A stretch of DNA of 64,000 bases from Pseudomonas sp. Gutcm_11s (GTDB lineage Bacteria; Pseudomonadota; Gammaproteobacteria; Pseudomonadales; Pseudomonadaceae), in NCBI RefSeq assembly GCF_028649395.1, contig NZ_JAQSUW010000013.1, positions 62,001-126,000 on the forward strand, in the 5' to 3' direction. Within the stretch, counting starts at the first letter, position 1. Each line of letters opens with the position of its first letter. A model generated the notes under the pieces. That model was not told the DNA's origin. It was given only the letters and a program-made list of their open reading frames with translations, and did no database searches. The position numbers and the translations under genes were made by a program. This document shows positions 1 through 64,000 of this stretch, piece by piece.

Positions 1-892
1 TCGGCTCGAAGACGAAGGAGTGACCGCGGTTGTCCTCGCTGCTGCTCTCCTGCTTGGTGTCGAAGGTCTTGCTCATGTAGGCGAACTGCTGGGCCAGGCC
101 GAATTCCGAGGCCATGCCCGAGCCGGTGCCGCCGCCGGCGCTGAAGATGTAGAAGTACAGGCGCGACTGGTTGGCCTTGATGCCGCAGGAGTCGATCAGG
201 TAGCTGTGGATGAACTTCCAGTCGGCGTTGGAGAAACGCTGGGTGTCCTTGTTGAGGATGATCTTGGCCAGGTACTGGCCGAGGATCGGTGCGTTACCGG
301 CGCCGCCGGCATGGACCTCGGACAGGTCCATGATCTTCATCTTGCTGTAGTCGTCGAGGAAGCCGTTGGTCTCGGCCTTGCGCGAGAAGCGGATGCGCCC
401 CTCGATGTCCTTGTCCAGGTCGCCGAGCATCACCAGCGGCTCGATCAGGAATACCGGCTTGGCGCTGCGCCCGGAGGACAGGCGAAGGTTGCTGCGGATC
501 CAGCTGGCCGGGCGCTGTTCGCCGTTCTTTTCCTGGGCGCTGAATTCGTTGAGGTAGAAGCGCCGGGCGTTGTACACCAGCGAGGCTACGTCGAGGGCGA
601 TGTTGGAGCCGCACCGGCCGAGGCCGATCAGGCACACCGACGGGAAGTGCTGGGCGTGGCGTGCGTCGAGGCCGTCTTCGCCATGCAGCTTGGGGAATAC
701 CCGTTCGCGCAGACCGTCGAGGTTTTCGAGGATGCGGTCGATGTCGCGTTCGGTGAAATACATGTACTGCTCGTTGCTTACCTGCAGGCTCTGCTGCGGG
801 GCGGAGACGGGGGCGGGCAGTGTCTCGGTCACGGTATGGGGGACGGTACGCGGTTCGGATACGGAGGAATCAGTGTCTTTAGTTGTTTTCAT
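1..892 (-). CDS. Tubulin/FtsZ-superfamily (Tubulin_2-like) protein, 5' part only
   Basis: The frame is open from an ATG at 892 to the left edge, giving at least 297 residues with no stop, so the gene is truncated by the window. Residues 253-259 read GGGTGSG, the tubulin/FtsZ GTP-binding signature, within SAGGGTGSGMASEFG. An earlier glycine-rich loop (GLGRCGSN, about residues 91-98) follows a hydrophobic strand, as at the start of the tubulin GTPase fold. The first 45 residues are rich in Ser, Thr and Pro and are probably disordered. The spacing of about 160 residues between the two loops is longer than in FtsZ, which suits the bacterial tubulin-like family Tubulin_2 rather than FtsZ or TubZ. 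GTP binding is inferred from the motif; polymerisation and cellular role are unknown. Partner genes would lie left of the window. The start has only a weak GGA ribosome site. Confidence 0.75.
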   Translation of the reverse strand, partial: MKTTKDTDSSVSEPRTVPHTVTETLPAPVSAPQQSLQVSNEQYMYFTERDIDRILENLDGLRERVFPKLHGEDGLDARHAQHFPSVCLIGLGRCGSNIALDVASLVYNARRFYLNEFSAQEKNGEQRPASWIRSNLRLSSGRSAKPVFLIEPLVMLGDLDKDIEGRIRFSRKAETNGFLDDYSKMKIMDLSEVHAGGAGNAPILGQYLAKIILNKDTQRFSNADWKFIHSYLIDSCGIKANQSRLYFYIFSAGGGTGSGMASEFGLAQQFAYMSKTFDTKQESSSEDNRGHSFVFEP

Positions 893-1286
893 CGTCGACA
901 TTCCGTGGCTGTTGGCGGCAGCTTTTTATTAGTCAATCAGAGTCTGTAAATGCTCTGTTACATTCAATAGCACTATATACAGCGAAGCGGTTTTATTCGA
1001 GGCGGCGACAACTCTTTTCTCCGGCTTGATCCCGCATGGGGCCTGGCCTGTCGCCGGTTCACTGGCGAAGTGCCATTTAGCTGCAGGGAAGGTCGGTTTT
1101 CTGACGTTGTTTGTATCTTGAGTATCTTCATGGATTGAATCCGGACAGTAACCAGGGTGTGCTTACTGTTGCGGCTTTTTATTGTCCACTTGGTCAGTTT
1201 AATGTGCCCCGCGCTTGCCGGAGCGCGCCTTGCGAGAGTAGGGTTGCAGCCCCGGCCTGCCTGGCCTCCCTGTTGTTGGATGTAAC
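893..1286. other. Divergent intergenic region
   Basis: This stretch separates the tubulin-like gene from the MFS transporter gene. It is noticeably more AT-rich than its surroundings, especially around 920-1000, and should hold the promoters of both genes. Apart from the palindrome at 945-962, no convincing gene, tRNA or terminator was found. Confidence 0.6.
945..962. promoter_or_regulatory. TyrR/PhhR-like palindrome, TGTAA-N8-TTACA
   Basis: The sequence TGTAAATGCTCTGTTACA is a perfect 5-bp inverted repeat, 53 nt upstream of the tubulin-like start codon. It matches the TyrR-type consensus TGTAAA-N6-TTTACA at 11 of 12 specified positions. The operator role and the identity of the regulator are inferences; other regulators bind similar palindromes. 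Confidence 0.45.
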
Positions 1287-2447
1287 GTGAAACCTGTACC
1301 CAGGGCCCTGCTATTGCTGGCGCTGGTGCTGGCGGCGATCAATCTGCGCCCCGGCATCACCTCTCTCGCCCCCCTGATCGAGCGCATTGCCGAAGAGCTG
1401 TCGCTGAGTCGCGGATTGATCAGCCTGACCACTGCTTTGCCGGTCCTGTGCATGGGCCTGCTGGCGCCGCTGGCGCCGCGCCTGGCCGTGCGTTTCGGCC
1501 TGGAGCGCACCGTCGCCGTCTGCCTGGGGCTGATCATGCTGGCCCTGCTGCTTCGCCTGGGCGGGCATTTCAGTTCGCTGCTGATCGGTAGCGCCGTGTT
1601 GCTCGGCGCCGGTATCGCCGTGGCCGGACCGCTGCTGTCCGGATTCATCAAGCGCCACTTCCGTGATCACGTCGGCCAGGTGGTCGGCTGGTATTCCTTC
1701 AGCATGGCCATCGGCGGCGCCGCGGGTGCGGTGCTCACGGTACCGCTGACCCAGGGCCTGGGTGATGACTGGAGCCTGGGCCTGGCGGCCTGGTTCGTGC
1801 CGGCCTTGCTCGCCGGTCTGCTCTGGCTGCGCTTGCCGAATCGGGCCGAGGAGGCGGTGGCCGGTGATGCTCAGGGGCTGCCCTGGCGCGAGCCGCGGGC
1901 GTGGCTGGTGACCGGCTTCTTCGCCATTCAGGCTGGCTTCTTCTACACCATGGCCACCTGGCTGGTGGCGCGCTACCACGAGGCGGGTCTGAGCCTGCTG
2001 CACGCCAATGGCCTGTTCAGTCTGTTGATGCTGGTCGGCCTGCCCAGCGCCTGGCTGCTGCCCTGGCTGGCCCAGCGTTTCGATATCCGCCAGCCGCTGC
2101 TGGTGGGCTGCGGGATGATCCTGACCCTGTGCATGAGCATGATCACCTTCCAGCCGACGCTGTGGCCCGAGGTCTGGGCCGTGCTGATGGGCTTCGTCCT
2201 CAGCGGCTCCTTCGCTCTGTCGCTGGTGCTGCCGCTGTACGAGGTGCACACGCCGCTGGCCGTCAGCCGCTGGACGGCGATGATGCTCTGCGCGGGCTAT
2301 GGCATGGCCTGCCTGGCACCGATCCTGGCAGGGCTGGGGCGCGACCTGGCCGGTAACTACCAGATGCCGTTCATGGTGCTGATCGGCCTGGCCGTGCTGA
2401 TGACGCTGATCGCCTGGGCCCTGCGCACACCGCAACGCTCGGCCTGA
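1287..2447 (+). CDS. MFS transporter, CynX/NimT family
   Basis: The product is 386 residues, almost entirely hydrophobic, with about 12 predicted membrane helices in two halves and a short cytoplasmic tail. The motif NLRPGITSLAPLI at residues 20-32 is typical of the CynX/NimT group, whose characterised members move cyanate or 2-nitroimidazole; most have no known substrate. It would sit in the inner membrane. The start is GTG at 1287 with a weak upstream ribosome site (TTGGAT). It is divergent from the tubulin-like gene and about 100 nt before the next small gene. The substrate cannot be inferred from context. Confidence 0.85.
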   Translation: MKPVPRALLLLALVLAAINLRPGITSLAPLIERIAEELSLSRGLISLTTALPVLCMGLLAPLAPRLAVRFGLERTVAVCLGLIMLALLLRLGGHFSSLLIGSAVLLGAGIAVAGPLLSGFIKRHFRDHVGQVVGWYSFSMAIGGAAGAVLTVPLTQGLGDDWSLGLAAWFVPALLAGLLWLRLPNRAEEAVAGDAQGLPWREPRAWLVTGFFAIQAGFFYTMATWLVARYHEAGLSLLHANGLFSLLMLVGLPSAWLLPWLAQRFDIRQPLLVGCGMILTLCMSMITFQPTLWPEVWAVLMGFVLSGSFALSLVLPLYEVHTPLAVSRWTAMMLCAGYGMACLAPILAGLGRDLAGNYQMPFMVLIGLAVLMTLIAWALRTPQRSA

Positions 2448-2550
2448 TCAGGCGTCTGCTCCGGCGCTTTTTGCGCGGGGAGGGCATTGGTTCCTTTGCA
2501 GCTGCCATGCCCTGTGTTAGAAGGCAGCCTGCACTTTCTGGAGTACCCGT

Positions 2551-2979
2551 GTGGAGTCCGAATCCATCGTCTATGGCTGCATCCGCGACTGGCCGTCCGG
2601 TGATCTCGAGCAGCGTGCGCTGCGTCGTGGCACCAACCGCCAAGTGTTGGAGCAGCTGCCTGACGGCGACGCCTGGCCGTTCCTCGGTCGCGAGATGTTC
2701 TCCTTCTGCGGCAACGAGGGTGAAGGGCTGTACCAGACCCAGGTGATCCACTTCGGCGCCAGCTACCAGGCCATCGAGTACGAGTGGGCGCTGTGGGTGA
2801 AGGAATTCGAGGCGCTGCTCAAGCGCCTGTACTGGGCCAGCGCCGTGGTACACCTGGAGACCGAACTGAACGGTCTGCACACCTTCCGCTGGGAATCGGA
2901 GAGCGGCTTCCATAGCCCACAGGAAGAAGACCTGCGGGTGCGCTGCGTGTGGGAGCGCGAGGGCAGCCTGCGCGGCTGA
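2551..2979 (+). CDS. Conserved hypothetical protein
   Basis: This 142-residue soluble protein starts with GTG preceded by TGGAG at good spacing. It has no signal peptide and no membrane segment. It is rich in Trp, Glu and aromatic residues, with a central segment ([20 protein letters not shown]) likely to form amphipathic helices. I do not recognise a characterised family. Codon use matches its neighbours, and it probably shares a transcript with the downstream YnfA gene, 55 nt away. The function is unknown. Confidence 0.7.
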
Positions 2980-3034
2980 GTTCGAACTGGCGGCACCGCG
3001 ATCCACTGACCCGACCGCTTTCAAGAGATCGACG

Positions 3035-3367
3035 ATGCTCAACTACTTCTGGTTCTTCCTCGCCGCGCTGTTCGAGATTGCCGGCTGCTACGCCTTCTGG
3101 ATGTGGCTGCGGCTGGGCAAGAGCGCCTGGTGGATCGCCCCAGGCCTGCTCAGCCTGACCCTGTTCGCCCTGCTGCTGACCCGTGTCGAGGCGGCCTACG
3201 CCGGGCGCGCCTATGCCGCCTATGGCGGCGTCTACATCGTGGCTTCGCTGCTCTGGCTGGGCGTGATCGAGCGGACCCGGCCGATGCTTTCGGATTGGGC
3301 GGGCGCAGTGCTGTGCCTGATCGGCGCGGGCATCATCCTGCTCGGTCCGCGTTTCGCCAGTCACTAG
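3035..3367 (+). CDS. ynfA: YnfA family inner-membrane protein (UPF0060)
   Basis: The product is 110 residues with four predicted membrane helices. The N-terminus [20 protein letters not shown] and the segment [17 protein letters not shown] match the YnfA/UPF0060 family, which is distantly related to small multidrug resistance exporters. Length is the family's usual size (about 108). Some homologues have been linked to drug efflux, but the substrate here is unknown. Its TAG stop shares bases with the stop of the convergent YheU gene (CTAG at 3364-3367). Confidence 0.85.
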
Positions 3368-3594
3368 TCCTCCAGCCACTCCTTCGGCACTTCATCGCGT
3401 AGCGCCAGCTGGCACTGCTGGCTGTCGGCGTCGAAGACGATCACTGCCTGACCTTTCTCCAGCGCCCTGCGCGCCCGCTCGACGCGGGTAGCCAGTGGCG
3501 TGTCGTCACCGTTGTCGGTGCCATCGCGGGTGACGAAGTCTTCCAGCAGGCGGTTCAGGGTCTCGGCTTCGAGCATCTGGTGGGGGATCAGCAT
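3364..3594 (-). CDS. YheU family protein (UPF0270)
   Basis: This 76-residue acidic protein begins [20 protein letters not shown], matching the YheU/UPF0270 family in length and in the N-terminal LIP..L..ETL pattern; FVTRDGTD is also typical. The family has no established function. An AGGAG ribosome site precedes the ATG. It lies 27 nt downstream of the hybrid kinase gene on the same strand and is probably cotranscribed with it. The same kinase-YheU pairing follows NAGGN operons in other pseudomonads, as far as I recall. Confidence 0.85.
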
Positions 3595-3621
3595 GGCGGC
3601 TCCTGTTGGCGGGCGGCCATG

Positions 3622-6372
3622 CTAATCGGTCACGTGGGCCTGCGCGAGCAGGTAGCGATCAAGCATGGCGTAGAGCTGCTGGCAGTCCAGCGGCTTGCCG
3701 AGGAAGTCGTCCATGCCGGCGGCCAGGCCCTGGTCACGGTGCTCGTCGAGGATATGCGCGGTCAGAGCGATTATCGGCACCGCCGGCAGCTGGCGGTTGT
3801 ACTCCAGCTTGCGGATCTGCCGGGTCGCCTCGAAGCCGTCCAGTTCCGGCATCTCGCAGTCCATCAGCACCAGCTGCACGGCGCCGGGATCACGGCGGTA
3901 CTCGGCGACCGCGGCGTTGCCGTCGGCCACCATCCGTACCGAATAGCCGCGCTTCTTGAGGAAGCCCTGGACCACCATCTGGTTCACCCGATTGTCTTCG
4001 GCCACCAGGATGCAGGGCGTGCTGCCGGCACGCTGCTCCAGCGCCGGCGGCACGGCGGGCGCCTCACTGCGCCGCTCGCTGTACAGCTCCAGCAGGGTGT
4101 CGCGCAGGCCGACCACCGAGAGCGGCAGCGGCTGGCCCAGCAGACGCAGGCCGCGGCCCTCGGGTAGCTGCTGGTATTGCTCCGGCGGGCTGAGGATCAG
4201 CACGCGCTGGCCGTGTTCCAGGTCTGGTCGCAGGCTGTCCAGCCAGTGCCCACTGCTGCCCGGCCAGGGCGCCATGAGCACCAGCAGCGGCGGGGCGGTG
4301 AAGTCTTCCAGGTAGTCACGCAGGCGTTCCGGGTCTTGGCAGCGCTGGGTGCGCATGCCCCAGCGGCCGAGCAGGTGACCGAGGCAGTCGAGGCCCTGGC
4401 CGTCCAGGGAGCAGAGCAGGGCGGTGCGGTTCTCCAGCAGCGCAGCCAGTTCATCGTGGTCTTCGACGGCGCGGCGCAGCGGCACGTCGAAGGCGAAGCG
4501 CGAGCCCTGTCCCGGGGTGCTCTGCACCTCGATGCGGCCGTCCATCATCTCCACCAGCTCCTTGCTGATGGCCAGGCCCAGGCCGCTGCCGCCATAGCGG
4601 CGGGTGGTGCTGGAGTCGCCCTGGGCGAAGGACTTGAACAGCTGGTGGAGGCTGTCGTGGTGAATGCCGATGCCACTGTCGCTGACCGCGAACACCAGGT
4701 GCAGGCCACCGTCGCTGTTGCTGCGCCGGCTGACTGACAGAGACACGTGGCCCTCCTGGGTGAACTTGAGGGAGTTGCCCAGCAGGTTCATCAGCACCTG
4801 CTTGAGCCGCGTCGGGTCGCCCTGGATGCGCCGTGGCACACCGCCCTCCAGGCAGACATACAGGCGCAGGCGCTTCTCCAGGGCCTGGGCGGTGAACAGC
4901 GCAAGGGTCTCGGAGATCATCTGCTCCAGGTCGAACTCGATTTCCTCCAGGCTCAGCTTGCCGGACTCGATGCGCGCGTAATCGAGGATGTCGTTGATCA
5001 CCGACATCAGCGAACGGCCCGAGCTGCTGATGGTATCCACGTAGAAGCGTTGGTTGCGGTCCAGCGGCGTCTCGCGCAGCAGCTGCAGCATGCCCAGAAC
5101 GCCGTTCAGCGGGGTACGGATCTCGTGGCTCATCTTGGCCAGGAAGCGGCTCTTGGCCTGGTTCTCGTACTCGGCCTGCTCGGCGGCCTGGCGCGAGCGG
5201 AAGCCCTCGTCCTTGAGCAGGTTGATGCGGTCGGCCAGGCCGATGGACAGGCTCAGCAGCTCGATGGTCACGCCGACCTTGACCACCGCCGAGCCGTAGA
5301 TGCCGAAGATCTCGATGCCCAGCGAACCACTGGTGACCAGGATGAACGCCACCAGCAGCACGCTCCAGGCCAGCACATAGTAGGAGCCGTGGCGCACGCC
5401 GCGGCGCCAGGCATAGGCGCCGGTGAGCAGTAGGATCAGCGAGACCAGCAACACGGAAACGCTGGCCAGGATGTTCCAGGCGGCCAGGCCGATCAGCGGC
5501 ACCGACAGCAGGCAGCCGACGATGACCAGCATCAGCAGGCGCAGGCCCTTGTCCAGGCGCGGGAAGTGCTGCGGGATGTGCAGGAAGTCCCGGCTGAACT
5601 GGGCGGCGGTGAGGCAGTGCAGGAACATCAACACGTAGATGCTCACCGACTGTAGGCCCACGTGGTTGGGCAGCAACTTGAACAGCATGCCGTCGAAGCA
5701 GGCGGCGAACAGGCCGACGTTGACGTTGTACACCAGGTACCAGAAGTAGGCGCGCTCGCGCAGCGAGATGAACAGGAACAGGTTGTAGATGAACATCGCG
5801 AACAGCACGCCGTAGAAGGCGCCGTTGATGCCCATCAGGTTTTCCTGGGCCGCCGCGCTGGCGCCATGGGTGCTGAAGAACAGGGGAACGAAGATGGTGC
5901 TGGTGCTTTGCACCCGGATCAGCAGGGTGTTGCTGCCATGCGGCAGGTCCATCGGGAACCAGAAGTGGCGCACCTGCACTGGGCGCTGGGCGAAGGCGTA
6001 GCTGTCCCCGCTGTGCTGGTGCTGCAGGCGCCCATCGCCGTCCTGCAGGTAGACATCGATCTGGTCGAGCAGGGCGTAGTTGACTTCCAGGTAGCCGGAC
6101 AGCGGTTGCGGGCGGCTGTTGACCAGGCGCACCTTGAACCACCAGACCGAATCGTTCTTGCCCAGGTTGGCGTGGTCGCCATGCACCTGTTCGAAGGCGC
6201 TGTCCGGTAGGCGCTGCACGGCCTCGGCATCCAGCGTGCCGTCGCTGTCGCGGTAATAGCCCATGTAGGGAGCCAGCGACAGGCGCAGGTCATCCCGGTC
6301 CAGGGGGGCAGGGGCGAGCGCCCACAGTTGTCCACTCAGGCAGAGCAGCAGTACGGCCAGACACAAGCGCAT
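3622..6372 (-). CDS. Hybrid sensor histidine kinase/response regulator with 7TMR-DISM sensor
   Basis: The 916-residue protein has a signal peptide (about 1-18), a periplasmic 7TMR-DISM extracellular domain type 2 (about 35-170), seven predicted membrane helices (about 185-385), a short coiled coil, a HisKA domain with phosphoacceptor His416 ([11 protein letters not shown]), an HATPase_c domain ([16 protein letters not shown]), a degenerate insert (about 650-760) and a C-terminal receiver with Asp838 ([12 protein letters not shown]) and a KP motif. The layout resembles LadS- and RetS-type sensors of Pseudomonas, but with a single receiver. DISM domains are thought to sense small molecules or carbohydrates. 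It lies about 100 nt downstream of the NAGGN peptidase gene, so a role in osmotic or envelope sensing is possible but only inferred. GAGG precedes the ATG. Confidence 0.9.
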
Positions 6373-6474
6373 CTGCCAACCTCATCGTTCTTATCGGTTA
6401 TGCCAGCACTTTGCCCAGTTGTGGGCACGGCTTCAAGCGGCCGTTGCAGAGCCGGGCACGACCGCCCCAGAAGC

Positions 6475-7671
6475 TTAGCCCGGAGTGTCCGGGCGCGCTC
6501 CGAGGACGCTGTCGAGGTTGGGCACCTGGGTATCGCTGGCCAGCTGGGCGTCGTGCTCGATCTGGTGGCTGAAGCGCTCCAGCGAATGCTCCTGGGCCGG
6601 CTTGGCGTCCGAGGCGAACACCGGCGGGCTGAGCAGGTAGGCGCCGATCAGGCGGGTCAGCGCGGCCAGGCTGTCGATGTGGGTGCGCTCGTAGCCGTGG
6701 GTCGCATCGCAGCCGAAGGCCAGCAGGGCGACGCGGATATCGTGGCCGGCGGTGACCGCCGACTGGGCGTCGCTGTGGTAGTAGCGGAACAGGTCGCGGC
6801 GCACCGGGATCTCGTCCTCGGCGGCCAGGCGCAGCAGGTGGCGCGACAGGTGATAGTCGTACGGCCCGCCGGAGTCCTGCAGGGCCACGCTCACTGCGTG
6901 TTCGCTGGATTGCTGGCCGGGAGCGACCGGGGCGATGTCGATGCCGACGAACTCGCTGACGTCCCAGGGCAGCGCCGCCGCCGCGCCGGAGCCGACCTCC
7001 TCGGTGATGGTGAACAGCGGGTGACAGTCGATCTGTGGCTCCAGGCCGCTGTCCTTGACCGCCTTGAGCGCCGCCAGCAGCGCCGCGACGCCGGCCTTGT
7101 CGTCCAGGTGGCGGGCACTGATATGGCCACTTTCGGTGAATTCCGGCAGCGGGTCGAAGGCGACGAAGTCGCCCACCGATACCCCCAGCGCCTCGCATTC
7201 GGCGCGGCTGGTGCAGGGCGCATCGAGGCGCAGTTCGATGTGATCCCAGCTGATCGGCAGGCTGTCGACCTGGGTGTTGAAGGCATGCCCGGAGGCCATC
7301 AGTGGCAGCACGCTGCCGCGCAGCACGCCGTTGTCGGTGAACAGGCTGACCCGGCTGCCTTCGGCGAAACGGCTGGACCAGCAGCCCACCGGCGCCAGGG
7401 CCGGGCGGCCGCCATCCTTGATCTCGCGGACGATGGCGCCAATGGTGTCCAGGTGTGCCGATACGGCGCGGTCCGGGCTGGACTGGCGGCCCTTGAGCGT
7501 GGCGCGGATGGTGCCCCGGCGAGTCAGCTCGAAGGGGATGCCGAGTTCGTCCAGGCGCTCGGCGACATAGCGCACCACGGTGTCGGTGAAGCCGGTGGGG
7601 CTGGGGATGGCCAGCAGTTCGAGCAGTACCTGGCGCAGGTAGGCCAGGTCGGGTTCGGGCAGTCGTTGCAT
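6475..7671 (-). CDS. M42-family peptidase of the NAGGN osmolyte system
   Basis: The product is 398 residues if started at the ATG at 7671, which has GAGG six bases upstream. A GTG at 7683 overlaps the previous stop (GTGA) and would add four residues. Metal-ligand motifs of M42/M20-type aminopeptidases are visible: SAHLDTIGA (near residue 73), HLDDKAG, the glutamate pair in TITEEVGSG, GIDIAP and HGYERTH. It belongs to the osmoprotectant-NAGGN-system peptidase group that accompanies NAGGN synthesis genes. Its substrate is not established; turnover or processing of the dipeptide osmolyte is the natural inference. It is the third gene of an asnO-ngg-peptidase operon. Confidence 0.88.
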   Translation of the reverse strand: MQRLPEPDLAYLRQVLLELLAIPSPTGFTDTVVRYVAERLDELGIPFELTRRGTIRATLKGRQSSPDRAVSAHLDTIGAIVREIKDGGRPALAPVGCWSSRFAEGSRVSLFTDNGVLRGSVLPLMASGHAFNTQVDSLPISWDHIELRLDAPCTSRAECEALGVSVGDFVAFDPLPEFTESGHISARHLDDKAGVAALLAALKAVKDSGLEPQIDCHPLFTITEEVGSGAAAALPWDVSEFVGIDIAPVAPGQQSSEHAVSVALQDSGGPYDYHLSRHLLRLAAEDEIPVRRDLFRYYHSDAQSAVTAGHDIRVALLAFGCDATHGYERTHIDSLAALTRLIGAYLLSPPVFASDAKPAQEHSLERFSHQIEHDAQLASDTQVPNLDSVLGARPDTPG

Positions 7672-7679
7672 GGGGTACC

Positions 7680-9416
7680 TCACAAATGCGAGCGGCTGAG
7701 TGGAAACAGCAGGTCGACGAAGCGCTCGGCGGTCGGCTGGGGCTGGTGGTTGGCCAGGCCGACCCGCTCGTTGGCCTCGATCAGCACGTAGTCTTCGGCC
7801 TCGGCGGACTCGACCAGCAGGTCCAGGCCCACCACCGGAATCTCCAGCGCGCGGGCGGCCTGGACCGCGGCCTGGCGCAGCAGCGGGTGCAGGCGCTCGG
7901 TGACGTCCTCCAGGGTGCCGCCGGTGTGCAGGTTGGCGGTCTTGCGCACGGTCAGGCGGGTGTCGGCGGGCAATACGCTGGAGTAGTCGTGGCCAGCGTC
8001 GTGCAGGGTGCGCTGGGTCTCTGCGTCCAGCGGGATGCGGCTCTCGCCACCGGTGGCGGCCTGGCGGCGACGGCTCTGTGCCTCAATCAGCGCGCCAATG
8101 GTGTGCACGCCGTCGCCGATCACCTCGGCCGGGTGGCGCACGGCGGCGGCGACCACCTGATAGCCGATCACCACGATGCGCAGGTCCAGGCCCGGGTGGT
8201 AGCTCTCCAGCAGCACGCGCTGGTCGAAGTGACGGGCCCGCTCGATGGCTTCCTGCACCGCGTCGATGCTGCGCAGGTCGACGGCCACGCCCTGGCCCTG
8301 TTCGCCGTCCACCGGCTTGACCACGATGCTGCCGTGCTCGGCGAGGAACGCGGCGTTGTCCTCCTTGCTGCCGGCCAGGCGCTGGGCCGGCTGGCGCAGG
8401 CCGGCGCGGGCCAGGGTGCGGTGGGTCAGGTGCTTGTCCTGGCACAGGGTCATGCTCACCGCACTGGTCAGGTCCGACAGCGACTCGCGGCAGCGAATGC
8501 GCCGGCCGCCCTGGCTCAAGGTGAACAGGCCTCCTTCGGCATCATCCACGCGCACCTCAATGCCGCGGCGGCGCGCCTCGTCGACGATGATCCGCGCATA
8601 GGGGTTGAGCTCCGCTTCCGGCCCCGGGCCGAGGAACAGGGCCTGGTTGATGCCGTTGCGGCGCTTCACCGCGAAGGTCGGCAGCACGCGGAAACCGAGC
8701 TTGGAGTAGAGCGCCTTGGCGCCCTTGTTGTCGTGCAGCACGGACAGGTCCAGGTGGTTCAGGCCGCGGCTCATGAAGTGCTCGATCAGGTGGCGCACCA
8801 GCGCCTCGCCGACCCCGGGGCGCTGGCAGTCCGGCGCCACCGCCAGGCACCACAGGCTGCTGCCGGCCTCGGGGTCGGCGAAGGCCTTGGCATGGTTGAG
8901 GCCCATCACCGCGCCGACCACCCGGCCGTCGCTCTCGTCCTCGGCCAGCCAGTAGCTGGGGCCGCCTTCCTCGCGCGGGGTCAGCTGCTGGCTGTCGATC
9001 GGCAGCATGTCGCGCTGCAGGTATAGGCTGTTGACCGCCTCCCAGTCCTGCTCACCATGCACCCGGCGGATGCGGAAGCCGCGGAAGCTGGCGTGGGCCG
9101 GGCGGTAGTCCATGAACCACAGGCGCAGGGTGTCGGACGGGTCGAGGAACAGTTGCTGCGGCGCCAGGGCCAGCACCTGATGGGGCGCGGCCACGTACAG
9201 GGCGATATCGCGCTCGCCGGGGCGTTCATCCTGCAGCGCCGAGGCCAGCGCTTCGGCGTTGGGATAAGTGTGGCCGATCAGCAGACGCCCCCAGCCGCAG
9301 TGCAGGCTCTGGGGCGCGGATTGGGCGATGCCGTCCTTGGCCAGGTGCGCCTGCAGGCGCTGGTAGGAGGGCGGCTGGCCACGCTGTAGACGTTGGGTGA
9401 AGGCAGATGCACGCAT
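7680..9416 (-). CDS. ngg: N-acetylglutaminylglutamine synthetase (GNAT + ATP-grasp)
   Basis: The 578-residue protein joins an N-terminal GNAT acetyltransferase domain (about 115-265; LAVAPDCQRPGVGEALVRHL is the acetyl-CoA loop) to a C-terminal ATP-grasp ligase domain (about 290-575; VVKPVDGEQGQGV, VGLDLLVES, LIEANERVGL). This fusion is diagnostic of NAGGN synthetase, which acetylates glutamine and ligates a second glutamine to make N-acetylglutaminylglutamine. It lies 21 nt after the amidotransferase gene, and its stop overlaps a possible GTG start of the peptidase gene. The product acts in the cytoplasm and is known to accumulate under osmotic stress in bacteria carrying this cluster. Confidence 0.92.
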   Translation of the reverse strand: MRASAFTQRLQRGQPPSYQRLQAHLAKDGIAQSAPQSLHCGWGRLLIGHTYPNAEALASALQDERPGERDIALYVAAPHQVLALAPQQLFLDPSDTLRLWFMDYRPAHASFRGFRIRRVHGEQDWEAVNSLYLQRDMLPIDSQQLTPREEGGPSYWLAEDESDGRVVGAVMGLNHAKAFADPEAGSSLWCLAVAPDCQRPGVGEALVRHLIEHFMSRGLNHLDLSVLHDNKGAKALYSKLGFRVLPTFAVKRRNGINQALFLGPGPEAELNPYARIIVDEARRRGIEVRVDDAEGGLFTLSQGGRRIRCRESLSDLTSAVSMTLCQDKHLTHRTLARAGLRQPAQRLAGSKEDNAAFLAEHGSIVVKPVDGEQGQGVAVDLRSIDAVQEAIERARHFDQRVLLESYHPGLDLRIVVIGYQVVAAAVRHPAEVIGDGVHTIGALIEAQSRRRQAATGGESRIPLDAETQRTLHDAGHDYSSVLPADTRLTVRKTANLHTGGTLEDVTERLHPLLRQAAVQAARALEIPVVGLDLLVESAEAEDYVLIEANERVGLANHQPQPTAERFVDLLFPLSRSHL

Positions 9417-9437
9417 GATGAAATTCCTTGTGTCGGT

Positions 9438-11207
9438 CTACAGACCCTGTTCGCTGAGCCATAGGTTGAGGGCGGCGAGCTGCCAGAGCTTGGAGCCGCG
9501 CAGCGGGGTGAGCTGGCCGGTCGGGTCGCTGAGCAGGCGGTCGATCACCGCCGGTTCGAACAGGCCGCGGTCCTGGCTGGGGTCGAGCAGCAGCTCCTGC
9601 ACCCAGCCCAGCGTGGCGCCTTGCAGGTGCTTGAGGCCGGGCACCGGGAAGTAGCCCTTGGGACGGTCGATCACGGCGTGCGGAATGACCTTGCGGCCGG
9701 CTTCCTTGAGCACGTGCTTGCCGCCATCCGGCATCTTGAAGCGCGCCGGGATGCGCGCGGAGAGCTCCACCAGGCGGTAGTCGAGGAACGGTGTGCGTGC
9801 CTCCAGGCCCCAGGCCATGGTCATGTTGTCGACCCGTTTGACCGGGTCGTCGACCAGCATCACCGTGCCGTCCAGGCGCAGTGCCTTGTCCACCGGCGCA
9901 TCGGCGCCGGGCATGGCGAAGTGTTCGCGCAGCAGCTCGCCGGACCAGTCCGGGCCGTGCCATTGCGGGCGCAGTGTGGCCAGGGTCTCCTCGCGTGAAC
10001 GGTCGAAGAAGGCGGCGCGATAGGCGGCCTCGGGATCGGCGGCGCCATCGACCTGCGGGTACCAGTGGTAACCGGCGAACAGCTCGTCGGCACCCTGGCC
10101 GCACTGCACCACGGTGCAGTGCTTGGCCACTTCGCGGCCGAGCAGATAGAAGGCCACGCAGTCATGGCTGACCATCGGCTCGCTCATGGCGCGGAAGGCC
10201 GCCGGCAACTCGGCGAGGATCTCTGCCTCGCCGATGCGCAGCTGATGATGGCGGGTGCCGTAGTGGCGGGCGATCAGGTCCGAGTAGTAGAACTCGTCGC
10301 CACGTTCGCCGCCGGCATCCTCGAAACCGATGGAGAAGGTCGACAGGTCCTGCACGCCGGCTTCATGCAGCAGGCCGACCAGCAGGCTGGAGTCGAGCCC
10401 GCCGGAGAGCAGCACGCCGACGTCCAGGGCCGCGCGCTGGCGTACCTGTACCGCCTGGCGCAGGCCTTCGAGCACGCGGTCGCGCCAGTCGTCGAGGCTG
10501 AAGCGCTGCTCTTCGTCGCGCGGGCCGAAGGGCAGCTGCCACCAGGTGCGCTGCTCGCGGCGGCCGTCGCGCTCGAGGCGCAGCCAGCTGGCCGGTGGAA
10601 GCTTGCGCACGCCCTTGAGCAGGGTCAGCGGCGCTGGCACTACGGAGTGGAAGTTGAGGTAGTGGTCGACGGCCGCCGGGTCCAGCGCGGTGTCGACACC
10701 GCCGCCCTGCAGCAGGGCCGGCAGAGTCGAGGCGAAGCGCAGGCGCTTGTCGTCTTCGCTCAGGTACAGCGGCTTGACGCCGAGGCGGTCGCGGGCGAGG
10801 AACAGGCGTTCGCTGTCCCGCTCCCAGATGGCGAAGGCGAACATACCGTTGAGCTTGGGCAGCAGGTTTTCGCCCCAGGCGTGGTAGCCCTTGAGCAGCA
10901 CCTCGGTGTCGCCATCGGAGTGGAACTGGTAGCCGAGGGCGCACAGCTCATCGCGCAGCTCCGGGTAGTTGTAGATGGCGCCGTTGAACACCAGGGCCAG
11001 GCCGAGCTGCTGGTCGACCATGGGCTGGCCGGAGGCCGGTGCCAGGTCCATGACCTTCAGTCTGCGATGCCCCAGGGCCAGTGGCCCGCTGCTGTGGAAG
11101 CCGCAGGCGTCGGGGCCGCGAGGGGTCAGGTGGTGGGTGATTCGGGCGATGGCGGCCAGGTCGGCCGGTTGATGGTCGAAGCGTATTTCTCCAGCTATTC
11201 CGCACAT
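9438..11207 (-). CDS. N-acetylglutaminylglutamine amidotransferase (AsnB-like)
   Basis: This 589-residue protein begins MCGIAGEIRF with the class II glutaminase nucleophile Cys2, followed by a glutaminase domain (to about 200; RGPDACGFH, FNGAIYN, GDTEVLL) and an asparagine-synthetase-type ATP domain with PP-loop LSGGLDSSLLVGLL (near residue 260). It is the family that amidates the dipeptide to N-acetylglutaminylglutamine amide, called asnO in some rhizobia. AAGGAAAT precedes the ATG at good spacing. It is the first gene of the NAGGN operon, and the 125 nt upstream should carry the osmotically controlled promoter, for which I could not assign elements. Confidence 0.9.
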   Translation of the reverse strand: MCGIAGEIRFDHQPADLAAIARITHHLTPRGPDACGFHSSGPLALGHRRLKVMDLAPASGQPMVDQQLGLALVFNGAIYNYPELRDELCALGYQFHSDGDTEVLLKGYHAWGENLLPKLNGMFAFAIWERDSERLFLARDRLGVKPLYLSEDDKRLRFASTLPALLQGGGVDTALDPAAVDHYLNFHSVVPAPLTLLKGVRKLPPASWLRLERDGRREQRTWWQLPFGPRDEEQRFSLDDWRDRVLEGLRQAVQVRQRAALDVGVLLSGGLDSSLLVGLLHEAGVQDLSTFSIGFEDAGGERGDEFYYSDLIARHYGTRHHQLRIGEAEILAELPAAFRAMSEPMVSHDCVAFYLLGREVAKHCTVVQCGQGADELFAGYHWYPQVDGAADPEAAYRAAFFDRSREETLATLRPQWHGPDWSGELLREHFAMPGADAPVDKALRLDGTVMLVDDPVKRVDNMTMAWGLEARTPFLDYRLVELSARIPARFKMPDGGKHVLKEAGRKVIPHAVIDRPKGYFPVPGLKHLQGATLGWVQELLLDPSQDRGLFEPAVIDRLLSDPTGQLTPLRGSKLWQLAALNLWLSEQGL

Positions 11208-11332
11208 ATTTCCTTACCGGTTTTGCCGTTGGGGAGGCTGCCCTGAAATTTGGGCAGTAATTCTCCGACCGGCATTGATAAGGATCGTTTAGATCAATTT
11301 TGCATAAGCGGAACTTGCCCGGCCGATGCTGT

Positions 11333-12025
11333 TCAGGCCTGGCCGCAGGCCCGGTTGGCCGGTACGGCGATGTCCATCAGCTTGGGATGGGGCAGGTGCA
11401 GGCTGCCCATCAGGCGGGCATAGGCCTCGGCATCGGCGACCTGCAGGCGCGGGTTGTGCGCGGCTTCCTCGGCGATGCTGGAGCGGGTCCAGCCGCGGTA
11501 GTCGTGGGCTGGCCACACCTCGGTAGCGCCCGGCAGGGTAAGTAGGCGCTGCAGGCTGGCCCACTGGGTGCGGGCGTCGCCGTTCTGGAAGTCGGTGCGG
11601 CCGCTGCCGCGGATCAGCAGGGTGTCGCCGCTGAACAGCTTGCCGGGCTCGTTGGCGTGCGGCGGCAGCAGGAAGCAGTAGGAGTCGTCGGTATGTCCCG
11701 GCGTGTGCAGGGCCAGCAGCTCGCGCTGGCCGAAGCTCATGCGCTCGCCTTCGGCAAAGGTGAAGCTGGCGCAGGCGCTGCCGCTCTCGCGGCCCATGCC
11801 GCTGCGGCAACCGGTGGCGCTGCGCAACTCGCCGAGGGCGGTGATGTGGTCGGCATGGGTGTGGGTGTCCAGCGCCAGCTGCAGTTGCAGGCCCAGCTCG
11901 CGCAGCAGGCGCAGGTAGTCGTCCAGCTTGTCCTTCACCGGGTCGATCAGCAGCGCCTGGTCGGCATCGGCCAGCAGGTAGCTGTAGGTCGAGCTGTCGG
12001 CGTCGAAGAGTTGGCGAAAGATCAC
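11333..12025 (-). CDS. MBL-fold hydrolase, persulfide dioxygenase (ETHE1-like)
   Basis: The 230-residue protein has the metallo-beta-lactamase motif THTHADHITA, then HTPGHTDDS, FSGDTLLIRGSGRTDFQ and WPAHDYRG, all hallmarks of ETHE1-type sulfur dioxygenases, which bind one iron and oxidise glutathione persulfide to sulfite. The start is GTG at 12025. Its ribosome site (GGAGG) lies in the last codons of the upstream TauE gene, so the two are translationally linked. Pairing with a TauE/SafE exporter supports a sulfide detoxification unit in which sulfite made by the dioxygenase leaves the cell. Length is usual for the bacterial group. Confidence 0.85.
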   Translation of the reverse strand: MIFRQLFDADSSTYSYLLADADQALLIDPVKDKLDDYLRLLRELGLQLQLALDTHTHADHITALGELRSATGCRSGMGRESGSACASFTFAEGERMSFGQRELLALHTPGHTDDSYCFLLPPHANEPGKLFSGDTLLIRGSGRTDFQNGDARTQWASLQRLLTLPGATEVWPAHDYRGWTRSSIAEEAAHNPRLQVADAEAYARLMGSLHLPHPKLMDIAVPANRACGQA

Positions 12026-12027
12026 GA

Positions 12028-12783
12028 TCAGCTACCTCCGAGGAGTTTCTGCGCCGCCAGTGACAGGCTGACCGCCACCAGCAGCAGGGCGAACAGGCGC
12101 TGCAGCAGGCGCCCGCCGAGGCGCTGGGCCAGGGCGTTGCCACCCAGCACGCCGGCGGCACCGCCCAGGGCCAGGCCAGCCAGCAGTGGCAGCGAGGGCT
12201 GCGCGCCGCTGAGGTAGAGCAGGAAACCACCACCGGAGACCACGGCGATCACCATCATCGAGGTCGCGGTGGCCGCCAGCATGTTCAGCGGGGTGAAGGC
12301 TAGCAGTGCCGGTACCACCATGAAGCCACCGCCGACGCCCATGAGGCCGGAGAACACCCCGACACCGAGGCCGATGGCCACCAGCGGCCCGCTGCGCAGT
12401 GGGCCATCGTAGCTGCGTTCCTGCCGGCTGCTGCGCCACATGCGCCAGGCGGTCCACAGCACCAGGGCGCAGAAGCCGATGACCAGCACTGCCTCGGGAA
12501 TATGCCGGCCGAGCCACTGGCCGATGGCGTTGCCGGGCAGGCCGGCAACCGCCAGCAGCAGGACCGGCCGCCAGGCCACCTGGCCCTGGTAGGCGCGGGG
12601 TACGGCGCCGATCAGGGCGGTGAGCGCGACGGCGCCGAGGCTGACGCCGATGGCGTCGCGCAGCGGCAGGTGCAGGCTGAGCAGCAGGGGCAGGGCGACC
12701 AGCGAGCCGCCAGCGCCGGTGAGGCCGAGCAGCAGGCCCAGCACCATGCCGATGCCTACGGCTTCGAGCAGCAGCGCCTCCAT
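12028..12783 (-). CDS. TauE/SafE family sulfite exporter-like permease
   Basis: The 251-residue protein has about eight predicted membrane helices and the paired glycine/proline motifs of the TauE/SafE family (GLTGAGGSLVALPLLL near the start and GVFSGLMGVGGGFMVVPAL in the second half). The family exports sulfite or sulfur-containing organic anions. It sits directly upstream of the persulfide dioxygenase gene with only two bases between stop and GTG, so sulfite is the likely cargo. Its ATG overlaps the stop of an 11-codon mini-ORF (TGATG). Confidence 0.85.
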   Translation of the reverse strand: MEALLLEAVGIGMVLGLLLGLTGAGGSLVALPLLLSLHLPLRDAIGVSLGAVALTALIGAVPRAYQGQVAWRPVLLLAVAGLPGNAIGQWLGRHIPEAVLVIGFCALVLWTAWRMWRSSRQERSYDGPLRSGPLVAIGLGVGVFSGLMGVGGGFMVVPALLAFTPLNMLAATATSMMVIAVVSGGGFLLYLSGAQPSLPLLAGLALGGAAGVLGGNALAQRLGGRLLQRLFALLLVAVSLSLAAQKLLGGS

Positions 12784-12818
12784 CAGCGCACTTCGCGGCG
12801 GGTTGGGGCGGTGGTCAT
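12783..12818 (-). CDS. Possible 11-residue leader ORF before TauE
   Basis: A short frame MTTAPTRREVR ends in TGA, which overlaps the ATG of the TauE gene. A CGGAATCT stretch precedes its ATG. It could provide translational coupling for an otherwise weak TauE ribosome site. Chance occurrence is quite possible. Confidence 0.2.
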   Translation of the reverse strand: MTTAPTRREVR

Positions 12819-12967
12819 AGATTCCGGCTCGTTGTCTGAGTACGGATGGTCACGCGATCGATCTCGGTTGGGGCGCGGCAGGTCGGGCGGTAGAACCAGG
12901 CAGATTCATCGTCTGGTCGCCGCCCTGGCCGTGCTGGAAACAGGCGCTAGAGCATAGCCGGTCGCGT

Positions 12968-14914
12968 TCAGGCGTTGCGGATCAACTTGCGCAGGGCGAA
13001 GCGGTTGGGGTGGCAGGCCTCGGTCACGGCGCGTGGCAGCGGCAGCGGTTCGTCTTCCAGCCAGGCGGCCAGCAGTTCGCCGCACAAGGGTGCGCTGATC
13101 AGCCCGCGCGAGCCGTGGCCACTGTTGACGTACAGGCCCTCGCGCCAGGGGCAGGGCGTGTCCGGCACCTGGCGAGCGTCCTTGCCGAGCACCGCATAGG
13201 CGGCAGCGAAGGCCTCGTCGTCCGCCAGCGGGCCGACGATGGGCAGGTAGTCCGGGCTGGTGCAGCGGAAGGCGGCGCGACCCTGCAGCTGCGCCGGGTC
13301 CAGGTCTTCTGCACCCAGGCGGGTGGCCAGGTCGGTGGAGATCTCGCGCAGCAGCTCTAGGTTGCCAGCGTGCTCGGCGGTGGTGGGCTCGCAGTCCTGG
13401 CTGTGGAAGTCGAAGCTGGCGCCCAAGGTGTGCTCGCCATGGCGTGGTGGGGCGACGTAGCCCTCGGCGCACAGCACGCAGTTCAGTGCCGCGCTGGCGT
13501 CGGTCAGTGGCAGGCGGCTGATCTGGCCGCGGATGCGCTTGAGCGGCAGTTCGGCGAAGCGGCGCACTTCGGCCGCGCCGGCCAGCACCGCGACCGGTGC
13601 CTCGGCCAGCAGGCGCTCGCCGTCCAGCGCCTGCCACTGGCCAGCGACCCGGCGCAGTTCCACTGCCTCGCTGTGCGTCAGCAGGCGGATGCTCGGGTGA
13701 TCGGCCAGCAGGCGGCACAGGGCCGGCGGGTGGACCCAGCCGGCCTCGGGGTAGAACAGGCCGCCGGCGGGTAGGGCGACGCCAGCCAGGGCCTCGGCCT
13801 GTTCGCGGTCGAGACGTTGCAGCAGGTCGTCGGGGAAGGCGCCGGCCAGCTTGGCCTGGCGCTCATCTTCCTTGGCATCGAAGGCCAGTTGCAGCACGCC
13901 GCAGGCGGCCCAGTCATCCGGCTGCAGGCGTTGCAGCAGGCGCCGGGTATGGCCGAAGCCGGCGACCACCAGTTGCGATAGCGCGGTGCCATGGGCGGAC
14001 AGCTTGAGGTAGAGCACGCCCTGGGGATTGCCCGAGGCCTCCCGGGCGACCTCAGCGTGACGTTCCAGCAGGGTTACTCGCCAGCCGCGCGCGGCCAGGC
14101 TCGCGGCCGTGGAGCAGCCGGCCAGGCCGGCACCGATCACCAGCGCCTCGCGGCGATCGGCCAGCGGTGGGCGCGCATGCCAGGGCTTCGCGCTCGGTTG
14201 TGCATCCCCCTGGTACGGGCCGCTGAGCATCTCCCATTTCTTGCCATGGCCGGGCCTGCGCTTTACCGCGAAGCCTGCGGCGACCAGGCCACGGCGCACG
14301 AAGCCGGCGCTGGTGAAGGTGGCCAGGCTGGCGCCGGGGGCGGAGAGGCGCGCCAGCTGGGCGTACAGCGCGTCATTCCACATCTCGGGATTCTTTGCCG
14401 GGGCGAAGCCGTCGAGGAACCAGGCATCGACGCGTGCATCCAGCTGCGGCAGCTGCTCCAGCACGTCGCCGATCAGCAGGGTCAGGGTCACGCGGCCGCC
14501 ATCCAGTACCAGGCGCTGGAAGCCTGGGTGGATGGCCACGTATTGCTCGAGCAACTGGCTCGACCAGGGCTGCAGCTCCGGCCACAGGGCCAGGGTGCGC
14601 TGCAGGTCCGCCGCTGCCAGCGGGTACTTCTCGACGCTGACGTAGTGCAGGCGGGCGCCGGCGGGGGCCTGTTGGTCGAACAGCTGCCAGGTGCAGAGGA
14701 AGCTGATGCCAGTGCCGAAGCCGGTTTCGCCGATCACCAGGCGCTCGCCCGCGGGCAGCGCGGCGAAACGCGCCTGCAGGTCATTGTGGGCGAGGAACAC
14801 GTAGCGCGTTTCCCCCAGGGCATCTTCGCGAGAGAAGTACACGTCGTCGAACTGGCGCGACAGCGGTTGGCCTTGGTCGTCCCAGTCGATCTGGGCGTAG
14901 CTGGTGTCGGACAT
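12968..14914 (-). CDS. mnmC: Bifunctional tRNA modification enzyme MnmC
   Basis: The 648-residue protein has an N-terminal SAM-dependent methyltransferase domain (MnmD; GETGFGTGISFLCTW near residue 60, WFLDGFAPAKNPEMW near 170) and a C-terminal FAD-dependent oxidoreductase domain (ALVIGAGLAGCSTAASLAAR near 258; SGHGSRGLISAPLCGELLA near the end). Together they finish 5-methylaminomethyl-2-thiouridine at the tRNA wobble position. The ATG at 14914 gives MSDTSYAQIDWDDQG, which matches the family's N-terminus; an upstream ATG at 14959 would add 15 unlikely residues. Length agrees with other Pseudomonas MnmC proteins (about 650). It is divergent from pap. Confidence 0.93.
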   Translation of the reverse strand: MSDTSYAQIDWDDQGQPLSRQFDDVYFSREDALGETRYVFLAHNDLQARFAALPAGERLVIGETGFGTGISFLCTWQLFDQQAPAGARLHYVSVEKYPLAAADLQRTLALWPELQPWSSQLLEQYVAIHPGFQRLVLDGGRVTLTLLIGDVLEQLPQLDARVDAWFLDGFAPAKNPEMWNDALYAQLARLSAPGASLATFTSAGFVRRGLVAAGFAVKRRPGHGKKWEMLSGPYQGDAQPSAKPWHARPPLADRREALVIGAGLAGCSTAASLAARGWRVTLLERHAEVAREASGNPQGVLYLKLSAHGTALSQLVVAGFGHTRRLLQRLQPDDWAACGVLQLAFDAKEDERQAKLAGAFPDDLLQRLDREQAEALAGVALPAGGLFYPEAGWVHPPALCRLLADHPSIRLLTHSEAVELRRVAGQWQALDGERLLAEAPVAVLAGAAEVRRFAELPLKRIRGQISRLPLTDASAALNCVLCAEGYVAPPRHGEHTLGASFDFHSQDCEPTTAEHAGNLELLREISTDLATRLGAEDLDPAQLQGRAAFRCTSPDYLPIVGPLADDEAFAAAYAVLGKDARQVPDTPCPWREGLYVNSGHGSRGLISAPLCGELLAAWLEDEPLPLPRAVTEACHPNRFALRKLIRNA

Positions 14915-15007
14915 CGGGGCACCCGGGAAGGAGGTGCGGCATTGTAGCGGCATGCCCAAATTCGCGGTGATCCGCTAGGCTGGGCAAATCGACGCACGGA
15001 GGTATGC

Positions 15008-16495
15008 ATGTTCGAGTCTGCCGAGCTGGGCCACAGTATCGACAAGGACGATTACGACAAGGAGATGCCGGCACTGCGCGAGGCGCTGCTGGAGGCGCAG
15101 TTCGAACTGCAGCAGCAGAAGCGCTTCCCGGTGATCATCCTGATCAACGGCATAGAGGGCGCCGGCAAGGGCGAGACGGTCAAGCTGCTCAACGAGTGGA
15201 TGGACCCGCGCCTGATCCAGGTCAGCACCTTCGACGTGCAGACCGACGAGGAGCTGGCGCGACCGCCGGCCTGGCGCTTCTGGCGCGCGCTGCCGCCCAA
15301 GGGGCGCATCGGCATCTTCTTCGGCAACTGGTACAGCCAGATGATCCAGGGTCGGGTCCATGGCCACTTCAAGGATGCGGTGCTGGACCAGGCCATCGAC
15401 GGCGCCCTGGCGCTGGAGGAGATGCTCTGCGACGAAGGCGCGCTGGTCTTCAAGTTCTGGTTCCACCTGTCCAAGAAGCAGATGAAGGCGCGCCTCAAGG
15501 AACTGCAGGACGACCCGCAGCGCGCCTGGCGCATCAGCCCGCTGGACTGGCAGCAGTCGAAGACCTACGACAAGTTCGTGCGCCATGGCGAGCGGGTGTT
15601 GCGCCGCACCAGCCGCGACTTCGCTCCCTGGTACGTGGTGGAGGGCAGCGACGAGTACTACCGCAGCCTGACCGTCGGCCGCATCCTCCTCGACGGCCTG
15701 CAGGCGGCGCTGAAGAACCAGGCGCCGCGCCCGCCGCGTGCCCATGTGGCGCCGCTGGTGGCCAGCCTCGACAGCCGTACCCTGCTGAGCTGCCTGGATC
15801 TGACCCAGCGTGTGGAGAAGGACGAGTACAAGGCGCTGCTCGATGCCGAGCAGGCGCGCCTGGCCATGCTGGTGCGTGACAAGCGCATGCGCCGGCACGC
15901 GCTGGTGGCGGTGTTCGAGGGCAACGATGCGGCCGGCAAGGGCGGCGCCATCCGCCGCGTGGCGGCGGCACTGGACCCGCGCCAGTACCGCATCGTGCCG
16001 ATCGCCGCGCCGACCGAGGAGGAGCGTGCCCAGCCCTACCTGTGGCGCTTCTGGCGGCACATTCCAGCGCGCGGCAAGTTCACCGTGTTCGATCGTTCCT
16101 GGTACGGCCGGGTGCTGGTCGAACGGGTAGAGGGCTTCTGCGAGCCGGCCGACTGGCTGCGCGCCTATGGCGAGATCAATGATTTCGAAGAGCAGCTGAC
16201 CGATGCCGGGGTGGTGCTGGTGAAGTTCTGGCTGGCCATCGACCAGGACGAACAGTTCCGCCGCTTCACCGAGCGCGAGGAGACGCCGTTCAAGCGCTTC
16301 AAGATCACCGAGGAAGACTGGCGCAATCGCGACAAGTGGGACGTTTACTGCGACGCCGTGAGCGATATGGTCGACCGCACCAGCACGTCGATCGCGCCGT
16401 GGACGCTGGTCGAGGCCAACGACAAGCGCTTTGCCCGGCTCAAGGTGCTGCGCACCATCAACGAGGCCCTGGAGCAGGCCTTCGCTGCCGACTGA
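15008..16495 (+). CDS. pap: Polyphosphate:AMP phosphotransferase (double PPK2)
   Basis: The 495-residue protein contains two PPK2 kinase domains in tandem, with Walker A loops GIEGAGKGE (near residue 49) and GNDAAGKGG (near residue 305). The lid and Walker B segments (WRFWRALPPKGRIGIFFGNWY and WRFWRHIPARGKFTVFDRSWY) are recognisably duplicated. This two-domain class II PPK2 makes ADP from AMP and polyphosphate. The second domain, with the DRSWYGR sequence, is normally the catalytic one, while the first (GNWYSQM) is diverged. CGGAGG precedes the ATG. It is divergent from mnmC. Confidence 0.93.
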   Translation: MFESAELGHSIDKDDYDKEMPALREALLEAQFELQQQKRFPVIILINGIEGAGKGETVKLLNEWMDPRLIQVSTFDVQTDEELARPPAWRFWRALPPKGRIGIFFGNWYSQMIQGRVHGHFKDAVLDQAIDGALALEEMLCDEGALVFKFWFHLSKKQMKARLKELQDDPQRAWRISPLDWQQSKTYDKFVRHGERVLRRTSRDFAPWYVVEGSDEYYRSLTVGRILLDGLQAALKNQAPRPPRAHVAPLVASLDSRTLLSCLDLTQRVEKDEYKALLDAEQARLAMLVRDKRMRRHALVAVFEGNDAAGKGGAIRRVAAALDPRQYRIVPIAAPTEEERAQPYLWRFWRHIPARGKFTVFDRSWYGRVLVERVEGFCEPADWLRAYGEINDFEEQLTDAGVVLVKFWLAIDQDEQFRRFTEREETPFKRFKITEEDWRNRDKWDVYCDAVSDMVDRTSTSIAPWTLVEANDKRFARLKVLRTINEALEQAFAAD

Positions 16496-16498
16496 TGG

Positions 16499-16519
16499 TG
16501 GTGCGGGCTGACCGCACCA
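16499..16519. terminator. Hairpin between convergent genes pap and 16524-16733
   Basis: TGGTGCGG (16499-16506) pairs with CCGCACCA (16512-16519) around a 5-nt loop, immediately after the pap stop. No U-tract follows on either strand, so termination is inferred only from the hairpin and the convergent placement. Confidence 0.4.
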
Positions 16520-16523
16520 TGGC

Positions 16524-16733
16524 TCAGTAGACGCGGCTCTCGACGATGTCGTTGGCCTGCTTCATGCGACGGATGTAGAAGGCGATCTCGCGCTCGGCGT
16601 CCACGCGGGTGAAGTAGGGGCCTTCCAGGGTGCCTTCGCGGGTGGAGAAGAAGTACTGGCCGTTGACCGCACTGACCCGTTCGCTACGGTAGTGGGTGCC
16701 GGGATTGGGGTCGATGATGCGTTGTCCGAACAT
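16524..16733 (-). CDS. Small conserved hypothetical protein (69 aa; DUF6316-like)
   Basis: Starting at the ATG at 16733, which has AGGAG eight bases upstream, the product is 69 residues beginning MFGQRIIDPNPGTHYRSERV. It is soluble and basic, and has a segment (YFFSTREGTLEGPYFTRVDA) that could form a small beta-sheet followed by a helix. The sequence resembles small Pseudomonas proteins of the DUF6316 type, a family name I recall but cannot check. A longer frame to 16853 exists, but its extra residues lack a ribosome site. It converges with pap. The function is unknown. Confidence 0.65.
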   Translation of the reverse strand: MFGQRIIDPNPGTHYRSERVSAVNGQYFFSTREGTLEGPYFTRVDAEREIAFYIRRMKQANDIVESRVY

Positions 16734-16865
16734 GGCTTTGGCTCCTGCGGAGAGTTGCACTGTTTTGAGTGTAGTGCGCACTCCCAGGCGAGCCGGGGCG
16801 GGCGATGGATGGTCATATTTTGAGCAGTTGCGGCGCGAATCCACGCGCCGCAACTACTGCTTGGC

Positions 16866-17478
16866 TCAAGCCCTGACGCCGAGCCCCTCGGCTTTGCGCA
16901 GCCAGTTCTGCCGCTGTTCCTCGGACGAGGGGCGCACCGGGGCGAACTCGGTCAGGCGGCGGGTCTTGATGCCGCAGAAACCGAGGATGGTGCGCACCAT
17001 CTGCCGATGCGCCGGCGCGCCGTAGATCCAGCGGAAGTACCAGGGCGGTGTGTCCAGGGTCACCAGCAGGTCTGCGGTGCGCCCGGTCAGCAGCTTGTCC
17101 CACAGCTGCGAGCGGTTGCGGTACTTGAAGGCGAAACCGGGCAGGAAGGTACGGTCGAAGAAGCCCTTGAGCAGCGCCGGCACGCCGCCCCACCAGACCG
17201 GGTAGACGAACACCAGATGCTCGGCCCAGTGGATTTGCCGCTGGGCCTCCAGCAGGTCCGGCTCCAGCGCCTGGTGCTGCCCGTAGCCCTCGCGCAGGAT
17301 CGGGTCGAACTGCAGCTCGCCGAGCTTCAGCTGACGCACCACGTGGCCCTCGCCGCGGGCGCCGCTGCTGTAGGCCTCGGCGATGGCGTGGCACAGGCTG
17401 TCGCTCTTCGAGGTGCCGAGGATCATCAGGATGCGCTTGCCGTCACCCTCCAGTGGCGTGGCGCCGCTCTTCGCTTCT

Positions 17479-17486
<8 letters not shown>
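16866..17486 (-). CDS. NAD(P)H-dependent oxidoreductase, flavodoxin-like fold
   Basis: The 206-residue protein carries the flavodoxin-like quinone reductase signature: [14 protein letters not shown] at the FMN phosphate loop (near residue 20), [22 protein letters not shown] (near 95-116) and DTPPWYFRW. It belongs to the NQO1/MdaB/KefF-like group that reduces quinones with NAD(P)H in the cytoplasm. The start codon lies inside the 3' end of fumC (8-nt overlap), implying a fumC-oxidoreductase operon. Substrate specificity is not predictable from sequence. Confidence 0.85.
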
Positions 17487-18873
<1,387 letters not shown>

Positions 18874-18949
18874 GACTGTCTCCGGACTGTTTCCGGCAGT
18901 TTAGGCCGCCGGAGGAGGGGTGGGTTCCCCGGCTTGTCTATCGGTGCGA

Positions 18950-19960
18950 TTACCAGCGCGCGTGAGTGGCGCCGAGCCAGCCGCAGGCCCCGCTGACCGG
19001 GACCTTCTCGCCCTGCGGCCCGCGCAGCAGACCATCGAAGTGGCCGAACCACTGACGGGTGTCGGCATAGAAGGGGCCGAACTTGGGGCAGGCCCGGTGC
19101 AGCTGGCGCGGGGTGAAGTTCAGCTCGACCTGGCCGCTGGCGCTATGCAGCCGCCAGGGCTCCTGCGGGCCCAGCGGGCTCTGCTCGAAGAGTACTTCTT
19201 CATCCATGTGCAGGAGCTCGCCACCAAACCACAGGGCGTTCTCCGACAGGCCGCTGTATTCGGTCCAGACGCTGCCGAAGTTACCGGCGATGCCGCCGGG
19301 TGCGGCGAACACGGCGCGGGTCCAGTGGCTGTTCAACGGCCACACGCCACGGGCGAAATCGAGTGCGGCGAAGCTTTGCCCCGCGCTGCACAGGTACTGC
19401 TGACGGCCCAGCTGCAGATTTCCTGTTACCGGCAGGCCCAGTTGGCGGCAGCTGGCGTGGAAGCTGCGCTTGCCCATCGGGCAGACCAGGTTGACCGACT
19501 CCAGATGCTGCGGGCGCTGGATATCCAGCGCTACTTGCAGCGGCTGGCCACCGATGTCCGGGGCGATCACAGTCAGGCGGACCGCGTTGCCGCGATCATC
19601 GGCGCGCAGCTGCAGGCGGCTGTGGTTGAAGCTGTGGCTCTCCAGCGGCGTGTCCGGCAGCTCGCTGCCGAGGCCGAAGGGGCGCAATTGGGTATGCGAG
19701 GCCGATTTGCCGCTGTGCAGGTCGAGGAAGAAGGCGGAGCCGTAGCTCAGGTAGTCGAGGTCGGCGATGGTCAGCGCCAGCATCCAGTCCGGCGTGGTGA
19801 TGCACCAGCGGTTCCAGCGTTTGCGCCGGCCTATGTTGCCGGGCAGGGCGCAATGCACCTGAGGGCGGCTGGACCAGCCGATGGCCTCTGGCAGGAGGCG
19901 GCCACGCGGGTCACACAGCGGCTGCAAGGGCGCGGCAAGCGGGTTGGTGAAACTGTTCAT
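18950..19960 (-). CDS. DUF2804 domain-containing protein
   Basis: The 336-residue product starts at the ATG at 19960 (MNSFTNPLAAPLQPLCDPRG). An upstream extension would run across the divergent DUF2059 gene and is rejected. It has many beta-strand-like aromatic segments, with motifs such as KRWNRWCITTPDWMLALTIAD, DFARGVWPLNSHW and ENALWFGGELL, which I associate with the DUF2804 family. There is no signal peptide. The biochemical role of this family is not established to my knowledge. It lies 76 nt from the fumC start on the same strand. Confidence 0.75.
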   Translation of the reverse strand: MNSFTNPLAAPLQPLCDPRGRLLPEAIGWSSRPQVHCALPGNIGRRKRWNRWCITTPDWMLALTIADLDYLSYGSAFFLDLHSGKSASHTQLRPFGLGSELPDTPLESHSFNHSRLQLRADDRGNAVRLTVIAPDIGGQPLQVALDIQRPQHLESVNLVCPMGKRSFHASCRQLGLPVTGNLQLGRQQYLCSAGQSFAALDFARGVWPLNSHWTRAVFAAPGGIAGNFGSVWTEYSGLSENALWFGGELLHMDEEVLFEQSPLGPQEPWRLHSASGQVELNFTPRQLHRACPKFGPFYADTRQWFGHFDGLLRGPQGEKVPVSGACGWLGATHARW

Positions 19961-20147
19961 CAGACACGTCCATGTGTGGGGCAGGCACTGCTTATGCGAG
20001 TTATGGCCGGCCACCGAGAGAACGGCAATCATGCCCATCCACCGACTGTCGCGGCAAGTGCTGGCCTTTTGCTGCACTGCCGCGCGCTTGAGCCGTCGCG
20101 GCGCAGCGCGCAGAATGGCCGCCCGCGTTTTCCCCAAGGACTTCCCC

Positions 20148-20645
20148 ATGATTCGCCTGCGCGCTGCCTGTTCCCTCCTGCTACTGCTGGTCTGCGGGCC
20201 GCTGCTGGCCGATCCCGCCAGCCATGCCGTCGAGGCCAAGCGCTTCCTGGAACTGACCCGCGCTGACAAGCTGGCCGTGCCGGCCTACATGCAGGTGCGC
20301 CAGATGTTCGCCCAGCGCTTCGTCCAGGCCGGTGGCAACGAGGTGCAAAAGGCGCTGCTCGAGCGCTACCAGGCCCAGGCGGTGACGGCGCTGGACAAGG
20401 TGGTGGGCGAGGGCAAGCTGGATAATGAGCTGGTCTCCCTCTATACCGACGCCTTTACCGAGGCCGAGCTCAAGGAGCTGCTGGCCTTCTACCAGACCCC
20501 GGTCGGGCGCAAGGTGCTGGAGCAGATGCCGCAACTGATGGCGCACTCCGCCCAGCTGACCCAGGAGCGCCTGCAGAAGGCCGTGCCGGAAGTGGACAAG
20601 CTGCTCGGCGAGATGACCGCCGAACTCAAACCCGCCAAGCAGTGA
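20148..20645 (+). CDS. DUF2059 domain-containing secreted protein
   Basis: From the ATG at 20148, preceded by AAGGA, the product is 165 residues with a signal peptide (MIRLRAACSLLLLLVCGPLLA, cleavage near residue 21). The mature part is helical and contains the DUF2059 pattern LKELLAFYQTPVGRKVLEQMP. DUF2059 proteins are periplasmic and poorly characterised. An in-frame extension upstream to 19881 lacks a ribosome site and would mask the signal peptide. The next gene, bolA, follows after 13 nt, so the two are probably one operon. Confidence 0.85.
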   Translation: MIRLRAACSLLLLLVCGPLLADPASHAVEAKRFLELTRADKLAVPAYMQVRQMFAQRFVQAGGNEVQKALLERYQAQAVTALDKVVGEGKLDNELVSLYTDAFTEAELKELLAFYQTPVGRKVLEQMPQLMAHSAQLTQERLQKAVPEVDKLLGEMTAELKPAKQ

Positions 20646-20658
20646 GGAGAGCACACCG

Positions 20659-20964
20659 ATGAGCATGCGCGACAAGATCATCGCCGCCCTGCAGCCACTG
20701 CAGAACGAGCACCTCGATGTGCTGGACGAGAGTCACATGCACAGCCGTGGCCAGGAGACCCACTACAAGGCGGTCATCGTCAGCCCGCTGTTCTCCGGCC
20801 TCAACGCGGTCAAGCGCCACCAGAAGGTCTACGCCACGTTGGGCGAGCTGATGCAGCAGTTCCATGCACTGGCGCTGCACACCTACACCCCGGAGGAGTG
20901 GGCGCAGCAGGGCATGGCCCCCGATTCGCCGACCTGCCGTGGTGGCAGCAAGCACGACCATTGA
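20659..20964 (+). CDS. bolA: BolA family protein
   Basis: The 101-residue protein has the BolA/KH-like fold pattern: LDVLDESHMHSRGQETHYKAVIVSPLFSGLNAVKRHQKVY, with the conserved histidine after SH and the FSG..AVKRH helix-turn-helix region. BolA proteins pair with monothiol glutaredoxins in iron-sulfur handling and can act as DNA-binding regulators. GAGGAG precedes the ATG. It follows the DUF2059 gene closely and is ended by a strong hairpin at 21013-21040. Confidence 0.9.
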   Translation: MSMRDKIIAALQPLQNEHLDVLDESHMHSRGQETHYKAVIVSPLFSGLNAVKRHQKVYATLGELMQQFHALALHTYTPEEWAQQGMAPDSPTCRGGSKHDH

Positions 20965-21012
20965 TCCCGCAGCGGGTGCCCTCGGGCGCCCGCCTGCGTT
21001 AGAATCGCCCCC

Positions 21013-21040
21013 GCGCCGGCTCTAGCCGGCGCTTTCATTT
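21013..21040 (+). terminator. Rho-independent terminator after bolA
   Basis: GCGCCGGC (21013-21020), loop TCTA, GCCGGCGC (21025-21032), then TTTCATTT. It lies 49 nt past the bolA stop and 47 nt before the trhO start. Confidence 0.75.
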
Positions 21041-21086
21041 CATCCCCGGTCCGCCCTTTGCGAGGGTGACCACTGGAGAGCGTTTA

Positions 21087-22025
21087 ATGACTGCGAAGAT
21101 TGTTGTCGCGGCGCTATACAAGTTCGTGTCCCTGCCGGACTACGAAGCGCTGCGCGAGCCCCTGCTGAACACCATGGTCGAGTTCGGCGTGAAGGGCACC
21201 CTGCTGCTTGCCGAGGAAGGCATCAACGGCACCGTTTCCGCCACCCGTGAAGGCATTGATGGCCTGCTGGCCTGGCTCAAGCGCGACGCACGCCTGGTCG
21301 ATGTGGACCACAAAGAGTCCTACTGCGACGAGCAGCCGTTCTACCGCACCAAGGTCAAGCTGAAGAAGGAAATCGTCACCCTCGGCGTGCCGGGCGTGGA
21401 CCCCAACCAGCGCGTCGGCACCTACGTCGAGGCCAAGGACTGGAACGCCCTGATCAGCGACCCCGAGGTGCTGCTGATCGATACCCGCAACGACTACGAA
21501 GTCTCCATCGGCACCTTCGAGGGCGCCGTCGATCCCAAGACCCAGTCGTTCCGCGAGTTCCCGGACTACATCAAGGCCCACTACGACCCGGCCAAGCACA
21601 AGAAGGTCGCCATGTTCTGCACCGGTGGCATCCGTTGCGAGAAGGCTTCCAGCTACATGCTCGGCGAAGGCTTCGAAGAGGTGTTCCACCTCAAGGGCGG
21701 CATCCTCAAGTACCTCGAAGAGGTGCCGCAGGAGCAGAGCAAGTGGCAGGGCGACTGCTTCGTCTTCGATAACCGGGTGACCGTGCGCCACGACCTCTCC
21801 GAGGGCGACTACGACCAGTGCCACGCCTGCCGCAATCCGATCTCCATCGAGGATCGCCAGAGCCAGCACTACTCGCCCGGCATCAGCTGCCCGCATTGCT
21901 GGGACTCGCTGTCGGAGAAGACCCGCCAGGCCGCCCGCGAGCGCCAGAAGCAGATCGAGATCGCCCAGGCGCGCAACCTGCCGCACCCCATCGGCTACAA
22001 CTACAAGGCGCTGCAGGAAGGCTGA
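21087..22025 (+). CDS. trhO: tRNA uridine(34) hydroxylase, rhodanese-like
   Basis: Starting at the ATG at 21087 (GGAGAG upstream), the 312-residue protein has the YceA/TrhO layout: an N-terminal acylphosphatase-like domain ([18 protein letters not shown]), a rhodanese domain with active-site Cys178 in [16 protein letters not shown], and a C-terminal cysteine-rich segment (CHACRNPI and CPHCWDS). TrhO performs prephenate-independent, oxygen-dependent 5-hydroxyuridine formation at the tRNA wobble base. Another in-frame ATG at 21066 is less well placed. It stands alone after the bolA terminator. Confidence 0.93.
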
Positions 22026-22103
22026 GCCAGGGCAACATCCATGGCCGCGTCGCGCGATACACTGCGGCCATTCCTCGCCCTCTTGTCGAAGTAAGGATCA
22101 CCC

Positions 22104-22739
22104 GTGCGCCCAGCCCGCCTGCTTTACGTGATGGACCCCATGTGTTCCTGGTGCTGGGGCTTCGCTCCGGTAGCCCGCGCCCTGGCCGAGCAGGCTGCGG
22201 CGGCCGATGTGCCTCTGCAGCTGGTGGTCGGCGGCCTGCGCCGACAGCAGGCAGCGCTGGAGCCGGCAGTGCGGGTGCGCATCCTCTCCCACTGGCAGGC
22301 GGTCAACGCCGCCACCGGGCAACTGTTCGACTTCGCCAACGCCCTGCCGGAAGGCTTCGTCTACGACACCGAGCCGGCCTGCCGCGCCCTGGTCACCGCG
22401 CGCCAGCTGGACGAGCAGAGTGCCTGGTCGCTGCTGCAGCTGATCCAGCAGGCCTTCTATACCGAAGGGCGCGACGTGACCCAGGGCCCGGTACTGGCCG
22501 AACTGGCCGAGCGTGCCGGCATCCCGCGCATCGAGTTCGCCGCGGCCTTCGACAGCCAGGCCATGCAGGCCGCTACCGAGGCCGACTTCACCTGGGTGCA
22601 GGACCTCGGCATCGCCGGTTTCCCAACGTTGTTGGCCGAGCGCGATGGCCAGATGGCCCTGCTGACCAACGGCTACCAGTCGCTCGAGGTGCTGCAGCCT
22701 CTGCTCGGGCGCTGGCTGGAGCATGCCGCCCATGCCTGA
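22104..22739 (+). CDS. DsbA family thioredoxin-fold protein
   Basis: The 211-residue protein starts with GTG and has the thioredoxin-like motif CSWC at residues 14-17 (MDPMCSWCW), then a long helical insert and GIAGFPTLLAERDGQ with the cis-proline. It lacks a signal peptide, so it resembles the cytoplasmic DsbA-like/FrnE group rather than periplasmic DsbA. A disulfide reductase or isomerase role is inferred. The 3' end overlaps the ABC transporter gene, indicating cotranscription. Confidence 0.82.
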   Translation: MRPARLLYVMDPMCSWCWGFAPVARALAEQAAAADVPLQLVVGGLRRQQAALEPAVRVRILSHWQAVNAATGQLFDFANALPEGFVYDTEPACRALVTARQLDEQSAWSLLQLIQQAFYTEGRDVTQGPVLAELAERAGIPRIEFAAAFDSQAMQAATEADFTWVQDLGIAGFPTLLAERDGQMALLTNGYQSLEVLQPLLGRWLEHAAHA

Positions 22740-24510
22740 TCGTTTGACCTGGGCGGAGATTCGTCGCCTGGCCCTGCGGCACCGCAAGGGCCTGATCCTG
22801 GCCAACCTGATCGCTGTGATTGCCACCTTGTGCAGCGTGCCGATTCCGCTGCTGCTGCCGCTGCTGGTCGACGAGGTGCTGCTCAAGCAGGGCGACGCCG
22901 CGCTCAAGGTGATGGACCGCTTCCTGCCGGTGGGTTGGGAGGGCGCCGCCGGCTACATCGGCCTGATGCTGGCGCTGACCCTGGTGCTGCGCCTCGGCGC
23001 GCTGGTCAGCAACGTGCTGCAGGCGCGTTTGTTCGCGCGCCTGTCCAAGGATGTGACCTACCGCCTGCGAGTGCGCCTGATCGAGCGCCTCAAGCGCATC
23101 GCCCTGAGCGAATACGAGAGCCTCGGCGGCGGCACCGTCAGCGCGCACCTGGTCACCGATCTGGACACCCTCGACAAGTTCATCGGCGAGACCCTGAGCA
23201 AGGTATTGGTGGCGCTGCTGACCCTGACCGGCACCGCGGCCATCCTGATCTGGATGCACTGGCAGCTGGCCCTGCTGATCCTGCTGTTCAACCCGCTGGT
23301 GATCTACGCCACCGTGCAGCTGGGCAAGCGGGTCAAGCACCTGAAGAAGCTGGAGAACGACAGCACCGCACGCTTCACCCAGGCACTGACCGAGACCCTG
23401 GAGGCGATCCAGGAGGTGCGCGCCGGCAATCGCCAGGGCTTCTTCCTCGGCCGCCTCGGCCTCAGGGCGAAGGAGGTGCGCGACTATGCCGTGGCCTCGC
23501 AGTGGAAGAGTGACGCCGCCTCGCGCACCAGTGGCCTGCTGTTCCAGTTCGGCATCGATATTTTCCGCGCCGCAGCCATGCTCACCGTGCTGTTCTCCGA
23601 TCTGTCGATCGGCCAGATGCTCGCGGTGTTCAGCTACCTGTGGTTCATGATTGGCCCGGTCGAGCAGCTGCTCAGCCTGCAGTACGCCTACTACGCCGCC
23701 GGCGGCGCGCTGGCGCGGATCAACGAGCTGCTGGCGCGTGCGGACGAGCCGCAGCACGAGGGGCGCATCGACCCCTTCAAGGGCCGCGAAACGCTGGGCA
23801 TCGAGGTGCGCGGGCTGAGCTTCGCCTACCGCGAAGACCCGGTGCTGCACGATCTCGACCTGTCCATCGCCCCCGGCGAGAAGGTTGCCCTGGTCGGCGC
23901 CAGCGGCGGCGGCAAGAGCACCCTGGTGCAGCTGCTGCTCGGTCTCTATACCGCCCAGGCCGGGACCATACGCTTCGGCGGCGCCAGCCTGGAGGAGATC
24001 GGCCTGGAGCGGGTGCGCGAACATGTGGCCGTGGTGCTGCAGCATCCGGCGCTGTTCAACGACACGGTGCGCGCCAACCTGTGCATGGGCCGTGAGCGCA
24101 GCGACGAGGCCTGCTGGCAGGCGCTGGAGATCGCCCAGCTGGCGGCAACCATTCGTGCGCTGCCGCAAGGTCTGGACAGCATGGTCGGTCGCTCCGGCGT
24201 GCGCCTCTCCGGCGGCCAGCGCCAGCGCCTGGCCATCGCCCGCATGGTGCTGGCCGAGCCCAAGGTGGTGATCCTCGACGAGGCCACCTCGGCCCTCGAC
24301 GCCGCCACCGAGTACGCCCTGCACGCGGCCCTCGGTCGCTTCCTCAGCGGCCGCACCACGCTGATCGTCGCCCACCGCTTGAGCGCGGTGAAACAGGCCG
24401 ATCGGGTGCTGGTGTTCGACGGCGGCAGCATCGCCGAGGACGGCGACCACCAGCAGCTGATCGCCGACGGCGGGCTGTACGCCAAGCTCTACGGCCACCT
24501 GCAGCACTGA
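22723..24510 (+). CDS. ABC transporter, fused permease and ATPase
   Basis: The 595-residue half-transporter has six predicted membrane helices (about 25-330) and a nucleotide-binding domain with Walker A GASGGGKST (near residue 395), signature LSGGQRQRLAIARM (near 495), Walker B VVILDEATSALD and the switch histidine in IVAHRLS. This is the exporter type (MsbA/MDR-like) that works as a homodimer in the inner membrane. The substrate is unknown. The start may be the ATG at 22723 or at 22732; both overlap the end of the DsbA-like gene. Confidence 0.88.
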   Translation: MPPMPDRLTWAEIRRLALRHRKGLILANLIAVIATLCSVPIPLLLPLLVDEVLLKQGDAALKVMDRFLPVGWEGAAGYIGLMLALTLVLRLGALVSNVLQARLFARLSKDVTYRLRVRLIERLKRIALSEYESLGGGTVSAHLVTDLDTLDKFIGETLSKVLVALLTLTGTAAILIWMHWQLALLILLFNPLVIYATVQLGKRVKHLKKLENDSTARFTQALTETLEAIQEVRAGNRQGFFLGRLGLRAKEVRDYAVASQWKSDAASRTSGLLFQFGIDIFRAAAMLTVLFSDLSIGQMLAVFSYLWFMIGPVEQLLSLQYAYYAAGGALARINELLARADEPQHEGRIDPFKGRETLGIEVRGLSFAYREDPVLHDLDLSIAPGEKVALVGASGGGKSTLVQLLLGLYTAQAGTIRFGGASLEEIGLERVREHVAVVLQHPALFNDTVRANLCMGRERSDEACWQALEIAQLAATIRALPQGLDSMVGRSGVRLSGGQRQRLAIARMVLAEPKVVILDEATSALDAATEYALHAALGRFLSGRTTLIVAHRLSAVKQADRVLVFDGGSIAEDGDHQQLIADGGLYAKLYGHLQH

Positions 24511-24518
24511 ATGAAAAA

Positions 24519-24536
24519 GGCCGCCCGCAGGCGGCC
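24519..24536 (-). terminator. Terminator for the TorF-type porin gene
   Basis: GGCCGCC and GGCGGCC pair around CGCA. Read on the minus strand the stem is followed by TTTTT (24514-24518). It lies beyond the porin stop, and a second terminator serves the opposite strand. Confidence 0.75.
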
Positions 24537-24553
24537 TGAATCAAGCAAGCAAC

Positions 24554-24577
24554 GGCCCTTGAAAGGGCCTTGTTTTT
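24554..24577 (+). terminator. Terminator for the ABC transporter gene
   Basis: GGCCCTT (24554-24560) pairs with AAGGGCC (24563-24569), followed by TTGTTTTT on the plus strand. The U-tract reaches the stop codon of the convergent porin gene. Confidence 0.75.
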
Positions 24578-25298
24578 AGAAGGACTTGGACACGGCGACG
24601 GTCAGGTTGGAGTCGCAGTAGTCGTCCTTGCCATAGGTGGCTTCGCAGACTTCAGCGTCGATGTCGGTGTCGGTGTAGGTCAGCGAGAAGTCCAGGCCGA
24701 GCATGGTCTTGCCGAGGCCGATGCTCCAGTCCTTGTAGTCGTCGCTGCCGGCTTTCTGGTCGGTCATGCCGTAGCTGGCGGAGGCGGTGATTTCGTACGG
24801 CAGCTCGTACTCGTAGCTGAGCCAGGTGTAAGTCGGATGAATCCCGGTCTCTACGCCGTACTTGTAGCCCAGAGTGAAGCCATAGGCGCTGACGCTGGGC
24901 ATGATCTCGTAGCCGTTCCACTGGCTGGCCTGCGGGTAGGTGTACTTGGCCAGTTGCAGGTCGGCGGAGATGTCGTCGGTGAAGCTGTAGCCGTAGCCGA
25001 CGTAGTAGTCGACTTCGATGTCGGCGCCGCTGGTGTTGCCCGGGAAGGCCGCGTCGTCGACGTTGGAGGCCCACACGCCGGCGTACAGGCCGCTCTCGTG
25101 AGCGACGTCCAGGCTGCCCTGGATCGCGGCTTCGCCGGCGGTCTGCGACTGGCCGCGCCAGATGTAGTCGCTGGCCAGGGTGGCGGTCATGCTGACGTCG
25201 AATTGGCCCAGCGGGCTGTCGACGGTTTCGGCGACGGCGACGCCGGCCATGGAGAACAGAGTAGTGGTGGAAAGAGCCAGGCTCAGTTTCTTCAGCAT
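24576..25298 (-). CDS. TorF family putative outer-membrane porin
   Basis: From the ATG at 25298, preceded by AGGAG, the product is 240 residues with a signal peptide ending VAVAE (about residue 23). The mature chain is rich in alternating aromatic and polar residues and ends with SKSF, a terminal Phe typical of outer-membrane barrels. Segments such as ATLASDYIWRGQSQT and GLYAGVWASNVDD match the TorF (Gcw_chp) family of putative porins. It likely forms a beta barrel in the outer membrane; cargo is unknown. It has its own terminator and converges with the ABC exporter. Confidence 0.85.
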   Translation of the reverse strand: MLKKLSLALSTTTLFSMAGVAVAETVDSPLGQFDVSMTATLASDYIWRGQSQTAGEAAIQGSLDVAHESGLYAGVWASNVDDAAFPGNTSGADIEVDYYVGYGYSFTDDISADLQLAKYTYPQASQWNGYEIMPSVSAYGFTLGYKYGVETGIHPTYTWLSYEYELPYEITASASYGMTDQKAGSDDYKDWSIGLGKTMLGLDFSLTYTDTDIDAEVCEATYGKDDYCDSNLTVAVSKSF

Positions 25299-25550
25299 TG
25301 CAAACTCCTGAATGCGCAAAGTGTTGGGTGGCTTGACTGTTTCTATGTGCTCTAGCGGCAATTTCGGTTAAGCCAATTCGCTATAAGCGCTATTCGTGCC
25401 AGCTTTATAAAAACCGATATTTATCAGCAAATTGAGAGAGTTCAGGACGCGCGTGGCGAGCCCGCGAGCGGCGGCTGTGCACTTCGATTGAGAACTGCTG
25501 CGCATTTTTGGGGCGAAGCGCGGGCGAGGCGCGGGCGAGGCGTGAGGCGC

Positions 25551-25575
25551 GTTGCGGCAGGCGGGCTGCCGCAAC
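25551..25575 (-). terminator. Hairpin downstream of the coiled-coil membrane protein gene
   Basis: GTTGCGGCAG (25551-25560) and CTGCCGCAAC (25566-25575) form a perfect 10-bp stem 13 nt past the stop at 25588. There is no U-tract on the minus strand. Next to it, 25516-25550 holds short GCGGGCGAG-type direct repeats. The rest of 25299-25587 has no recognisable gene. Confidence 0.45.
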
Positions 25576-25587
25576 GAGGGGAGGGGA

Positions 25588-26220
25588 TTACTGCTTGGCG
25601 GCTTGCTTGGACTCCCAGGCCTGCAGGGCCTTGACCCGTGCCTGGCTGTCGGCCATGGGCTTGGTCAGCGAGTCCTTGTAGAAGTCCAGCCAGCTGCGCG
25701 AGCCCGGCGTCATGCCGGCCAGCTCTTCCATGCCGTCCTTCAGCGCATTGAGGGTGTGCTGGTAGTTGTTTTCCTGGCCGATCAGCGTGCGCGCGACCAT
25801 GCGGATGTTCTCCCGGTCCTGCTCGCGGGTGTCCGCAGCCTCGGGGGCTGCAGCGGTTGATTCGCTAGGCGCGGCGGTCTGTTGTTGGGCCTGCAGCAGG
25901 ATCAGGCGCTGCTGATCCTTGATCTGCTGTTGCAACGGGGCGATCTGCAGTTGCAGGGCGCCGACTTCCTTCTGCAGGGCTTCGACGCTGGCCATGCTCG
26001 CCACGGCGGCGGCATGCTCGTCTTCCTCGGGCTCGTCCGGGCCGCTGAGGGCGGCGACCAGGATCCAGGCGATCAGGTTCAGCACCAGAGCGCCGGCCAG
26101 ACCGAAGATCAGCAGGCGGTTGAGCTTGCCGGCTTTCTCCAGTTGCTCGATGCGCTGCTGCTCGCTGGGCGCTTCACCGGATGCTTCGCTGGCGGCGGAA
26201 GTTGCGCTGTCGTCGCTCAT
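25588..26220 (-). CDS. Membrane-anchored coiled-coil protein, unknown function
   Basis: This 210-residue protein has an acidic Ser/Ala-rich N-terminus, one membrane helix (about residues 36-60, RLLIFGLAGALVLNLIAWIL) and a long helical region rich in Gln and Leu (about 85-120) likely to form a coiled coil. The C-terminal domain (about 135-205) is helical and charged. The topology suggests a short cytoplasmic N-terminus and a periplasmic coiled coil. I do not recognise a named family. It is followed by a perfect hairpin. Codon use fits the surrounding core genes. Confidence 0.7.
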   Translation of the reverse strand: MSDDSATSAASEASGEAPSEQQRIEQLEKAGKLNRLLIFGLAGALVLNLIAWILVAALSGPDEPEEDEHAAAVASMASVEALQKEVGALQLQIAPLQQQIKDQQRLILLQAQQQTAAPSESTAAAPEAADTREQDRENIRMVARTLIGQENNYQHTLNALKDGMEELAGMTPGSRSWLDFYKDSLTKPMADSQARVKALQAWESKQAAKQ

Positions 26221-26339
26221 GGTCGTCTGTCCTTGTTCTGGTATGGCACGGTGCCATTATTGCCCGCGACTCGGTCGCTGCCTACCCGCAGCATAGCCGC
26301 GAGCCGCGCCGGCCTGCCTGGAGTGGTGGTCTGGGGCTG

Positions 26340-27749
26340 CTAGAACGCGGCGAGGATGCGCCCGAGCAGCTCCATCGCGCTCTCGCTTTGGGCATCCCAG
26401 GGGTGGCCATGGTTCAACCGCGCGCAATGGCGGAAGCCACGGGTCGCGGAGAAGATCGGTCCCGGCGCCAGGCTGATGCCCTGGGCCAGGGCGAGCTGGA
26501 ACAGCTGCAGCGAGTCGACCCGCTCGGGGAACTCGAACCACAGGAAGTAGCCGCCACTGGGGCGGGTGACCCGCGTCTCGGCCGGGAAGTGCCGGGCGGC
26601 GGAGGCGAGCATGGCCGCCTGCTGGGTCTCCAGGGCGATGCGCAGCTTGCGCAGATGGCGGTCGTAGCCGCCGTGCTGCAGGTAGTCGGCGATGGCCGCC
26701 TGGGCCGGCACCGAGGGCGAGATGGTGGTCATCAGCTTGAGCCGGCTGATCTGCTCGGCATAACGCCCGCCGGCCACCCAGCCGACCCGGTAGCCCGGCG
26801 CCAGGCTCTTGGAGAAGGAGCCGCAGTGCATCACCAGGCCGCCGCGGTCGAAGCTCTTCATCGGCCTGGGCGGGTGGGCGCCGTAGTACAGCTCGGCGTA
26901 CACGTCGTCCTCGATCAGCGGCACCTGGTGCTGGTGCAGCAGTTCGTAGAGCTCGGCCTTCTTGGCATCGGAGAGGCTGGCTCCCATCGGGTTCTGCAAG
27001 CTGCTCATGAACCAGCAGGCCTTGATCGGCAGGCTGTTCAGGCGCTCGGCCAGCACGCCGAGGTCGATGCCCTCGCGCGGGTGCACGGGAATCTCCACAG
27101 CCTTGAGCTTGAGTCGCTCCAGTACCTGCAGGGTGGCGTAGAAGGCCGGCGACTCGATGGCTACCAGGTCGCCCGGCTGGGTCACCGTCTGCAGGCACAG
27201 GTTGAGCGCCTCCATGGCGCCGTTGCTGATCACCAGCTCCTCCAGCGGCAGGCGCACGCCGGCGACCATGTAGCGCAGGGCGATCTGCCGGCGCAGGTCG
27301 GGGTTGCCGGCGGTCATGTCGGCGATCACCGCATGCGCCGGCATGTCGCGCAGGGCGTGGGCCATGGAGCGCGCCAGGCGCGGCAGGGGGAACAGCTGCG
27401 GGCTGGGGAAGGCCGAGCCGAAGGGCACGGTGGCCGGGTCCTTCAGCGAGCCGAGCACGGAGAACACCAGCTCGCTGACGTCCACCTCGGTGCTGGTGGC
27501 GGTCGGTGCGCTGCTGCCGGGTTCGGCCAGCGCCTGGCTGGCCAGTTCGCGGACGAAGTAGCCGGAACGCGCGCGGGCCTGGATCAGGCCGCGATCCTCC
27601 AGCAGGTAGTAGGCCTGGAAGATGGTCGACGGGCTGACGCCGTAAGTGCGCCGCGCGTGGCGCACCGAGGGCACGCGCTCACCGGGGGCGAGCACGCCGC
27701 TGCGGATCAGCTCGGCTATCTGGTCGGCCAACTGTTCGTAGCGTTTCAT
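26340..27749 (-). CDS. MocR-type GntR regulator with aminotransferase domain
   Basis: From the ATG at 27749 the product is 469 residues. An N-terminal GntR winged helix (about 1-75; RVPSVRHARRTYGVSPSTIFQAYYLLEDRGLI) is fused to a fold-type I aminotransferase domain (about 105-465) with the PLP lysine in HCGSFSKSLAPGYRVGW. MocR regulators sense PLP or amino compounds and control nearby genes. An upstream extension to 27812 would overlap the end of ccoG and has no ribosome site. It lies 62 nt downstream of ccoG, in a gap containing the imperfect palindrome GACTGCGC...GCGCACAGTC. Its target is unknown. Confidence 0.88.
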   Translation of the reverse strand: MKRYEQLADQIAELIRSGVLAPGERVPSVRHARRTYGVSPSTIFQAYYLLEDRGLIQARARSGYFVRELASQALAEPGSSAPTATSTEVDVSELVFSVLGSLKDPATVPFGSAFPSPQLFPLPRLARSMAHALRDMPAHAVIADMTAGNPDLRRQIALRYMVAGVRLPLEELVISNGAMEALNLCLQTVTQPGDLVAIESPAFYATLQVLERLKLKAVEIPVHPREGIDLGVLAERLNSLPIKACWFMSSLQNPMGASLSDAKKAELYELLHQHQVPLIEDDVYAELYYGAHPPRPMKSFDRGGLVMHCGSFSKSLAPGYRVGWVAGGRYAEQISRLKLMTTISPSVPAQAAIADYLQHGGYDRHLRKLRIALETQQAAMLASAARHFPAETRVTRPSGGYFLWFEFPERVDSLQLFQLALAQGISLAPGPIFSATRGFRHCARLNHGHPWDAQSESAMELLGRILAAF

Positions 27750-27811
27750 CTCGCCCCTGACTGCGCTCCATGTGGGCGCACAGTCTAAGGGCTGGGGGGG
27801 CTGGCCTGCCA

Positions 27812-29227
27812 TCAGCGCCCGCTCGGGGCGATGAAGGTGCTGTCGGCCTCCAGGCGCTCGTCACCGTCGCGCAGGTTGATCACCTCGAAGTGCACCGGTG
27901 CGGGGCTGCGGCCCAGTGGCTCGCGCTCCAGCACCACGCTGACCGGTACCTCGAGAATCTCGCCGGCGTCCAGGTGGATGTCGCTCGGCCCATTCAGGCT
28001 GAACGGCTGGCCTGCCACCAGGCCCAGGTGGTAGCGCTGCGGCTCCTGGGTCTTGTTGATCACCTTGAGGCGGTAGACGTTCTCGATCTGCCCGGCGGCG
28101 TTCTCGCGGAACATGCCGCGGTCCTTGGCCACATCGAGCGATACCAGTGAGCGCGCCTGCAGGGCCCAGGCGAAGGCGCCGATCATCAGCAGCAGGGCTA
28201 CCGCGTAGCCGATCAAGCGCGGCCGTAGCAGGTGGCGGCGGCCACCCTGCATCTCGCTCTCGGAGCCATAGCGGATCAGGCCGCGGGCATAGCCCATCTT
28301 GTCCATGATGCTGTCGCAGGCGTCGATGCAGGCGGCGCAGCCGATGCACTCCACCTGCAGGCCGTCGCGGATGTCGATGCCGGTGGGGCAGACCTGGACG
28401 CACATGGTGCAGTCGATGCAGTCACCGAGGCCTTCGGCCTTGTGGTCGACGTCCTTCTTGCGCGGGCCACGGTTCTCGCCACGGGTGGCGTCATAGGCGA
28501 CCAGCAGGGTGTCACGGTCGAACATCACGCCCTGGAAGCGCGCGTAGGGGCACATGTACACGCAGACCTTCTCGCGCAGCCAGCCGGCGTTGAGGTAGGT
28601 GGCGGCGGTGAAGAACAGGATCCAGAACAGCGCGGCGCCTTCCAGCTCGCCGCTGAACAGCTCCATGGCCAGCGGGCGGATCGGCGTGAAGTAGCCGACG
28701 AAGGTCAGCGCCGTGAGCAGCCCAACCGCCAGCCACAGGCCGTGCTTGGCGCCGCGGCGCAGCAGCTTGGCCGGGCCCCAGGGTGCGGCGTCGAGCTTGA
28801 TGCGCTGGTTGCGCTCGCCCTCGGTGATCTTCTCCACCCACATGAACACCCAGGTCCACACGCTTTGCGGGCAGCTATAGCCGCACCACACGCGGCCGGC
28901 GAACACGGTGATGGTGAACAGGCCGAAGGCGCAGATGATCAGCAGCGCCGAGAGCAAGATGAAATCCTGCGGCCAGAAGGTGGCGCCGAAGATGTAGTAG
29001 CGGTGCTCGGCCAGGTTCCACAGCACGGCCTGGCGACCGTCCCAGTCCAGCCAGGCGGTGCCGAAGAAGATCAGGAACAGCAGGCCGGCACCGTACAGGC
29101 GCAGGTTGCGGTACAGACCGGTGAAACTGCGGGTGTGAATGGGGCCGCCGGCCTGCGCCGGGGTCATGCGGACTGGCTGGCGCGGGTCGATGGTATCGAT
29201 GATCTGCGCCGGTATGCGCTCGCTCAT
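27812..29227 (-). CDS. ccoG: Cytochrome c oxidase accessory protein CcoG
   Basis: The 471-residue protein has four or five membrane helices, the conserved WCGYSCPQSVWTWVFMW segment, two ferredoxin-type clusters (CIDCTMCVQVCP and CIGCAACIDACD) and a C-terminal immunoglobulin-like FixG domain (about 360-471). CcoG (FixG/RdxA) is an inner-membrane protein that reduces copper for cbb3-type oxidase assembly. GAGG precedes the ATG. No ccoNOPQ or ccoS genes are in the window, and I saw no clear Anr box upstream. Confidence 0.93.
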   Translation of the reverse strand: MSERIPAQIIDTIDPRQPVRMTPAQAGGPIHTRSFTGLYRNLRLYGAGLLFLIFFGTAWLDWDGRQAVLWNLAEHRYYIFGATFWPQDFILLSALLIICAFGLFTITVFAGRVWCGYSCPQSVWTWVFMWVEKITEGERNQRIKLDAAPWGPAKLLRRGAKHGLWLAVGLLTALTFVGYFTPIRPLAMELFSGELEGAALFWILFFTAATYLNAGWLREKVCVYMCPYARFQGVMFDRDTLLVAYDATRGENRGPRKKDVDHKAEGLGDCIDCTMCVQVCPTGIDIRDGLQVECIGCAACIDACDSIMDKMGYARGLIRYGSESEMQGGRRHLLRPRLIGYAVALLLMIGAFAWALQARSLVSLDVAKDRGMFRENAAGQIENVYRLKVINKTQEPQRYHLGLVAGQPFSLNGPSDIHLDAGEILEVPVSVVLEREPLGRSPAPVHFEVINLRDGDERLEADSTFIAPSGR

Positions 29228-29494
29228 GGTGGGCCTCTCGGGCTTCTAATCAGGCTGAGCGAATTGTGTCTGCCGGACTGCTTGGATAACAGATTCAGGT
29301 TGTGCGGCAAAAACCGTATCAGATGAGTCGCCAACGCCTTTCGTCGGGCCTGCCGATCATCCATGCGCGGCGCCCGGTCCAATGCGCGGGTGCGGGCTTT
29401 GGCCCGTGCCGCAGGCGTGCATGAAGGATTCCACCCGGGCGCATTACGGATCATGCGCCGGCCCGGTCAGGCTGATCACCGAACGGAGCTTGCT

Positions 29495-31015
29495 ATGCCT
29501 ACCGATAACAGCATGGGTTGGACCTTCTACGGTCTGGTCGAGGACCGCTTCTACGACGACGGCAACACCTACCTGAACAACAATCCTGGCGCCTATGGCT
29601 TCGCCCCCGGCGAACAGGTGCAGGGCCAGCTGGTGCTCAGTGGCGCCGCGCTGACTGCCTACCTGGCCGCGCTGGATGGCGCCGGCGTGGGCAGCGTGAC
29701 GCTGGATGCTGCCAGCGGCGTGGACTTCCAGCTACCACTGCCGCGCGTGGATGGCCTCGACGAGGGCGACTTCACGCCCTGGGCCGCGCCTGTCCTGAGC
29801 CTGAGCAGCCAGGGCCTGGAGTTGCCACTGGCCGATGCCCGGGCCTTCCTGTTCTCGCAGAGCGATGAGGACGGGCCGAATTTCTGGATGAGCCAGGCCA
29901 GCGCCGGCGGCTTCTTCTTCCGCGATGACGACGATGTGCAGATGCACTTGCTCGGCGTCTGGGTGCCCAGCGCTGCGGTGGTCGACCAGGTGATCGGTGA
30001 TGACGGCGGCGAGACGCTGCATGGCGGTGCGGACCTGAGCCTGCTGTTCGGCCGGGGCGGCAACGACTCGCTGCTGTTGCAGGGTGCCGGCTACGCCTGG
30101 GGCGGGCTCGGCGAGGACGTGCTGCGCGGCGGCAACGGCGACGACTGGCTGTACGGCGGCTATGACAACGATGTGCTCAGTGGTGGCGCTGGGGATGACC
30201 AGTTGCACGGCGAGGGCGGCGCGGACCGTATCAGCGGCGGCAGCGGCAACGACGTGATCCATGGCGATTCGCAGTGGCAGCCCGGCGGCGATGACAGGCT
30301 GTCCGGCAATGCTGGCGACGATCGCCTATTCGGCGGCTGGGGAGACGACATCCTGCGTGGTGGCGAGGGCGCCGACTATCTCGATGGTGGGGAAGGCAAC
30401 GACACTGCCGACTACGGTGAGTCGGTGACCGGCATCGCCATGTCGCTGACGACCCAGGCGGGGACATACGAGGCCGCAGGCGATGTGTTGCTGAATATCG
30501 AGAACCTCAGTGGCAGCCGCTTCTCCGACTCGCTGGGCGGCGATGCCGGCGACAATCGCCTGCATGGCGATGCCGGTGATGACTGGCTGTGGGGCGGCGG
30601 TGGCAGTGACCGGCTCTACGGCGGTGACGGCAACGACGTGCTCAACGGTGGTGTGAACCGACCCGGTGCCGTGGATGGCGCCGACTACCTCACCGGCGGC
30701 GCCGGGCGCGACAGCTTCGAGTTCCTCATGGACGAATGGGTCAGCGTGCCTGTAGGCGAGGATGGCGACTACGTCGACTTCTTCCTGCGCCTGAACTTCG
30801 GCCGCGACAGCGTGCTCGACTTCGACCCGCAGGAGGATGTGCTGACCTTCGTCGGCGGGCCGCTGAGCTTCCAGTCGCTGAGTATCAGCGAGCAGCAGAC
30901 CGGTTCAGGCGAGCTGGGCACCCTGATCACCCTGGACCAGAACAGCCAGGTGTTCCTGCTCGGCGTGGTGGCCGACCAGCTGAACGATGCCAACCTGCAG
31001 TTCGTCGGGGCCTGA
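29495..31015 (+). CDS. RTX-type calcium-binding repeat protein
   Basis: From the ATG at 29495 (CGGAG upstream) the product is 506 residues, strongly acidic and without an N-terminal signal. The first about 165 residues form an unrecognised domain (MGWTFYGLVEDRFYDDG...). From about 170 to 415 there are repeated GGxGxD nonapeptides (GGNGDDWLYGG, GGAGDDQLHG, GGSGNDVIHG, GGEGADYLDG, GGDGNDVLNGG), broken by a spacer near 315-345. The C-terminal 100 residues (DSVLDFDPQEDVLTF) resemble the cap/secretion region of type I substrates. It is therefore probably exported by a type I system and folds on binding calcium outside. No type I secretion genes and no catalytic motif are visible nearby. Confidence 0.82.
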   Translation: MPTDNSMGWTFYGLVEDRFYDDGNTYLNNNPGAYGFAPGEQVQGQLVLSGAALTAYLAALDGAGVGSVTLDAASGVDFQLPLPRVDGLDEGDFTPWAAPVLSLSSQGLELPLADARAFLFSQSDEDGPNFWMSQASAGGFFFRDDDDVQMHLLGVWVPSAAVVDQVIGDDGGETLHGGADLSLLFGRGGNDSLLLQGAGYAWGGLGEDVLRGGNGDDWLYGGYDNDVLSGGAGDDQLHGEGGADRISGGSGNDVIHGDSQWQPGGDDRLSGNAGDDRLFGGWGDDILRGGEGADYLDGGEGNDTADYGESVTGIAMSLTTQAGTYEAAGDVLLNIENLSGSRFSDSLGGDAGDNRLHGDAGDDWLWGGGGSDRLYGGDGNDVLNGGVNRPGAVDGADYLTGGAGRDSFEFLMDEWVSVPVGEDGDYVDFFLRLNFGRDSVLDFDPQEDVLTFVGGPLSFQSLSISEQQTGSGELGTLITLDQNSQVFLLGVVADQLNDANLQFVGA

Positions 31016-31154
31016 GGGCCCGGCGGGCGCGGAGTTGGCCGAAAAAACCTGACTATTCTGCGACTTGGCAAAAAGCCATCTATACCTGTCTGGTACGCCA
31101 GCATTCGTGCGCAGATCGCCGCGCCCGCCGCCTCGTTCGGGGAGACAGGGATAG

Positions 31155-33593
31155 ATGAGTCAGGAGACGGGCGCCCCGCGGGCGCGCATCACTTCGCAGT
31201 TGCTGCGGCTGGTCTGGCCGTTTGTGCTGGTCGTGCTGCTGCAGTCGCTGCTGGCGGGCGGCAGTCTCTATCTGCACTCGGCGGTGCGCGGCTACGTAGC
31301 TGGCGAGAGCATGTGGTCCAAGGGCCTCAAGGACGCCATCCACTACCTCGACCTCTACGTGCAGAGCGGTGCCGACCGCCACCTGCGCCTGTACCACGAG
31401 GCTATCGAGGTACCGCTCGGCGACAACGATTTCCGCATCGCCATGGATCACCAGCCCGAGCCGGATCTGGAGCGTGCGCGGGCCGGCATCCTGCAGGGCA
31501 AGAACCATCCGGACGATGTCGAGGGGATGATCTGGCTGTATCGCTACTTTCGCCAGTTCAGCTATCTGCAGCGTGCCATCGAACAATGGGAGCGCGGCGA
31601 CCGCTACGTGTTCGAGCTGACCATGCTGGCCGGAGAAGTCGAGCAGCAGAGCCTGACCGGTGCGGCGACGGCAGCGCAGCGCGCGGCATGGCGCGGGCAG
31701 ATCGAGGGCATCAATCTCGGCGCCACACGGGCCGCCGAACTCTTCTCGCAGATTCTCGGCGAGGCCTCGCGCGCGGTGCTCTGGCTGCTGGTGCTGGGCA
31801 ACCTGTGCACCGGGGTGTTGCTGATCAGCCTGGCGGTGCTGCGCACGCGGCTCCTGTTGATCCAGCGGGCGGAAGCCGATCAGGCACTGGCAGCGGTCAA
31901 GCAGCGCGCACAGACCATCCTCGCCTCCATCGGCGACGCGGTGATCAGCCTGGATCGCGAGGGCCGCATCGCCTACATGAACGCCGCCGCCGAGCAGCTC
32001 ACCGGCTGTGCTTTGCAGCAGGCCGAGGGTCGCGCCTTCGAGCAGCTGTTTTCCATTGTCGACGAGCACTCCGAGGCCAACGCCGTCTCGCCGCTGCAGC
32101 AGATACTCGCCGGCCAGGAGGATGGCGACTACGCCAAGCTGGTGGTGCGCCAGGACGGCAGCAAGGTAGCGGTCAACCTGGTCGGCACGCCGATCCAGGA
32201 GCGCGGCCTGGTCAGCGGCGTGGTCATGGTGCTGCACGACATGACTCGTGAGCGCCAGTTCGTGGCCAGCCTGTCCTGGCAGGCCAGCCACGATGCCCTG
32301 ACCGGGCTGGCCAACCGCCGCGAGTTCGAATACCGCCTGGCCCAGCTGCTGGCGCGCATGCTGCGCCAGCACGGGCGCCATGCCCTGATGTTCATCGACC
32401 TGGACCAGTTCAAGCTGGTCAACGACACCTGTGGCCATGCCGCCGGCGATGAGCTGCTGCGGCAGGTCTGCCAGGAGCTGCAGCTGCACCTGCGCGAGGG
32501 CGATACCCTGGCGCGCCTGGGTGGCGACGAGTTCGGCGTGATCCTCGAGAACTGCCCGACCGAGGCCGCCCTGCGCGTGGCCGAGGCGCTGCGCAAGTCG
32601 GTGCAGGAGCTGCGTTTCGCCTGGGGTGGGCGGGTGTTCAGCATCAGCGCCAGCATCGGCCTGGTGCAGGTGCCGCCGGGTCAGGTGAGCCTGGCCGAAC
32701 TGCTGCGCACCGCGGACCTGGCCTGTTACTCGGCCAAGGAACGTGGGCGCAACCGGGTGCACGCCTACCAGCCGGACGACTCGGAGATGTCGCACAAGGT
32801 CGGCGAGATGAGTTGGGTGCAGCGCATCCAGCGTGCCCTTGAGGAGGACCGTTTCCGCCTCTACGCGCAGCCCATCGTGCCGCTGCGCGCCGGTGAGGAT
32901 GGCGGCCATGTGGAGATCCTCCTGCGCCTGCAGGAGGACGGCGAGCTGATCGCCCCCGGCAGCTTCATTCCCGCCGCCGAGCGCTATGGCCTGATGTCGC
33001 AGATCGACCGCTGGGTGGTGAGCCACACCCTGGAGATCCTCGCGCGCTTCCACGCCGAGCACCCGCATGCGCCGCAGCTGCATTGTGCGATCAACCTGTC
33101 CGGCGCCAGCATCGGCGACCGCGAGTTCCTCGCCTTCATTCGCGAGCAGCTCGGCAGCTACCCGGTGGCGCCGCAGACCATCTGCTTCGAGGTCACCGAG
33201 ACGGCGGCCATCGCCAACCTGGCCGACGCCACCCACTTCATCAACGAACTCAAGGCGCTCGGCTGCCGCTTCTCGCTGGATGACTTCTGTGCCGGCATGT
33301 CGTCGTTCATGTACCTGCGCCACCTGCCGGTGGACTACCTGAAGATCGACGGCAGCTTCGTCCGCGACCTGCTCGACGACCCCATCGACCGGGCCATGGT
33401 CGAGATGATCAACCAGATCGGCCACGTCATGGGCAAGCGCACCATCGCCGAGTTCGTCGAGACGGCGGAGATCCTCGCCGTGCTGGGCGAAATCGGCGTG
33501 GACTTCGCCCAGGGCTACCATCTGGGGCGCCCGCAGCCCTTCGCTACTTTCGCCGGGCTGCAGGTGGCAGCGCTGGCGGACCCGACCAGCTAA
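31155..33593 (+). CDS. Membrane PAS-GGDEF-EAL cyclic-di-GMP signalling protein
   Basis: The 812-residue protein has a membrane helix near residues 15-38, a periplasmic helical sensor (about 40-200), a second helix (about 205-228), a PAS domain (about 248-370), a GGDEF domain (about 375-535) with intact GGDEF near residue 457, and an EAL domain (about 555-800). The EAL signature reads EILLRL, and the later loop reads DDFCAGMSSF, with key acidic residues (NLSG, E in FEVTETA, DD, K in YLKIDGSFV, E in AEFVET) present. A dual-function enzyme is plausible; which activity dominates cannot be told. GGAGACAGG precedes the ATG. Confidence 0.9.
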   Translation: MSQETGAPRARITSQLLRLVWPFVLVVLLQSLLAGGSLYLHSAVRGYVAGESMWSKGLKDAIHYLDLYVQSGADRHLRLYHEAIEVPLGDNDFRIAMDHQPEPDLERARAGILQGKNHPDDVEGMIWLYRYFRQFSYLQRAIEQWERGDRYVFELTMLAGEVEQQSLTGAATAAQRAAWRGQIEGINLGATRAAELFSQILGEASRAVLWLLVLGNLCTGVLLISLAVLRTRLLLIQRAEADQALAAVKQRAQTILASIGDAVISLDREGRIAYMNAAAEQLTGCALQQAEGRAFEQLFSIVDEHSEANAVSPLQQILAGQEDGDYAKLVVRQDGSKVAVNLVGTPIQERGLVSGVVMVLHDMTRERQFVASLSWQASHDALTGLANRREFEYRLAQLLARMLRQHGRHALMFIDLDQFKLVNDTCGHAAGDELLRQVCQELQLHLREGDTLARLGGDEFGVILENCPTEAALRVAEALRKSVQELRFAWGGRVFSISASIGLVQVPPGQVSLAELLRTADLACYSAKERGRNRVHAYQPDDSEMSHKVGEMSWVQRIQRALEEDRFRLYAQPIVPLRAGEDGGHVEILLRLQEDGELIAPGSFIPAAERYGLMSQIDRWVVSHTLEILARFHAEHPHAPQLHCAINLSGASIGDREFLAFIREQLGSYPVAPQTICFEVTETAAIANLADATHFINELKALGCRFSLDDFCAGMSSFMYLRHLPVDYLKIDGSFVRDLLDDPIDRAMVEMINQIGHVMGKRTIAEFVETAEILAVLGEIGVDFAQGYHLGRPQPFATFAGLQVAALADPTS

Positions 33594-33597
33594 CCGG

Positions 33598-34560
33598 TCA
33601 GGGCAGAAGGATGATCTTCTCGCAGCTGCCCGGCGTGTTGACCGCCGCATAGGCTTCGGGGCCGGCGCTCAACGGCAGCTCGCTGAGCGCGGTGGGCGGC
33701 GTCAGCAGGCCCTGATCGAACAGCTTGCCGAACTCTTCGAGCATGCGTGCACAATCGGCCGGGCTGTAGAGCAGGGTGTTGACCCCGACCAGGGTGCCGC
33801 CGCGGCGGTACAGGTTGAGCGCCGGCAGCTCGACCATGCCGTCCAGCGGCGCGGCGATGTAGGCGATGCGGCCGAAGGTGGCCAGGGCGCCGACCGCGGC
33901 CGGCAGCCAGAAGCCGGTGGTATCGAAGATCACCTCGGCGCCGCCGGGGAATACTGCCTCCACTTGCGCACCCAGCTGCTCGGCACTGCTCAGCAGCAGG
34001 CAGGCGGTGCCGCTATCCAGCAGTTGCTCCTGCAGCTGCGGATTGCGCACCGCCGCCAGCACGTCCGCGCCGAGGGCCTTGGCCAGGCCCAGTGCTGCCG
34101 TACCCACCGCGCCGTTGGCGCCGATCACCAGCACGCGGGTACCTGGGCCGACCTGGCTGCGGATCAGCGCATCCCAGGCGGTGGTGTAGGGCACGCCGAG
34201 GGCGGCGGCTTGGCTGAAGCTCAGGGAGTCCGGCTTGAGCGCGACGCCATCGGCAGGCAGGCAGATGTACTGCGCATGGCTGCCATCGCGGCTGAAACCG
34301 AGGCCCTTGCCGGTGCCCCACACGGCCTTGCCCAGCAGATGCGCGGGGCCTTCCACCACCACGCCGGCGAAGTCACGGCCGGGCACGCGGGGCAGGGTGG
34401 TGTAGGGGAAGCGGCCGAGCACGTTCTTCACATCGCTGGGGTTGAGGCCGGCGGCGTGCACCTGTACCAGCACCTCGCCGTCGTCAGGCTCGGGGCGGGA
34501 GAGTTCGACGTGGCGCAGGGAGGCGAGATCGCCGGTGCTGGAGAACTGCAGAGCGTGCAT
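33598..34560 (-). CDS. Zinc-independent MDR-type alcohol dehydrogenase/quinone oxidoreductase
   Basis: The 320-residue protein is of the medium-chain dehydrogenase/reductase superfamily: LVQVHAAGLNPSDVKNVLGRFP near the N-terminus, PGRDFAGVVVEG, and a Rossmann loop VLVIGANGAVGTAALGLAKALGADV. Catalytic zinc cysteines and the structural zinc cluster are absent, as in quinone oxidoreductases. It uses NAD(P)H in the cytoplasm on an unknown substrate. It is 125 nt downstream of the AraC-type gene on the same strand and may be its target. The 3' end is only 4 nt from that of the convergent cyclic-di-GMP gene. Confidence 0.85.
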   Translation of the reverse strand: MHALQFSSTGDLASLRHVELSRPEPDDGEVLVQVHAAGLNPSDVKNVLGRFPYTTLPRVPGRDFAGVVVEGPAHLLGKAVWGTGKGLGFSRDGSHAQYICLPADGVALKPDSLSFSQAAALGVPYTTAWDALIRSQVGPGTRVLVIGANGAVGTAALGLAKALGADVLAAVRNPQLQEQLLDSGTACLLLSSAEQLGAQVEAVFPGGAEVIFDTTGFWLPAAVGALATFGRIAYIAAPLDGMVELPALNLYRRGGTLVGVNTLLYSPADCARMLEEFGKLFDQGLLTPPTALSELPLSAGPEAYAAVNTPGSCEKIILLP

Positions 34561-34684
34561 GGAGGGTCCTTATCGAGAGGCGAACTGCCAGGGCCGCTGG
34601 GCGCTGGCGGGTTGGGCGCAGTGTATGGCCGCTCGATCCGGGTATTCGGCCAAGGACTTCAGGCTATCGGCCAAGTTGTGGCGT

Positions 34685-35461
34685 TCAGGCGCCGAGGTTG
34701 TCGCGGTATTCGCTGGGTGTCAGGCCCAGTTCGCGGCGGAACATGTCGCTGAAACTGGCGGGCTGGTAGCCCAGCTCGCGGGCGATGCGCCCCACCGGCA
34801 CACCCTGGATCAGCGCGGCGGCGGCGCTGGCCAGCTGCACCTGGCGGCGCCATTGGGCGAAGCCCATGCCCAGGTCGCGCAGCAGCAGGCGCGACAGGGT
34901 GCGCACGCTGGCACCGGCCTCCTGTGCGTGCTGCTCGAACGACAGCTCCAGCGAAGGCGCGGCCATCACCGCCTGGCACAGCTGCAGCAGGCGGCGGTCG
35001 GCGCCGTCGGGTAGTGGCACGCGCAGCTGCGAGCGGCGGGCACGGCGCAGTTCCAGCACCGCCAGTTCGGCCAGGGCGGCGTAGTAGGGCGCATCGGTCT
35101 GCTGTTCCTGCTCGACCAGGGCGACGATCAGCTCGCGCAGTAGCGTACGCACCTCGAACACCTGCACCTGGCTGTCCAGCTCGCGGGCCAGCTGCGGGCT
35201 CAGGTAGATGTTGCGCATCTGCAGTTCGGACACCACGCGGATGCCATGCGGCACGCCCGGCGGCAGCCACACGCCGCGCTGCGGCGGTACCAGCAGCGCC
35301 TCGCCGGGTGTTTCCACCCACATGATTCCGGACACGGCATACAGCAGCTGGCCCCACTCGTGCTGGTGCGGCTCGATGAACAACCCACGCGGATAGCTGC
35401 GCGCTAAGGCGCGCAGCGGGATGCTGGTGTTGCTCAGATCGGGGGGCGTGGCGCGGGCCAT
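34685..35461 (-). CDS. AraC family transcriptional regulator (cupin type)
   Basis: From the ATG at 35461 the product is 258 residues: an N-terminal cupin (about 20-110; RGLFIEPHQHEWGQLLYAVSG, WLPPGVPHGI) and a C-terminal double helix-turn-helix (about 160-258; RTLSRLLLRDLGMGFAQWRRQ, IARELGYQPASFSDMFRRELG). It resembles RhaS/NimR-like regulators. A longer frame to 35758 would fill the hpd promoter region and is not supported. Likely targets are itself and the downstream oxidoreductase gene; a role in hpd control is possible because it is divergent from hpd. Confidence 0.85.
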   Translation of the reverse strand: MARATPPDLSNTSIPLRALARSYPRGLFIEPHQHEWGQLLYAVSGIMWVETPGEALLVPPQRGVWLPPGVPHGIRVVSELQMRNIYLSPQLARELDSQVQVFEVRTLLRELIVALVEQEQQTDAPYYAALAELAVLELRRARRSQLRVPLPDGADRRLLQLCQAVMAAPSLELSFEQHAQEAGASVRTLSRLLLRDLGMGFAQWRRQVQLASAAAALIQGVPVGRIARELGYQPASFSDMFRRELGLTPSEYRDNLGA

Positions 35462-35770
35462 GGGCACCTGCTGTCGGGTTGGCTGGCGCGATCTTAGCCC
35501 AGGCGCAGACTGCTTGTATGGCCCGCGGCAGTGGCGCCGGAAAGCAGGCTGTCCAGCTTGTAAACAAATCGTGACGCCACTGGCGGAGCAGCCAGCAGGC
35601 CACGGCGGCTCGGCGAGCTGTAAGGAAAACTTGCCGAATGGCTCGGCGAGCCGGGCTGGGCGGCGCTGGACGCTGGCTTGTGCGGCCGCTCGCCGCCGGC
35701 TGTCATGGGCATAACAAACCCCTGCCGGCCCGACTGGCAGGCGCCCCAACAATAACAATCAGGAGGCGGG
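35462..35770. other. Divergent regulatory region between araC-type gene and hpd
   Basis: No gene is supported here. It contains two TGTAA half-sites, described separately, and a CAGGAGG ribosome site just before the hpd ATG. The segment 35740-35760 is locally AT-rich (CCCCAACAATAACAATCAGG). No confident -35/-10 or sigma-54 element could be assigned. Confidence 0.6.
35559..35576. promoter_or_regulatory. Possible PhhR/TyrR box upstream of hpd
   Basis: TGTAAACAAATCGTGACG matches TGTAAA-N6-TTTACA at 9 of 12 positions. A second weaker element, TGTAAG-N6-TTGCCG, sits at 35619-35636. Both lie 135-212 nt before the hpd start. PhhR control of hpd is known in related pseudomonads; binding here is inferred. 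Confidence 0.35.
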
Positions 35771-36853
35771 ATGAACGCCGTGGCCAAGATCGATCAGCAC
35801 AACCCCATCGGTACCGACGGTTTCGAGTTCGTCGAATTCACCGCGCCCAGCGCCGAGGGCATCGAGCAGCTGCGCCAGCTGTTCAGCGCCATGGGCTTCA
35901 CCGAAACGGCCAAGCACCGCTCCAAGCAGGTCTGGCTGTTCCAGCAGAACGACATCAACTTCGTGCTCAACGGCAGCCCCACCGGCCACGTCCGCGCCTT
36001 CGGCGAAAAGCACGGGCCGAGCGCCTGCGCCATGGCCTTCCGGGTGAAGAACGCAGCCCAGGCCGCCGCCTACGTGAAAGAGCAGGGCGCCACCCTGGTC
36101 GGCAGCCACGCCAACTTCGGCGAGCTGAACATTCCCTGTGTCGAGGGCATCGGCGGCTCGCTGCTGTACCTCGTCGACCGCTACGGCGACAAGAGCATCT
36201 ACGACGTCGACTTCGAGTACCTCGAAGGCCGTAAGCCTAGCGACAACGCCGTCGGCCTGCAGCAGATCGACCACCTGACTCACAACGTCAAGCGTGGGCA
36301 GATGGACGTCTGGTCCGGCTTCTACGAGCGCATCGCCAACTTCCGCGAGATCCGCTACTTCGACATCGAGGGCAAGCTCACCGGCCTGTTCTCCCGCGCC
36401 ATGACCGCGCCCTGCGGCAAGATCCGCATCCCGATCAACGAGTCGGCCGACGACAAGTCGCAGATCGAGGAATTCATCCGCGAGTACCACGGCGAGGGCA
36501 TCCAGCACATCGCCATGAGCACCGACGATATCTACGAAACGGTGCGCCGCTTGCGCGCCAACGGCGTGGACTTCATGAGCACGCCGGACACCTACTATGA
36601 AAAGGTCGACAGCCGCGTGGCCGGCCACGGTGAACCGACCGCCACCCTGCGCGACCTGAACATCCTGATCGACGGGGCGCCTGATGATGACGGCATCCTG
36701 CTGCAGATCTTCACCAACACGGTGATCGGCCCGATCTTCTTCGAGATCATCCAGCGCAAGGGCAACCAGGGCTTCGGCGAGGGCAACTTCAAGGCGCTGT
36801 TCGAATCCATCGAAGAGGACCAGTTGCGTCGCGGCGTGATCTCCGAGGAGTAG
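35771..36853 (+). CDS. hpd: 4-hydroxyphenylpyruvate dioxygenase
   Basis: The 360-residue protein has two vicinal-oxygen-chelate domains. The C-terminal one carries the iron ligands in QIDHLTHNV (His, about residue 166), GIQHIAMSTDDI (His, about 244) and FFEIIQRKG (Glu, about 324). It converts 4-hydroxyphenylpyruvate and oxygen to homogentisate, the second step of tyrosine degradation. Length matches bacterial Hpd. CAGGAGG precedes the ATG. It is the first gene of the hpd-hmgA-fahA-maiA operon. Confidence 0.95.
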   Translation: MNAVAKIDQHNPIGTDGFEFVEFTAPSAEGIEQLRQLFSAMGFTETAKHRSKQVWLFQQNDINFVLNGSPTGHVRAFGEKHGPSACAMAFRVKNAAQAAAYVKEQGATLVGSHANFGELNIPCVEGIGGSLLYLVDRYGDKSIYDVDFEYLEGRKPSDNAVGLQQIDHLTHNVKRGQMDVWSGFYERIANFREIRYFDIEGKLTGLFSRAMTAPCGKIRIPINESADDKSQIEEFIREYHGEGIQHIAMSTDDIYETVRRLRANGVDFMSTPDTYYEKVDSRVAGHGEPTATLRDLNILIDGAPDDDGILLQIFTNTVIGPIFFEIIQRKGNQGFGEGNFKALFESIEEDQLRRGVISEE

Positions 36854-36855
36854 TC

Positions 36856-37011
36856 ATGTACCGATTTTCTACTGCGCTTGCCCTGGCGGTGTTGCCGCCT
36901 CGCTCAGGTTGCTCATTGACCGACATGTCAACTGCGCACCTTCGCGAAGCGGCGCCTAGCCAGGCCTGCGCTCGCTACGAAACTCGATACATGACAGGAG
37001 CCCGGCAATGA
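36856..37011 (+). CDS. Possible small ORF between hpd and hmgA (51 aa)
   Basis: An ATG at 36856 stands 2 nt after the hpd stop and has GAGGAG at good spacing within the last hpd codons. The frame runs 51 residues, begins MYRFSTALALAVLPPRSGCS, which resembles a short secretion signal, and stops in TGA overlapping the ATG of hmgA (ATGA). It may be a real peptide or a coupling ORF that carries ribosomes to hmgA. Nothing in the sequence identifies a function. Confidence 0.35.
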   Translation: MYRFSTALALAVLPPRSGCSLTDMSTAHLREAAPSQACARYETRYMTGARQ

Positions 37012-38144
37012 GCCGCAAATGGATCAGCTTCCCCCTGCGCGAGGGCGAGCACTCGCGCCAGGCCCACTGCGATTTCCCCGAGGGCACCTACGAGCGGGAG
37101 ATGGGCCGCGAGGGCTTCTTCGGCCCGGTGACCCACCTGCACCACAAGCATCCGCCCACCGGCTGGATCGACTGGGAAGGACCGCTGCGCCCGCACGCGT
37201 TCAACTTCAACAAGATATCCAGCGAGCGTGATTGCCCGCTGGAGGCGCCGCTGACCCTGCACAACGCCGATGTGAAGTTGCGCGTGTGGAAGACCCACGG
37301 CGCCATGCGCCACCTGGTGCGCAACAGCGACGGCGACGAGCTGCTGTTCGTGCACGACGGCGCAGGGCACTTCTACTGCGACTTCGGCCACCTGGAATAC
37401 CGCGACGGCGACTACCTGCTGATCCCGCGTGGCACCGCCTGGCGCATCGAGCCAACGGTGCCCAGCCACTTCCTGCTGATCGAGAACACCGACGGCGCCT
37501 ACCAGCTGCCGGACAAGGGCCTGCTCGGCCCGCAGGCGATCTTCGACCCGGCGGTGCTCGAACACCCGCATATCGACGACGCCTTCAAGGCCCAGCAGGA
37601 CGAGCAGACCTGGCAGATCCGCATCAAGCGGCGCAACCAGATCAGCACCGTCACCTATCCGTTCAACCCGCTGGATGCGGTGGGCTGGCATGGCGACAAC
37701 ACCGTGGTGCGCCTCAACTGGCGCGACATTCGCCCGCTGATGAGCCACCGCTACCACCTGCCGCCGTCGGCGCACACCACCTTCGTCGCCAACGGCTTCG
37801 TGGTCTGCACCTTCACCCCGCGTCCGGTCGAGAGCGACCCTGGCGCACTCAAGGTGCCGTTCTTCCACAACAACGACGACTACGACGAGGTGCTGTTCTA
37901 CCACCGTGGCAACTTCTTCAGCCGCGACAACATCGAGGCTGGGATGGTGACTTTGCACCCCTGCGGCTTCCCCCACGGCCCGCACCCCAAGGCGCTGAAG
38001 AAAGCCCAGGAAGACCCGGCCACCTTCGCCGAGGAAGTGGCGGTGATGATCGACACCCGCCGCGCGCTGGAGGTGGCCGAGGCCGCTGCCGCGGTGGACG
38101 TGCCCGAATACGTGAACTCCTGGCGTGCGCCGGGGTTGAAGTAG
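37008..38144 (+). CDS. hmgA: Homogentisate 1,2-dioxygenase, short (Vibrio-type) form
   Basis: The 378-residue cupin protein has the C-terminal metal-site pattern of homogentisate dioxygenases: FHNNDDYDEVLFYHRGNFF, then LHPCGFPHGPHPKAL. It opens the ring of homogentisate to maleylacetoacetate. It is about 50 residues shorter than the classical HmgA of P. putida (about 433) and resembles the form in Vibrio and Shewanella operons of the same gene order. CAGGAG precedes the ATG. Its position between hpd and fahA supports the assignment. Confidence 0.88.
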   Translation: MSRKWISFPLREGEHSRQAHCDFPEGTYEREMGREGFFGPVTHLHHKHPPTGWIDWEGPLRPHAFNFNKISSERDCPLEAPLTLHNADVKLRVWKTHGAMRHLVRNSDGDELLFVHDGAGHFYCDFGHLEYRDGDYLLIPRGTAWRIEPTVPSHFLLIENTDGAYQLPDKGLLGPQAIFDPAVLEHPHIDDAFKAQQDEQTWQIRIKRRNQISTVTYPFNPLDAVGWHGDNTVVRLNWRDIRPLMSHRYHLPPSAHTTFVANGFVVCTFTPRPVESDPGALKVPFFHNNDDYDEVLFYHRGNFFSRDNIEAGMVTLHPCGFPHGPHPKALKKAQEDPATFAEEVAVMIDTRRALEVAEAAAAVDVPEYVNSWRAPGLK

Positions 38145-38220
38145 AAGTGCGTGGCCGTTTGGCCGCACGCACGCTGAACGAATTCCCTGGCGCGCACGGC
38201 GCGCCTAACGAGGCTGAAGC

Positions 38221-39204
38221 ATGAAACTCGCATCACTGAACCTGGGCCGCGACGGCGAACTGGTGGTCGTCTCCCGCGACCTGGCCCGCGCCGTGAAGGT
38301 GCCGCAGATCGCCGCCACCCTGCAGGCCGCGCTGGACGACTGGGAGGTCAAGCGCCCACTGCTGGAGTCGGTCTACCAGCGCCTCAACGATGGGTTGATC
38401 GACGAGGCCTTCTTCTTCGATCAGGCCGACTGCCACAGTCCGCTGCCGCGCGCCTACCACTGGGCCGATGGCAGCGCCTACGTCAACCATGTCGAGCTGG
38501 TGCGCAAGGCCCGTGGCGCGGAAATGCCGGAATCCTTCTGGCACGACCCGCTGATGTACCAGGGCGGCGCCGACAGCTTCATTCCGCCGCACGCGCCGAT
38601 CCAGATGGGCGACGAGGCCTGGGGCATCGACCTGGAAGCGGAGATCGCGGTGATCACCGACGACGTGCCGATGGGCGCCACGGCGGCCCAGGCGGCCGAG
38701 CGCATTCAGCTGCTGATGCTGGTCAACGACGTGTCGCTGCGCAACCTGATCCCCGGCGAGCTGGCCAAGGGCTTCGGCTTCTACCAGAGCAAGCCGTCGT
38801 CGAGCTTCTCGCCGGTGGCGGTGACCCCGGACGAACTGGGCGAGGCCTGGAAGGACGGCAAGGTGCACCGGCCGCTGCTGTCGCACATCAACGGCGCGCT
38901 GTTCGGCCAGCCGCATGCCGGCACCGACATGACCTTCAACTTCCCGACCCTGGTCGCCCATGCCGCCAAGACCCGTCCGCTGGGCGCCGGCACCATCATC
39001 GGTTCGGGCACCGTGTCCAACTATGACCGCAGCGCCGGCTCCAGCTGCCTGGCGGAAAAACGCATGCTGGAGATCATCGAGCAGGGCGAGGCCAAGACGC
39101 CGTTCCTCAAGTTCGGCGACCGGGTGCGCATCGAGATGCTCGACGCCGCCGGCCAGAGCATCTTCGGCGCCATCGACCAGGCGGTGGAGCGCTATGAGCA
39201 GTGA
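38221..39204 (+). CDS. fahA: Fumarylacetoacetase, short bacterial type
   Basis: The 327-residue protein has FAH-family signatures: EAEIAVITDDVPMG, LMLVNDVSLRNL, FGFYQSKPSSSFSPVAVTPDELG and GAGTIIGSGTVSNYD. It hydrolyses fumarylacetoacetate to fumarate and acetoacetate. The metal-binding acidic residues (EAE and NDVS) are present. It lies 76 nt after hmgA, and its last 11 bases overlap maiA. Confidence 0.93.
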   Translation: MKLASLNLGRDGELVVVSRDLARAVKVPQIAATLQAALDDWEVKRPLLESVYQRLNDGLIDEAFFFDQADCHSPLPRAYHWADGSAYVNHVELVRKARGAEMPESFWHDPLMYQGGADSFIPPHAPIQMGDEAWGIDLEAEIAVITDDVPMGATAAQAAERIQLLMLVNDVSLRNLIPGELAKGFGFYQSKPSSSFSPVAVTPDELGEAWKDGKVHRPLLSHINGALFGQPHAGTDMTFNFPTLVAHAAKTRPLGAGTIIGSGTVSNYDRSAGSSCLAEKRMLEIIEQGEAKTPFLKFGDRVRIEMLDAAGQSIFGAIDQAVERYEQ

Positions 39205-39856
39205 GCTGACGCTCTACGGCTACTGGCGCTCCAGCGCCGCCTACCGGGTACGCATTGCCTTGGGCCTCAAGGGCCTGGCCTACCGCCAGGTGCCGGTGCA
39301 CCTGGTCAAGGACGGTGGCCAGCAGCACAGTGCCGAGTACCAGGCGCTGAACCCCCAGGAGCTGCTGCCGCTGCTGGTGGACGAGCGCAACGGCGGGGCA
39401 CGCATCGCCCAGTCGCTGGCCATCCTCGAATACCTCGACGAAGTCTTCCCGGTGCCGGCGCTGCTGCCGGCCGAACCGATCCAGCGCGCCCAGGTGCGTG
39501 CGCTGGCGCTGCATATCGCCTGCGATATCCATCCGCTGAACAACCTGCGCGTGCTGCAGTACCTCAGCACCGAGCTGGGCGTCGACGACGAGGCGAAGAA
39601 CACCTGGTACCGGCACTGGGTAGAGAAGGGGCTGGCGGCGGTGGAGCAGGGGCTCGAAGGGTTCAAGGGCGGCTTGTCGCTGGGTAACCGGCCGGGATAT
39701 CTGGAAGCCTGTGTGATTCCGCAGCTGTACAACGCCCGGCGCTTTGCCTGCGCAATCGAAGGTTTGCCGCGGCTGCTGGAGATGGAGGATCGCTGCCTGG
39801 CGCTGGACGCCTTCAAGGCCGCCGCGCCTGAGGCGCAGCCTGACGCGCAGGGCTGA
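39194..39856 (+). CDS. maiA: Maleylacetoacetate isomerase
   Basis: From the ATG at 39194 the product is 220 residues, a zeta-class glutathione transferase. The N-terminus has YWRSSAAYRVRIAL, corresponding to the catalytic SSxxxRVRIAL motif, then NPQELLPLLV and a helical C-terminal domain. It isomerises maleylacetoacetate to fumarylacetoacetate with glutathione. GGAG is found within the end of fahA. It closes the operon; a perfect inverted repeat at 39964-39992 may end transcription. Confidence 0.94.
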   Translation: MSSELTLYGYWRSSAAYRVRIALGLKGLAYRQVPVHLVKDGGQQHSAEYQALNPQELLPLLVDERNGGARIAQSLAILEYLDEVFPVPALLPAEPIQRAQVRALALHIACDIHPLNNLRVLQYLSTELGVDDEAKNTWYRHWVEKGLAAVEQGLEGFKGGLSLGNRPGYLEACVIPQLYNARRFACAIEGLPRLLEMEDRCLALDAFKAAAPEAQPDAQG

Positions 39857-39963
39857 CTGCGCTGCGCGAGAGCGTCTGGGCAGATTATCTGGGGGTAGGC
39901 GCCGATCCGCAGGCACGAGCAAGCAACTCGTTGTCAGGTCGGAAGTGAGGGGACAGATCAGTG

Positions 39964-39992
39964 CAGAGGCCTGGTTTTTAATCAGGCCTCTG
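39964..39992. terminator. Perfect inverted repeat between convergent maiA and 40017-40409
   Basis: CAGAGGCCTG (39964-39973) and CAGGCCTCTG (39983-39992) enclose GTTTTTAAT. The stem is 10 bp with no mismatch. No long U-tract follows on either strand, but the location between convergent genes suits a bidirectional terminator. Confidence 0.5.
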
Positions 39993-40016
39993 TTAGCGGC
40001 AGGACGCCGAGGCTAT

Positions 40017-40409
40017 TTAGTTAGGAACCAGGTCGATGCTGCCGCAGTTGGAACCCTTGGTTGCGATCATATCCACCCGCCTGTCCCGGTTGATCGCGAC
40101 GCGCATTTCGCAGTTGGCCTGGTTGAACACGTCCCCCCAGTATTCCTGATGCACCAGCTGCCCATTCATGGGGCCGGTATAGGTGCCGAGGGCTTCGCGC
40201 GTGGTGTACGAGGTGTCGTAGCCATACACCAGTACGACCCACTGCCTGTCGGTCATTCCACCTATCTGTTGTGGCGCGCCGAAGTAGTCGATCACTTCGG
40301 ATACGGGGCGATCCTTCCAGTAGTTGCGGGCCAGGGTATCCGGGACGTTCATACCCGCGCAGCCGCTCAGCAGCAGGGTCGTCATTCCGAGCGCGATGAT
40401 CCTTTTCAT
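40017..40409 (-). CDS. Putative lipoprotein, unknown function
   Basis: The 130-residue protein begins MKRIIALGMTTLLLSGC, a typical lipoprotein signal with lipobox LSGC and Cys17. The mature part has a conserved-looking core (RNYWKDRPVSEVIDYFGAPQQ; RQWVVLVYGYDTS) resembling small outer-membrane-linked lipoproteins of the SmpA/BamE style in its FG.P pattern, though I cannot assign a family. Its ATG overlaps the previous gene's stop (ATGA), so the two are a coupled pair. GC is somewhat lower than in the flanking operons. Confidence 0.7.
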   Translation of the reverse strand: MKRIIALGMTTLLLSGCAGMNVPDTLARNYWKDRPVSEVIDYFGAPQQIGGMTDRQWVVLVYGYDTSYTTREALGTYTGPMNGQLVHQEYWGDVFNQANCEMRVAINRDRRVDMIATKGSNCGSIDLVPN

Positions 40410-41005
40410 TGCACGCTCTCCGTCGAACCGCCGGTTGCCGGCTGGGGCATCATGTCGAAGGCTTCATCGATCTTCTTCAGGATGGCCTCTTTGGCCAGTT
40501 CACGTCCTTGAGCGATGAAAATCGCGCCGGACTGTTCGTCCAAGGTCGAAACCTGCATCTTCCCAAGGTGGTGGTATGCACGGTTCGACGCTCGCTCACC
40601 TGGTTTGCAGACAAAGTCCCGGCTCTTGATCATCCAGTCTTCTGGTTTCTTGAGCCATTCGCCGTCTACATCCTTGCCGGACCAGGTGTTGCCCCAGTCG
40701 TTATGCACCTGAATGTTGGTGACGCGTGCCCTTTGCTTGGCACAGTCCACTTCGATATCGAGGAAACCGACCCAGGCTGAACCTCCCTCCCGACTTTCCG
40801 CCTGGAAAACGCCTGCCGTGCGAATTCCGCCAGGGCGACTGGCATTCCCGGCACGATCATCGATGTAGTAAATGTGGCGGTATCCAGACTCAGCCTCTTC
40901 CTGATGGACGATCCAGAAGTCGCCGGTAGGCGGGACATCCGCCTGCGCGGCAAAAGAAGTGCTTAGGAGCAAGGCAGGCAGTAAATGCCTGAGGGAAGGA
41001 CACAT
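40406..41005 (-). CDS. Secreted hypothetical protein
   Basis: The 199-residue protein has a signal peptide (cleavage near residue 22, after FAAQA) and two cysteines in the mature part (IEVDCAK, RDFVCKPG). The segment ASRPGGIRTAGVFQAES and a repeated W/G pattern suggest a beta-rich domain. No family is recognised. AAGGA precedes the ATG. It is upstream of and overlaps the lipoprotein gene, so the two envelope proteins likely act together. Confidence 0.7.
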   Translation of the reverse strand: MCPSLRHLLPALLLSTSFAAQADVPPTGDFWIVHQEEAESGYRHIYYIDDRAGNASRPGGIRTAGVFQAESREGGSAWVGFLDIEVDCAKQRARVTNIQVHNDWGNTWSGKDVDGEWLKKPEDWMIKSRDFVCKPGERASNRAYHHLGKMQVSTLDEQSGAIFIAQGRELAKEAILKKIDEAFDMMPQPATGGSTESVQ

Positions 41006-41127
41006 GGCGACAATCCTTTGCTGTTGAGACCATCGCAGGGCAAAAGCCCTACGCCAGAGAGGTGTCTGGAATCTAGCGATGGGGCTGGAAAGGGGTCAAG
41101 GCTTCTGTCCCGTTTCCGCCGATTCGG

Positions 41128-41226
41128 TCAGGTTTCGATCTTCCGATAGAGGTATTCGCAGCCAGAGCAGTCCTTGGTTGCCACCTTGAGCAGGTAGCCC
41201 GAACCGTCGGCCATGAAGAGGCTGTC
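41128..41226 (-). pseudogene. Remnant of an Lrp/AsnC-type gene (RAM domain fragment)
   Basis: Read on the minus strand, the frame contains MADGSGYLLKVATKDCSGCEY and ends in TGA at 41128. It aligns with MAGGSDYLLKVVAKDIADYE of the intact Lrp-type gene at 46548-47015. By eye, about 38 of 45 bases match over the best segment (41170-41214 against 46670-46714). No helix-turn-helix part remains. It is in the same orientation as the intact gene and lies at the left border of the accessory stretch. Confidence 0.6.
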
Positions 41227-41252
41227 GCTGGAGTTTGTGAAGGGTAGGGCGA

Positions 41253-41618
41253 TTAGGTTTCGAGCTTGAGCAATGCCTTGACCTGCTCGATAACCGACTC
41301 GATCCGAAAGGGTTTATCGAGCACCGCTGCGAACAGGTCGGAGCGAGCGGTACCCAGGTGAGCTTGCGCGCCGCTCATAAGAATCATGGGCGTGCTCTTG
41401 TGATCGGGATGCGCTCTTACCGCCTCGGCGAATTCTATGCCCGTCATGCCCGGCATCATGAAATCAGTGATGATCAGGTCGGGGCGCTCTCTATCCAGAA
41501 TCTCCAAGGCCCGCTTTCCGCTGCCAGCGGTAACCGTGAGTAAGCCTTCATCTTCCAGGGCGAAGCTCAGAATATTGGCGATCAGGTACTCGTCATCGAG
41601 TATCAGCACCGTTGTCAT
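41253..41618 (-). CDS. Receiver-only response regulator (CheY-like)
   Basis: The 121-residue protein is a single receiver domain with an intact phosphorylation site: acidic pair in LILDDEY (Asp7/Asp8), phosphoacceptor Asp in IITDFMMPGMTG (about residue 52), Ser in ILMSGAQ and Lys in LDKPFR. There is no output domain. It lies 83 nt downstream of the KaiC-like gene on the same strand and is probably cotranscribed. No histidine kinase is adjacent, so the phosphodonor is unknown. A functional link with the KaiC-like ATPase is inferred from position. Confidence 0.88.
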   Translation of the reverse strand: MTTVLILDDEYLIANILSFALEDEGLLTVTAGSGKRALEILDRERPDLIITDFMMPGMTGIEFAEAVRAHPDHKSTPMILMSGAQAHLGTARSDLFAAVLDKPFRIESVIEQVKALLKLET

Positions 41619-41701
41619 AGGCGATCCACATCACGGACGGCTCTAGCGACAGTTACCTGCTGCATAGATTCTGGCTTCGAATGGTGCGCCCAGGACATGG
41701 G

Positions 41702-43096
41702 TTAGGCCTTCTTCACGGATATTCCAGGGCCACCTATGACTACCTCAAGCAAAGAAGGGTCATAAGCGCTGTCTCTGACTTTAAGGATCGACAGCTGTCG
41801 TTGCAGTTCAGAGCCTTTCTCGCCAAAGCGCATCAGCAGCAGGTTGTCTGCAATGCTGGAGAGATCCGGCACGGGAGCATCGACGTGACTGCTGATCAGG
41901 CTCTGGGCTTCCCACGTCGCAACCACGGTCACGCCTTGCGCTCGCAGCTGCCCCATGAGCGCGGAGAAGATATCCAGCACGCGGGTTTTGTCCGCAGCCA
42001 CGCGAACCATGCCGCCCAGGCTGTCCAGGAACACGCGCTTGATCCGTTTGCGCTCGACAATGTCCAGCAGCTCATACCCTAGCCGGTCTATCAGCCCCTT
42101 GGTTGGAGCGCGCCATGCGATGTTGAGTGCGCCGCTACTCTCCATTGCCGGAAAGTCGAAGCCCAGCCCAGCTGCTTTCATGCGCAAGCGTTGCGGTGTT
42201 TCGTAAAACCCGAAGAACAGACCGGGCTCCTCGCGGGTGCACTCCCCGATGAACTGGATGCCGATGGAGGTTTTCCCCGTACCGGAAGGGCCGGCGATCA
42301 GGGTGGTCGAGGAACGTGCCAAACCTCCGCCAAGCACCGTATCCAGCGTCGGTATGCCACTGCTCAAGCGAGTGAAGTTGTCGGCGTCATCACCGGCGAG
42401 AGGGTTAAGCACGCTTTCCAGCCGTGGATAGACCACGATGCCGTTTTCGTTGATTTCGAACTCGTGTACTCCCGAGATCGCACCGCTGCCGCGAGTCTTG
42501 CGCAGTTTGATGCGGCGGACGGTCTGCGGGCCAATGGTCTCTTCGCCCATCTCGATCACACCATCGACCATGGTGTGTTCCGGGCTGCCATCCTCGAGCT
42601 GCGAGCTGGTCAGGAACAGCACCGTGCAGCCGGCAAAAGCGGCGTGGCCTTGGAGTTCGGAAATGAATTTTTTCGTGTCGATCGGCGACTCGGCCTTGGA
42701 GCGCGCATTGAGCAGACCGTCCAGAATCATGACCGTCGCCTTCTGCCGGCTGATCTCCCGGCGCAGCAGCTTCACCACCTCGTCCAGGCCGTCATTTTCC
42801 AGGGTGTCGAATGCGCTGACGAACTGGATTTTCTCGCCGATCTGCTCCTTGTCGAAGAAGCTCAGCGTCGAGAGGAACTGGAACAGCCGATCATGAGGCT
42901 CGGCTAACAGGGTGGCGAAAAGGACACGCCCGCCATCGCCGATGTGGTTGAAACCGAGCTGGTTGGCCAGGATGGTTTTCCCAGACCCTGGTCGACCTTG
43001 AATGATGTAGGAGGCGCCAGCAACAAAGCCGCCTTTCAATAGCGTGTCCAGGCCCTTGATGCCGCTTTTAAGGCGCGCTAGTTGATACAAGTCCAT
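41702..43096 (-). CDS. KaiC-like double-domain RecA-type ATPase
   Basis: From the ATG at 43096 the product is 464 residues with two KaiC/RecA domains: Walker A GRPGSGKT (34-41) and GPSGTGKT (269-276), Walker B-like VMILDGLL and VFLDSLGG. In the second domain, DLSSIADNLLLMRF aligns with the phosphorylation loop of cyanobacterial KaiC (S431-T432), giving Ser413-Ser414. The catalytic glutamate pair of the first domain appears altered (LLAEPHD). No KaiA or KaiB is nearby. An alternative ATG at 43120 adds 8 residues; the 43096 ATG has GGAGG unusually close. It pairs with the downstream receiver protein. It is a signalling ATPase by family, with unknown output. Confidence 0.85.
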   Translation of the reverse strand: MDLYQLARLKSGIKGLDTLLKGGFVAGASYIIQGRPGSGKTILANQLGFNHIGDGGRVLFATLLAEPHDRLFQFLSTLSFFDKEQIGEKIQFVSAFDTLENDGLDEVVKLLRREISRQKATVMILDGLLNARSKAESPIDTKKFISELQGHAAFAGCTVLFLTSSQLEDGSPEHTMVDGVIEMGEETIGPQTVRRIKLRKTRGSGAISGVHEFEINENGIVVYPRLESVLNPLAGDDADNFTRLSSGIPTLDTVLGGGLARSSTTLIAGPSGTGKTSIGIQFIGECTREEPGLFFGFYETPQRLRMKAAGLGFDFPAMESSGALNIAWRAPTKGLIDRLGYELLDIVERKRIKRVFLDSLGGMVRVAADKTRVLDIFSALMGQLRAQGVTVVATWEAQSLISSHVDAPVPDLSSIADNLLLMRFGEKGSELQRQLSILKVRDSAYDPSLLEVVIGGPGISVKKA

Positions 43097-43289
43097 GCCC
43101 TCCACTGATCGTGCCAGCATCTTATGAGATGCGCGCTGCTGCTTCCGCGATGCTGGGCATTGTCGCCTGTTTTGCGCAAAGCTCCTACCCACCCGGTTTG
43201 CATGGGGTTCGGCCATCGCTGATGGCCAGGATGTGCAAGGGCTATATGGATGTCCGATCCGGGCAGCTAGGAGAAGTTCGCAACCATTG

Positions 43290-43430
43290 GTAGACCTCTG
43301 GAGTCCGGCCGCTTGCAAGAAATTGCTGCAGAGGGAGTGGGTACTTTTGGCCGGTTGCAGCCGCCCGCCACGAGGTTTGCTGCCCAGCAAATTAACCTGC
43401 GCCCCGGCGCTCCCCTGCGCGGGGCTTTTT
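43290..43430 (+). ncRNA. Candidate small RNA ending at an orphan terminator
   Basis: The only direct evidence is an orphan hairpin plus U-tract and the absence of an upstream gene on this strand. The 5' end is a guess, and no known RNA family is recognised. It could instead be an attenuator for the lipoprotein gene starting at 43500. Confidence 0.25.
43401..43430 (+). terminator. Orphan intrinsic terminator
   Basis: GCCCCGGCGC (43401-43410) pairs, with one bulge, with GCGCGGGGC (43417-43425), followed by TTTTT (43426-43430). No plus-strand gene precedes it within 3 kb. Confidence 0.65.
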
Positions 43431-43499
43431 CTCTTGCACCCACTTCCCTAGGAATCACTAGCTCGTGGATGATGGATCGCCGCCGGGGAGGGCGTCTCT

Positions 43500-44392
43500 A
43501 TGAGCGTATTCAAAGTGATCTGCTTGGCAGTAGCCACGTCCGCGCTTACTGGATGTGCCGTAGGCATTGCCAACGAGGTGATGTTTGATGCATACGCCAG
43601 TACGGAGACACCTGAGAATTCAGGTGAGGCGCCTGCCAACTATCGCGGTAAGGATTGCGTAGCGCTGGCTGTAGAGCGGGGAGTGCAGGAACGGCTTGTT
43701 GCTGATAGTGATGACTACGTTAGAAAGCATGCTAACTGGGCTCTAGCGTCGATCCAGCAGGTCGAAAGAGAGAGTGGATGTATGCCTGGCATTACGTCAC
43801 TACAGGCGGCGATGGTTGACCAGGTTCTCAAGCACCCTGAGTCCTTGAAAGAGCTTGAATCTCAACTTCCGCCTGGTGGTCTGGAGTACATCAAAGCTAG
43901 AGGCAACCCCCTGCAAATGCCCCATCTGTGGCCGCCATCGCTCCTGTAACGACGCCCACTATTGTGGTTCAGACACCACAACCTCAACCGGTGCAGATTC
44001 CGAAGAAAGCTGAGGTAGTAGAGCCGGCAGCTCCGCTCACGAACGAATACTGTTATTTCTACTTCACCTCTGATGATTTCAGGGTGAAGCCTGATGTGTT
44101 TTCGCCGATTTTCCGTGACGCACAAATCAGCAAAACGGCAGCTAACCAGATCGCGGCTATCAAGCAGTATCAGCACAAGGTGAATCAGACTCAGCCAGAT
44201 ACGTGGAGAGAGTTCGATTTCAACCTTATCCCGTGTAACCCTGCGGCAGGGGTGTGCATGGGGGTTGCACACTCTCTATTCAAACCGAAGCAGGTAGCGA
44301 CTCTGGTTTGCTTCACCTCCGAAAGCGCGGCACAGGCGAAGCTGGATTACGACAGAGACCGTGATCCGCTGGCGATCACTATCGGCCGGTAA
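43500..44392 (+). pseudogene. Lipoprotein gene split by a frameshift in a C5 run
   Basis: The first frame (43500-43949, 149 aa) begins MSVFKVICLAVATSALTGC, a lipoprotein signal with lipobox LTGC. It ends shortly after a five-C run at 43907-43911. The next frame is open from 43901 to 44392. Adding one C to the run joins GLEYIKARGNP to PANAPSVAAIAPVTTPT, giving one protein of about 297 residues: lipoprotein signal, helical domain, Pro/Val/Thr-rich linker (IVVQTPQPQPVQIPKKAE) and a C-terminal domain with paired Cys. The smooth linker argues that the two frames were one gene. It may be a true mutation, a sequencing error or a phase-variable tract. The family is unknown. Confidence 0.7.
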
Positions 44393-44444
44393 CGGTCGAT
44401 TATGTTCTTCGAGCTGTTGCCACTTGCCGATAACCATCGCCAGC

Positions 44445-44476
44445 GAATGACTGCTATTGGCCGACTCCAGACGTTC
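44445..44476. repeat. Copy of a degenerate intergenic repeat (gc..ttggccga type)
   Basis: The core GACTGCTATTGGCCGACTC resembles the TTTCCGCTTGTGGCCG copies at 45400 and 46467 in its GCT-T-TGGCCG core. All three copies lie in the accessory stretch. The similarity is judged by eye and is weak for this copy. Confidence 0.35.
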
Positions 44477-44527
44477 GATCTCTCAGGCAAGTAGCCAACC
44501 CGAAGAAGTCGTCAGTCCAGCGCGCCG

Positions 44528-45283
44528 CTACAGGTGCATTTCAGCCAGCGCTCTACGCAATGGCGAGTCTGAAATCTGTATCGCCCCGTGGAAAGGGATG
44601 TCCATGTCGAGCACCAGATAGACGGATGCAGCAATCAATAGTGCCGATACGGTAAACATGCTTATTACCATTGGGTTGCGTGGGGCTCGATAGCCAAAGC
44701 TGGCGTAGATCAATGTCAGCCATGCCCCCAGCATGCCTATGAGTGGGAGAGGAATCGCTCCTTCGGACTGCTCGACAATTTTCCAGCGTTGCTCGATGAG
44801 CAAGCGATATTGCTGACGGAGCTCTTCAAGTAGAGTCTCCTGATAGCGACTCTCAGGATCAATGGCGGCCAGGGCCACACCGATATCATCCAGGTATTGG
44901 GTAGCTGGGCTTTTGCGGTGCTGGAGCGCCTCGTCTCCGCGATATGGGTTGGCGATGGCGTGCTCTACGTAGGCCACTAGATGAGCGCGGGTGTCTTCTG
45001 CTTTTTCTCCGTAGTTTTTCAACGTACGGTCGAAGATGATCAGACTGGTGGCGAAGGCATGCACGTTCGTATCGATGGCTTCGAAGGTGTTTTTGGCAGA
45101 GTTGATCATCAAGCCGAACACCAGCGAAGTCATAACCACAAAAATATTGGCAACCAGGCGAACCACCGTGTTGGTTTCTTCGTCTCGGTGACGAGCTGAT
45201 AGCTTGGGATACCAATGCATCATCAGCAGGGATGCTGACAACAGGCAGACGAAGATGCCTACTGCGATAAAGATTGATTCCAT
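44528..45283 (-). CDS. DUF4239 (bestrophin-like) membrane protein
   Basis: The 251-residue protein has two membrane helices at the N-terminus (about 4-22 and 43-63), a long cytoplasmic or periplasmic helical region (65-180) and two helices near the C-terminus (about 181-200 and 210-228). It ends with the family-typical LVLDMDIPFHGAIQISDSPLRRALAEM. This pattern is characteristic of DUF4239, sometimes called bestrophin-like, with unproven channel activity. AAAGGA precedes the ATG. The gene is in the lower-GC accessory stretch. Confidence 0.8.
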   Translation of the reverse strand: MESIFIAVGIFVCLLSASLLMMHWYPKLSARHRDEETNTVVRLVANIFVVMTSLVFGLMINSAKNTFEAIDTNVHAFATSLIIFDRTLKNYGEKAEDTRAHLVAYVEHAIANPYRGDEALQHRKSPATQYLDDIGVALAAIDPESRYQETLLEELRQQYRLLIEQRWKIVEQSEGAIPLPLIGMLGAWLTLIYASFGYRAPRNPMVISMFTVSALLIAASVYLVLDMDIPFHGAIQISDSPLRRALAEMHL

Positions 45284-45399
45284 ATGTCCTTTCTCAGCGC
45301 GCAGCCGATTGAACCCGCCAATGCCCTAACCTTACGCGGGCAGACATTCATTTTCTAATCTTTGACACTTCCTAGGCTCTTTACAACGGGCGTTTCGGA

Positions 45400-45415
45400 T
45401 TTCCGCTTGTGGCCG
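45400..45415. repeat. 16-nt direct repeat, copy 1
   Basis: TTTCCGCTTGTGGCCG occurs here and, exactly, at 46467-46482. Both copies are followed by a similar AGC-containing tail (GAAGCAGC against TTAGCGGC). It resembles a degenerate intergenic repeat found in many proteobacteria, which I recall but cannot confirm. Confidence 0.6.
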
Positions 45416-45442
45416 GAAGCAGCATCTTGCAAAGGTCAGCTA

Positions 45443-45473
45443 TCTGCCCTTCTGCCCTTCTGCCCTTCTGCCT
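45443..45473. repeat. Tandem 8-bp repeat TCTGCCCT, almost four copies
   Basis: Three perfect copies (45443-45466) are followed by a partial fourth (TCTGCC). It is not coding and could vary in copy number by slippage. Confidence 0.75.
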
Positions 45474-45593
45474 CGTGCCACTGCGTACGGCGAGTATGCC
45501 GCACGCTAGAAGCCTGGCGTGCGCATGTTGGCGGGGACGTCTCGCCTGAGGTACTCCTGCCAGCTCAAGGTCTGGCAGGGGTGATACACCAGA

Positions 45594-46190
45594 CTACAAA
45601 TTCCAGAACTCAGATGACGGGAAGTCATCGATTGAGTCTTCAAGGAAGTCATCATCATCCTCGATCTCTTCCAGGCGCATTGAGAACGATGACGGCACGA
45701 GTTGCCAGCGCTGCTCTCTGAACTTCACCTCGAAATTCAGAATTGCAGTGAACCACCGGAACTGCTGTGCGAACTGCGGGGTGTAGCCCACCTGCTCGAT
45801 GCAGGTTAACTCGGCTTCGCCAGAGGCGAACAGAAGCCCTTTCTCCTCGTCATACCGGCTTTGCACGAAAAGCCCGCCCATGTGAAACCTGATATCTGAC
45901 GTTTTGGGTGCCAGTTCGTCCCGAAGGGCCAGCTGCGTCACGTGCTCATCCAGCTCCTTGGCTACGCCCGTGAGAGAAACCACATCCTCAAACCTCTCAA
46001 CACCGAAGACGAAGCGAAGCAGGCGCGCGTCGTCCGGGCGTCGCTGACCAACACTTTGAAGGTCGTGGTAACTGGCGAAGCCAGCAATAAGCGATAGCTG
46101 CTCTCGTGTCTCTGAAAGCTGTCGACCGCGTAGTTGCGCAGTGGCTTTGGAGAGAGATTTGAAAACGTTCAGCGCGGAAAAAGTGGACAT
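45594..46190 (-). CDS. Hypothetical protein, accessory
   Basis: The 198-residue acidic protein has no signal peptide or membrane helix. The N-terminus (RGRQLSETREQLSLIAGFASYHDLQ) resembles short helical modules seen at the start of several uncharacterised proteins. The C-terminus is strongly acidic (EDDDDFLEDSIDDFPSSEF). GAGGA precedes the ATG. Base composition is lower in GC than the core genes. No family or function is recognised. Confidence 0.65.
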   Translation of the reverse strand: MSTFSALNVFKSLSKATAQLRGRQLSETREQLSLIAGFASYHDLQSVGQRRPDDARLLRFVFGVERFEDVVSLTGVAKELDEHVTQLALRDELAPKTSDIRFHMGGLFVQSRYDEEKGLLFASGEAELTCIEQVGYTPQFAQQFRWFTAILNFEVKFREQRWQLVPSSFSMRLEEIEDDDDFLEDSIDDFPSSEFWNL

Positions 46191-46547
46191 GACATTCCTC
46201 GTGACATGGACGCGATGACCGATTGCCTGTTCACCGGACTGTCCATGATGGGATTGCCATGGTTCTTCGGAAAGGTGGGGTAAAACGATGGGCTCTTGCT
46301 TCGCGTAACAGGCACCAGGCGACCATCACCGCCCTGAAGCGAAAGATATCCAAGCGGATGGGCTAAGGCAAGATCAGCGATCTTTCTGCGCCAGGCTCAG
46401 ATTGCGGGATGAGCCGAATGGAAATTTGCTAAGCCGCACCACGAGTCGAAATTAATACGAAGTGGGTTTCCGCTTGTGGCCGTTAGCGGCCATCGGCAGT
46501 AACGAGAACAGGCCTCAGAAGTCTGGTTTTCCGGGGCGTTTGCATGA
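46191..46547. other. Intergenic region at right border of accessory stretch
   Basis: There is no supported gene. It holds the second copy of the 16-nt repeat and two short open fragments on the plus strand (46206-46283 and about 46290-46370) that may be debris of an older gene. No inverted repeats typical of an insertion-sequence end were seen. Confidence 0.5.
46467..46482. repeat. 16-nt direct repeat, copy 2
   Basis: Exact match to 45400-45415, 1067 bp away, in the same orientation. It lies 66 nt from the end of the Lrp-type gene. Confidence 0.6.
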
Positions 46548-47015
46548 TCAATCCAGCGGCAATTCCGTAGTCCTCTTCACCTCGCTCATTGCGATGTGCG
46601 AGTGCGCCTCGTGCACATGCGGGCGCTGCAGCAGGTGGTCGCGCAGGAAGCGTTCGTAGTCGGCGATGTCCTTGGCCACCACCTTGAGCAGGTAGTCTGA
46701 GCCGCCGGCCATGCTGTGGCATTCCAGCACCTGCGGGTAGCCGACCACGGCCTGCTCGAACTCTTCTAGGTTGGTGCGGCCGTGGGCCGACAGTTTGATG
46801 TCGACGAATACGGTGATGCCCAGGCCGAGCTTCTTCGGGTTGAGCAGGGCGACCTTGCGCTCGATCAGCCCTTCTTCCTGCATGCGATGGATGCGCCGCC
46901 AGCAGGGCGATTGCGACAGCTCCACCTTCTCGGCGATTTCGGCGGCCGAGAGGTCGGCGTTGTGCTGCAGCAGGCGAAGGATGCGGCGGTCGATGGAGCT
47001 CAGCTTTTCCTGCAT
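46548..47015 (-). CDS. Lrp/AsnC family transcriptional regulator
   Basis: The 155-residue protein has an N-terminal AsnC-type helix-turn-helix (about 5-60; LDRRILRLLQ-like start, AEIAEKVELSQSPCWRRIHRMQEEGLI) and a C-terminal RAM ligand domain (about 68-145; VLECHSMAGGSDYLLKVVAKDIADYERFL). It is divergent from the indolepyruvate oxidoreductase gene, which it probably controls in response to an amino acid; the aromatic setting suggests Phe, Tyr or Trp. A decayed relative of this gene sits at 41128-41226. Confidence 0.9.
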   Translation of the reverse strand: MQEKLSSIDRRILRLLQHNADLSAAEIAEKVELSQSPCWRRIHRMQEEGLIERKVALLNPKKLGLGITVFVDIKLSAHGRTNLEEFEQAVVGYPQVLECHSMAGGSDYLLKVVAKDIADYERFLRDHLLQRPHVHEAHSHIAMSEVKRTTELPLD

Positions 47016-47214
47016 GAATTTTTCTCTTTATTGGTCATGAAGGGATAAGTCATGCGCAGTATTCCGCTTCGCTCCTCAAAAAAGAAAGAAAAATCCGAAA
47101 CTCCTCGGTCATAGTCTTTGCCATACGACTCGGCGCGGCGACCCCGTGCCAGGGTTTAACGGCGACCTCCAAGAAAGGTCGTCTCGCTCACCACAAGAAT
47201 AAAAGGAGCGCGCT

Positions 47215-50200
47215 ATGTCTCTGGCCGAAATCCGCCTGGACGACAAGTACCGTGTAGCCACGGGCCAGCTGTACCTCACCGGTACCCAGGCCCTGACCCG
47301 CCTGCCCATGCTGCAGAAGCAGCGTGATGCCGCCTTCGGCCTGAATACCGCCTGCTTCATCTCCGGGTATCGGGGTTCGCCTCTGGGCAACCTGGACAAG
47401 AGCCTGTGGGAAGCCAAGCAGTTCCTGCAGGACAACCACATCCACTTCCAGCCCGGCGTCAACGAAGAGCTGGGCGCCACCGCCGTGTGGGGTAGCCAGC
47501 AGGCCAACCTGTTCCCCGGTGCGCGCTACGACGGCGTGTTCGCCATGTGGTACGGCAAGGGTCCGGGGGTGGACCGCTGCGGCGATGTGTTCAAGCACGG
47601 CAACTCGGCCGGTGTGGCAGAGAAGGGCGGCGTGCTGCTGCTGGCCGGCGACGACCACGGCTGCAAATCCTCGACCATCGCCCACCAGAGCGAGCATGCC
47701 TTCATCGCCGCATCGATTCCGGTGCTCAACCCGGCCAACGTCCAGGAAATCCTTGACTACGGCATCATCGGCTGGGAGCTGTCGCGCTACAGCGGTTGCT
47801 GGGTAGCGCTGAAGACCATCGCCGAGAACGTCGACTCCTCGGCCGTGGTCGACGTCGACCCGCTGCGCATCGAGATCAAGCTGCCGACCGACTTCCAGCT
47901 GCCGGAAGACGGCGTGCATATCCGCTGGCCGGACCCACCCCTGGCCCAGGAAAAGCGCCTCAACCAGTTCAAGATCTACGCCGCCCGGGCCTTCGCCCTA
48001 GCCAACAACCTCAACCAGATCAAGCTGGATTCGCCCAACCCGCGCCTGGGCATCATCACCACCGGCAAGTCCTACCTGGACGTGCGCCAGGCCCTGGATG
48101 ACCTGGGTCTGGACGAAGAGCTGTGCGCCCAGGTCGGCCTGCGCGTGCTCAAGGTCGGCATGAGCTGGCCGCTGGAACCGGTATCGGTGCACCAGTTCGC
48201 CGAAGGCCTGGACGAGATTTTGGTGGTCGAGGAGAAGCGCAGCATCATCGAGGACCAGCTCACCGGCCAGCTGTACAACTGGCCGGTCGGCAAGCGCCCT
48301 CGGGTGGTCGGCGAATTCGACGAGGAGGGTGTTTCCCTGCTGCCGAACCTGGCCGAGCTGACTCCGGCGATGATTGCCCGCGTCATCGCCAAGCGCCTGG
48401 CGCCGATCTACACCAGCGCCACCATCGACGAGCGTCTGGCCTTCCTGGCGGCGAAAGAAGCCGCGCTGGCCGCGCCCAAGCACGACACCAAGCGTACCCC
48501 GCACTTCTGCTCCGGCTGCCCGCACAACAGCTCCACCCAGCTGCCGGAAGGTAGCCGCGCCCTCGGCGGCATCGGTTGCCACTACATGACCCAGTGGATG
48601 GACCGGCGTACCGATACCTTCACCCAGATGGGCGGCGAGGGTGCTACCTGGATCGGCCAGGCGCCGTTCACCGACACCAAGCACGTGTTCCAGAACCTCG
48701 GCGACGGCACCTACTTCCACTCCGGCCAGCTGGCCCTGCGCGCTGCCGTGGCCTCCGGGGTGAACATCACCTACAAGATCCTCTACAACGATGCGGTGGC
48801 CATGACCGGTGGCCAACCGATCGACGGCGAGCTGCGCATCGATCAGCTCAGCCAGCAGGTGTTCGCCGAGGGCGTGAAACGCATAGCCCTGGTCAGCGAC
48901 GAGCCGGACAAGTACCCGACTCGTGCCACTTTCGCGCCCATCGTCACCTTCCACCATCGCCGTGAACTGGACGCCGTGCAGCGTGAGCTGCGCGAGGTCA
49001 AGGGCACTTCGGTGATCCTCTACGACCAGACCTGCGCCACCGAGAAGCGTCGCCGCCGTAAACGCGGCAAGTTGGTCGACCCGCAGAAGCGTGCCTTCAT
49101 CAACCCGGCCGTGTGCGAGGGTTGCGGCGACTGCAGCGTGAAGTCCAACTGCCTCTCCGTGCTGCCGCTGGAAACCGAACTGGGGCGCAAGCGTGAGATC
49201 GACCAGAACGCCTGCAACAAGGACTTCTCCTGCGTCGAAGGCTTCTGCCCGAGCTTCGTCACCGTGCACGGCGGCGGCCTGCGCAAGCCCGAGGCGGTGG
49301 GTGCCAAGGCGCTGTTCGTGGCCCTGCCGGAACCGCGTCAGCCGGACCTTTCGCGGCCGTGGAACATCCTCCTGCCAGGCGTCGGTGGCAGTGGCGTAAC
49401 TACCGTTGGCGCCTTGCTGGGCATGGCTGCGCACCTGGAAGGCAAGGGCTGCACCGTGCTCGACCAGGCCGGCCTGGCGCAGAAGTTCGGCCCGGTGATC
49501 AGCCATATCCGCATCGCCGCGAAGCAGGACGACATCTACGCCGTGCGCATCGCCGCCGGCGAGACCGACCTGCTGCTGGCCTGTGACCTGGTGGTGGCGG
49601 CCGGCGAGGAATCCCTGGCCAAGCTCAACGACAAGATCGCCAACGCCGTGGTCAACAGCCACGAGGCGGCCACCGCCGAGTTCACCCGCAACCCGGACGC
49701 CCAGGTACCCGGTGCGGCCATGCACGAGGCCTTGGTAGAGGCGGTGGGCGAGAGCAAGACCCACTTCGTCGACGCCACCCGCCTGGCCACCGCGCTGCTC
49801 GGCGATACCATCGCCAGCAACCTGTTCATGCTCGGCTATGCGTACCAGAAAGGCCTGGTGCCGGTGTCCTCCGAGGCCATCGACAAGGCCATCGAGCTCA
49901 ACGGCGTGTCGATCAAGCTCAACCAGCAGGCCTTCCTCTGGGGCCGCCGCGCAGCCCATGACCTGGCCGCCGTGGAGCAGCTGGCCAAGCCGAAGAACCC
50001 CGAGGCGCCGCGCTGCGAGAGCTTCGACGAGATCGTCGCCGACCGCATGGCTCGTCTCACTGCCTACCAGGACGCCGCCTACGCCCAGCGCTACCTGGAC
50101 CTGGTGACCCGCGTGCGCCAGGCCGACAGCGGTGCCGATCAGGCCCTGAGCCGAGCCGTGGCGCGTTACTACTTCAAGCTGCTGGCCTACAAGGACGAGT

Positions 50201-50682
50201 ACGAAGTGGCGCGCTTGTACAGCGAGCCGGCCTTCCTCCAGCGTCTTGAGGCCCAGTTCGAGGGCGACTACCGCCTGCAGTTCCACCTGGCGCCGAGCTG
50301 GCTGGCCAAGCCCGACTCGCGCACCGGCGCACCGATCAAGCGCACCTTCGGGCCCTGGATGCTTAAGGCCTTCGCCGTGCTGGCGCGCTTCAAGTTCCTC
50401 CGTGGCAGCGTGATCGACCCGTTCGGCCACAGCGCCGAGCGCAAGGTCGAGCGTGAGCTGATCGGCGAGTACGAGCAGTTGGTCGAGTTGCTGCTGAAAG
50501 AGCAGCGCCCGGACAACTACCGCACCGCGGTGGCCCTGGCCGAACTGCCGGAGCAGATCCGCGGCTATGGCCACGTCAAGGAGCACGCCCTGGCCAAGGC
50601 TCGCGAGCAGGCCGAGCAGCTCAAGGCGCGGCTGCTGGCCACGGAAATCTCGGCGGTGCAGCTGTTCGAACCGGCCGCCTGA
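47215..50682 (+). CDS. Indolepyruvate ferredoxin oxidoreductase, fused
   Basis: The 1155-residue protein fuses the subunits of a 2-oxoacid:ferredoxin oxidoreductase. The N-terminal half has pyruvate-oxidoreductase domains (GYRGSPLGNLD, GVNEELGATAVWGSQQ) and a thiamine diphosphate-binding region (near residues 475-535; GGEGATWIGQAP, NLGDGTYFHSG, YNDAVAMTGG). A ferredoxin-like CEGCGDCSVKSNC lies near residue 633, and a C-terminal gamma domain starts near 720 (LLPGVGGSGVTTVGALLG). It oxidatively decarboxylates aryl-pyruvates to acyl-CoA. AAAGGAG precedes the ATG. It is next to aroP and an Lrp regulator, which supports an aromatic substrate. Confidence 0.9.
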   Translation: MSLAEIRLDDKYRVATGQLYLTGTQALTRLPMLQKQRDAAFGLNTACFISGYRGSPLGNLDKSLWEAKQFLQDNHIHFQPGVNEELGATAVWGSQQANLFPGARYDGVFAMWYGKGPGVDRCGDVFKHGNSAGVAEKGGVLLLAGDDHGCKSSTIAHQSEHAFIAASIPVLNPANVQEILDYGIIGWELSRYSGCWVALKTIAENVDSSAVVDVDPLRIEIKLPTDFQLPEDGVHIRWPDPPLAQEKRLNQFKIYAARAFALANNLNQIKLDSPNPRLGIITTGKSYLDVRQALDDLGLDEELCAQVGLRVLKVGMSWPLEPVSVHQFAEGLDEILVVEEKRSIIEDQLTGQLYNWPVGKRPRVVGEFDEEGVSLLPNLAELTPAMIARVIAKRLAPIYTSATIDERLAFLAAKEAALAAPKHDTKRTPHFCSGCPHNSSTQLPEGSRALGGIGCHYMTQWMDRRTDTFTQMGGEGATWIGQAPFTDTKHVFQNLGDGTYFHSGQLALRAAVASGVNITYKILYNDAVAMTGGQPIDGELRIDQLSQQVFAEGVKRIALVSDEPDKYPTRATFAPIVTFHHRRELDAVQRELREVKGTSVILYDQTCATEKRRRRKRGKLVDPQKRAFINPAVCEGCGDCSVKSNCLSVLPLETELGRKREIDQNACNKDFSCVEGFCPSFVTVHGGGLRKPEAVGAKALFVALPEPRQPDLSRPWNILLPGVGGSGVTTVGALLGMAAHLEGKGCTVLDQAGLAQKFGPVISHIRIAAKQDDIYAVRIAAGETDLLLACDLVVAAGEESLAKLNDKIANAVVNSHEAATAEFTRNPDAQVPGAAMHEALVEAVGESKTHFVDATRLATALLGDTIASNLFMLGYAYQKGLVPVSSEAIDKAIELNGVSIKLNQQAFLWGRRAAHDLAAVEQLAKPKNPEAPRCESFDEIVADRMARLTAYQDAAYAQRYLDLVTRVRQADSGADQALSRAVARYYFKLLAYKDEYEVARLYSEPAFLQRLEAQFEGDYRLQFHLAPSWLAKPDSRTGAPIKRTFGPWMLKAFAVLARFKFLRGSVIDPFGHSAERKVERELIGEYEQLVELLLKEQRPDNYRTAVALAELPEQIRGYGHVKEHALAKAREQAEQLKARLLATEISAVQLFEPAA

Positions 50683-50700
50683 TACCCGTCACCCCCGTTT

Positions 50701-50735
50701 GCCACCCTTGTTCTGCGGAGCAGGGTGGCCTTTTT
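50701..50735 (+). terminator. Terminator after the indolepyruvate oxidoreductase gene
   Basis: GCCACCCT (50701-50708) pairs with AGGGTGGC (50722-50729), followed by CTTTTT. It is 18 nt past the stop codon. Confidence 0.8.
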
Positions 50736-50762
50736 GCCTCGAATTCCATCCTCGACACGCGG

Positions 50763-50793
50763 TTCCTGCCCGCCGTGGCCCGGGGTGTATACT
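50763..50793 (+). promoter_or_regulatory. Possible sigma-70 promoter of aroP
   Basis: An extended -10 (TGTATACT, with TATACT at 50788-50793) has TTCCTG 19 nt upstream. It would give a leader of about 125 nt before the aroP ATG. The -35 match is poor. Confidence 0.3.
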
Positions 50794-50927
50794 GCGCGGC
50801 GCTCGCGGCCAGGTCCGACGGGCCCTTCACGACTGCCTGATCACGAGTCCGGCGGTCTATTTCGACAGACCGGTGAACCCATGCCTCGTACCTGCCTCAC
50901 CCGTCGCTTGCTTCGGAGCGCACGCTG

Positions 50928-52310
50928 ATGTCCGAACAGCTGCATACCGGCCCGCTCAAGCGCGGCCTCAAGAACCGCCATATCCAGTTGATCGCCCTCG
51001 GTGGCGCCATCGGCACCGGCCTGTTCCTCGGCTCCTCCGGGGTGATGCAGAGCGCCGGCCCGTCGATGATCCTGGGTTACGCCATCGGCGGCTTCATCGC
51101 CTTCCTGATCATGCGCCAGCTCGGCGAGATGATCGTCGAGGAGCCGGTCGCCGGCTCCTTCAGTCACTTCGCCCATAGCTACTGGGGCCCGTTCGCCGGC
51201 TTCCTCTCGGGCTGGAACTACTGGGTGCTCTACGTGCTGGTGGGCATGGCCGAACTGACGGCCGTGGGCAAGTACGTGCAGTACTGGTGGCCGGAAATCC
51301 CGACTTGGGCCACGGCCGCCGCGTTCTTCGTGCTGATCAACCTGATCAACCTGGTCAACGTGAAGGCCTTCGGCGAGACCGAGTTCTGGTTCGCCATCAT
51401 CAAGGTGGTGGCGATCATCGGCATGATCGTGCTCGGCGGCTACCTGCTGATCAGCGGCGCCGGCGGCGAGCAGGCCAGCTTCAGCAACCTGTGGAGCCAT
51501 GGCGGCTTCTTCCCCAACGGCGTGTCCGGGCTGGTGATGATGATGGCGATCATCATGTTCAGCTTCGGTGGCCTGGAGCTGGTGGGCATCACCGCCGCCG
51601 AGGCCGACCAGCCGAAGACCGTGATCCCCAAGGCGATCAACCAGGTGGTCTGGCGGATCCTGATCTTCTACATCGGTGCGCTGACCATCCTGCTGTCGCT
51701 GCACCCCTGGGACGATCTGGTGAAGACGCTGACCTCCGGTGGCGATGCCTACGCCAGCAGCCCGTTCGTGCAGATCTTCTCGCTGATCGGCGAGGGCACT
51801 GCGGCCCACGTGCTCAACTTCGTGGTGCTGACCGCCGCGCTGTCGGTTTACAACAGTGGCGTGTACTGCAACAGCCGCATGCTCTACGGCCTGGCCGAGC
51901 AAGGCGACGCGCCCAAGGCGCTGATGAAGGTCAACGCCCGTGGCGTGCCGGTACTGGCCATCGCCCTGTCGGCGGCGGTGACCCTGCTCTGCGTGGTGGT
52001 CAACTACGTGGTGCCGCAGAGCGCGTTGGAGCTGCTGATGTCGCTGGTGGTCGCCGCTCTGGTGATCAACTGGGCGATGATCAGCCTGGCGCACCTGAAG
52101 TTCCGCAAGGCCATGGTCGCCAAGGGTGTGCAGCCTAGCTTCAAGGCCTTCTGGTTCCCCTTCGCCAACTACCTGTGCCTGGCCTTCGTGCTGTTCATCC
52201 TCGGCGTGATGCTGATGATTCCGGGCATCCAGGTCTCGGTGTACGCCATCCCGGTGTGGGTGCTGTTCATCTGGGTCTGCTTCCGCCTCAAGCGCGCCGC
52301 GGGCAAGTAA
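50928..52310 (+). CDS. aroP: Aromatic amino acid permease, AroP type
   Basis: The 460-residue protein has about 12 membrane helices and the APC-family N-terminus LKRGLKNRHIQLIALGGAIG, nearly identical in pattern to E. coli AroP, continuing with QSAGPSMILGYAIGGFIAFLIMRQLGEM and SGWNYWVLYVLVGMAELTAVG. It imports Phe, Tyr and Trp with protons across the inner membrane. Related permeases (PheP, ProY, GabP) are possible alternatives, but the closeness to AroP and the aromatic gene context favour this call. GGAG precedes the ATG. A bidirectional terminator follows. Confidence 0.85.
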   Translation: MSEQLHTGPLKRGLKNRHIQLIALGGAIGTGLFLGSSGVMQSAGPSMILGYAIGGFIAFLIMRQLGEMIVEEPVAGSFSHFAHSYWGPFAGFLSGWNYWVLYVLVGMAELTAVGKYVQYWWPEIPTWATAAAFFVLINLINLVNVKAFGETEFWFAIIKVVAIIGMIVLGGYLLISGAGGEQASFSNLWSHGGFFPNGVSGLVMMMAIIMFSFGGLELVGITAAEADQPKTVIPKAINQVVWRILIFYIGALTILLSLHPWDDLVKTLTSGGDAYASSPFVQIFSLIGEGTAAHVLNFVVLTAALSVYNSGVYCNSRMLYGLAEQGDAPKALMKVNARGVPVLAIALSAAVTLLCVVVNYVVPQSALELLMSLVVAALVINWAMISLAHLKFRKAMVAKGVQPSFKAFWFPFANYLCLAFVLFILGVMLMIPGIQVSVYAIPVWVLFIWVCFRLKRAAGK

Positions 52311-52323
52311 TCCTGGCTGCATG

Positions 52324-52352
52324 AAAAAGCCCGGCTTAGGCCGGGCTTTTTT
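52324..52352. terminator. Bidirectional terminator, aroP and chemoreceptor genes
   Basis: AAAAAGCCCGGC, loop TTAG, GCCGGGCTTTTTT. A-tract on one side and T-tract on the other allow use from both strands, as expected between convergent genes. Confidence 0.85.
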
Positions 52353-52373
52353 GTGCCTGCTCGGTCCGGGTTC

Positions 52374-53981
52374 TCAGGTCTGGAACTGCAGCACCGAGCT
52401 CTGCATGTTGCGCGCGACCCGGTCTAGGTGCTGCGCGGCGGCGGCCAGCTCGTCCACGGTGCGGCTGTTCTGCTGCGACATGCGCGCGATCTGCTCGACG
52501 CGCTGGGCTACCTCGCTGGACGCCTTGCTCTGCTCGCCGATGGTGTGGGAAATCTCCTCCACCACCTCGGCCGCGCGGTGCGCGCCGCCACGGATCTCGC
52601 TGATCGAGTCGCCGGCCTGGCGCGCCAGGGTCACACCGTCGTTCACCCGCGCCACCCCGGCCTGCATGCTGCTCACCGCCTGGGCTGTGCTGCTGCGGAT
52701 GCGCTCGATCATGGCGCTGATCTCCTGGGTCGACTGCGCGGTGCGCGAGGCCAGGTTGCGCACCTCGTCGGCCACGACGGCGAAACCGCGTCCGGCCTCG
52801 CCGGCCCGTGCGGCTTCGATGGCGGCATTCAGCGCCAGCAAGTTGGTCTGCTCGGCGATGCCGTTGATCACCTGGATGATCGAGTGAATCTCCTCGGAGG
52901 ACTGGCCCAGCGCGGTGATGGTGGTGGAGGACTGGTTGACCGCCTCGGCGATGCGGCTCATGCCGTCGACCACGCCGAGGATCACCTGGCCGCCGTTGCT
53001 GGCCAGGTGCTCGGACTGCGAGGAGATGCCCTGGGCGTTGCGCGCGTGGTCGGCGATCTGCGCGATGTTGTGGATCATCTGCTCCATGGCCGCAGCCATG
53101 CTGGTGGCGTTGTCCGACTCCTCGCGGGCGCTGTGCACGATGCTCTGCGAGGCGTCGTTCAACTGCTGCGCGGTGCTCTGCAGCAGCTCGCTCTCGCTGC
53201 GGATGGTGTCGATCATCTGCCGCAGGTTGTTCTGCATGTCGGCCAGGGACTGCTGCAGCTGGCCGGCCTCGTCGTTGCTGTCGATCTGGATGGTGCTGCG
53301 CAGGTTGCCCTGGGCGATCAAGCGGGCAACGGCGATGGTCTTTCCCAGGGGGCGCAGGATGCTGGACATCAGGTGGCTGGTGATCAGGCCCAGCAGCAGG
53401 CACACCAGCAGGATGCCGCCGATCAGCAGCCAGGCGGCGTGCTGGGTGGTCTGTTCACTGTCTTGGCGAACCTGGGCGGCCTGTTGCTCGATCAGCTCGC
53501 TGAGCGCCTCGTTCTTGGCTTCCAGTTCCTCGAAGCTGCTGACGAAGGCCGGCATCTCGGCGCGGGCCGCCTGCGGGTCGCTCAGGGCCAGGCCGGCGAT
53601 GCGTTCGGCCTGGGCGATGTAGGCGTTGAGCGCCGGCTGCGACTGGCCGATGGCGCTGCGGATGTCCGCGCTCAGTGGCAATGCGGCGTTGGCCGCCATG
53701 GTGCGCTGGAACCACTGGCTGTGTTCGCGCAGATCGCTGCGCACCTGTTCGGCGGCGGCCGTGTCGCCGGGTGGCGCGTAGAAGGCGGCCAGCACGTCGG
53801 CGCGCAGGGCGTCGTGCATCATGTCGCCCTCCAGGTGGTTGCGCAGGGCGGTGACGCTCAGCTCGCTGCTGACCAGCACCTCGGCCAGGCGCACCTGGCC
53901 CCAGTAGCCCACGCCGCCGAGCAGCGCGGCGGCGACCACGCTGATGGCGCCACCGGCGATCATTTTCTGGCGGATATTCAT
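52374..53981 (-). CDS. Methyl-accepting chemotaxis protein
   Basis: The 535-residue receptor has a first membrane helix at about 9-30, a periplasmic four-helix-bundle-like sensor (about 31-180), a second helix (about 186-208), a HAMP domain (about 208-262) and a cytoplasmic signalling domain with the hairpin tip [21 protein letters not shown] (near residue 388). There is no C-terminal CheB/CheR tether pentapeptide. The ligand is unknown. GAGG precedes the ATG. Sensor domain type is judged by helix pattern only. Confidence 0.9.
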
Positions 53982-54043
53982 ACTGCTGCCTCTGTCTCGG
54001 TCGACTGTTCGTCAAGCCTAGTCCAGAGGCAGCCAGGACGAGC

Positions 54044-55087
54044 TCAGGGTTTGTCCTGCAGGGCTTTTGCCCAGGCCAGCAGCTGCACCGGCTGGTGTGG
54101 GTCCCAGATGCGCTGCCAGAGCACCAGCATGTGCTCCGGGCTGCCGCGGCTGAAGGGCAGGCGTTCGACCCAGGGCGAGGCCTGCCAGCGGCCGTCGTGC
54201 CGCTCGGCCATGACGAAGCGGAACGGGTGGAAGCCGGTCATGCCCAGGCGCAGGTCGGTGACGATCAGCTCGTCGCCGATCTGGTCGTAGCGCAGCACGT
54301 CGTGGGTGAACCACTGCAGGCGCTGGTGCTGCGGCGAGTCGCGCAGCACCTCGGCCAGTTCGCTGCCACGCGGCAGGCGCTCCAGGCGCGGCGGCTGGTC
54401 GTCGAACCAGCCGACCAGCGCCTCGTGGTAGTCCGCACCATCGATCACCGTTACCCGCCACAGCAGGCTGTTGAACGGCGTCGGCGTGCTGAACAGGGTA
54501 TCGGCCTGGATGCCGCGCTCGACCAGCACGTCCTGCACGCGCTGCTCGGCCATCCATTTGCCGGCCAGGGTGCTGGCCAGGTAGACGCTGGACAGGCACA
54601 GCGCGGTGATCGCCAGCCACTGCGGCTTATCGCGTAGGCCACGGACCAGGCCGACCACCACCGCCACCAGCAGCGGCACGGTGTACAGCGGGTCGATGAT
54701 GAAGATCGACGACCAGGCGATCGGCGGCGTCTGCAGCGGCCAGAACAACTGGGTGCCGTAGCTGGTGAAGGCGTCCAGCAGCGGGTGGGTGATGAGTGCC
54801 AGCCACACGGCGAAGAACAGCCGTCGCGTCGAATAGGCCGGGTTGGGCCGCAGCCAGCGCGCCAGCAGGGTGATCGCCACGGCCAGCAGGCTGAGGATCA
54901 GCAGCGAGTGGCTGAAGCCACGGTGGTAGGTCATGTCGGCCACGGCGTCGCCATAGTCGATGATCACGTCGAGGTCGGGCAGGGTGCCGAGCATGGCGCC
55001 GTAGAGCAGGGCGCGGCGGCCTTGCCAGCGGCCGAGCAGGGCGCCCTGGATGCTGGCGCCGAGTACCGCCTGGGTGAGCGAATCCAT
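54044..55087 (-). CDS. Membrane-bound metal-dependent hydrolase (YdjM/DUF457 type)
   Basis: The 347-residue protein begins MDSLTQAVLGASIQGALLG, with about five membrane helices in the first 200 residues and the metal-binding pattern GTLPDLDVI, YHRGFSHSL and THPLLDAFTSYG, typical of the YdjM/DUF457 family of predicted hydrolases. The C-terminal 140 residues are soluble. The substrate is unknown; in some bacteria related proteins are damage-inducible, but no LexA box is evident here. It is divergent from edd. Confidence 0.83.
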   Translation of the reverse strand: MDSLTQAVLGASIQGALLGRWQGRRALLYGAMLGTLPDLDVIIDYGDAVADMTYHRGFSHSLLILSLLAVAITLLARWLRPNPAYSTRRLFFAVWLALITHPLLDAFTSYGTQLFWPLQTPPIAWSSIFIIDPLYTVPLLVAVVVGLVRGLRDKPQWLAITALCLSSVYLASTLAGKWMAEQRVQDVLVERGIQADTLFSTPTPFNSLLWRVTVIDGADYHEALVGWFDDQPPRLERLPRGSELAEVLRDSPQHQRLQWFTHDVLRYDQIGDELIVTDLRLGMTGFHPFRFVMAERHDGRWQASPWVERLPFSRGSPEHMLVLWQRIWDPHQPVQLLAWAKALQDKP

Positions 55088-55147
55088 CGTGTGTCTCGCG
55101 AGAAAAATCCAGGCGGCTACGTTAGCGCCGCCAGCGGCTGCGCGGCA

Positions 55148-55163
55148 GTCGGGAAATTCCGAC
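55148..55163. promoter_or_regulatory. Candidate operator upstream of edd
   Basis: GTCGGGAAATTCCGAC has perfect GTCGG/CCGAC arms and a GGAAATTCC core, 63 nt before the edd ATG. It does not clearly match the HexR consensus I know, so the regulator is not assigned. Confidence 0.3.
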
Positions 55164-55225
55164 GAAAGATTTCAACCGCGTGCGGGGTTACAGTGTCGCA
55201 ATAGCAAAGCCTGAGGAGCCGATTC

Positions 55226-57049
55226 ATGCATCCCCGCGTTCTCGAAGTCACCGAGCGCCTGATCGAGCGCAGCCGCGCCACCCGTCAGCGCTACCTGGCG
55301 ATGATCGCCGCGGCCGCCGATCAGGGGCCGCAGCGCGGCAAGCTGCAGTGCGCCAATTTCGCCCACGGCGTGGCCGGCTGCAGCGGTGCGGACAAGCAGA
55401 CCCTGCGCCTGCCCGATGCGGCCAACGTGGCCATCGTCACCGCCTACAACGACATGCTCTCGGCCCATCAGCCCTATGAGGACTACCCGCAACGGATCAA
55501 GGCGGCGCTGCACGAGGTCGGCTCGGTTGGTCAGGTCGCCGGTGGGGTTCCGGCCATGTGCGATGGGGTGACCCAGGGCGAGCCAGGCATGGAGATCGGC
55601 ATCGCCAGCCGCGAGACCATCGCCATGGGTACCGCCGTGGCGCTGTCGCACAACATGTTCGATGCCGCGCTGTGCCTGGGTGTGTGCGACAAGATCGTCC
55701 CCGGCCTGCTGATCGGCGCGCTGCGCTTCGGCCATCTGCCCATGCTGTTCGTGCCGGCCGGGCCGATGCCCTCGGGCCTGTCGAACAAAGAGAAGGCCGA
55801 GGTGCGCGAGCGCTTCGCCGAGGGCAAGGCCAGCCGCGACGAGCTGCTCGCCTCGGAGATGGCCGCCTATCACAGCCCCGGCACCTGTACCTTCTACGGC
55901 ACCGCCAACACCAACCAGATGCTGATGGAGATCATGGGCCTGCACCTGCCGGGCGCCTCCTTCGTCAACCCGAACACGCCGCTGCGCGATGCCCTGACCC
56001 GCGAGGCAGCGCAGCAGGTGACCCGTCTGACCCGTCAGGGCGGGCAGTTCCTGCCGCTGGCGCAGATCGTCGACGAGCGCTGCCTGATCAACGCCGTGGT
56101 GGCCCTGCACGCCACCGGCGGCTCGACCAACCACACCCTGCACCTGCCAGCCATCGCCCAGGCCGCCGGCATCCAGCTGACCTGGCAGGACATGGCTGAG
56201 CTGTCCGAGGTGGTGCCGACCCTGGCCCACGTCTATCCCAACGGCAAGGCCGACATCAATCACTTCCACGCCGCCGGCGGTACCGCCGTGCTGATCCGCG
56301 AGCTGCTGGCCGCCGGCCTGCTGCACGAGGATGTCGCCACCGTCGCCGGCCAGGGCCTGCGGCGCTATACCCAGGAACCGTTCCTCGACGGCGATACCCT
56401 GGTCTGGCGCGAAGGTGCGGCCGCCAGCCTGGACGAGAGCATCCTGCGCCCGGTGGCGCGGCCGTTCTCGCCGGAAGGTGGCCTGCGCCTGCTCGACGGC
56501 AACCTCGGTCGTGGGGTGATGAAGCTCTCGGCCGTGGCCCCCGAGCGTCATGTGATCGAGGCGCCAGCGCGGGTGTTTCATGACCAGCAGGCGCTGGCCG
56601 ATGCCTTCCAGGCCGGCGAGCTGGACCGCGACTTCGTCGCCGTGGTGCGCTTCCAGGGCCCACGCTGCAACGGCATGCCCGAGCTGCACAAGCTCACCCC
56701 ATTCCTCGGCGTGCTGCAGGATCGTGGCTATAAGGTGGCGCTGGTCACCGACGGGCGCATGTCCGGTGCCTCCGGCAAGATTCCGGCGGCCATCCATGTC
56801 TGCCCCGAGGCCTTTGATGGCGGCCCGCTGGCGCGGGTGCGCGACGGCGACCCGATCCGTGTCGATGGCCGTACCGGCGAGCTGCGCGTGCTGGTGGATG
56901 CCGGCGAGTTCGCCGTGCGCGAGGCCGTGGCGCCGCCACCGACGCAGATCGGTACCGGGCGTGAACTGTTCGCCTTCATGCGCGCCAGCTTCAGCACGGC
57001 GGAAGAGGGTGCCAGCGCCTTCACTGCCAGCCTGGCGGCCTTGCGATGA
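55226..57049 (+). CDS. edd: Phosphogluconate dehydratase
   Basis: The 607-residue protein is of the IlvD/Edd family: [55 protein letters not shown] and [15 protein letters not shown]. Length matches Edd rather than dihydroxyacid dehydratase. It converts 6-phosphogluconate to KDPG in the Entner-Doudoroff pathway and carries an iron-sulfur cluster. GAGGAG precedes the ATG. It overlaps pgl by four bases. The glk, gltR and eda genes that often follow edd or pgl in pseudomonads are not here. Confidence 0.95.
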
Positions 57050-57759
57050 GTCTTGCCTCGCTGCAGATGCCGCTTGGTGTGACGGGCTATCAGTACGAGG
57101 CCGCAGCTCAGTTGGCCGAGGGCCTGGCGCTACGGGTGGCCGAGGCTCTGCGCGTGGCGATCAGCGAGCGTGGCAGGGCGCTGCTGGTGGTTTCCGGCGG
57201 GCGCAGCCCGGTGGCCTTCTTCGAACAGCTGGCGCAGCAGGCGCTGCCGTGGAAGCAGGTGCAGGTCGGCCTGGCCGACGAGCGCTGGGTCCCGCTCGAC
57301 GATCCCGCCAGCAACGAGGCGCTGGTGCGCCAGCACCTGTTGCAGGGCGCGGCGGCCGAGGCCTGCATGATCGGCCTCTATCGTCCGGCCGAGAGCCTGG
57401 AGCAGGCCGCGCACCTGGCCGACCAGGCCATCGCCAGCCTGCCGGCCATCGATGTGCTGGTGCTGGGCATGGGCGATGACGGCCATACCGCCTCGCTGTT
57501 TCCGCACAGCCCGTTGCTGGACGAGGCGCTGCGCGCGGACTGCCCGCACGCGGTGCTGCCGATGCAGGCGCCCGCTGCGCCGCAGCAGCGCCTGACGCTG
57601 ACCCTGCCGGTTCTGGCTGCCGCGCGCCTGAGCCTGCTGGCGATCCAGGGGCCGGCTAAGCTTGCGACCCTGGCTCGCGCGCTGCAGCCGGGGGCGGCCA
57701 GCGAACTGCCGATTCGTGCATTGCTCAAGGCGCCGCTGCAGCTGCACTGGAGCCCCTGA
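57046..57759 (+). CDS. pgl: 6-phosphogluconolactonase
   Basis: The 237-residue protein has the DevB/Pgl motifs [18 protein letters not shown] (near residue 47), [26 protein letters not shown] and [16 protein letters not shown]. It hydrolyses 6-phosphogluconolactone to 6-phosphogluconate, the substrate of Edd. The ATG overlaps the edd stop (ATGA), so translation is coupled. In P. putida and P. aeruginosa pgl lies in a zwf-pgl-eda operon instead, so the pairing with edd is notable. Confidence 0.94.
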
Positions 57760-57886
57760 AAATTTTTTCGGCGGCCTGTCGAATTACCAGAACGCGGTGC
57801 GACTAAGGGACAGAACCCTCTGCCAGGGTTCATCAACCAGGCTCGGAGCGCCAACCGGCGCACCCGCCAAAACGAGGAGAAGGACG

Positions 57887-58312
57887 ATGCGTTTCATGGT
57901 GATAGTCAAGGCCACTGCCGATTCGGAAGCCGGTGTGATGCCCAGCGAGGAGCTGCTGGCGGCCATGGGCCAATACAACGAGGAGCTGGTGGCGGCCGGC
58001 GTGATGAAGGCCGGCGAGGGCCTGCACCCGAGCAGCCGTGGTGCCCGCGTTCGCTTCTCCGGCGCCAACCGCAGCGTGGTCGATGGCCCGTTCGCTGAGA
58101 CCAAGGAGCTGATCGCCGGCTTCTGGCTGTGGGAAGTGCCCTCGCTGGCCGAGTGCATCGAGTGGGTCAAGCGTTGCCCCAACCCGATGCCGGGCGACTC
58201 GGAGATCGAGATTCGCCAGATCTTCGAAGCCGAGGACTTCGGCGCCGAGTTCACCCCCGAGCTGCGCGAGCAGGAAGAACGCCTGCGCGCCCAGATCGCC
58301 CGCGAACAGTGA
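57887..58312 (+). CDS. YCII/DGPF-domain protein
   Basis: From the ATG at 57887 (GAGGAGAAGGA upstream) the product is 141 residues. It begins MRFMVIVKATADSEAG and contains VDGPFAETKELIAGFW, the DGPF signature of YCII-related proteins, and a charged C-terminal helix. The family is often encoded with ECF sigma factors, but none is adjacent. No enzymatic activity is established. It forms a two-gene unit with the downstream VOC protein (10 nt). Confidence 0.85.
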   Translation: MRFMVIVKATADSEAGVMPSEELLAAMGQYNEELVAAGVMKAGEGLHPSSRGARVRFSGANRSVVDGPFAETKELIAGFWLWEVPSLAECIEWVKRCPNPMPGDSEIEIRQIFEAEDFGAEFTPELREQEERLRAQIAREQ

Positions 58313-58322
58313 GGAAAGCACG

Positions 58323-58742
58323 ATGAATATCCATGCCTACCTGATCTTCGACGGCCAGTGCGCCGAAGCCTTCCGCTTCTACCAGCAGGTGTTCGGCGGC
58401 GAGCTGATGGTGCTGCCCTTCGGTGACAACCCGGACTGCGGCGAGCTACCCCCCGAGCACCGCGACCGCACCATGCACGCCGGCCTGAATGTCGGCGGCC
58501 AGTTGCTGATGGGCTCGGACACCATGCCTGGAGATCCCTACGACGGGGTCAAGGGCTGCCATATGTCGATCCAGGCCGATGACATGGCGCATGCCGAGCG
58601 CCTCTATCGTGCGCTGGCGGCCCAGGGTTCGGTGCAGATGGAGCTGCAGAAGACCTTCTGGGCCGAGGGCTTCGCCATGCTCACCGACCGCTTCGGCGTG
58701 CCGTGGATGATCAACTTCTCCGGCGCCTGCCAGGAGTCCTGA
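58323..58742 (+). CDS. VOC family protein, PhnB/YjdN-like
   Basis: The 139-residue protein has one vicinal-oxygen-chelate domain of the PhnB type (YLIFDGQCAEAFRFYQQVFGG; LMGSDTMPG; FWAEGFAMLTDRFGVPWMINF). The metal-ligand positions of active glyoxalases are not well kept, as is usual in this subgroup. Its function is unknown. GAGGAAAG precedes the ATG. It is cotranscribed with the DGPF-domain gene. Confidence 0.87.
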   Translation: MNIHAYLIFDGQCAEAFRFYQQVFGGELMVLPFGDNPDCGELPPEHRDRTMHAGLNVGGQLLMGSDTMPGDPYDGVKGCHMSIQADDMAHAERLYRALAAQGSVQMELQKTFWAEGFAMLTDRFGVPWMINFSGACQES

Positions 58743-58817
58743 CGGGCTCCGCTCCCTGCGGATTTCGAGCGGTGGTGCGGTATGCTGGGCGCCCATTCCC
58801 TGCGGCGCCCGTTTTCC

Positions 58818-59231
58818 ATGCTGGTGATCTCCAACAGCGTCCATCTGCCCGACGACGAGGTCGAGCTGACCGCCATCCGCGCCCAGGGCGCGGGCGGGCA
58901 GAACGTCAACAAGGTCTCCAGCGCCGTGCACCTGCGTTTCGACAGCCAGGCCTCGTCGCTGCCGCCGTTCTACAAGGAGCGCCTGCTGGAGCTGCGTGAC
59001 AGCCGCATCACCGAGGGTGGTGTGGTGATCATCAAGGCCCAGCAGTACCGCACCCAGGAACAGAACCGCGCCGACGCCCTGGAACGCCTGGCCGAGCTGA
59101 TCCGCAATGCCGGCAAGACCGAGAAGGCGCGCCGCCCGACCAAGCCGACTCTGGGCTCGAAAAAACGCCGTCTGGAAGGCAAGAGCAAGCGCGGCGCGAT
59201 CAAGGCCGGTCGCGGCAAGGTGGATTTCTAG
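58818..59231 (+). CDS. arfB: Alternative ribosome-rescue factor, peptidyl-tRNA hydrolase ArfB
   Basis: The 137-residue protein has the release-factor motif GAGGQNVNKV with GGQ at residues 26-28, and a basic C-terminal tail (KKRRLEGKSKRGAIKAGRGK) that enters the mRNA channel of stalled ribosomes. This is the ArfB/YaeJ layout. It releases nascent chains from ribosomes without a stop codon. The ribosome site before the ATG at 58818 is weak; an earlier start at 58782 is possible but not like the family's N-terminus. Confidence 0.93.
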   Translation: MLVISNSVHLPDDEVELTAIRAQGAGGQNVNKVSSAVHLRFDSQASSLPPFYKERLLELRDSRITEGGVVIIKAQQYRTQEQNRADALERLAELIRNAGKTEKARRPTKPTLGSKKRRLEGKSKRGAIKAGRGKVDF

Positions 59232-59366
59232 GCCGCACTTCGTCGGCAGCCTGTATAGCCAATTGCTACTGCTCGATTTGCCTGTGTATAAGCGAAGGCA
59301 TGGCGCATCCGGCCATGTCTGGCGGTACGGCGGACGGACCGGTGCCGAGCAACCAGGAGAGCGGCG

Positions 59367-60338
59367 GTGAGTGACACGAATCATGCGGTAACCGACAGCG
59401 CGGTCTACAAGACCCTGCTCGAGTCGACCAAGGCCATCCCCTGGAAGATCGACTGGAAGAGCATGACCTTCGCTTACATCGGCCCGCAGATCGAGCCGTT
59501 GCTGGGCTGGACCCAGCAGAGCTGGATCAGCGCCAACGACTGGGCCGAACGCATCCACGAGGAAGACCGCGAGCGCGTGGTCAATTTTTGTATCGCCCAG
59601 TCGCAGAGCGGCATCGACCATGAGGCCGACTACCGCGCGCTGACCAAGGACGGCGACTACGTGTGGATTCGCGACGTGGTGCATGTGATGCGCGACGCCA
59701 GCGGCGAGACCGAGGCGCTGGTCGGTTTCATGTTCGACATCAGCGAGCGCAAGAAGACCGAGGAGCAGCTGTTGGCCCTGCAGAAGCAGCTGGAGGAGTA
59801 CTCCTACAAGGACGGCCTCACCGGCATCAACAACCGGCGCATGTTCGACTCGATCCTCGATATCGAGTGGGGCAACGCCCAGCGTACGCGCCGGCCGCTG
59901 TCGCTGATCCTGCTGGATATCGATTTCTTCAAGCAGTTCAACGACCACTACGGCCACATCAAGGGCGACGACTGCCTCAAACGCATCGGCCAGGCCCTGC
60001 AGGGCGCAGCGGCCCGCCCGCGTGACTGCGTGGCGCGCTACGGCGGCGAGGAGTTCGTGCTGGTGTTGCCGGAAACCGACGGCGAGTCGGCGAAGAAGAT
60101 CGCCGAGCGTTGCCGCAAGCTGGTGCGCAAGCAGCAGATCGCCCACGAGCAGTCCAACGTGGCACAACTGGTGACCGTCAGCCTGGGCGTCGGCACCATC
60201 ATCCCCGAAGCCCACGACACGCCGCTGGCCTTTATCGAGGCGGTCGACCGCCTGCTCTACCAGGCCAAGCTACAGGGCCGCGATCGTTTGCTGCACGGGC
60301 ACTGTGGCGGTGGCGAAGCTGACGCCTGCCAGGCCTGA
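59367..60338 (+). CDS. PAS-GGDEF diguanylate cyclase
   Basis: The 323-residue soluble protein starts with GTG (AGGAG upstream). A PAS domain with PAC segment (about 15-135; YVWIRDVVHVMRDASGETEALVGF) is joined by a short coiled coil to a GGDEF domain (about 150-315) with the active-site variant YGGEEFVLVLP near residue 225. GGEEF is catalytically competent in known cyclases. An I-site RxxD is not obvious. It is predicted to make cyclic-di-GMP in response to a PAS-bound signal. It has no membrane segments. Confidence 0.9.
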   Translation: MSDTNHAVTDSAVYKTLLESTKAIPWKIDWKSMTFAYIGPQIEPLLGWTQQSWISANDWAERIHEEDRERVVNFCIAQSQSGIDHEADYRALTKDGDYVWIRDVVHVMRDASGETEALVGFMFDISERKKTEEQLLALQKQLEEYSYKDGLTGINNRRMFDSILDIEWGNAQRTRRPLSLILLDIDFFKQFNDHYGHIKGDDCLKRIGQALQGAAARPRDCVARYGGEEFVLVLPETDGESAKKIAERCRKLVRKQQIAHEQSNVAQLVTVSLGVGTIIPEAHDTPLAFIEAVDRLLYQAKLQGRDRLLHGHCGGGEADACQA

Positions 60339-60404
60339 CTGCGCGTATCCTATGTCACCGCTCGGCAGCGAGGCTGCCGGCACCCCCTGTCGCTGGAGAA
60401 AACC

Positions 60405-60761
60405 ATGAGCCTTGCCAAATACCCGGACGTGCTGGATTGCACCGTCTACCGCCCGGACGAGAACGACCCGGACGCCGAGGAGCTGGAGCTGGGCGATGCC
60501 CGCATCGTCATCGAGGGGGCCTTCGAGGCGCCGGACGAGTGGGATGCCGCCGAGCGTGAGGACTACTTCGACGACAGCGATCCGGCCCTGTTCGTGACCG
60601 CACTCATCGAGTGCGAGGCCAAGGCCGACAGCGGCCAGCACTTCATCGCCGAGCCTGGTGACTACGTGGCGGTGGTACGCGGCCTGCAGGTGGAGATGTA
60701 CTACGTCTACGACCGCGCCGACACCAGCTATGTGCTGATCCGCGACGACCAGCTGGACTGA
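60405..60761 (+). CDS. Conserved hypothetical acidic protein
   Basis: The 118-residue protein is strongly acidic (many Asp and Glu), soluble, and without recognised motif. GGAG precedes the ATG at 60405. A likely two-part beta-sheet is suggested by alternating hydrophobics at ARIVIEGAF and YVAVVRGLQVEMYYVY. I recall similar short proteins in other pseudomonads but no function. A terminator follows directly. Confidence 0.7.
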   Translation: MSLAKYPDVLDCTVYRPDENDPDAEELELGDARIVIEGAFEAPDEWDAAEREDYFDDSDPALFVTALIECEAKADSGQHFIAEPGDYVAVVRGLQVEMYYVYDRADTSYVLIRDDQLD

Positions 60762-60773
60762 TCGCGCTGAGCA

Positions 60774-60804
60774 AGAAAAACGCCGCCCTCGGGCGGCGTT
60801 TTCG
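60774..60804. terminator. Bidirectional terminator between 60405-60761 and phhC
   Basis: AAAAA, CGCCGCCC (60781-60788), GGGCGGCG (60791-60798), then TTTTCG. The A-tract and T-tract suit termination of both convergent transcripts. Confidence 0.8.
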
Positions 60805-60805
60805 T

Positions 60806-62005
60806 TCAGGCCTGGCAGACCCTGGCGATGGCGGCGGCGAGGTAGTCGAGGCGCTCTTCGCTCATGCCCGCGACGCTGGCGCGACCACTGCTGACCAGGT
60901 AGATGCTGAACTCGTTGCGCAGCCGCGCCACCTGCTCGGCTGTCAGCCCGGTGTAGGAGAACATGCCGCGCTGCTGCGCCACATGGGCGAGGCGCTCGTC
61001 CAGACCGTGCGGGCGCAGCGCCGCCACCAGGCCGCTGCGCAGGCTGGCCACGCGCTGGCGCATGGCGTCGACTTCCTCGGCCCACAGGGTCTTCAGTTCG
61101 GCGTCGCCAAGAATCTGTGCCACCACTGCGGCGCCGTGGGACGGTGGTGTCGACCACAGGTTGCGGGCGAGGAAGGCCAGCTGGCTGCGAATGTCGATCA
61201 GCTTCTCGGCGTTCTCCGCGCGCACGATCAGCGCGCCGGTGCGCTCGCGGTACAGGCCGAAGTTCTTCGAGCAGGAGCTGGTCACCAGCAGTTCCGGCAG
61301 CTCGGCGGCGAACAGGCGCACGGCCCAGGCGTCCTCGTCGAGGCCGTCGCCGAAGCCCTGGTAGGCGAAGTCGATCAGCGGCAGCAGCTCGCGCGCTTTG
61401 ACCACCTCCAGCACGCGTTGCCAGTCCTGCTGGCTGAGGTCGAAGCCGGTGGGGTTGTGGCAGCAGGCGTGCAGCAGCACTACGTCACCGGCCGGCACAC
61501 GTTGCAGTGCGTCGAGCATGGCGTCGACGTCCAGGCGGTTGTCGGCGCCGACGTAGGGATAGTGCTCCACGCGTAGGCCGCAGGTGGCGAAGATGCTTTC
61601 GTGGATCGGCCAGGTCGGGTTGCTCAGCCAGATGGCGCGGCCCGGCAGGTTGCGCGCGACGAACTCGCCGGCCAGGCGCAGGGCGCCGGTGCCGCCGGGC
61701 GTCTGGGTGGCGCCGGCCAGCTGGTCGGCGAGCAGGGCATTGCCGGCGTCGAAGGTCAGCGCCAGCAGGCGCTCGCCGAACTCTGGCGCGCCATGGCCAC
61801 CGATATAGGTCTTGGTCGCTTCCGTCTCCAGCAGGCGCTGCTCGGCCAACTTCACGGCGCGCGGGATGGGCGTTAGCCCGGAGGCGTCCTTGTACACGCC
61901 CACTCCGAGGTCCAGCTTGGCCGGGTTGCTGTCGATCCGGTAGGCGTCGAGCAGGCCGAGGATCGGATCGCCCGGCACCCGGCCGATGGCGGCGAAGTGG
62001 CTCAC
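60806..62005 (-). CDS. phhC: Aromatic amino acid aminotransferase
   Basis: From the GTG at 62005, which overlaps the phhB stop (GTGA), the product is 399 residues. It is an aspartate-aminotransferase-type enzyme: [35 protein letters not shown] and the PLP lysine in [14 protein letters not shown] (about residue 247), with RASVAGM near the end. As the third gene after phhA and phhB it is PhhC, which transaminates tyrosine to 4-hydroxyphenylpyruvate. A longer frame would lie over phhB. Confidence 0.92.
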
Positions 62006-62355
62006 TTGCGGCCCTCGGCGCTGGCGGCCAACACGTCGGTGCGCGCGGCCATGATGAAGTCGTTGCGGTGCAGGCCCTTCATCTCGTGGCTCCACCAGGT
62101 AACGGTGACCTTGCCCCATTCGGTGAGCAGGGCCGGGTGGTGGCCGACTTCCTCGGCGATGGCGCCGACCGCGTTGGTGAAGGCCAGGGCATGGCGGAAG
62201 TTCTTGAACAGGTAGACGCGCTCCAGCTCCATGTGGCCGTCGCGGGTCTCGATGTTCCAGTCCGGAATCTCGCGGATCAGCGTCGCCAGCTCCTCATCGG
62301 AGACGTGGGGCGCGTCGGCGCGGCAGGCTTCGCATTGGGCTTGGGCGAGGGACAT
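62002..62355 (-). CDS. phhB: Pterin-4a-carbinolamine dehydratase
   Basis: The 117-residue protein has the DCoH/PCD pattern: [63 protein letters not shown], with the catalytic histidines in GHHP and THE/SHE positions. It recycles the pterin cofactor of phenylalanine hydroxylase. AGGAG precedes the ATG. It is 72 nt after phhA and overlaps phhC. Confidence 0.94.
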
Positions 62356-62427
62356 TCTGGGCTCCTGCAGTGAGGTCTTGAGGGTAGAGGGGGAAAGCGT
62401 AGGACGGGTTCCGCCTGATTAGCCGGC

Positions 62428-63213
62428 TCACGCCGCCTTGGGCGGGAATTTCGGGGCGTGCAGGCCCAGCGCCGTGGCGCGTTGCACCATGCCCATGATG
62501 TCCTGGTGGGCCAGTTCGAACAGGCTCTTGAGCTGCGGCAGGACGAAATACAGCGGCTGCAGGATATCGATGCGGTAGGGCGTGCGCATCGCCTCCAGCG
62601 GGTCGAAGACCTGGTGCTCGGGCTCGTCGGACAGGCTGTAGACCGTCTCCTTCGGCGAGGAGAGGATGCCGCCGCCGTAGATGCGCCGGCCTTGCGGGGT
62701 ATCGACCAGGCCGAATTCGATGGTCATCCAGTACAGCCGCGCCAGGTACACGCGCTGCTCCTTGCTCGCGGCCAGGCCGAGCTTGCCGTAGGTGTGGGTG
62801 AATTCGGCGAACCAGGGGTTGGTCAGCAGCGGGCAGTGGCCGAAGATCTCGTGGAAGATGTCTGGCTCCTGCAGGTAGTCCAGTTCTTCCGGGGTGCGGA
62901 TGAAGGTGGCGACCGGGAAGCGCTTGCTGGCCAGCAGCTCGAAGAAAGTCTGGAAGGGAATCAGCGCCGGCACCCGCGCCACCTGCCAGCCAGTGGTGGT
63001 GCCGAGCACCTTGTTGATCTCACCGAGCTGGGGGATGCGCTCGCTGGGCAGGCCGAGCTGTTCGATGCCATCGAAGTACTCCTGGCAGGCGCGGCCTTCG
63101 AGCACCTTCATCTGCCGGCTGATCAGGGTGTTCCACACCTGATGCTCGGTGTCCGAATAGTGGATGAAGCCGTTTTCGTCCGGTTGCCGGGCCACGTACT
63201 GCGTGGTTTTCAT
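62428..63213 (-). CDS. phhA: Phenylalanine 4-hydroxylase
   Basis: The 261-residue protein is a bacterial single-domain aromatic amino acid hydroxylase. Iron ligands are seen in PDIFHEIFGHCPLL (two His) and in WMTIEFGLV (Glu). It makes tyrosine from phenylalanine using a tetrahydropterin. GAGGAGG precedes the ATG. A sigma-54-like promoter and a PhhR box lie upstream, divergent from phhR. Confidence 0.95.
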   Translation of the reverse strand: MKTTQYVARQPDENGFIHYSDTEHQVWNTLISRQMKVLEGRACQEYFDGIEQLGLPSERIPQLGEINKVLGTTTGWQVARVPALIPFQTFFELLASKRFPVATFIRTPEELDYLQEPDIFHEIFGHCPLLTNPWFAEFTHTYGKLGLAASKEQRVYLARLYWMTIEFGLVDTPQGRRIYGGGILSSPKETVYSLSDEPEHQVFDPLEAMRTPYRIDILQPLYFVLPQLKSLFELAHQDIMGMVQRATALGLHAPKFPPKAA

Positions 63214-63258
63214 CGAGCCTCCTCATCTGCGGTGCAGGCCGCGGAGTGTTGTTGTGTT

Positions 63259-63272
63259 GCCTTAGCAGTACC
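63259..63272 (-). promoter_or_regulatory. Sigma-54-type promoter for phhABC
   Basis: On the minus strand the sequence GGTACTGCTAAGGC has the GG-N10-GC spacing of -24/-12 promoters, with GGTAC fitting GGYAC. Transcription would start about 35 nt before the phhA ATG. phhABC is known to be controlled by PhhR with sigma-54 in P. aeruginosa. Confidence 0.55.
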
Positions 63273-63334
63273 GCAGATAGGCGGGCAGGGCAGCAGGCGA
63301 GGGGGGCGGGAGAGGGCTTCTGGTGGGTCTCTGT

Positions 63335-63352
63335 TGTAAATAAAACATTACG
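63335..63352. promoter_or_regulatory. PhhR/TyrR box upstream of phhA
   Basis: TGTAAATAAAACATTACG matches TGTAAA-N6-TTTACA at 10 of 12 positions. Its centre is about 96 nt upstream of the predicted sigma-54 start, a normal distance for an activator site. Confidence 0.6.
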
Positions 63353-63483
63353 AATGCGTGCAGGCGCTCCGGTGTCGCCTTGCTGGAGTCCGTTGGTGTC
63401 ACATATTCTTGACGAAAAACAACGGCCGCCTTGCGAAAAAATGGCCGTGACCCAGCCCATAACAACGATCAGGGTCGATTACC

Positions 63484-64000
63484 GTGCGAATCAAAGTCCA
63501 TTGCCAGAACCGTGTCGGCATCCTGCGCGACATCCTCGAGCTGCTGGTCGACTACGGCATCAACGTCGCCCGTGGCGAAGTCGGCGGCGAGCAGGGCAAC
63601 GCCATCTACCTGCATTGCCCGAACCTCATCAATCTGCAGTTCCAGGCCCTGCGCCCGAAGCTGGAGGCCATCTCCGGCGTGTTCGGCGTCAAGCGTGTCG
63701 GCCTGATGCCCAGCGAGCGTCGCCACCTGGAGCTCAACGCGCTGCTCGGCGCGCTGGACTTCCCGGTGCTGTCCATTGACATGGGCGGCAGCATCGTCGC
63801 CGCCAACCGCAGCGCCGCCCAGCTGCTCGGTGTGCGCGTGGACGAGGTGCCGGGCATGGCGCTGTCGCGCTACATCGACGACTTCGACCTGCCCGAGCTG
63901 GTGCGTGCCAACAAGTCGCGGGTCAACGGCCTGCGGGTCAAGGTGAAGGGCGATGTGTTCCTCGCCGATATCGCGCCGCTGCAGTCCGAACATGACGAGA
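63484..64000 (+). CDS. phhR: PhhR, TyrR-like activator of aromatic catabolism (5' part)
   Basis: The frame opens at GTG 63484 and runs off the right edge after 172 codons. The N-terminus MRIKVHCQNRVGILRDILEL is an ACT-type ligand domain (about 1-75), and a PAS domain follows (about 78-150; LDFPVLSIDMGGSIVAANRSAAQLLG). This is the TyrR/PhhR layout; the AAA+ and helix-turn-helix domains must lie outside the window. It is divergent from phhABC, whose promoter region carries the expected box. Effectors are aromatic amino acids. Confidence 0.92.
   Translation, partial: MRIKVHCQNRVGILRDILELLVDYGINVARGEVGGEQGNAIYLHCPNLINLQFQALRPKLEAISGVFGVKRVGLMPSERRHLELNALLGALDFPVLSIDMGGSIVAANRSAAQLLGVRVDEVPGMALSRYIDDFDLPELVRANKSRVNGLRVKVKGDVFLADIAPLQSEHDE

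Follow-up and report, generated by a model that had tools for sequence, protein, structure and literature searches.

KaiC-like proteins encoded without KaiA and KaiB are common in bacteria, and we know of no mechanism assigned to them. Based on gene context, De Luca et al. (2011; PMC3164672) sorted kaiC genes into three groups; according to the accessible part of that paper, a kaiC of the third group is frequently followed by a receiver gene, and PSEEN2280 of a Pseudomonas was named as a member with the SS profile. Pseudomonas KaiC-like proteins were also the subject of Terrettaz et al. (2023), as cited in the accessible part of PMC11832031.

In this study, we analyzed a kaiC-receiver pair within a 64,000-nucleotide stretch (the window) of contig NZ_JAQSUW010000013.1 of Pseudomonas sp. 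Gutcm_11s. The pair shows the third context, in that kaiB is lacking and a receiver-only gene stands behind kaiC. The arrangement itself, with a Pseudomonas example of the SS profile, had already been pointed out in 2011 in the portion of the paper cited above; new here are the counts that show how strict the linkage is, the PAS kinase as an ancestral partner, the splitting of the operon, and the substitution of the catalytic Glu.

The gene pair, its linkage, and its island

The pair and its surroundings comprise the following features.

41702–43096, minus strand: kaiC-like gene, 464 aa, with two RecA/KaiC domains (CI, ~5–225; CII, ~240–464)
43120, minus strand: alternative upstream ATG of the kaiC-like gene, giving 472 aa
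43097–43110, minus strand: Shine-Dalgarno sequence GGAGG read in the sequence, preceding the ATG at 43096
41619–41701, minus strand: 83-bp gap between the kaiC-like gene and the receiver gene
41253–41618, minus strand: gene of a stand-alone, phosphorylatable receiver (REC), 121 aa, with D8, D9, D52, S82, and K102
39847–46531: variable island with the pair inside, GC ~53–60% as against 63–68% outside

With GGAGG in front of it, the ATG at 43096 is probably the true start, and the Ser-Ser pair that aligned to S431/T432 of KaiC is numbered S413/S414 from this codon (S421/S422 from the ATG at 43120). The KaiC-like protein matched Pfam KaiC (3.3e-61) in two stretches (PF06745 twice) and carries the Walker A motifs GRPGSGKT and GPSGTGKT together with a Walker B Asp in both domains, which places it in the two-domain KaiC superfamily. 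The receiver contains PF00072 (2.7e-20) as its sole domain and no output domain, and with its acidic pair, Asp, Ser/Thr, and Lys it is a single-domain response regulator whose phosphorylation residues D8, D9, D52, S82, and K102 were conserved in 86/86 cases. These assignments bear out an earlier note on this DNA, made from the letters alone, which had described a two-domain KaiC homologue with both P-loops and a Ser-Ser pair at the KaiC phosphosite, encoded directly upstream of an output-less, phosphorylatable receiver; the two genes indeed lie on the same strand in the order kaiC then REC, and the numbering S413/S414 was correct for the start at 43096.

Close orthologues were found in 156 of the 398 Pseudomonas species sampled. 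The receiver gene lay directly downstream on the same strand in all 84 sampled orthologues of more than 55% identity (a non-random sample of Pseudomonas loci that combined the first 16 relatives and the best matches with 40 more spaced along the list), and these pairs occupied many different chromosomal neighbourhoods. Relatives 34–59% identical in KaiC were carried on plasmids of Roseomonas, Rhizobium, Sinorhizobium, Sphingobium, Novosphingobium, Azospirillum, Paraburkholderia, Cupriavidus, and Variovorax, among others, and a receiver lay directly downstream of kaiC on the same strand in 23/23 of the alpha- and betaproteobacterial plasmid stretches read, two of these receivers (L198 and L218) being taken from annotation only. 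A distant gammaproteobacterium (G075, 38–42% identity) likewise had a receiver directly downstream of both of its kaiC copies, L177 and L178. Linkage was thus 100% across three proteobacterial classes and many insertion sites, with the motifs intact. These observations showed that the receiver and KaiC never separate; the two genes form a mobile KaiC-receiver cassette that belongs to a family of proteobacterial KaiC proteins. Since a receiver adjoined kaiC in all loci read, the phylogenetic profile that the earlier note had proposed found the genes co-conserved and excluded the contrary outcome, and the compact signalling unit postulated there is conserved (84/84 and 23/23) without KaiA or KaiB.

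The 83-bp gap in the window compares with 7–30 bp in most of the relatives read, and a gap of ~80 bp also occurs in L038. A genome-contig search with the single KaiC-like protein returned only Pseudomonas sp. ML96, whose contig NZ_JPMY01000034.1 encodes a KaiC of 92% identity; in this sister, a GGDEF protein gene on the opposite strand adjoins and faces the pair (L185:8038–9294). On a conjugative plasmid of Cupriavidus pauculus, kaiC and the receiver are followed by a tyrosine recombinase gene (L214:3501–6546), in accord with mobility of the cassette. At one locus (L052, G034:C1:3788781–3799746) the kaiC of this family is in pieces lying in different frames, and the receiver behind it is intact.

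The 6.7-kb stretch at 39847–46531 was missing from the same site in ML96, G013, and G767, where other low-GC genes were found. Because the pair is carried by a variable island of low GC that these relatives lack at that site, and because it belongs to a kinase-less clade (see below), it is a horizontally acquired unit of that clade in a lineage whose native operon most likely lost its kaiC. The site, with a maleylacetoacetate-isomerase-like gene on one side and an Lrp-type regulator on the other, is an integration hot spot whose cargo differs in each of the three relatives; in ML96 the cargo is a 555-aa P-loop protein (GC3 0.41, L234:1813–3480). The island also holds a bestrophin-like membrane protein (PF14023, 44528–45283) and two overlapping plus-strand frames at 43500–44392, a lipoprotein-like start and its continuation in another frame, which may be one broken gene.

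A 68-nt direct repeat (76% identical) was detected at 41155–41222 and 46653–46720, reflecting an Lrp/AsnC-type gene fragment just downstream of the receiver and the intact Lrp/AsnC-type gene at 46548–47015. Rearrangement by visible repeats was set aside, this fragment repeat and a short 27-nt pair being the only repeats found; no inverted repeats were found in the stretch, and a promoter and terminator scan gave results near chance. A defence function was likewise rejected, PADLOC giving a short P-loop match (mad8) for KaiC only and nothing for the receiver or the island neighbours, as was a phage origin, for which none of 50,697 phage records gave a match at E 1e-20.

The PAS histidine kinase and its orphan copy

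The search for co-occurring kinases suggested by the earlier note was productive: a cytoplasmic PAS-HisKA-HATPase kinase of ~380 aa was encoded just upstream of kaiC, on the same strand, in 36 of the 84 Pseudomonas loci. On a KaiC tree of 87 rows rooted with the distant pair L177/L178, the kinase-bearing loci were basal and paraphyletic, and the window KaiC fell inside a kinase-less clade of 39 rows (support 98/89). For these reasons loss of the kinase is likelier than gain; the tree showed, at the level of sequence comparison, that the ancestral Pseudomonas operon consisted of the PAS-histidine kinase, KaiC, and the receiver, the kinase having been lost from the window's clade. Divergence was correlated between KaiC and REC (r 0.81), KaiC and the kinase (0.85), and REC and the kinase (0.69), as against permutation maxima of 0.13, 0.16, and 0.21, respectively, these correlations including shared phylogeny.

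Three loci of the kinase-less clade, L125, L135, and L136, carried a different PAS kinase (34–43% identity) in this position, and kinases of varying architecture and orientation flanked several of the plasmid kaiC copies. The kinase looks like a replaceable partner and the receiver like the fixed one. In addition, since more than half of the Pseudomonas loci have no adjacent kinase, and since some of those genomes, such as G004 and G020, carry KaiC-REC yet no close homologue of that PAS kinase, another kinase, or none, can serve.

No histidine kinase was found close to the window pair, which is not part of a two-component operon with a PAS-HisKA-HATPase kinase; the histidine kinase identified in the window is a hybrid kinase at 3622–6372. 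The earlier remark that no kinase lies nearby therefore holds locally but not for the system, in which the PAS kinase is the ancestral third gene and has left an orphan copy in this genome, and on the same grounds the "unknown input" does not stand as a property of the system.

This genome contains one close relative of the operon PAS kinase (G000:C16:27308–28387, 57% identical; next best 38%). Seven bp behind it lies a receiver gene (L076:5852–6217) whose product is 52% identical to the window receiver, so that the locus reads as follows.

L076:5852–7607 (G000:C16): histidine kinase-receiver operon without kaiC; syntenic relatives have kaiC between the two

The orphan kinase and its receiver both grouped with the full operons of G013, G028, and G767, where kinase, kaiC, and receiver stand in the same TonB-receptor neighbourhood as the orphan genes; from this grouping, kaiC was most likely deleted from between the two genes of the orphan locus while both other frames were kept. 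This kinase-receiver relic also occurs in the sister ML96 (85%), which has a kaiC-receiver pair of its own at another site, and thus a natural kaiC deletion in a kinase-receiver operon is most likely common to the two genomes. As the operon relic survives elsewhere in the genome, the kinase exists there, and we infer that it could serve the acquired window receiver.

Because the usual neighbouring sensor kinase is encoded elsewhere in the genome, the two genes probably constitute a two-component signalling module and not a clock. We lean toward a KaiB-free KaiC-REC cassette in which the PAS kinase phosphorylates the receiver and a KaiC hexamer modulates the process, probably with no autokinase clock. 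Gene linkage, the ancestral kinase, and motif conservation underlie this scheme, whereas its interactions, its direction of control, and its output are all proposed. The input would be sensed by the PAS domain of the kinase, and the kinase, here the orphan or a substitute, would phosphorylate Asp52 of the receiver. The KaiC-like protein would form an ATP-loaded hexamer that binds the receiver and/or the kinase, and the ring would tune the phosphorylation state of the receiver by ATP/ADP. Since the receiver has no output domain, it would presumably act through protein contact. The orphan kinase, however, has a receiver of its own and may not serve the window receiver.

The strongest rival, which we rate as somewhat unlikely, reverses the direction of control: the phosphorylated receiver would bind the KaiC hexamer and switch its ATPase activity or its interaction with DNA or with further proteins, the receiver being the input and KaiC the output. 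It agrees with a receiver that lacks an output domain and always accompanies kaiC, the kinase being the exchangeable partner, and with the KaiC-REC fusions of some archaea (PMC5847659). However, the kinase-receiver relic without kaiC has intact frames in two species, and a kinase-receiver pair is thus retainable without an adjacent KaiC.

Another alternative, unlikely in our judgement, is that the window pair works without the orphan PAS kinase, its receiver being charged by one of the cell's many other kinases and the orphan genes forming a separate, closed two-component system. The horizontal entry of a KaiC and REC of the kinase-less clade, the receiver standing 7 bp downstream of the orphan kinase, the KaiC-REC pairs carried without that kinase by genomes such as G004 and G020, and the other PAS kinases that occupy the position upstream of kaiC in L125, L135, and L136 would all be expected in this case. 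The sister ML96, by contrast, also keeps both kaiC-REC and the orphan kinase-receiver pair, which fits retention as a set, albeit in a single lineage.

Clock residues and Kai partners of the KaiC-like protein

The AlphaFold model of the KaiC-like protein (pLDDT 86.5), for which the alignment contained whole-genome loci only, matched residues 14–482 of KaiC with its own residues 2–464 (Z ~38, ~450 residues). Against cyanobacterial and Rhodobacter KaiC, it gave Z values of 31–40 and rmsd values of 2.6–3.9 Å over ~400–450 residues at 21–26% identity. Since the model reaches no further than KaiC residue 482, it lacks the KaiA-binding tail. The scores against TIGR02655 (circadian clock KaiC; 119.9 bits, curated cut-off 546.25) and PRK09302 (192.8, cut-off 408) were both below the cut-offs.

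In KaiC, S431/T432 are activated for phosphoryl transfer by E318 acting as a base, and E318A KaiC lost phosphoryl transfer and was arrhythmic (PMC2777353). The E318-equivalent in CII was Tyr in 81/85 and His in 4/85 (Y298 in the window, 464-aa numbering), and the Mg-binding E319-equivalent was Glu in 85/85. In CI, the tandem Glu was reduced to one (L-L-A/S-E, 84/84), and the E77 position was non-Glu under either alignment. The hydroxyl residues at S431/T432 were kept in 83/85 (Ser413) and 72/85 (Ser414), both being present in the window and the Ser414-equivalent being Gly or Cys in 13/85; no Thr or Ser was found at the place aligned with T426. In addition, K439 and R441 were invariant and both P-loops were intact. 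ATP binding thus looks intact, so that nucleotide-dependent ring states remain possible. Judging from these residues, KaiC-style autophosphorylation is not expected, and since the catalytic glutamates are replaced in both domains, the protein is probably not an autokinase clock.

Neither KaiA nor KaiB was found in the 4.73-Mb genome, the control genome of S. elongatus being positive for both, and the absence reported in the earlier note thus extends to the whole genome. Of 20 genomes bearing the family, 18 lacked KaiB, and the remaining two had it on a different contig from kaiC.

A KaiC-type timer is therefore unlikely. A timing module had been raised earlier as a possibility; in this reading, KaiC would autophosphorylate on Ser413/Ser414 and, as an hourglass or clock, signal to the receiver, which is quite improbable on present evidence. 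The two intact P-loops, the Ser-Ser pair at the S431/T432 position with its well-kept first Ser, and the in vivo phosphorylation of a Methylobacterium extorquens KaiC-like protein that has one such Ser (according to the accessible part of PMC8069551) accord with it, but it is weakened by Tyr or His at E318 in all 85 cases, the residue at which E318A abolishes phosphoryl transfer (PMC2777353), by loss of the second Ser in 13/85, by the missing T426 and KaiA-binding tail, and by the lack of KaiA and KaiB. Finally, chance adjacency or decay of an island gene with no joint function can be dismissed, since, despite the variable low-GC island and the broken kaiC of L052 with its intact REC, it is refuted by a linkage that held in 100% of cases, with intact motifs, at many insertion sites in three proteobacterial classes.

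Returning to the favoured cassette, we tentatively entertain a more specific form, in which a KaiA/KaiB-free, non-autokinase KaiC would serve as a hexameric ATP/ADP gauge gating phosphotransfer from the PAS kinase to the output-less receiver. Its wiring would be modular, operons being split and re-paired as apparently happened here, with kaiC deleted from one operon and a kaiC-receiver pair acquired on an island. If true, this would add to the clock and the hourglass a third mode of wiring KaiC-type rings into two-component signalling.

Comparison with known systems

The present results give such a KaiC a nameable partner set, with an obligate receiver and a PAS kinase as the ancestral second partner, in a system spread over 156 of the 398 sampled Pseudomonas species and over rhizobial, sphingomonad, and Burkholderiales plasmids. 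The natural gene sets HK-KaiC-REC, KaiC-REC, and HK-REC are ready-made comparisons, and the Tyr replacing the autokinase Glu is a single residue that bears on whether such KaiCs are kinases at all.

With cyanobacterial KaiABC and its SasA-RpaA output, the window system shares the double-domain KaiC fold (Z ~38) and histidine kinase and receiver partners. In contrast, the window KaiC is only 21–24% identical, has E318 replaced and the tail missing, and operates without KaiA and KaiB, and the window receiver, unlike the SasA-RpaA output, has no DNA-binding domain. The KaiBC-histidine kinase operons of Rhodobacter and Rhodopseudomonas (KaiC-RS, 8fwi/8dba) likewise have a Ser-Ser site, S413/S414 in KaiC-RS too, beside a kinase; they possess KaiB and a C-terminal coiled coil, whereas the window system has neither but has an obligate receiver.

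The "dark-blue" group, in which kaiC is followed by a specific Nt_HK (Ramlibacter Rta_04330/04340), shares a kaiC-kinase operon without KaiB. There, however, the kinase comes after kaiC and the site is mostly SY/TY, as in another Pseudomonas family, whereas here the kinase comes before kaiC and the receiver after it. The kaiC2-kaiR2 cluster of Methylobacterium extorquens AM1, as described in the accessible part of a review (PMC8069551), is a two-gene kaiC cluster without kaiB, with a phosphorylated Ser and a stress phenotype; being likened by description, it offers a lead to kinship with the window pair.

Two more Pseudomonas KaiC families, ~30% identical and with other neighbours, were encountered (L053–L069), with T-Y/S-Y or T-A at the phosphosite. 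As only the present one of the three Pseudomonas families has the SS profile, PSEEN2280, matched by the profile alone as given in the available portion of its source, very probably belongs to it. The closest described relative is accordingly the third ("black") group of De Luca et al. (2011), which likewise consists of kaiC without kaiB, frequently followed by a receiver; relative to the accessible part of that paper (PMC3164672), where they are not reported, the obligate receiver, the ancestral upstream PAS kinase, and the lost catalytic Glu are findings of this study.
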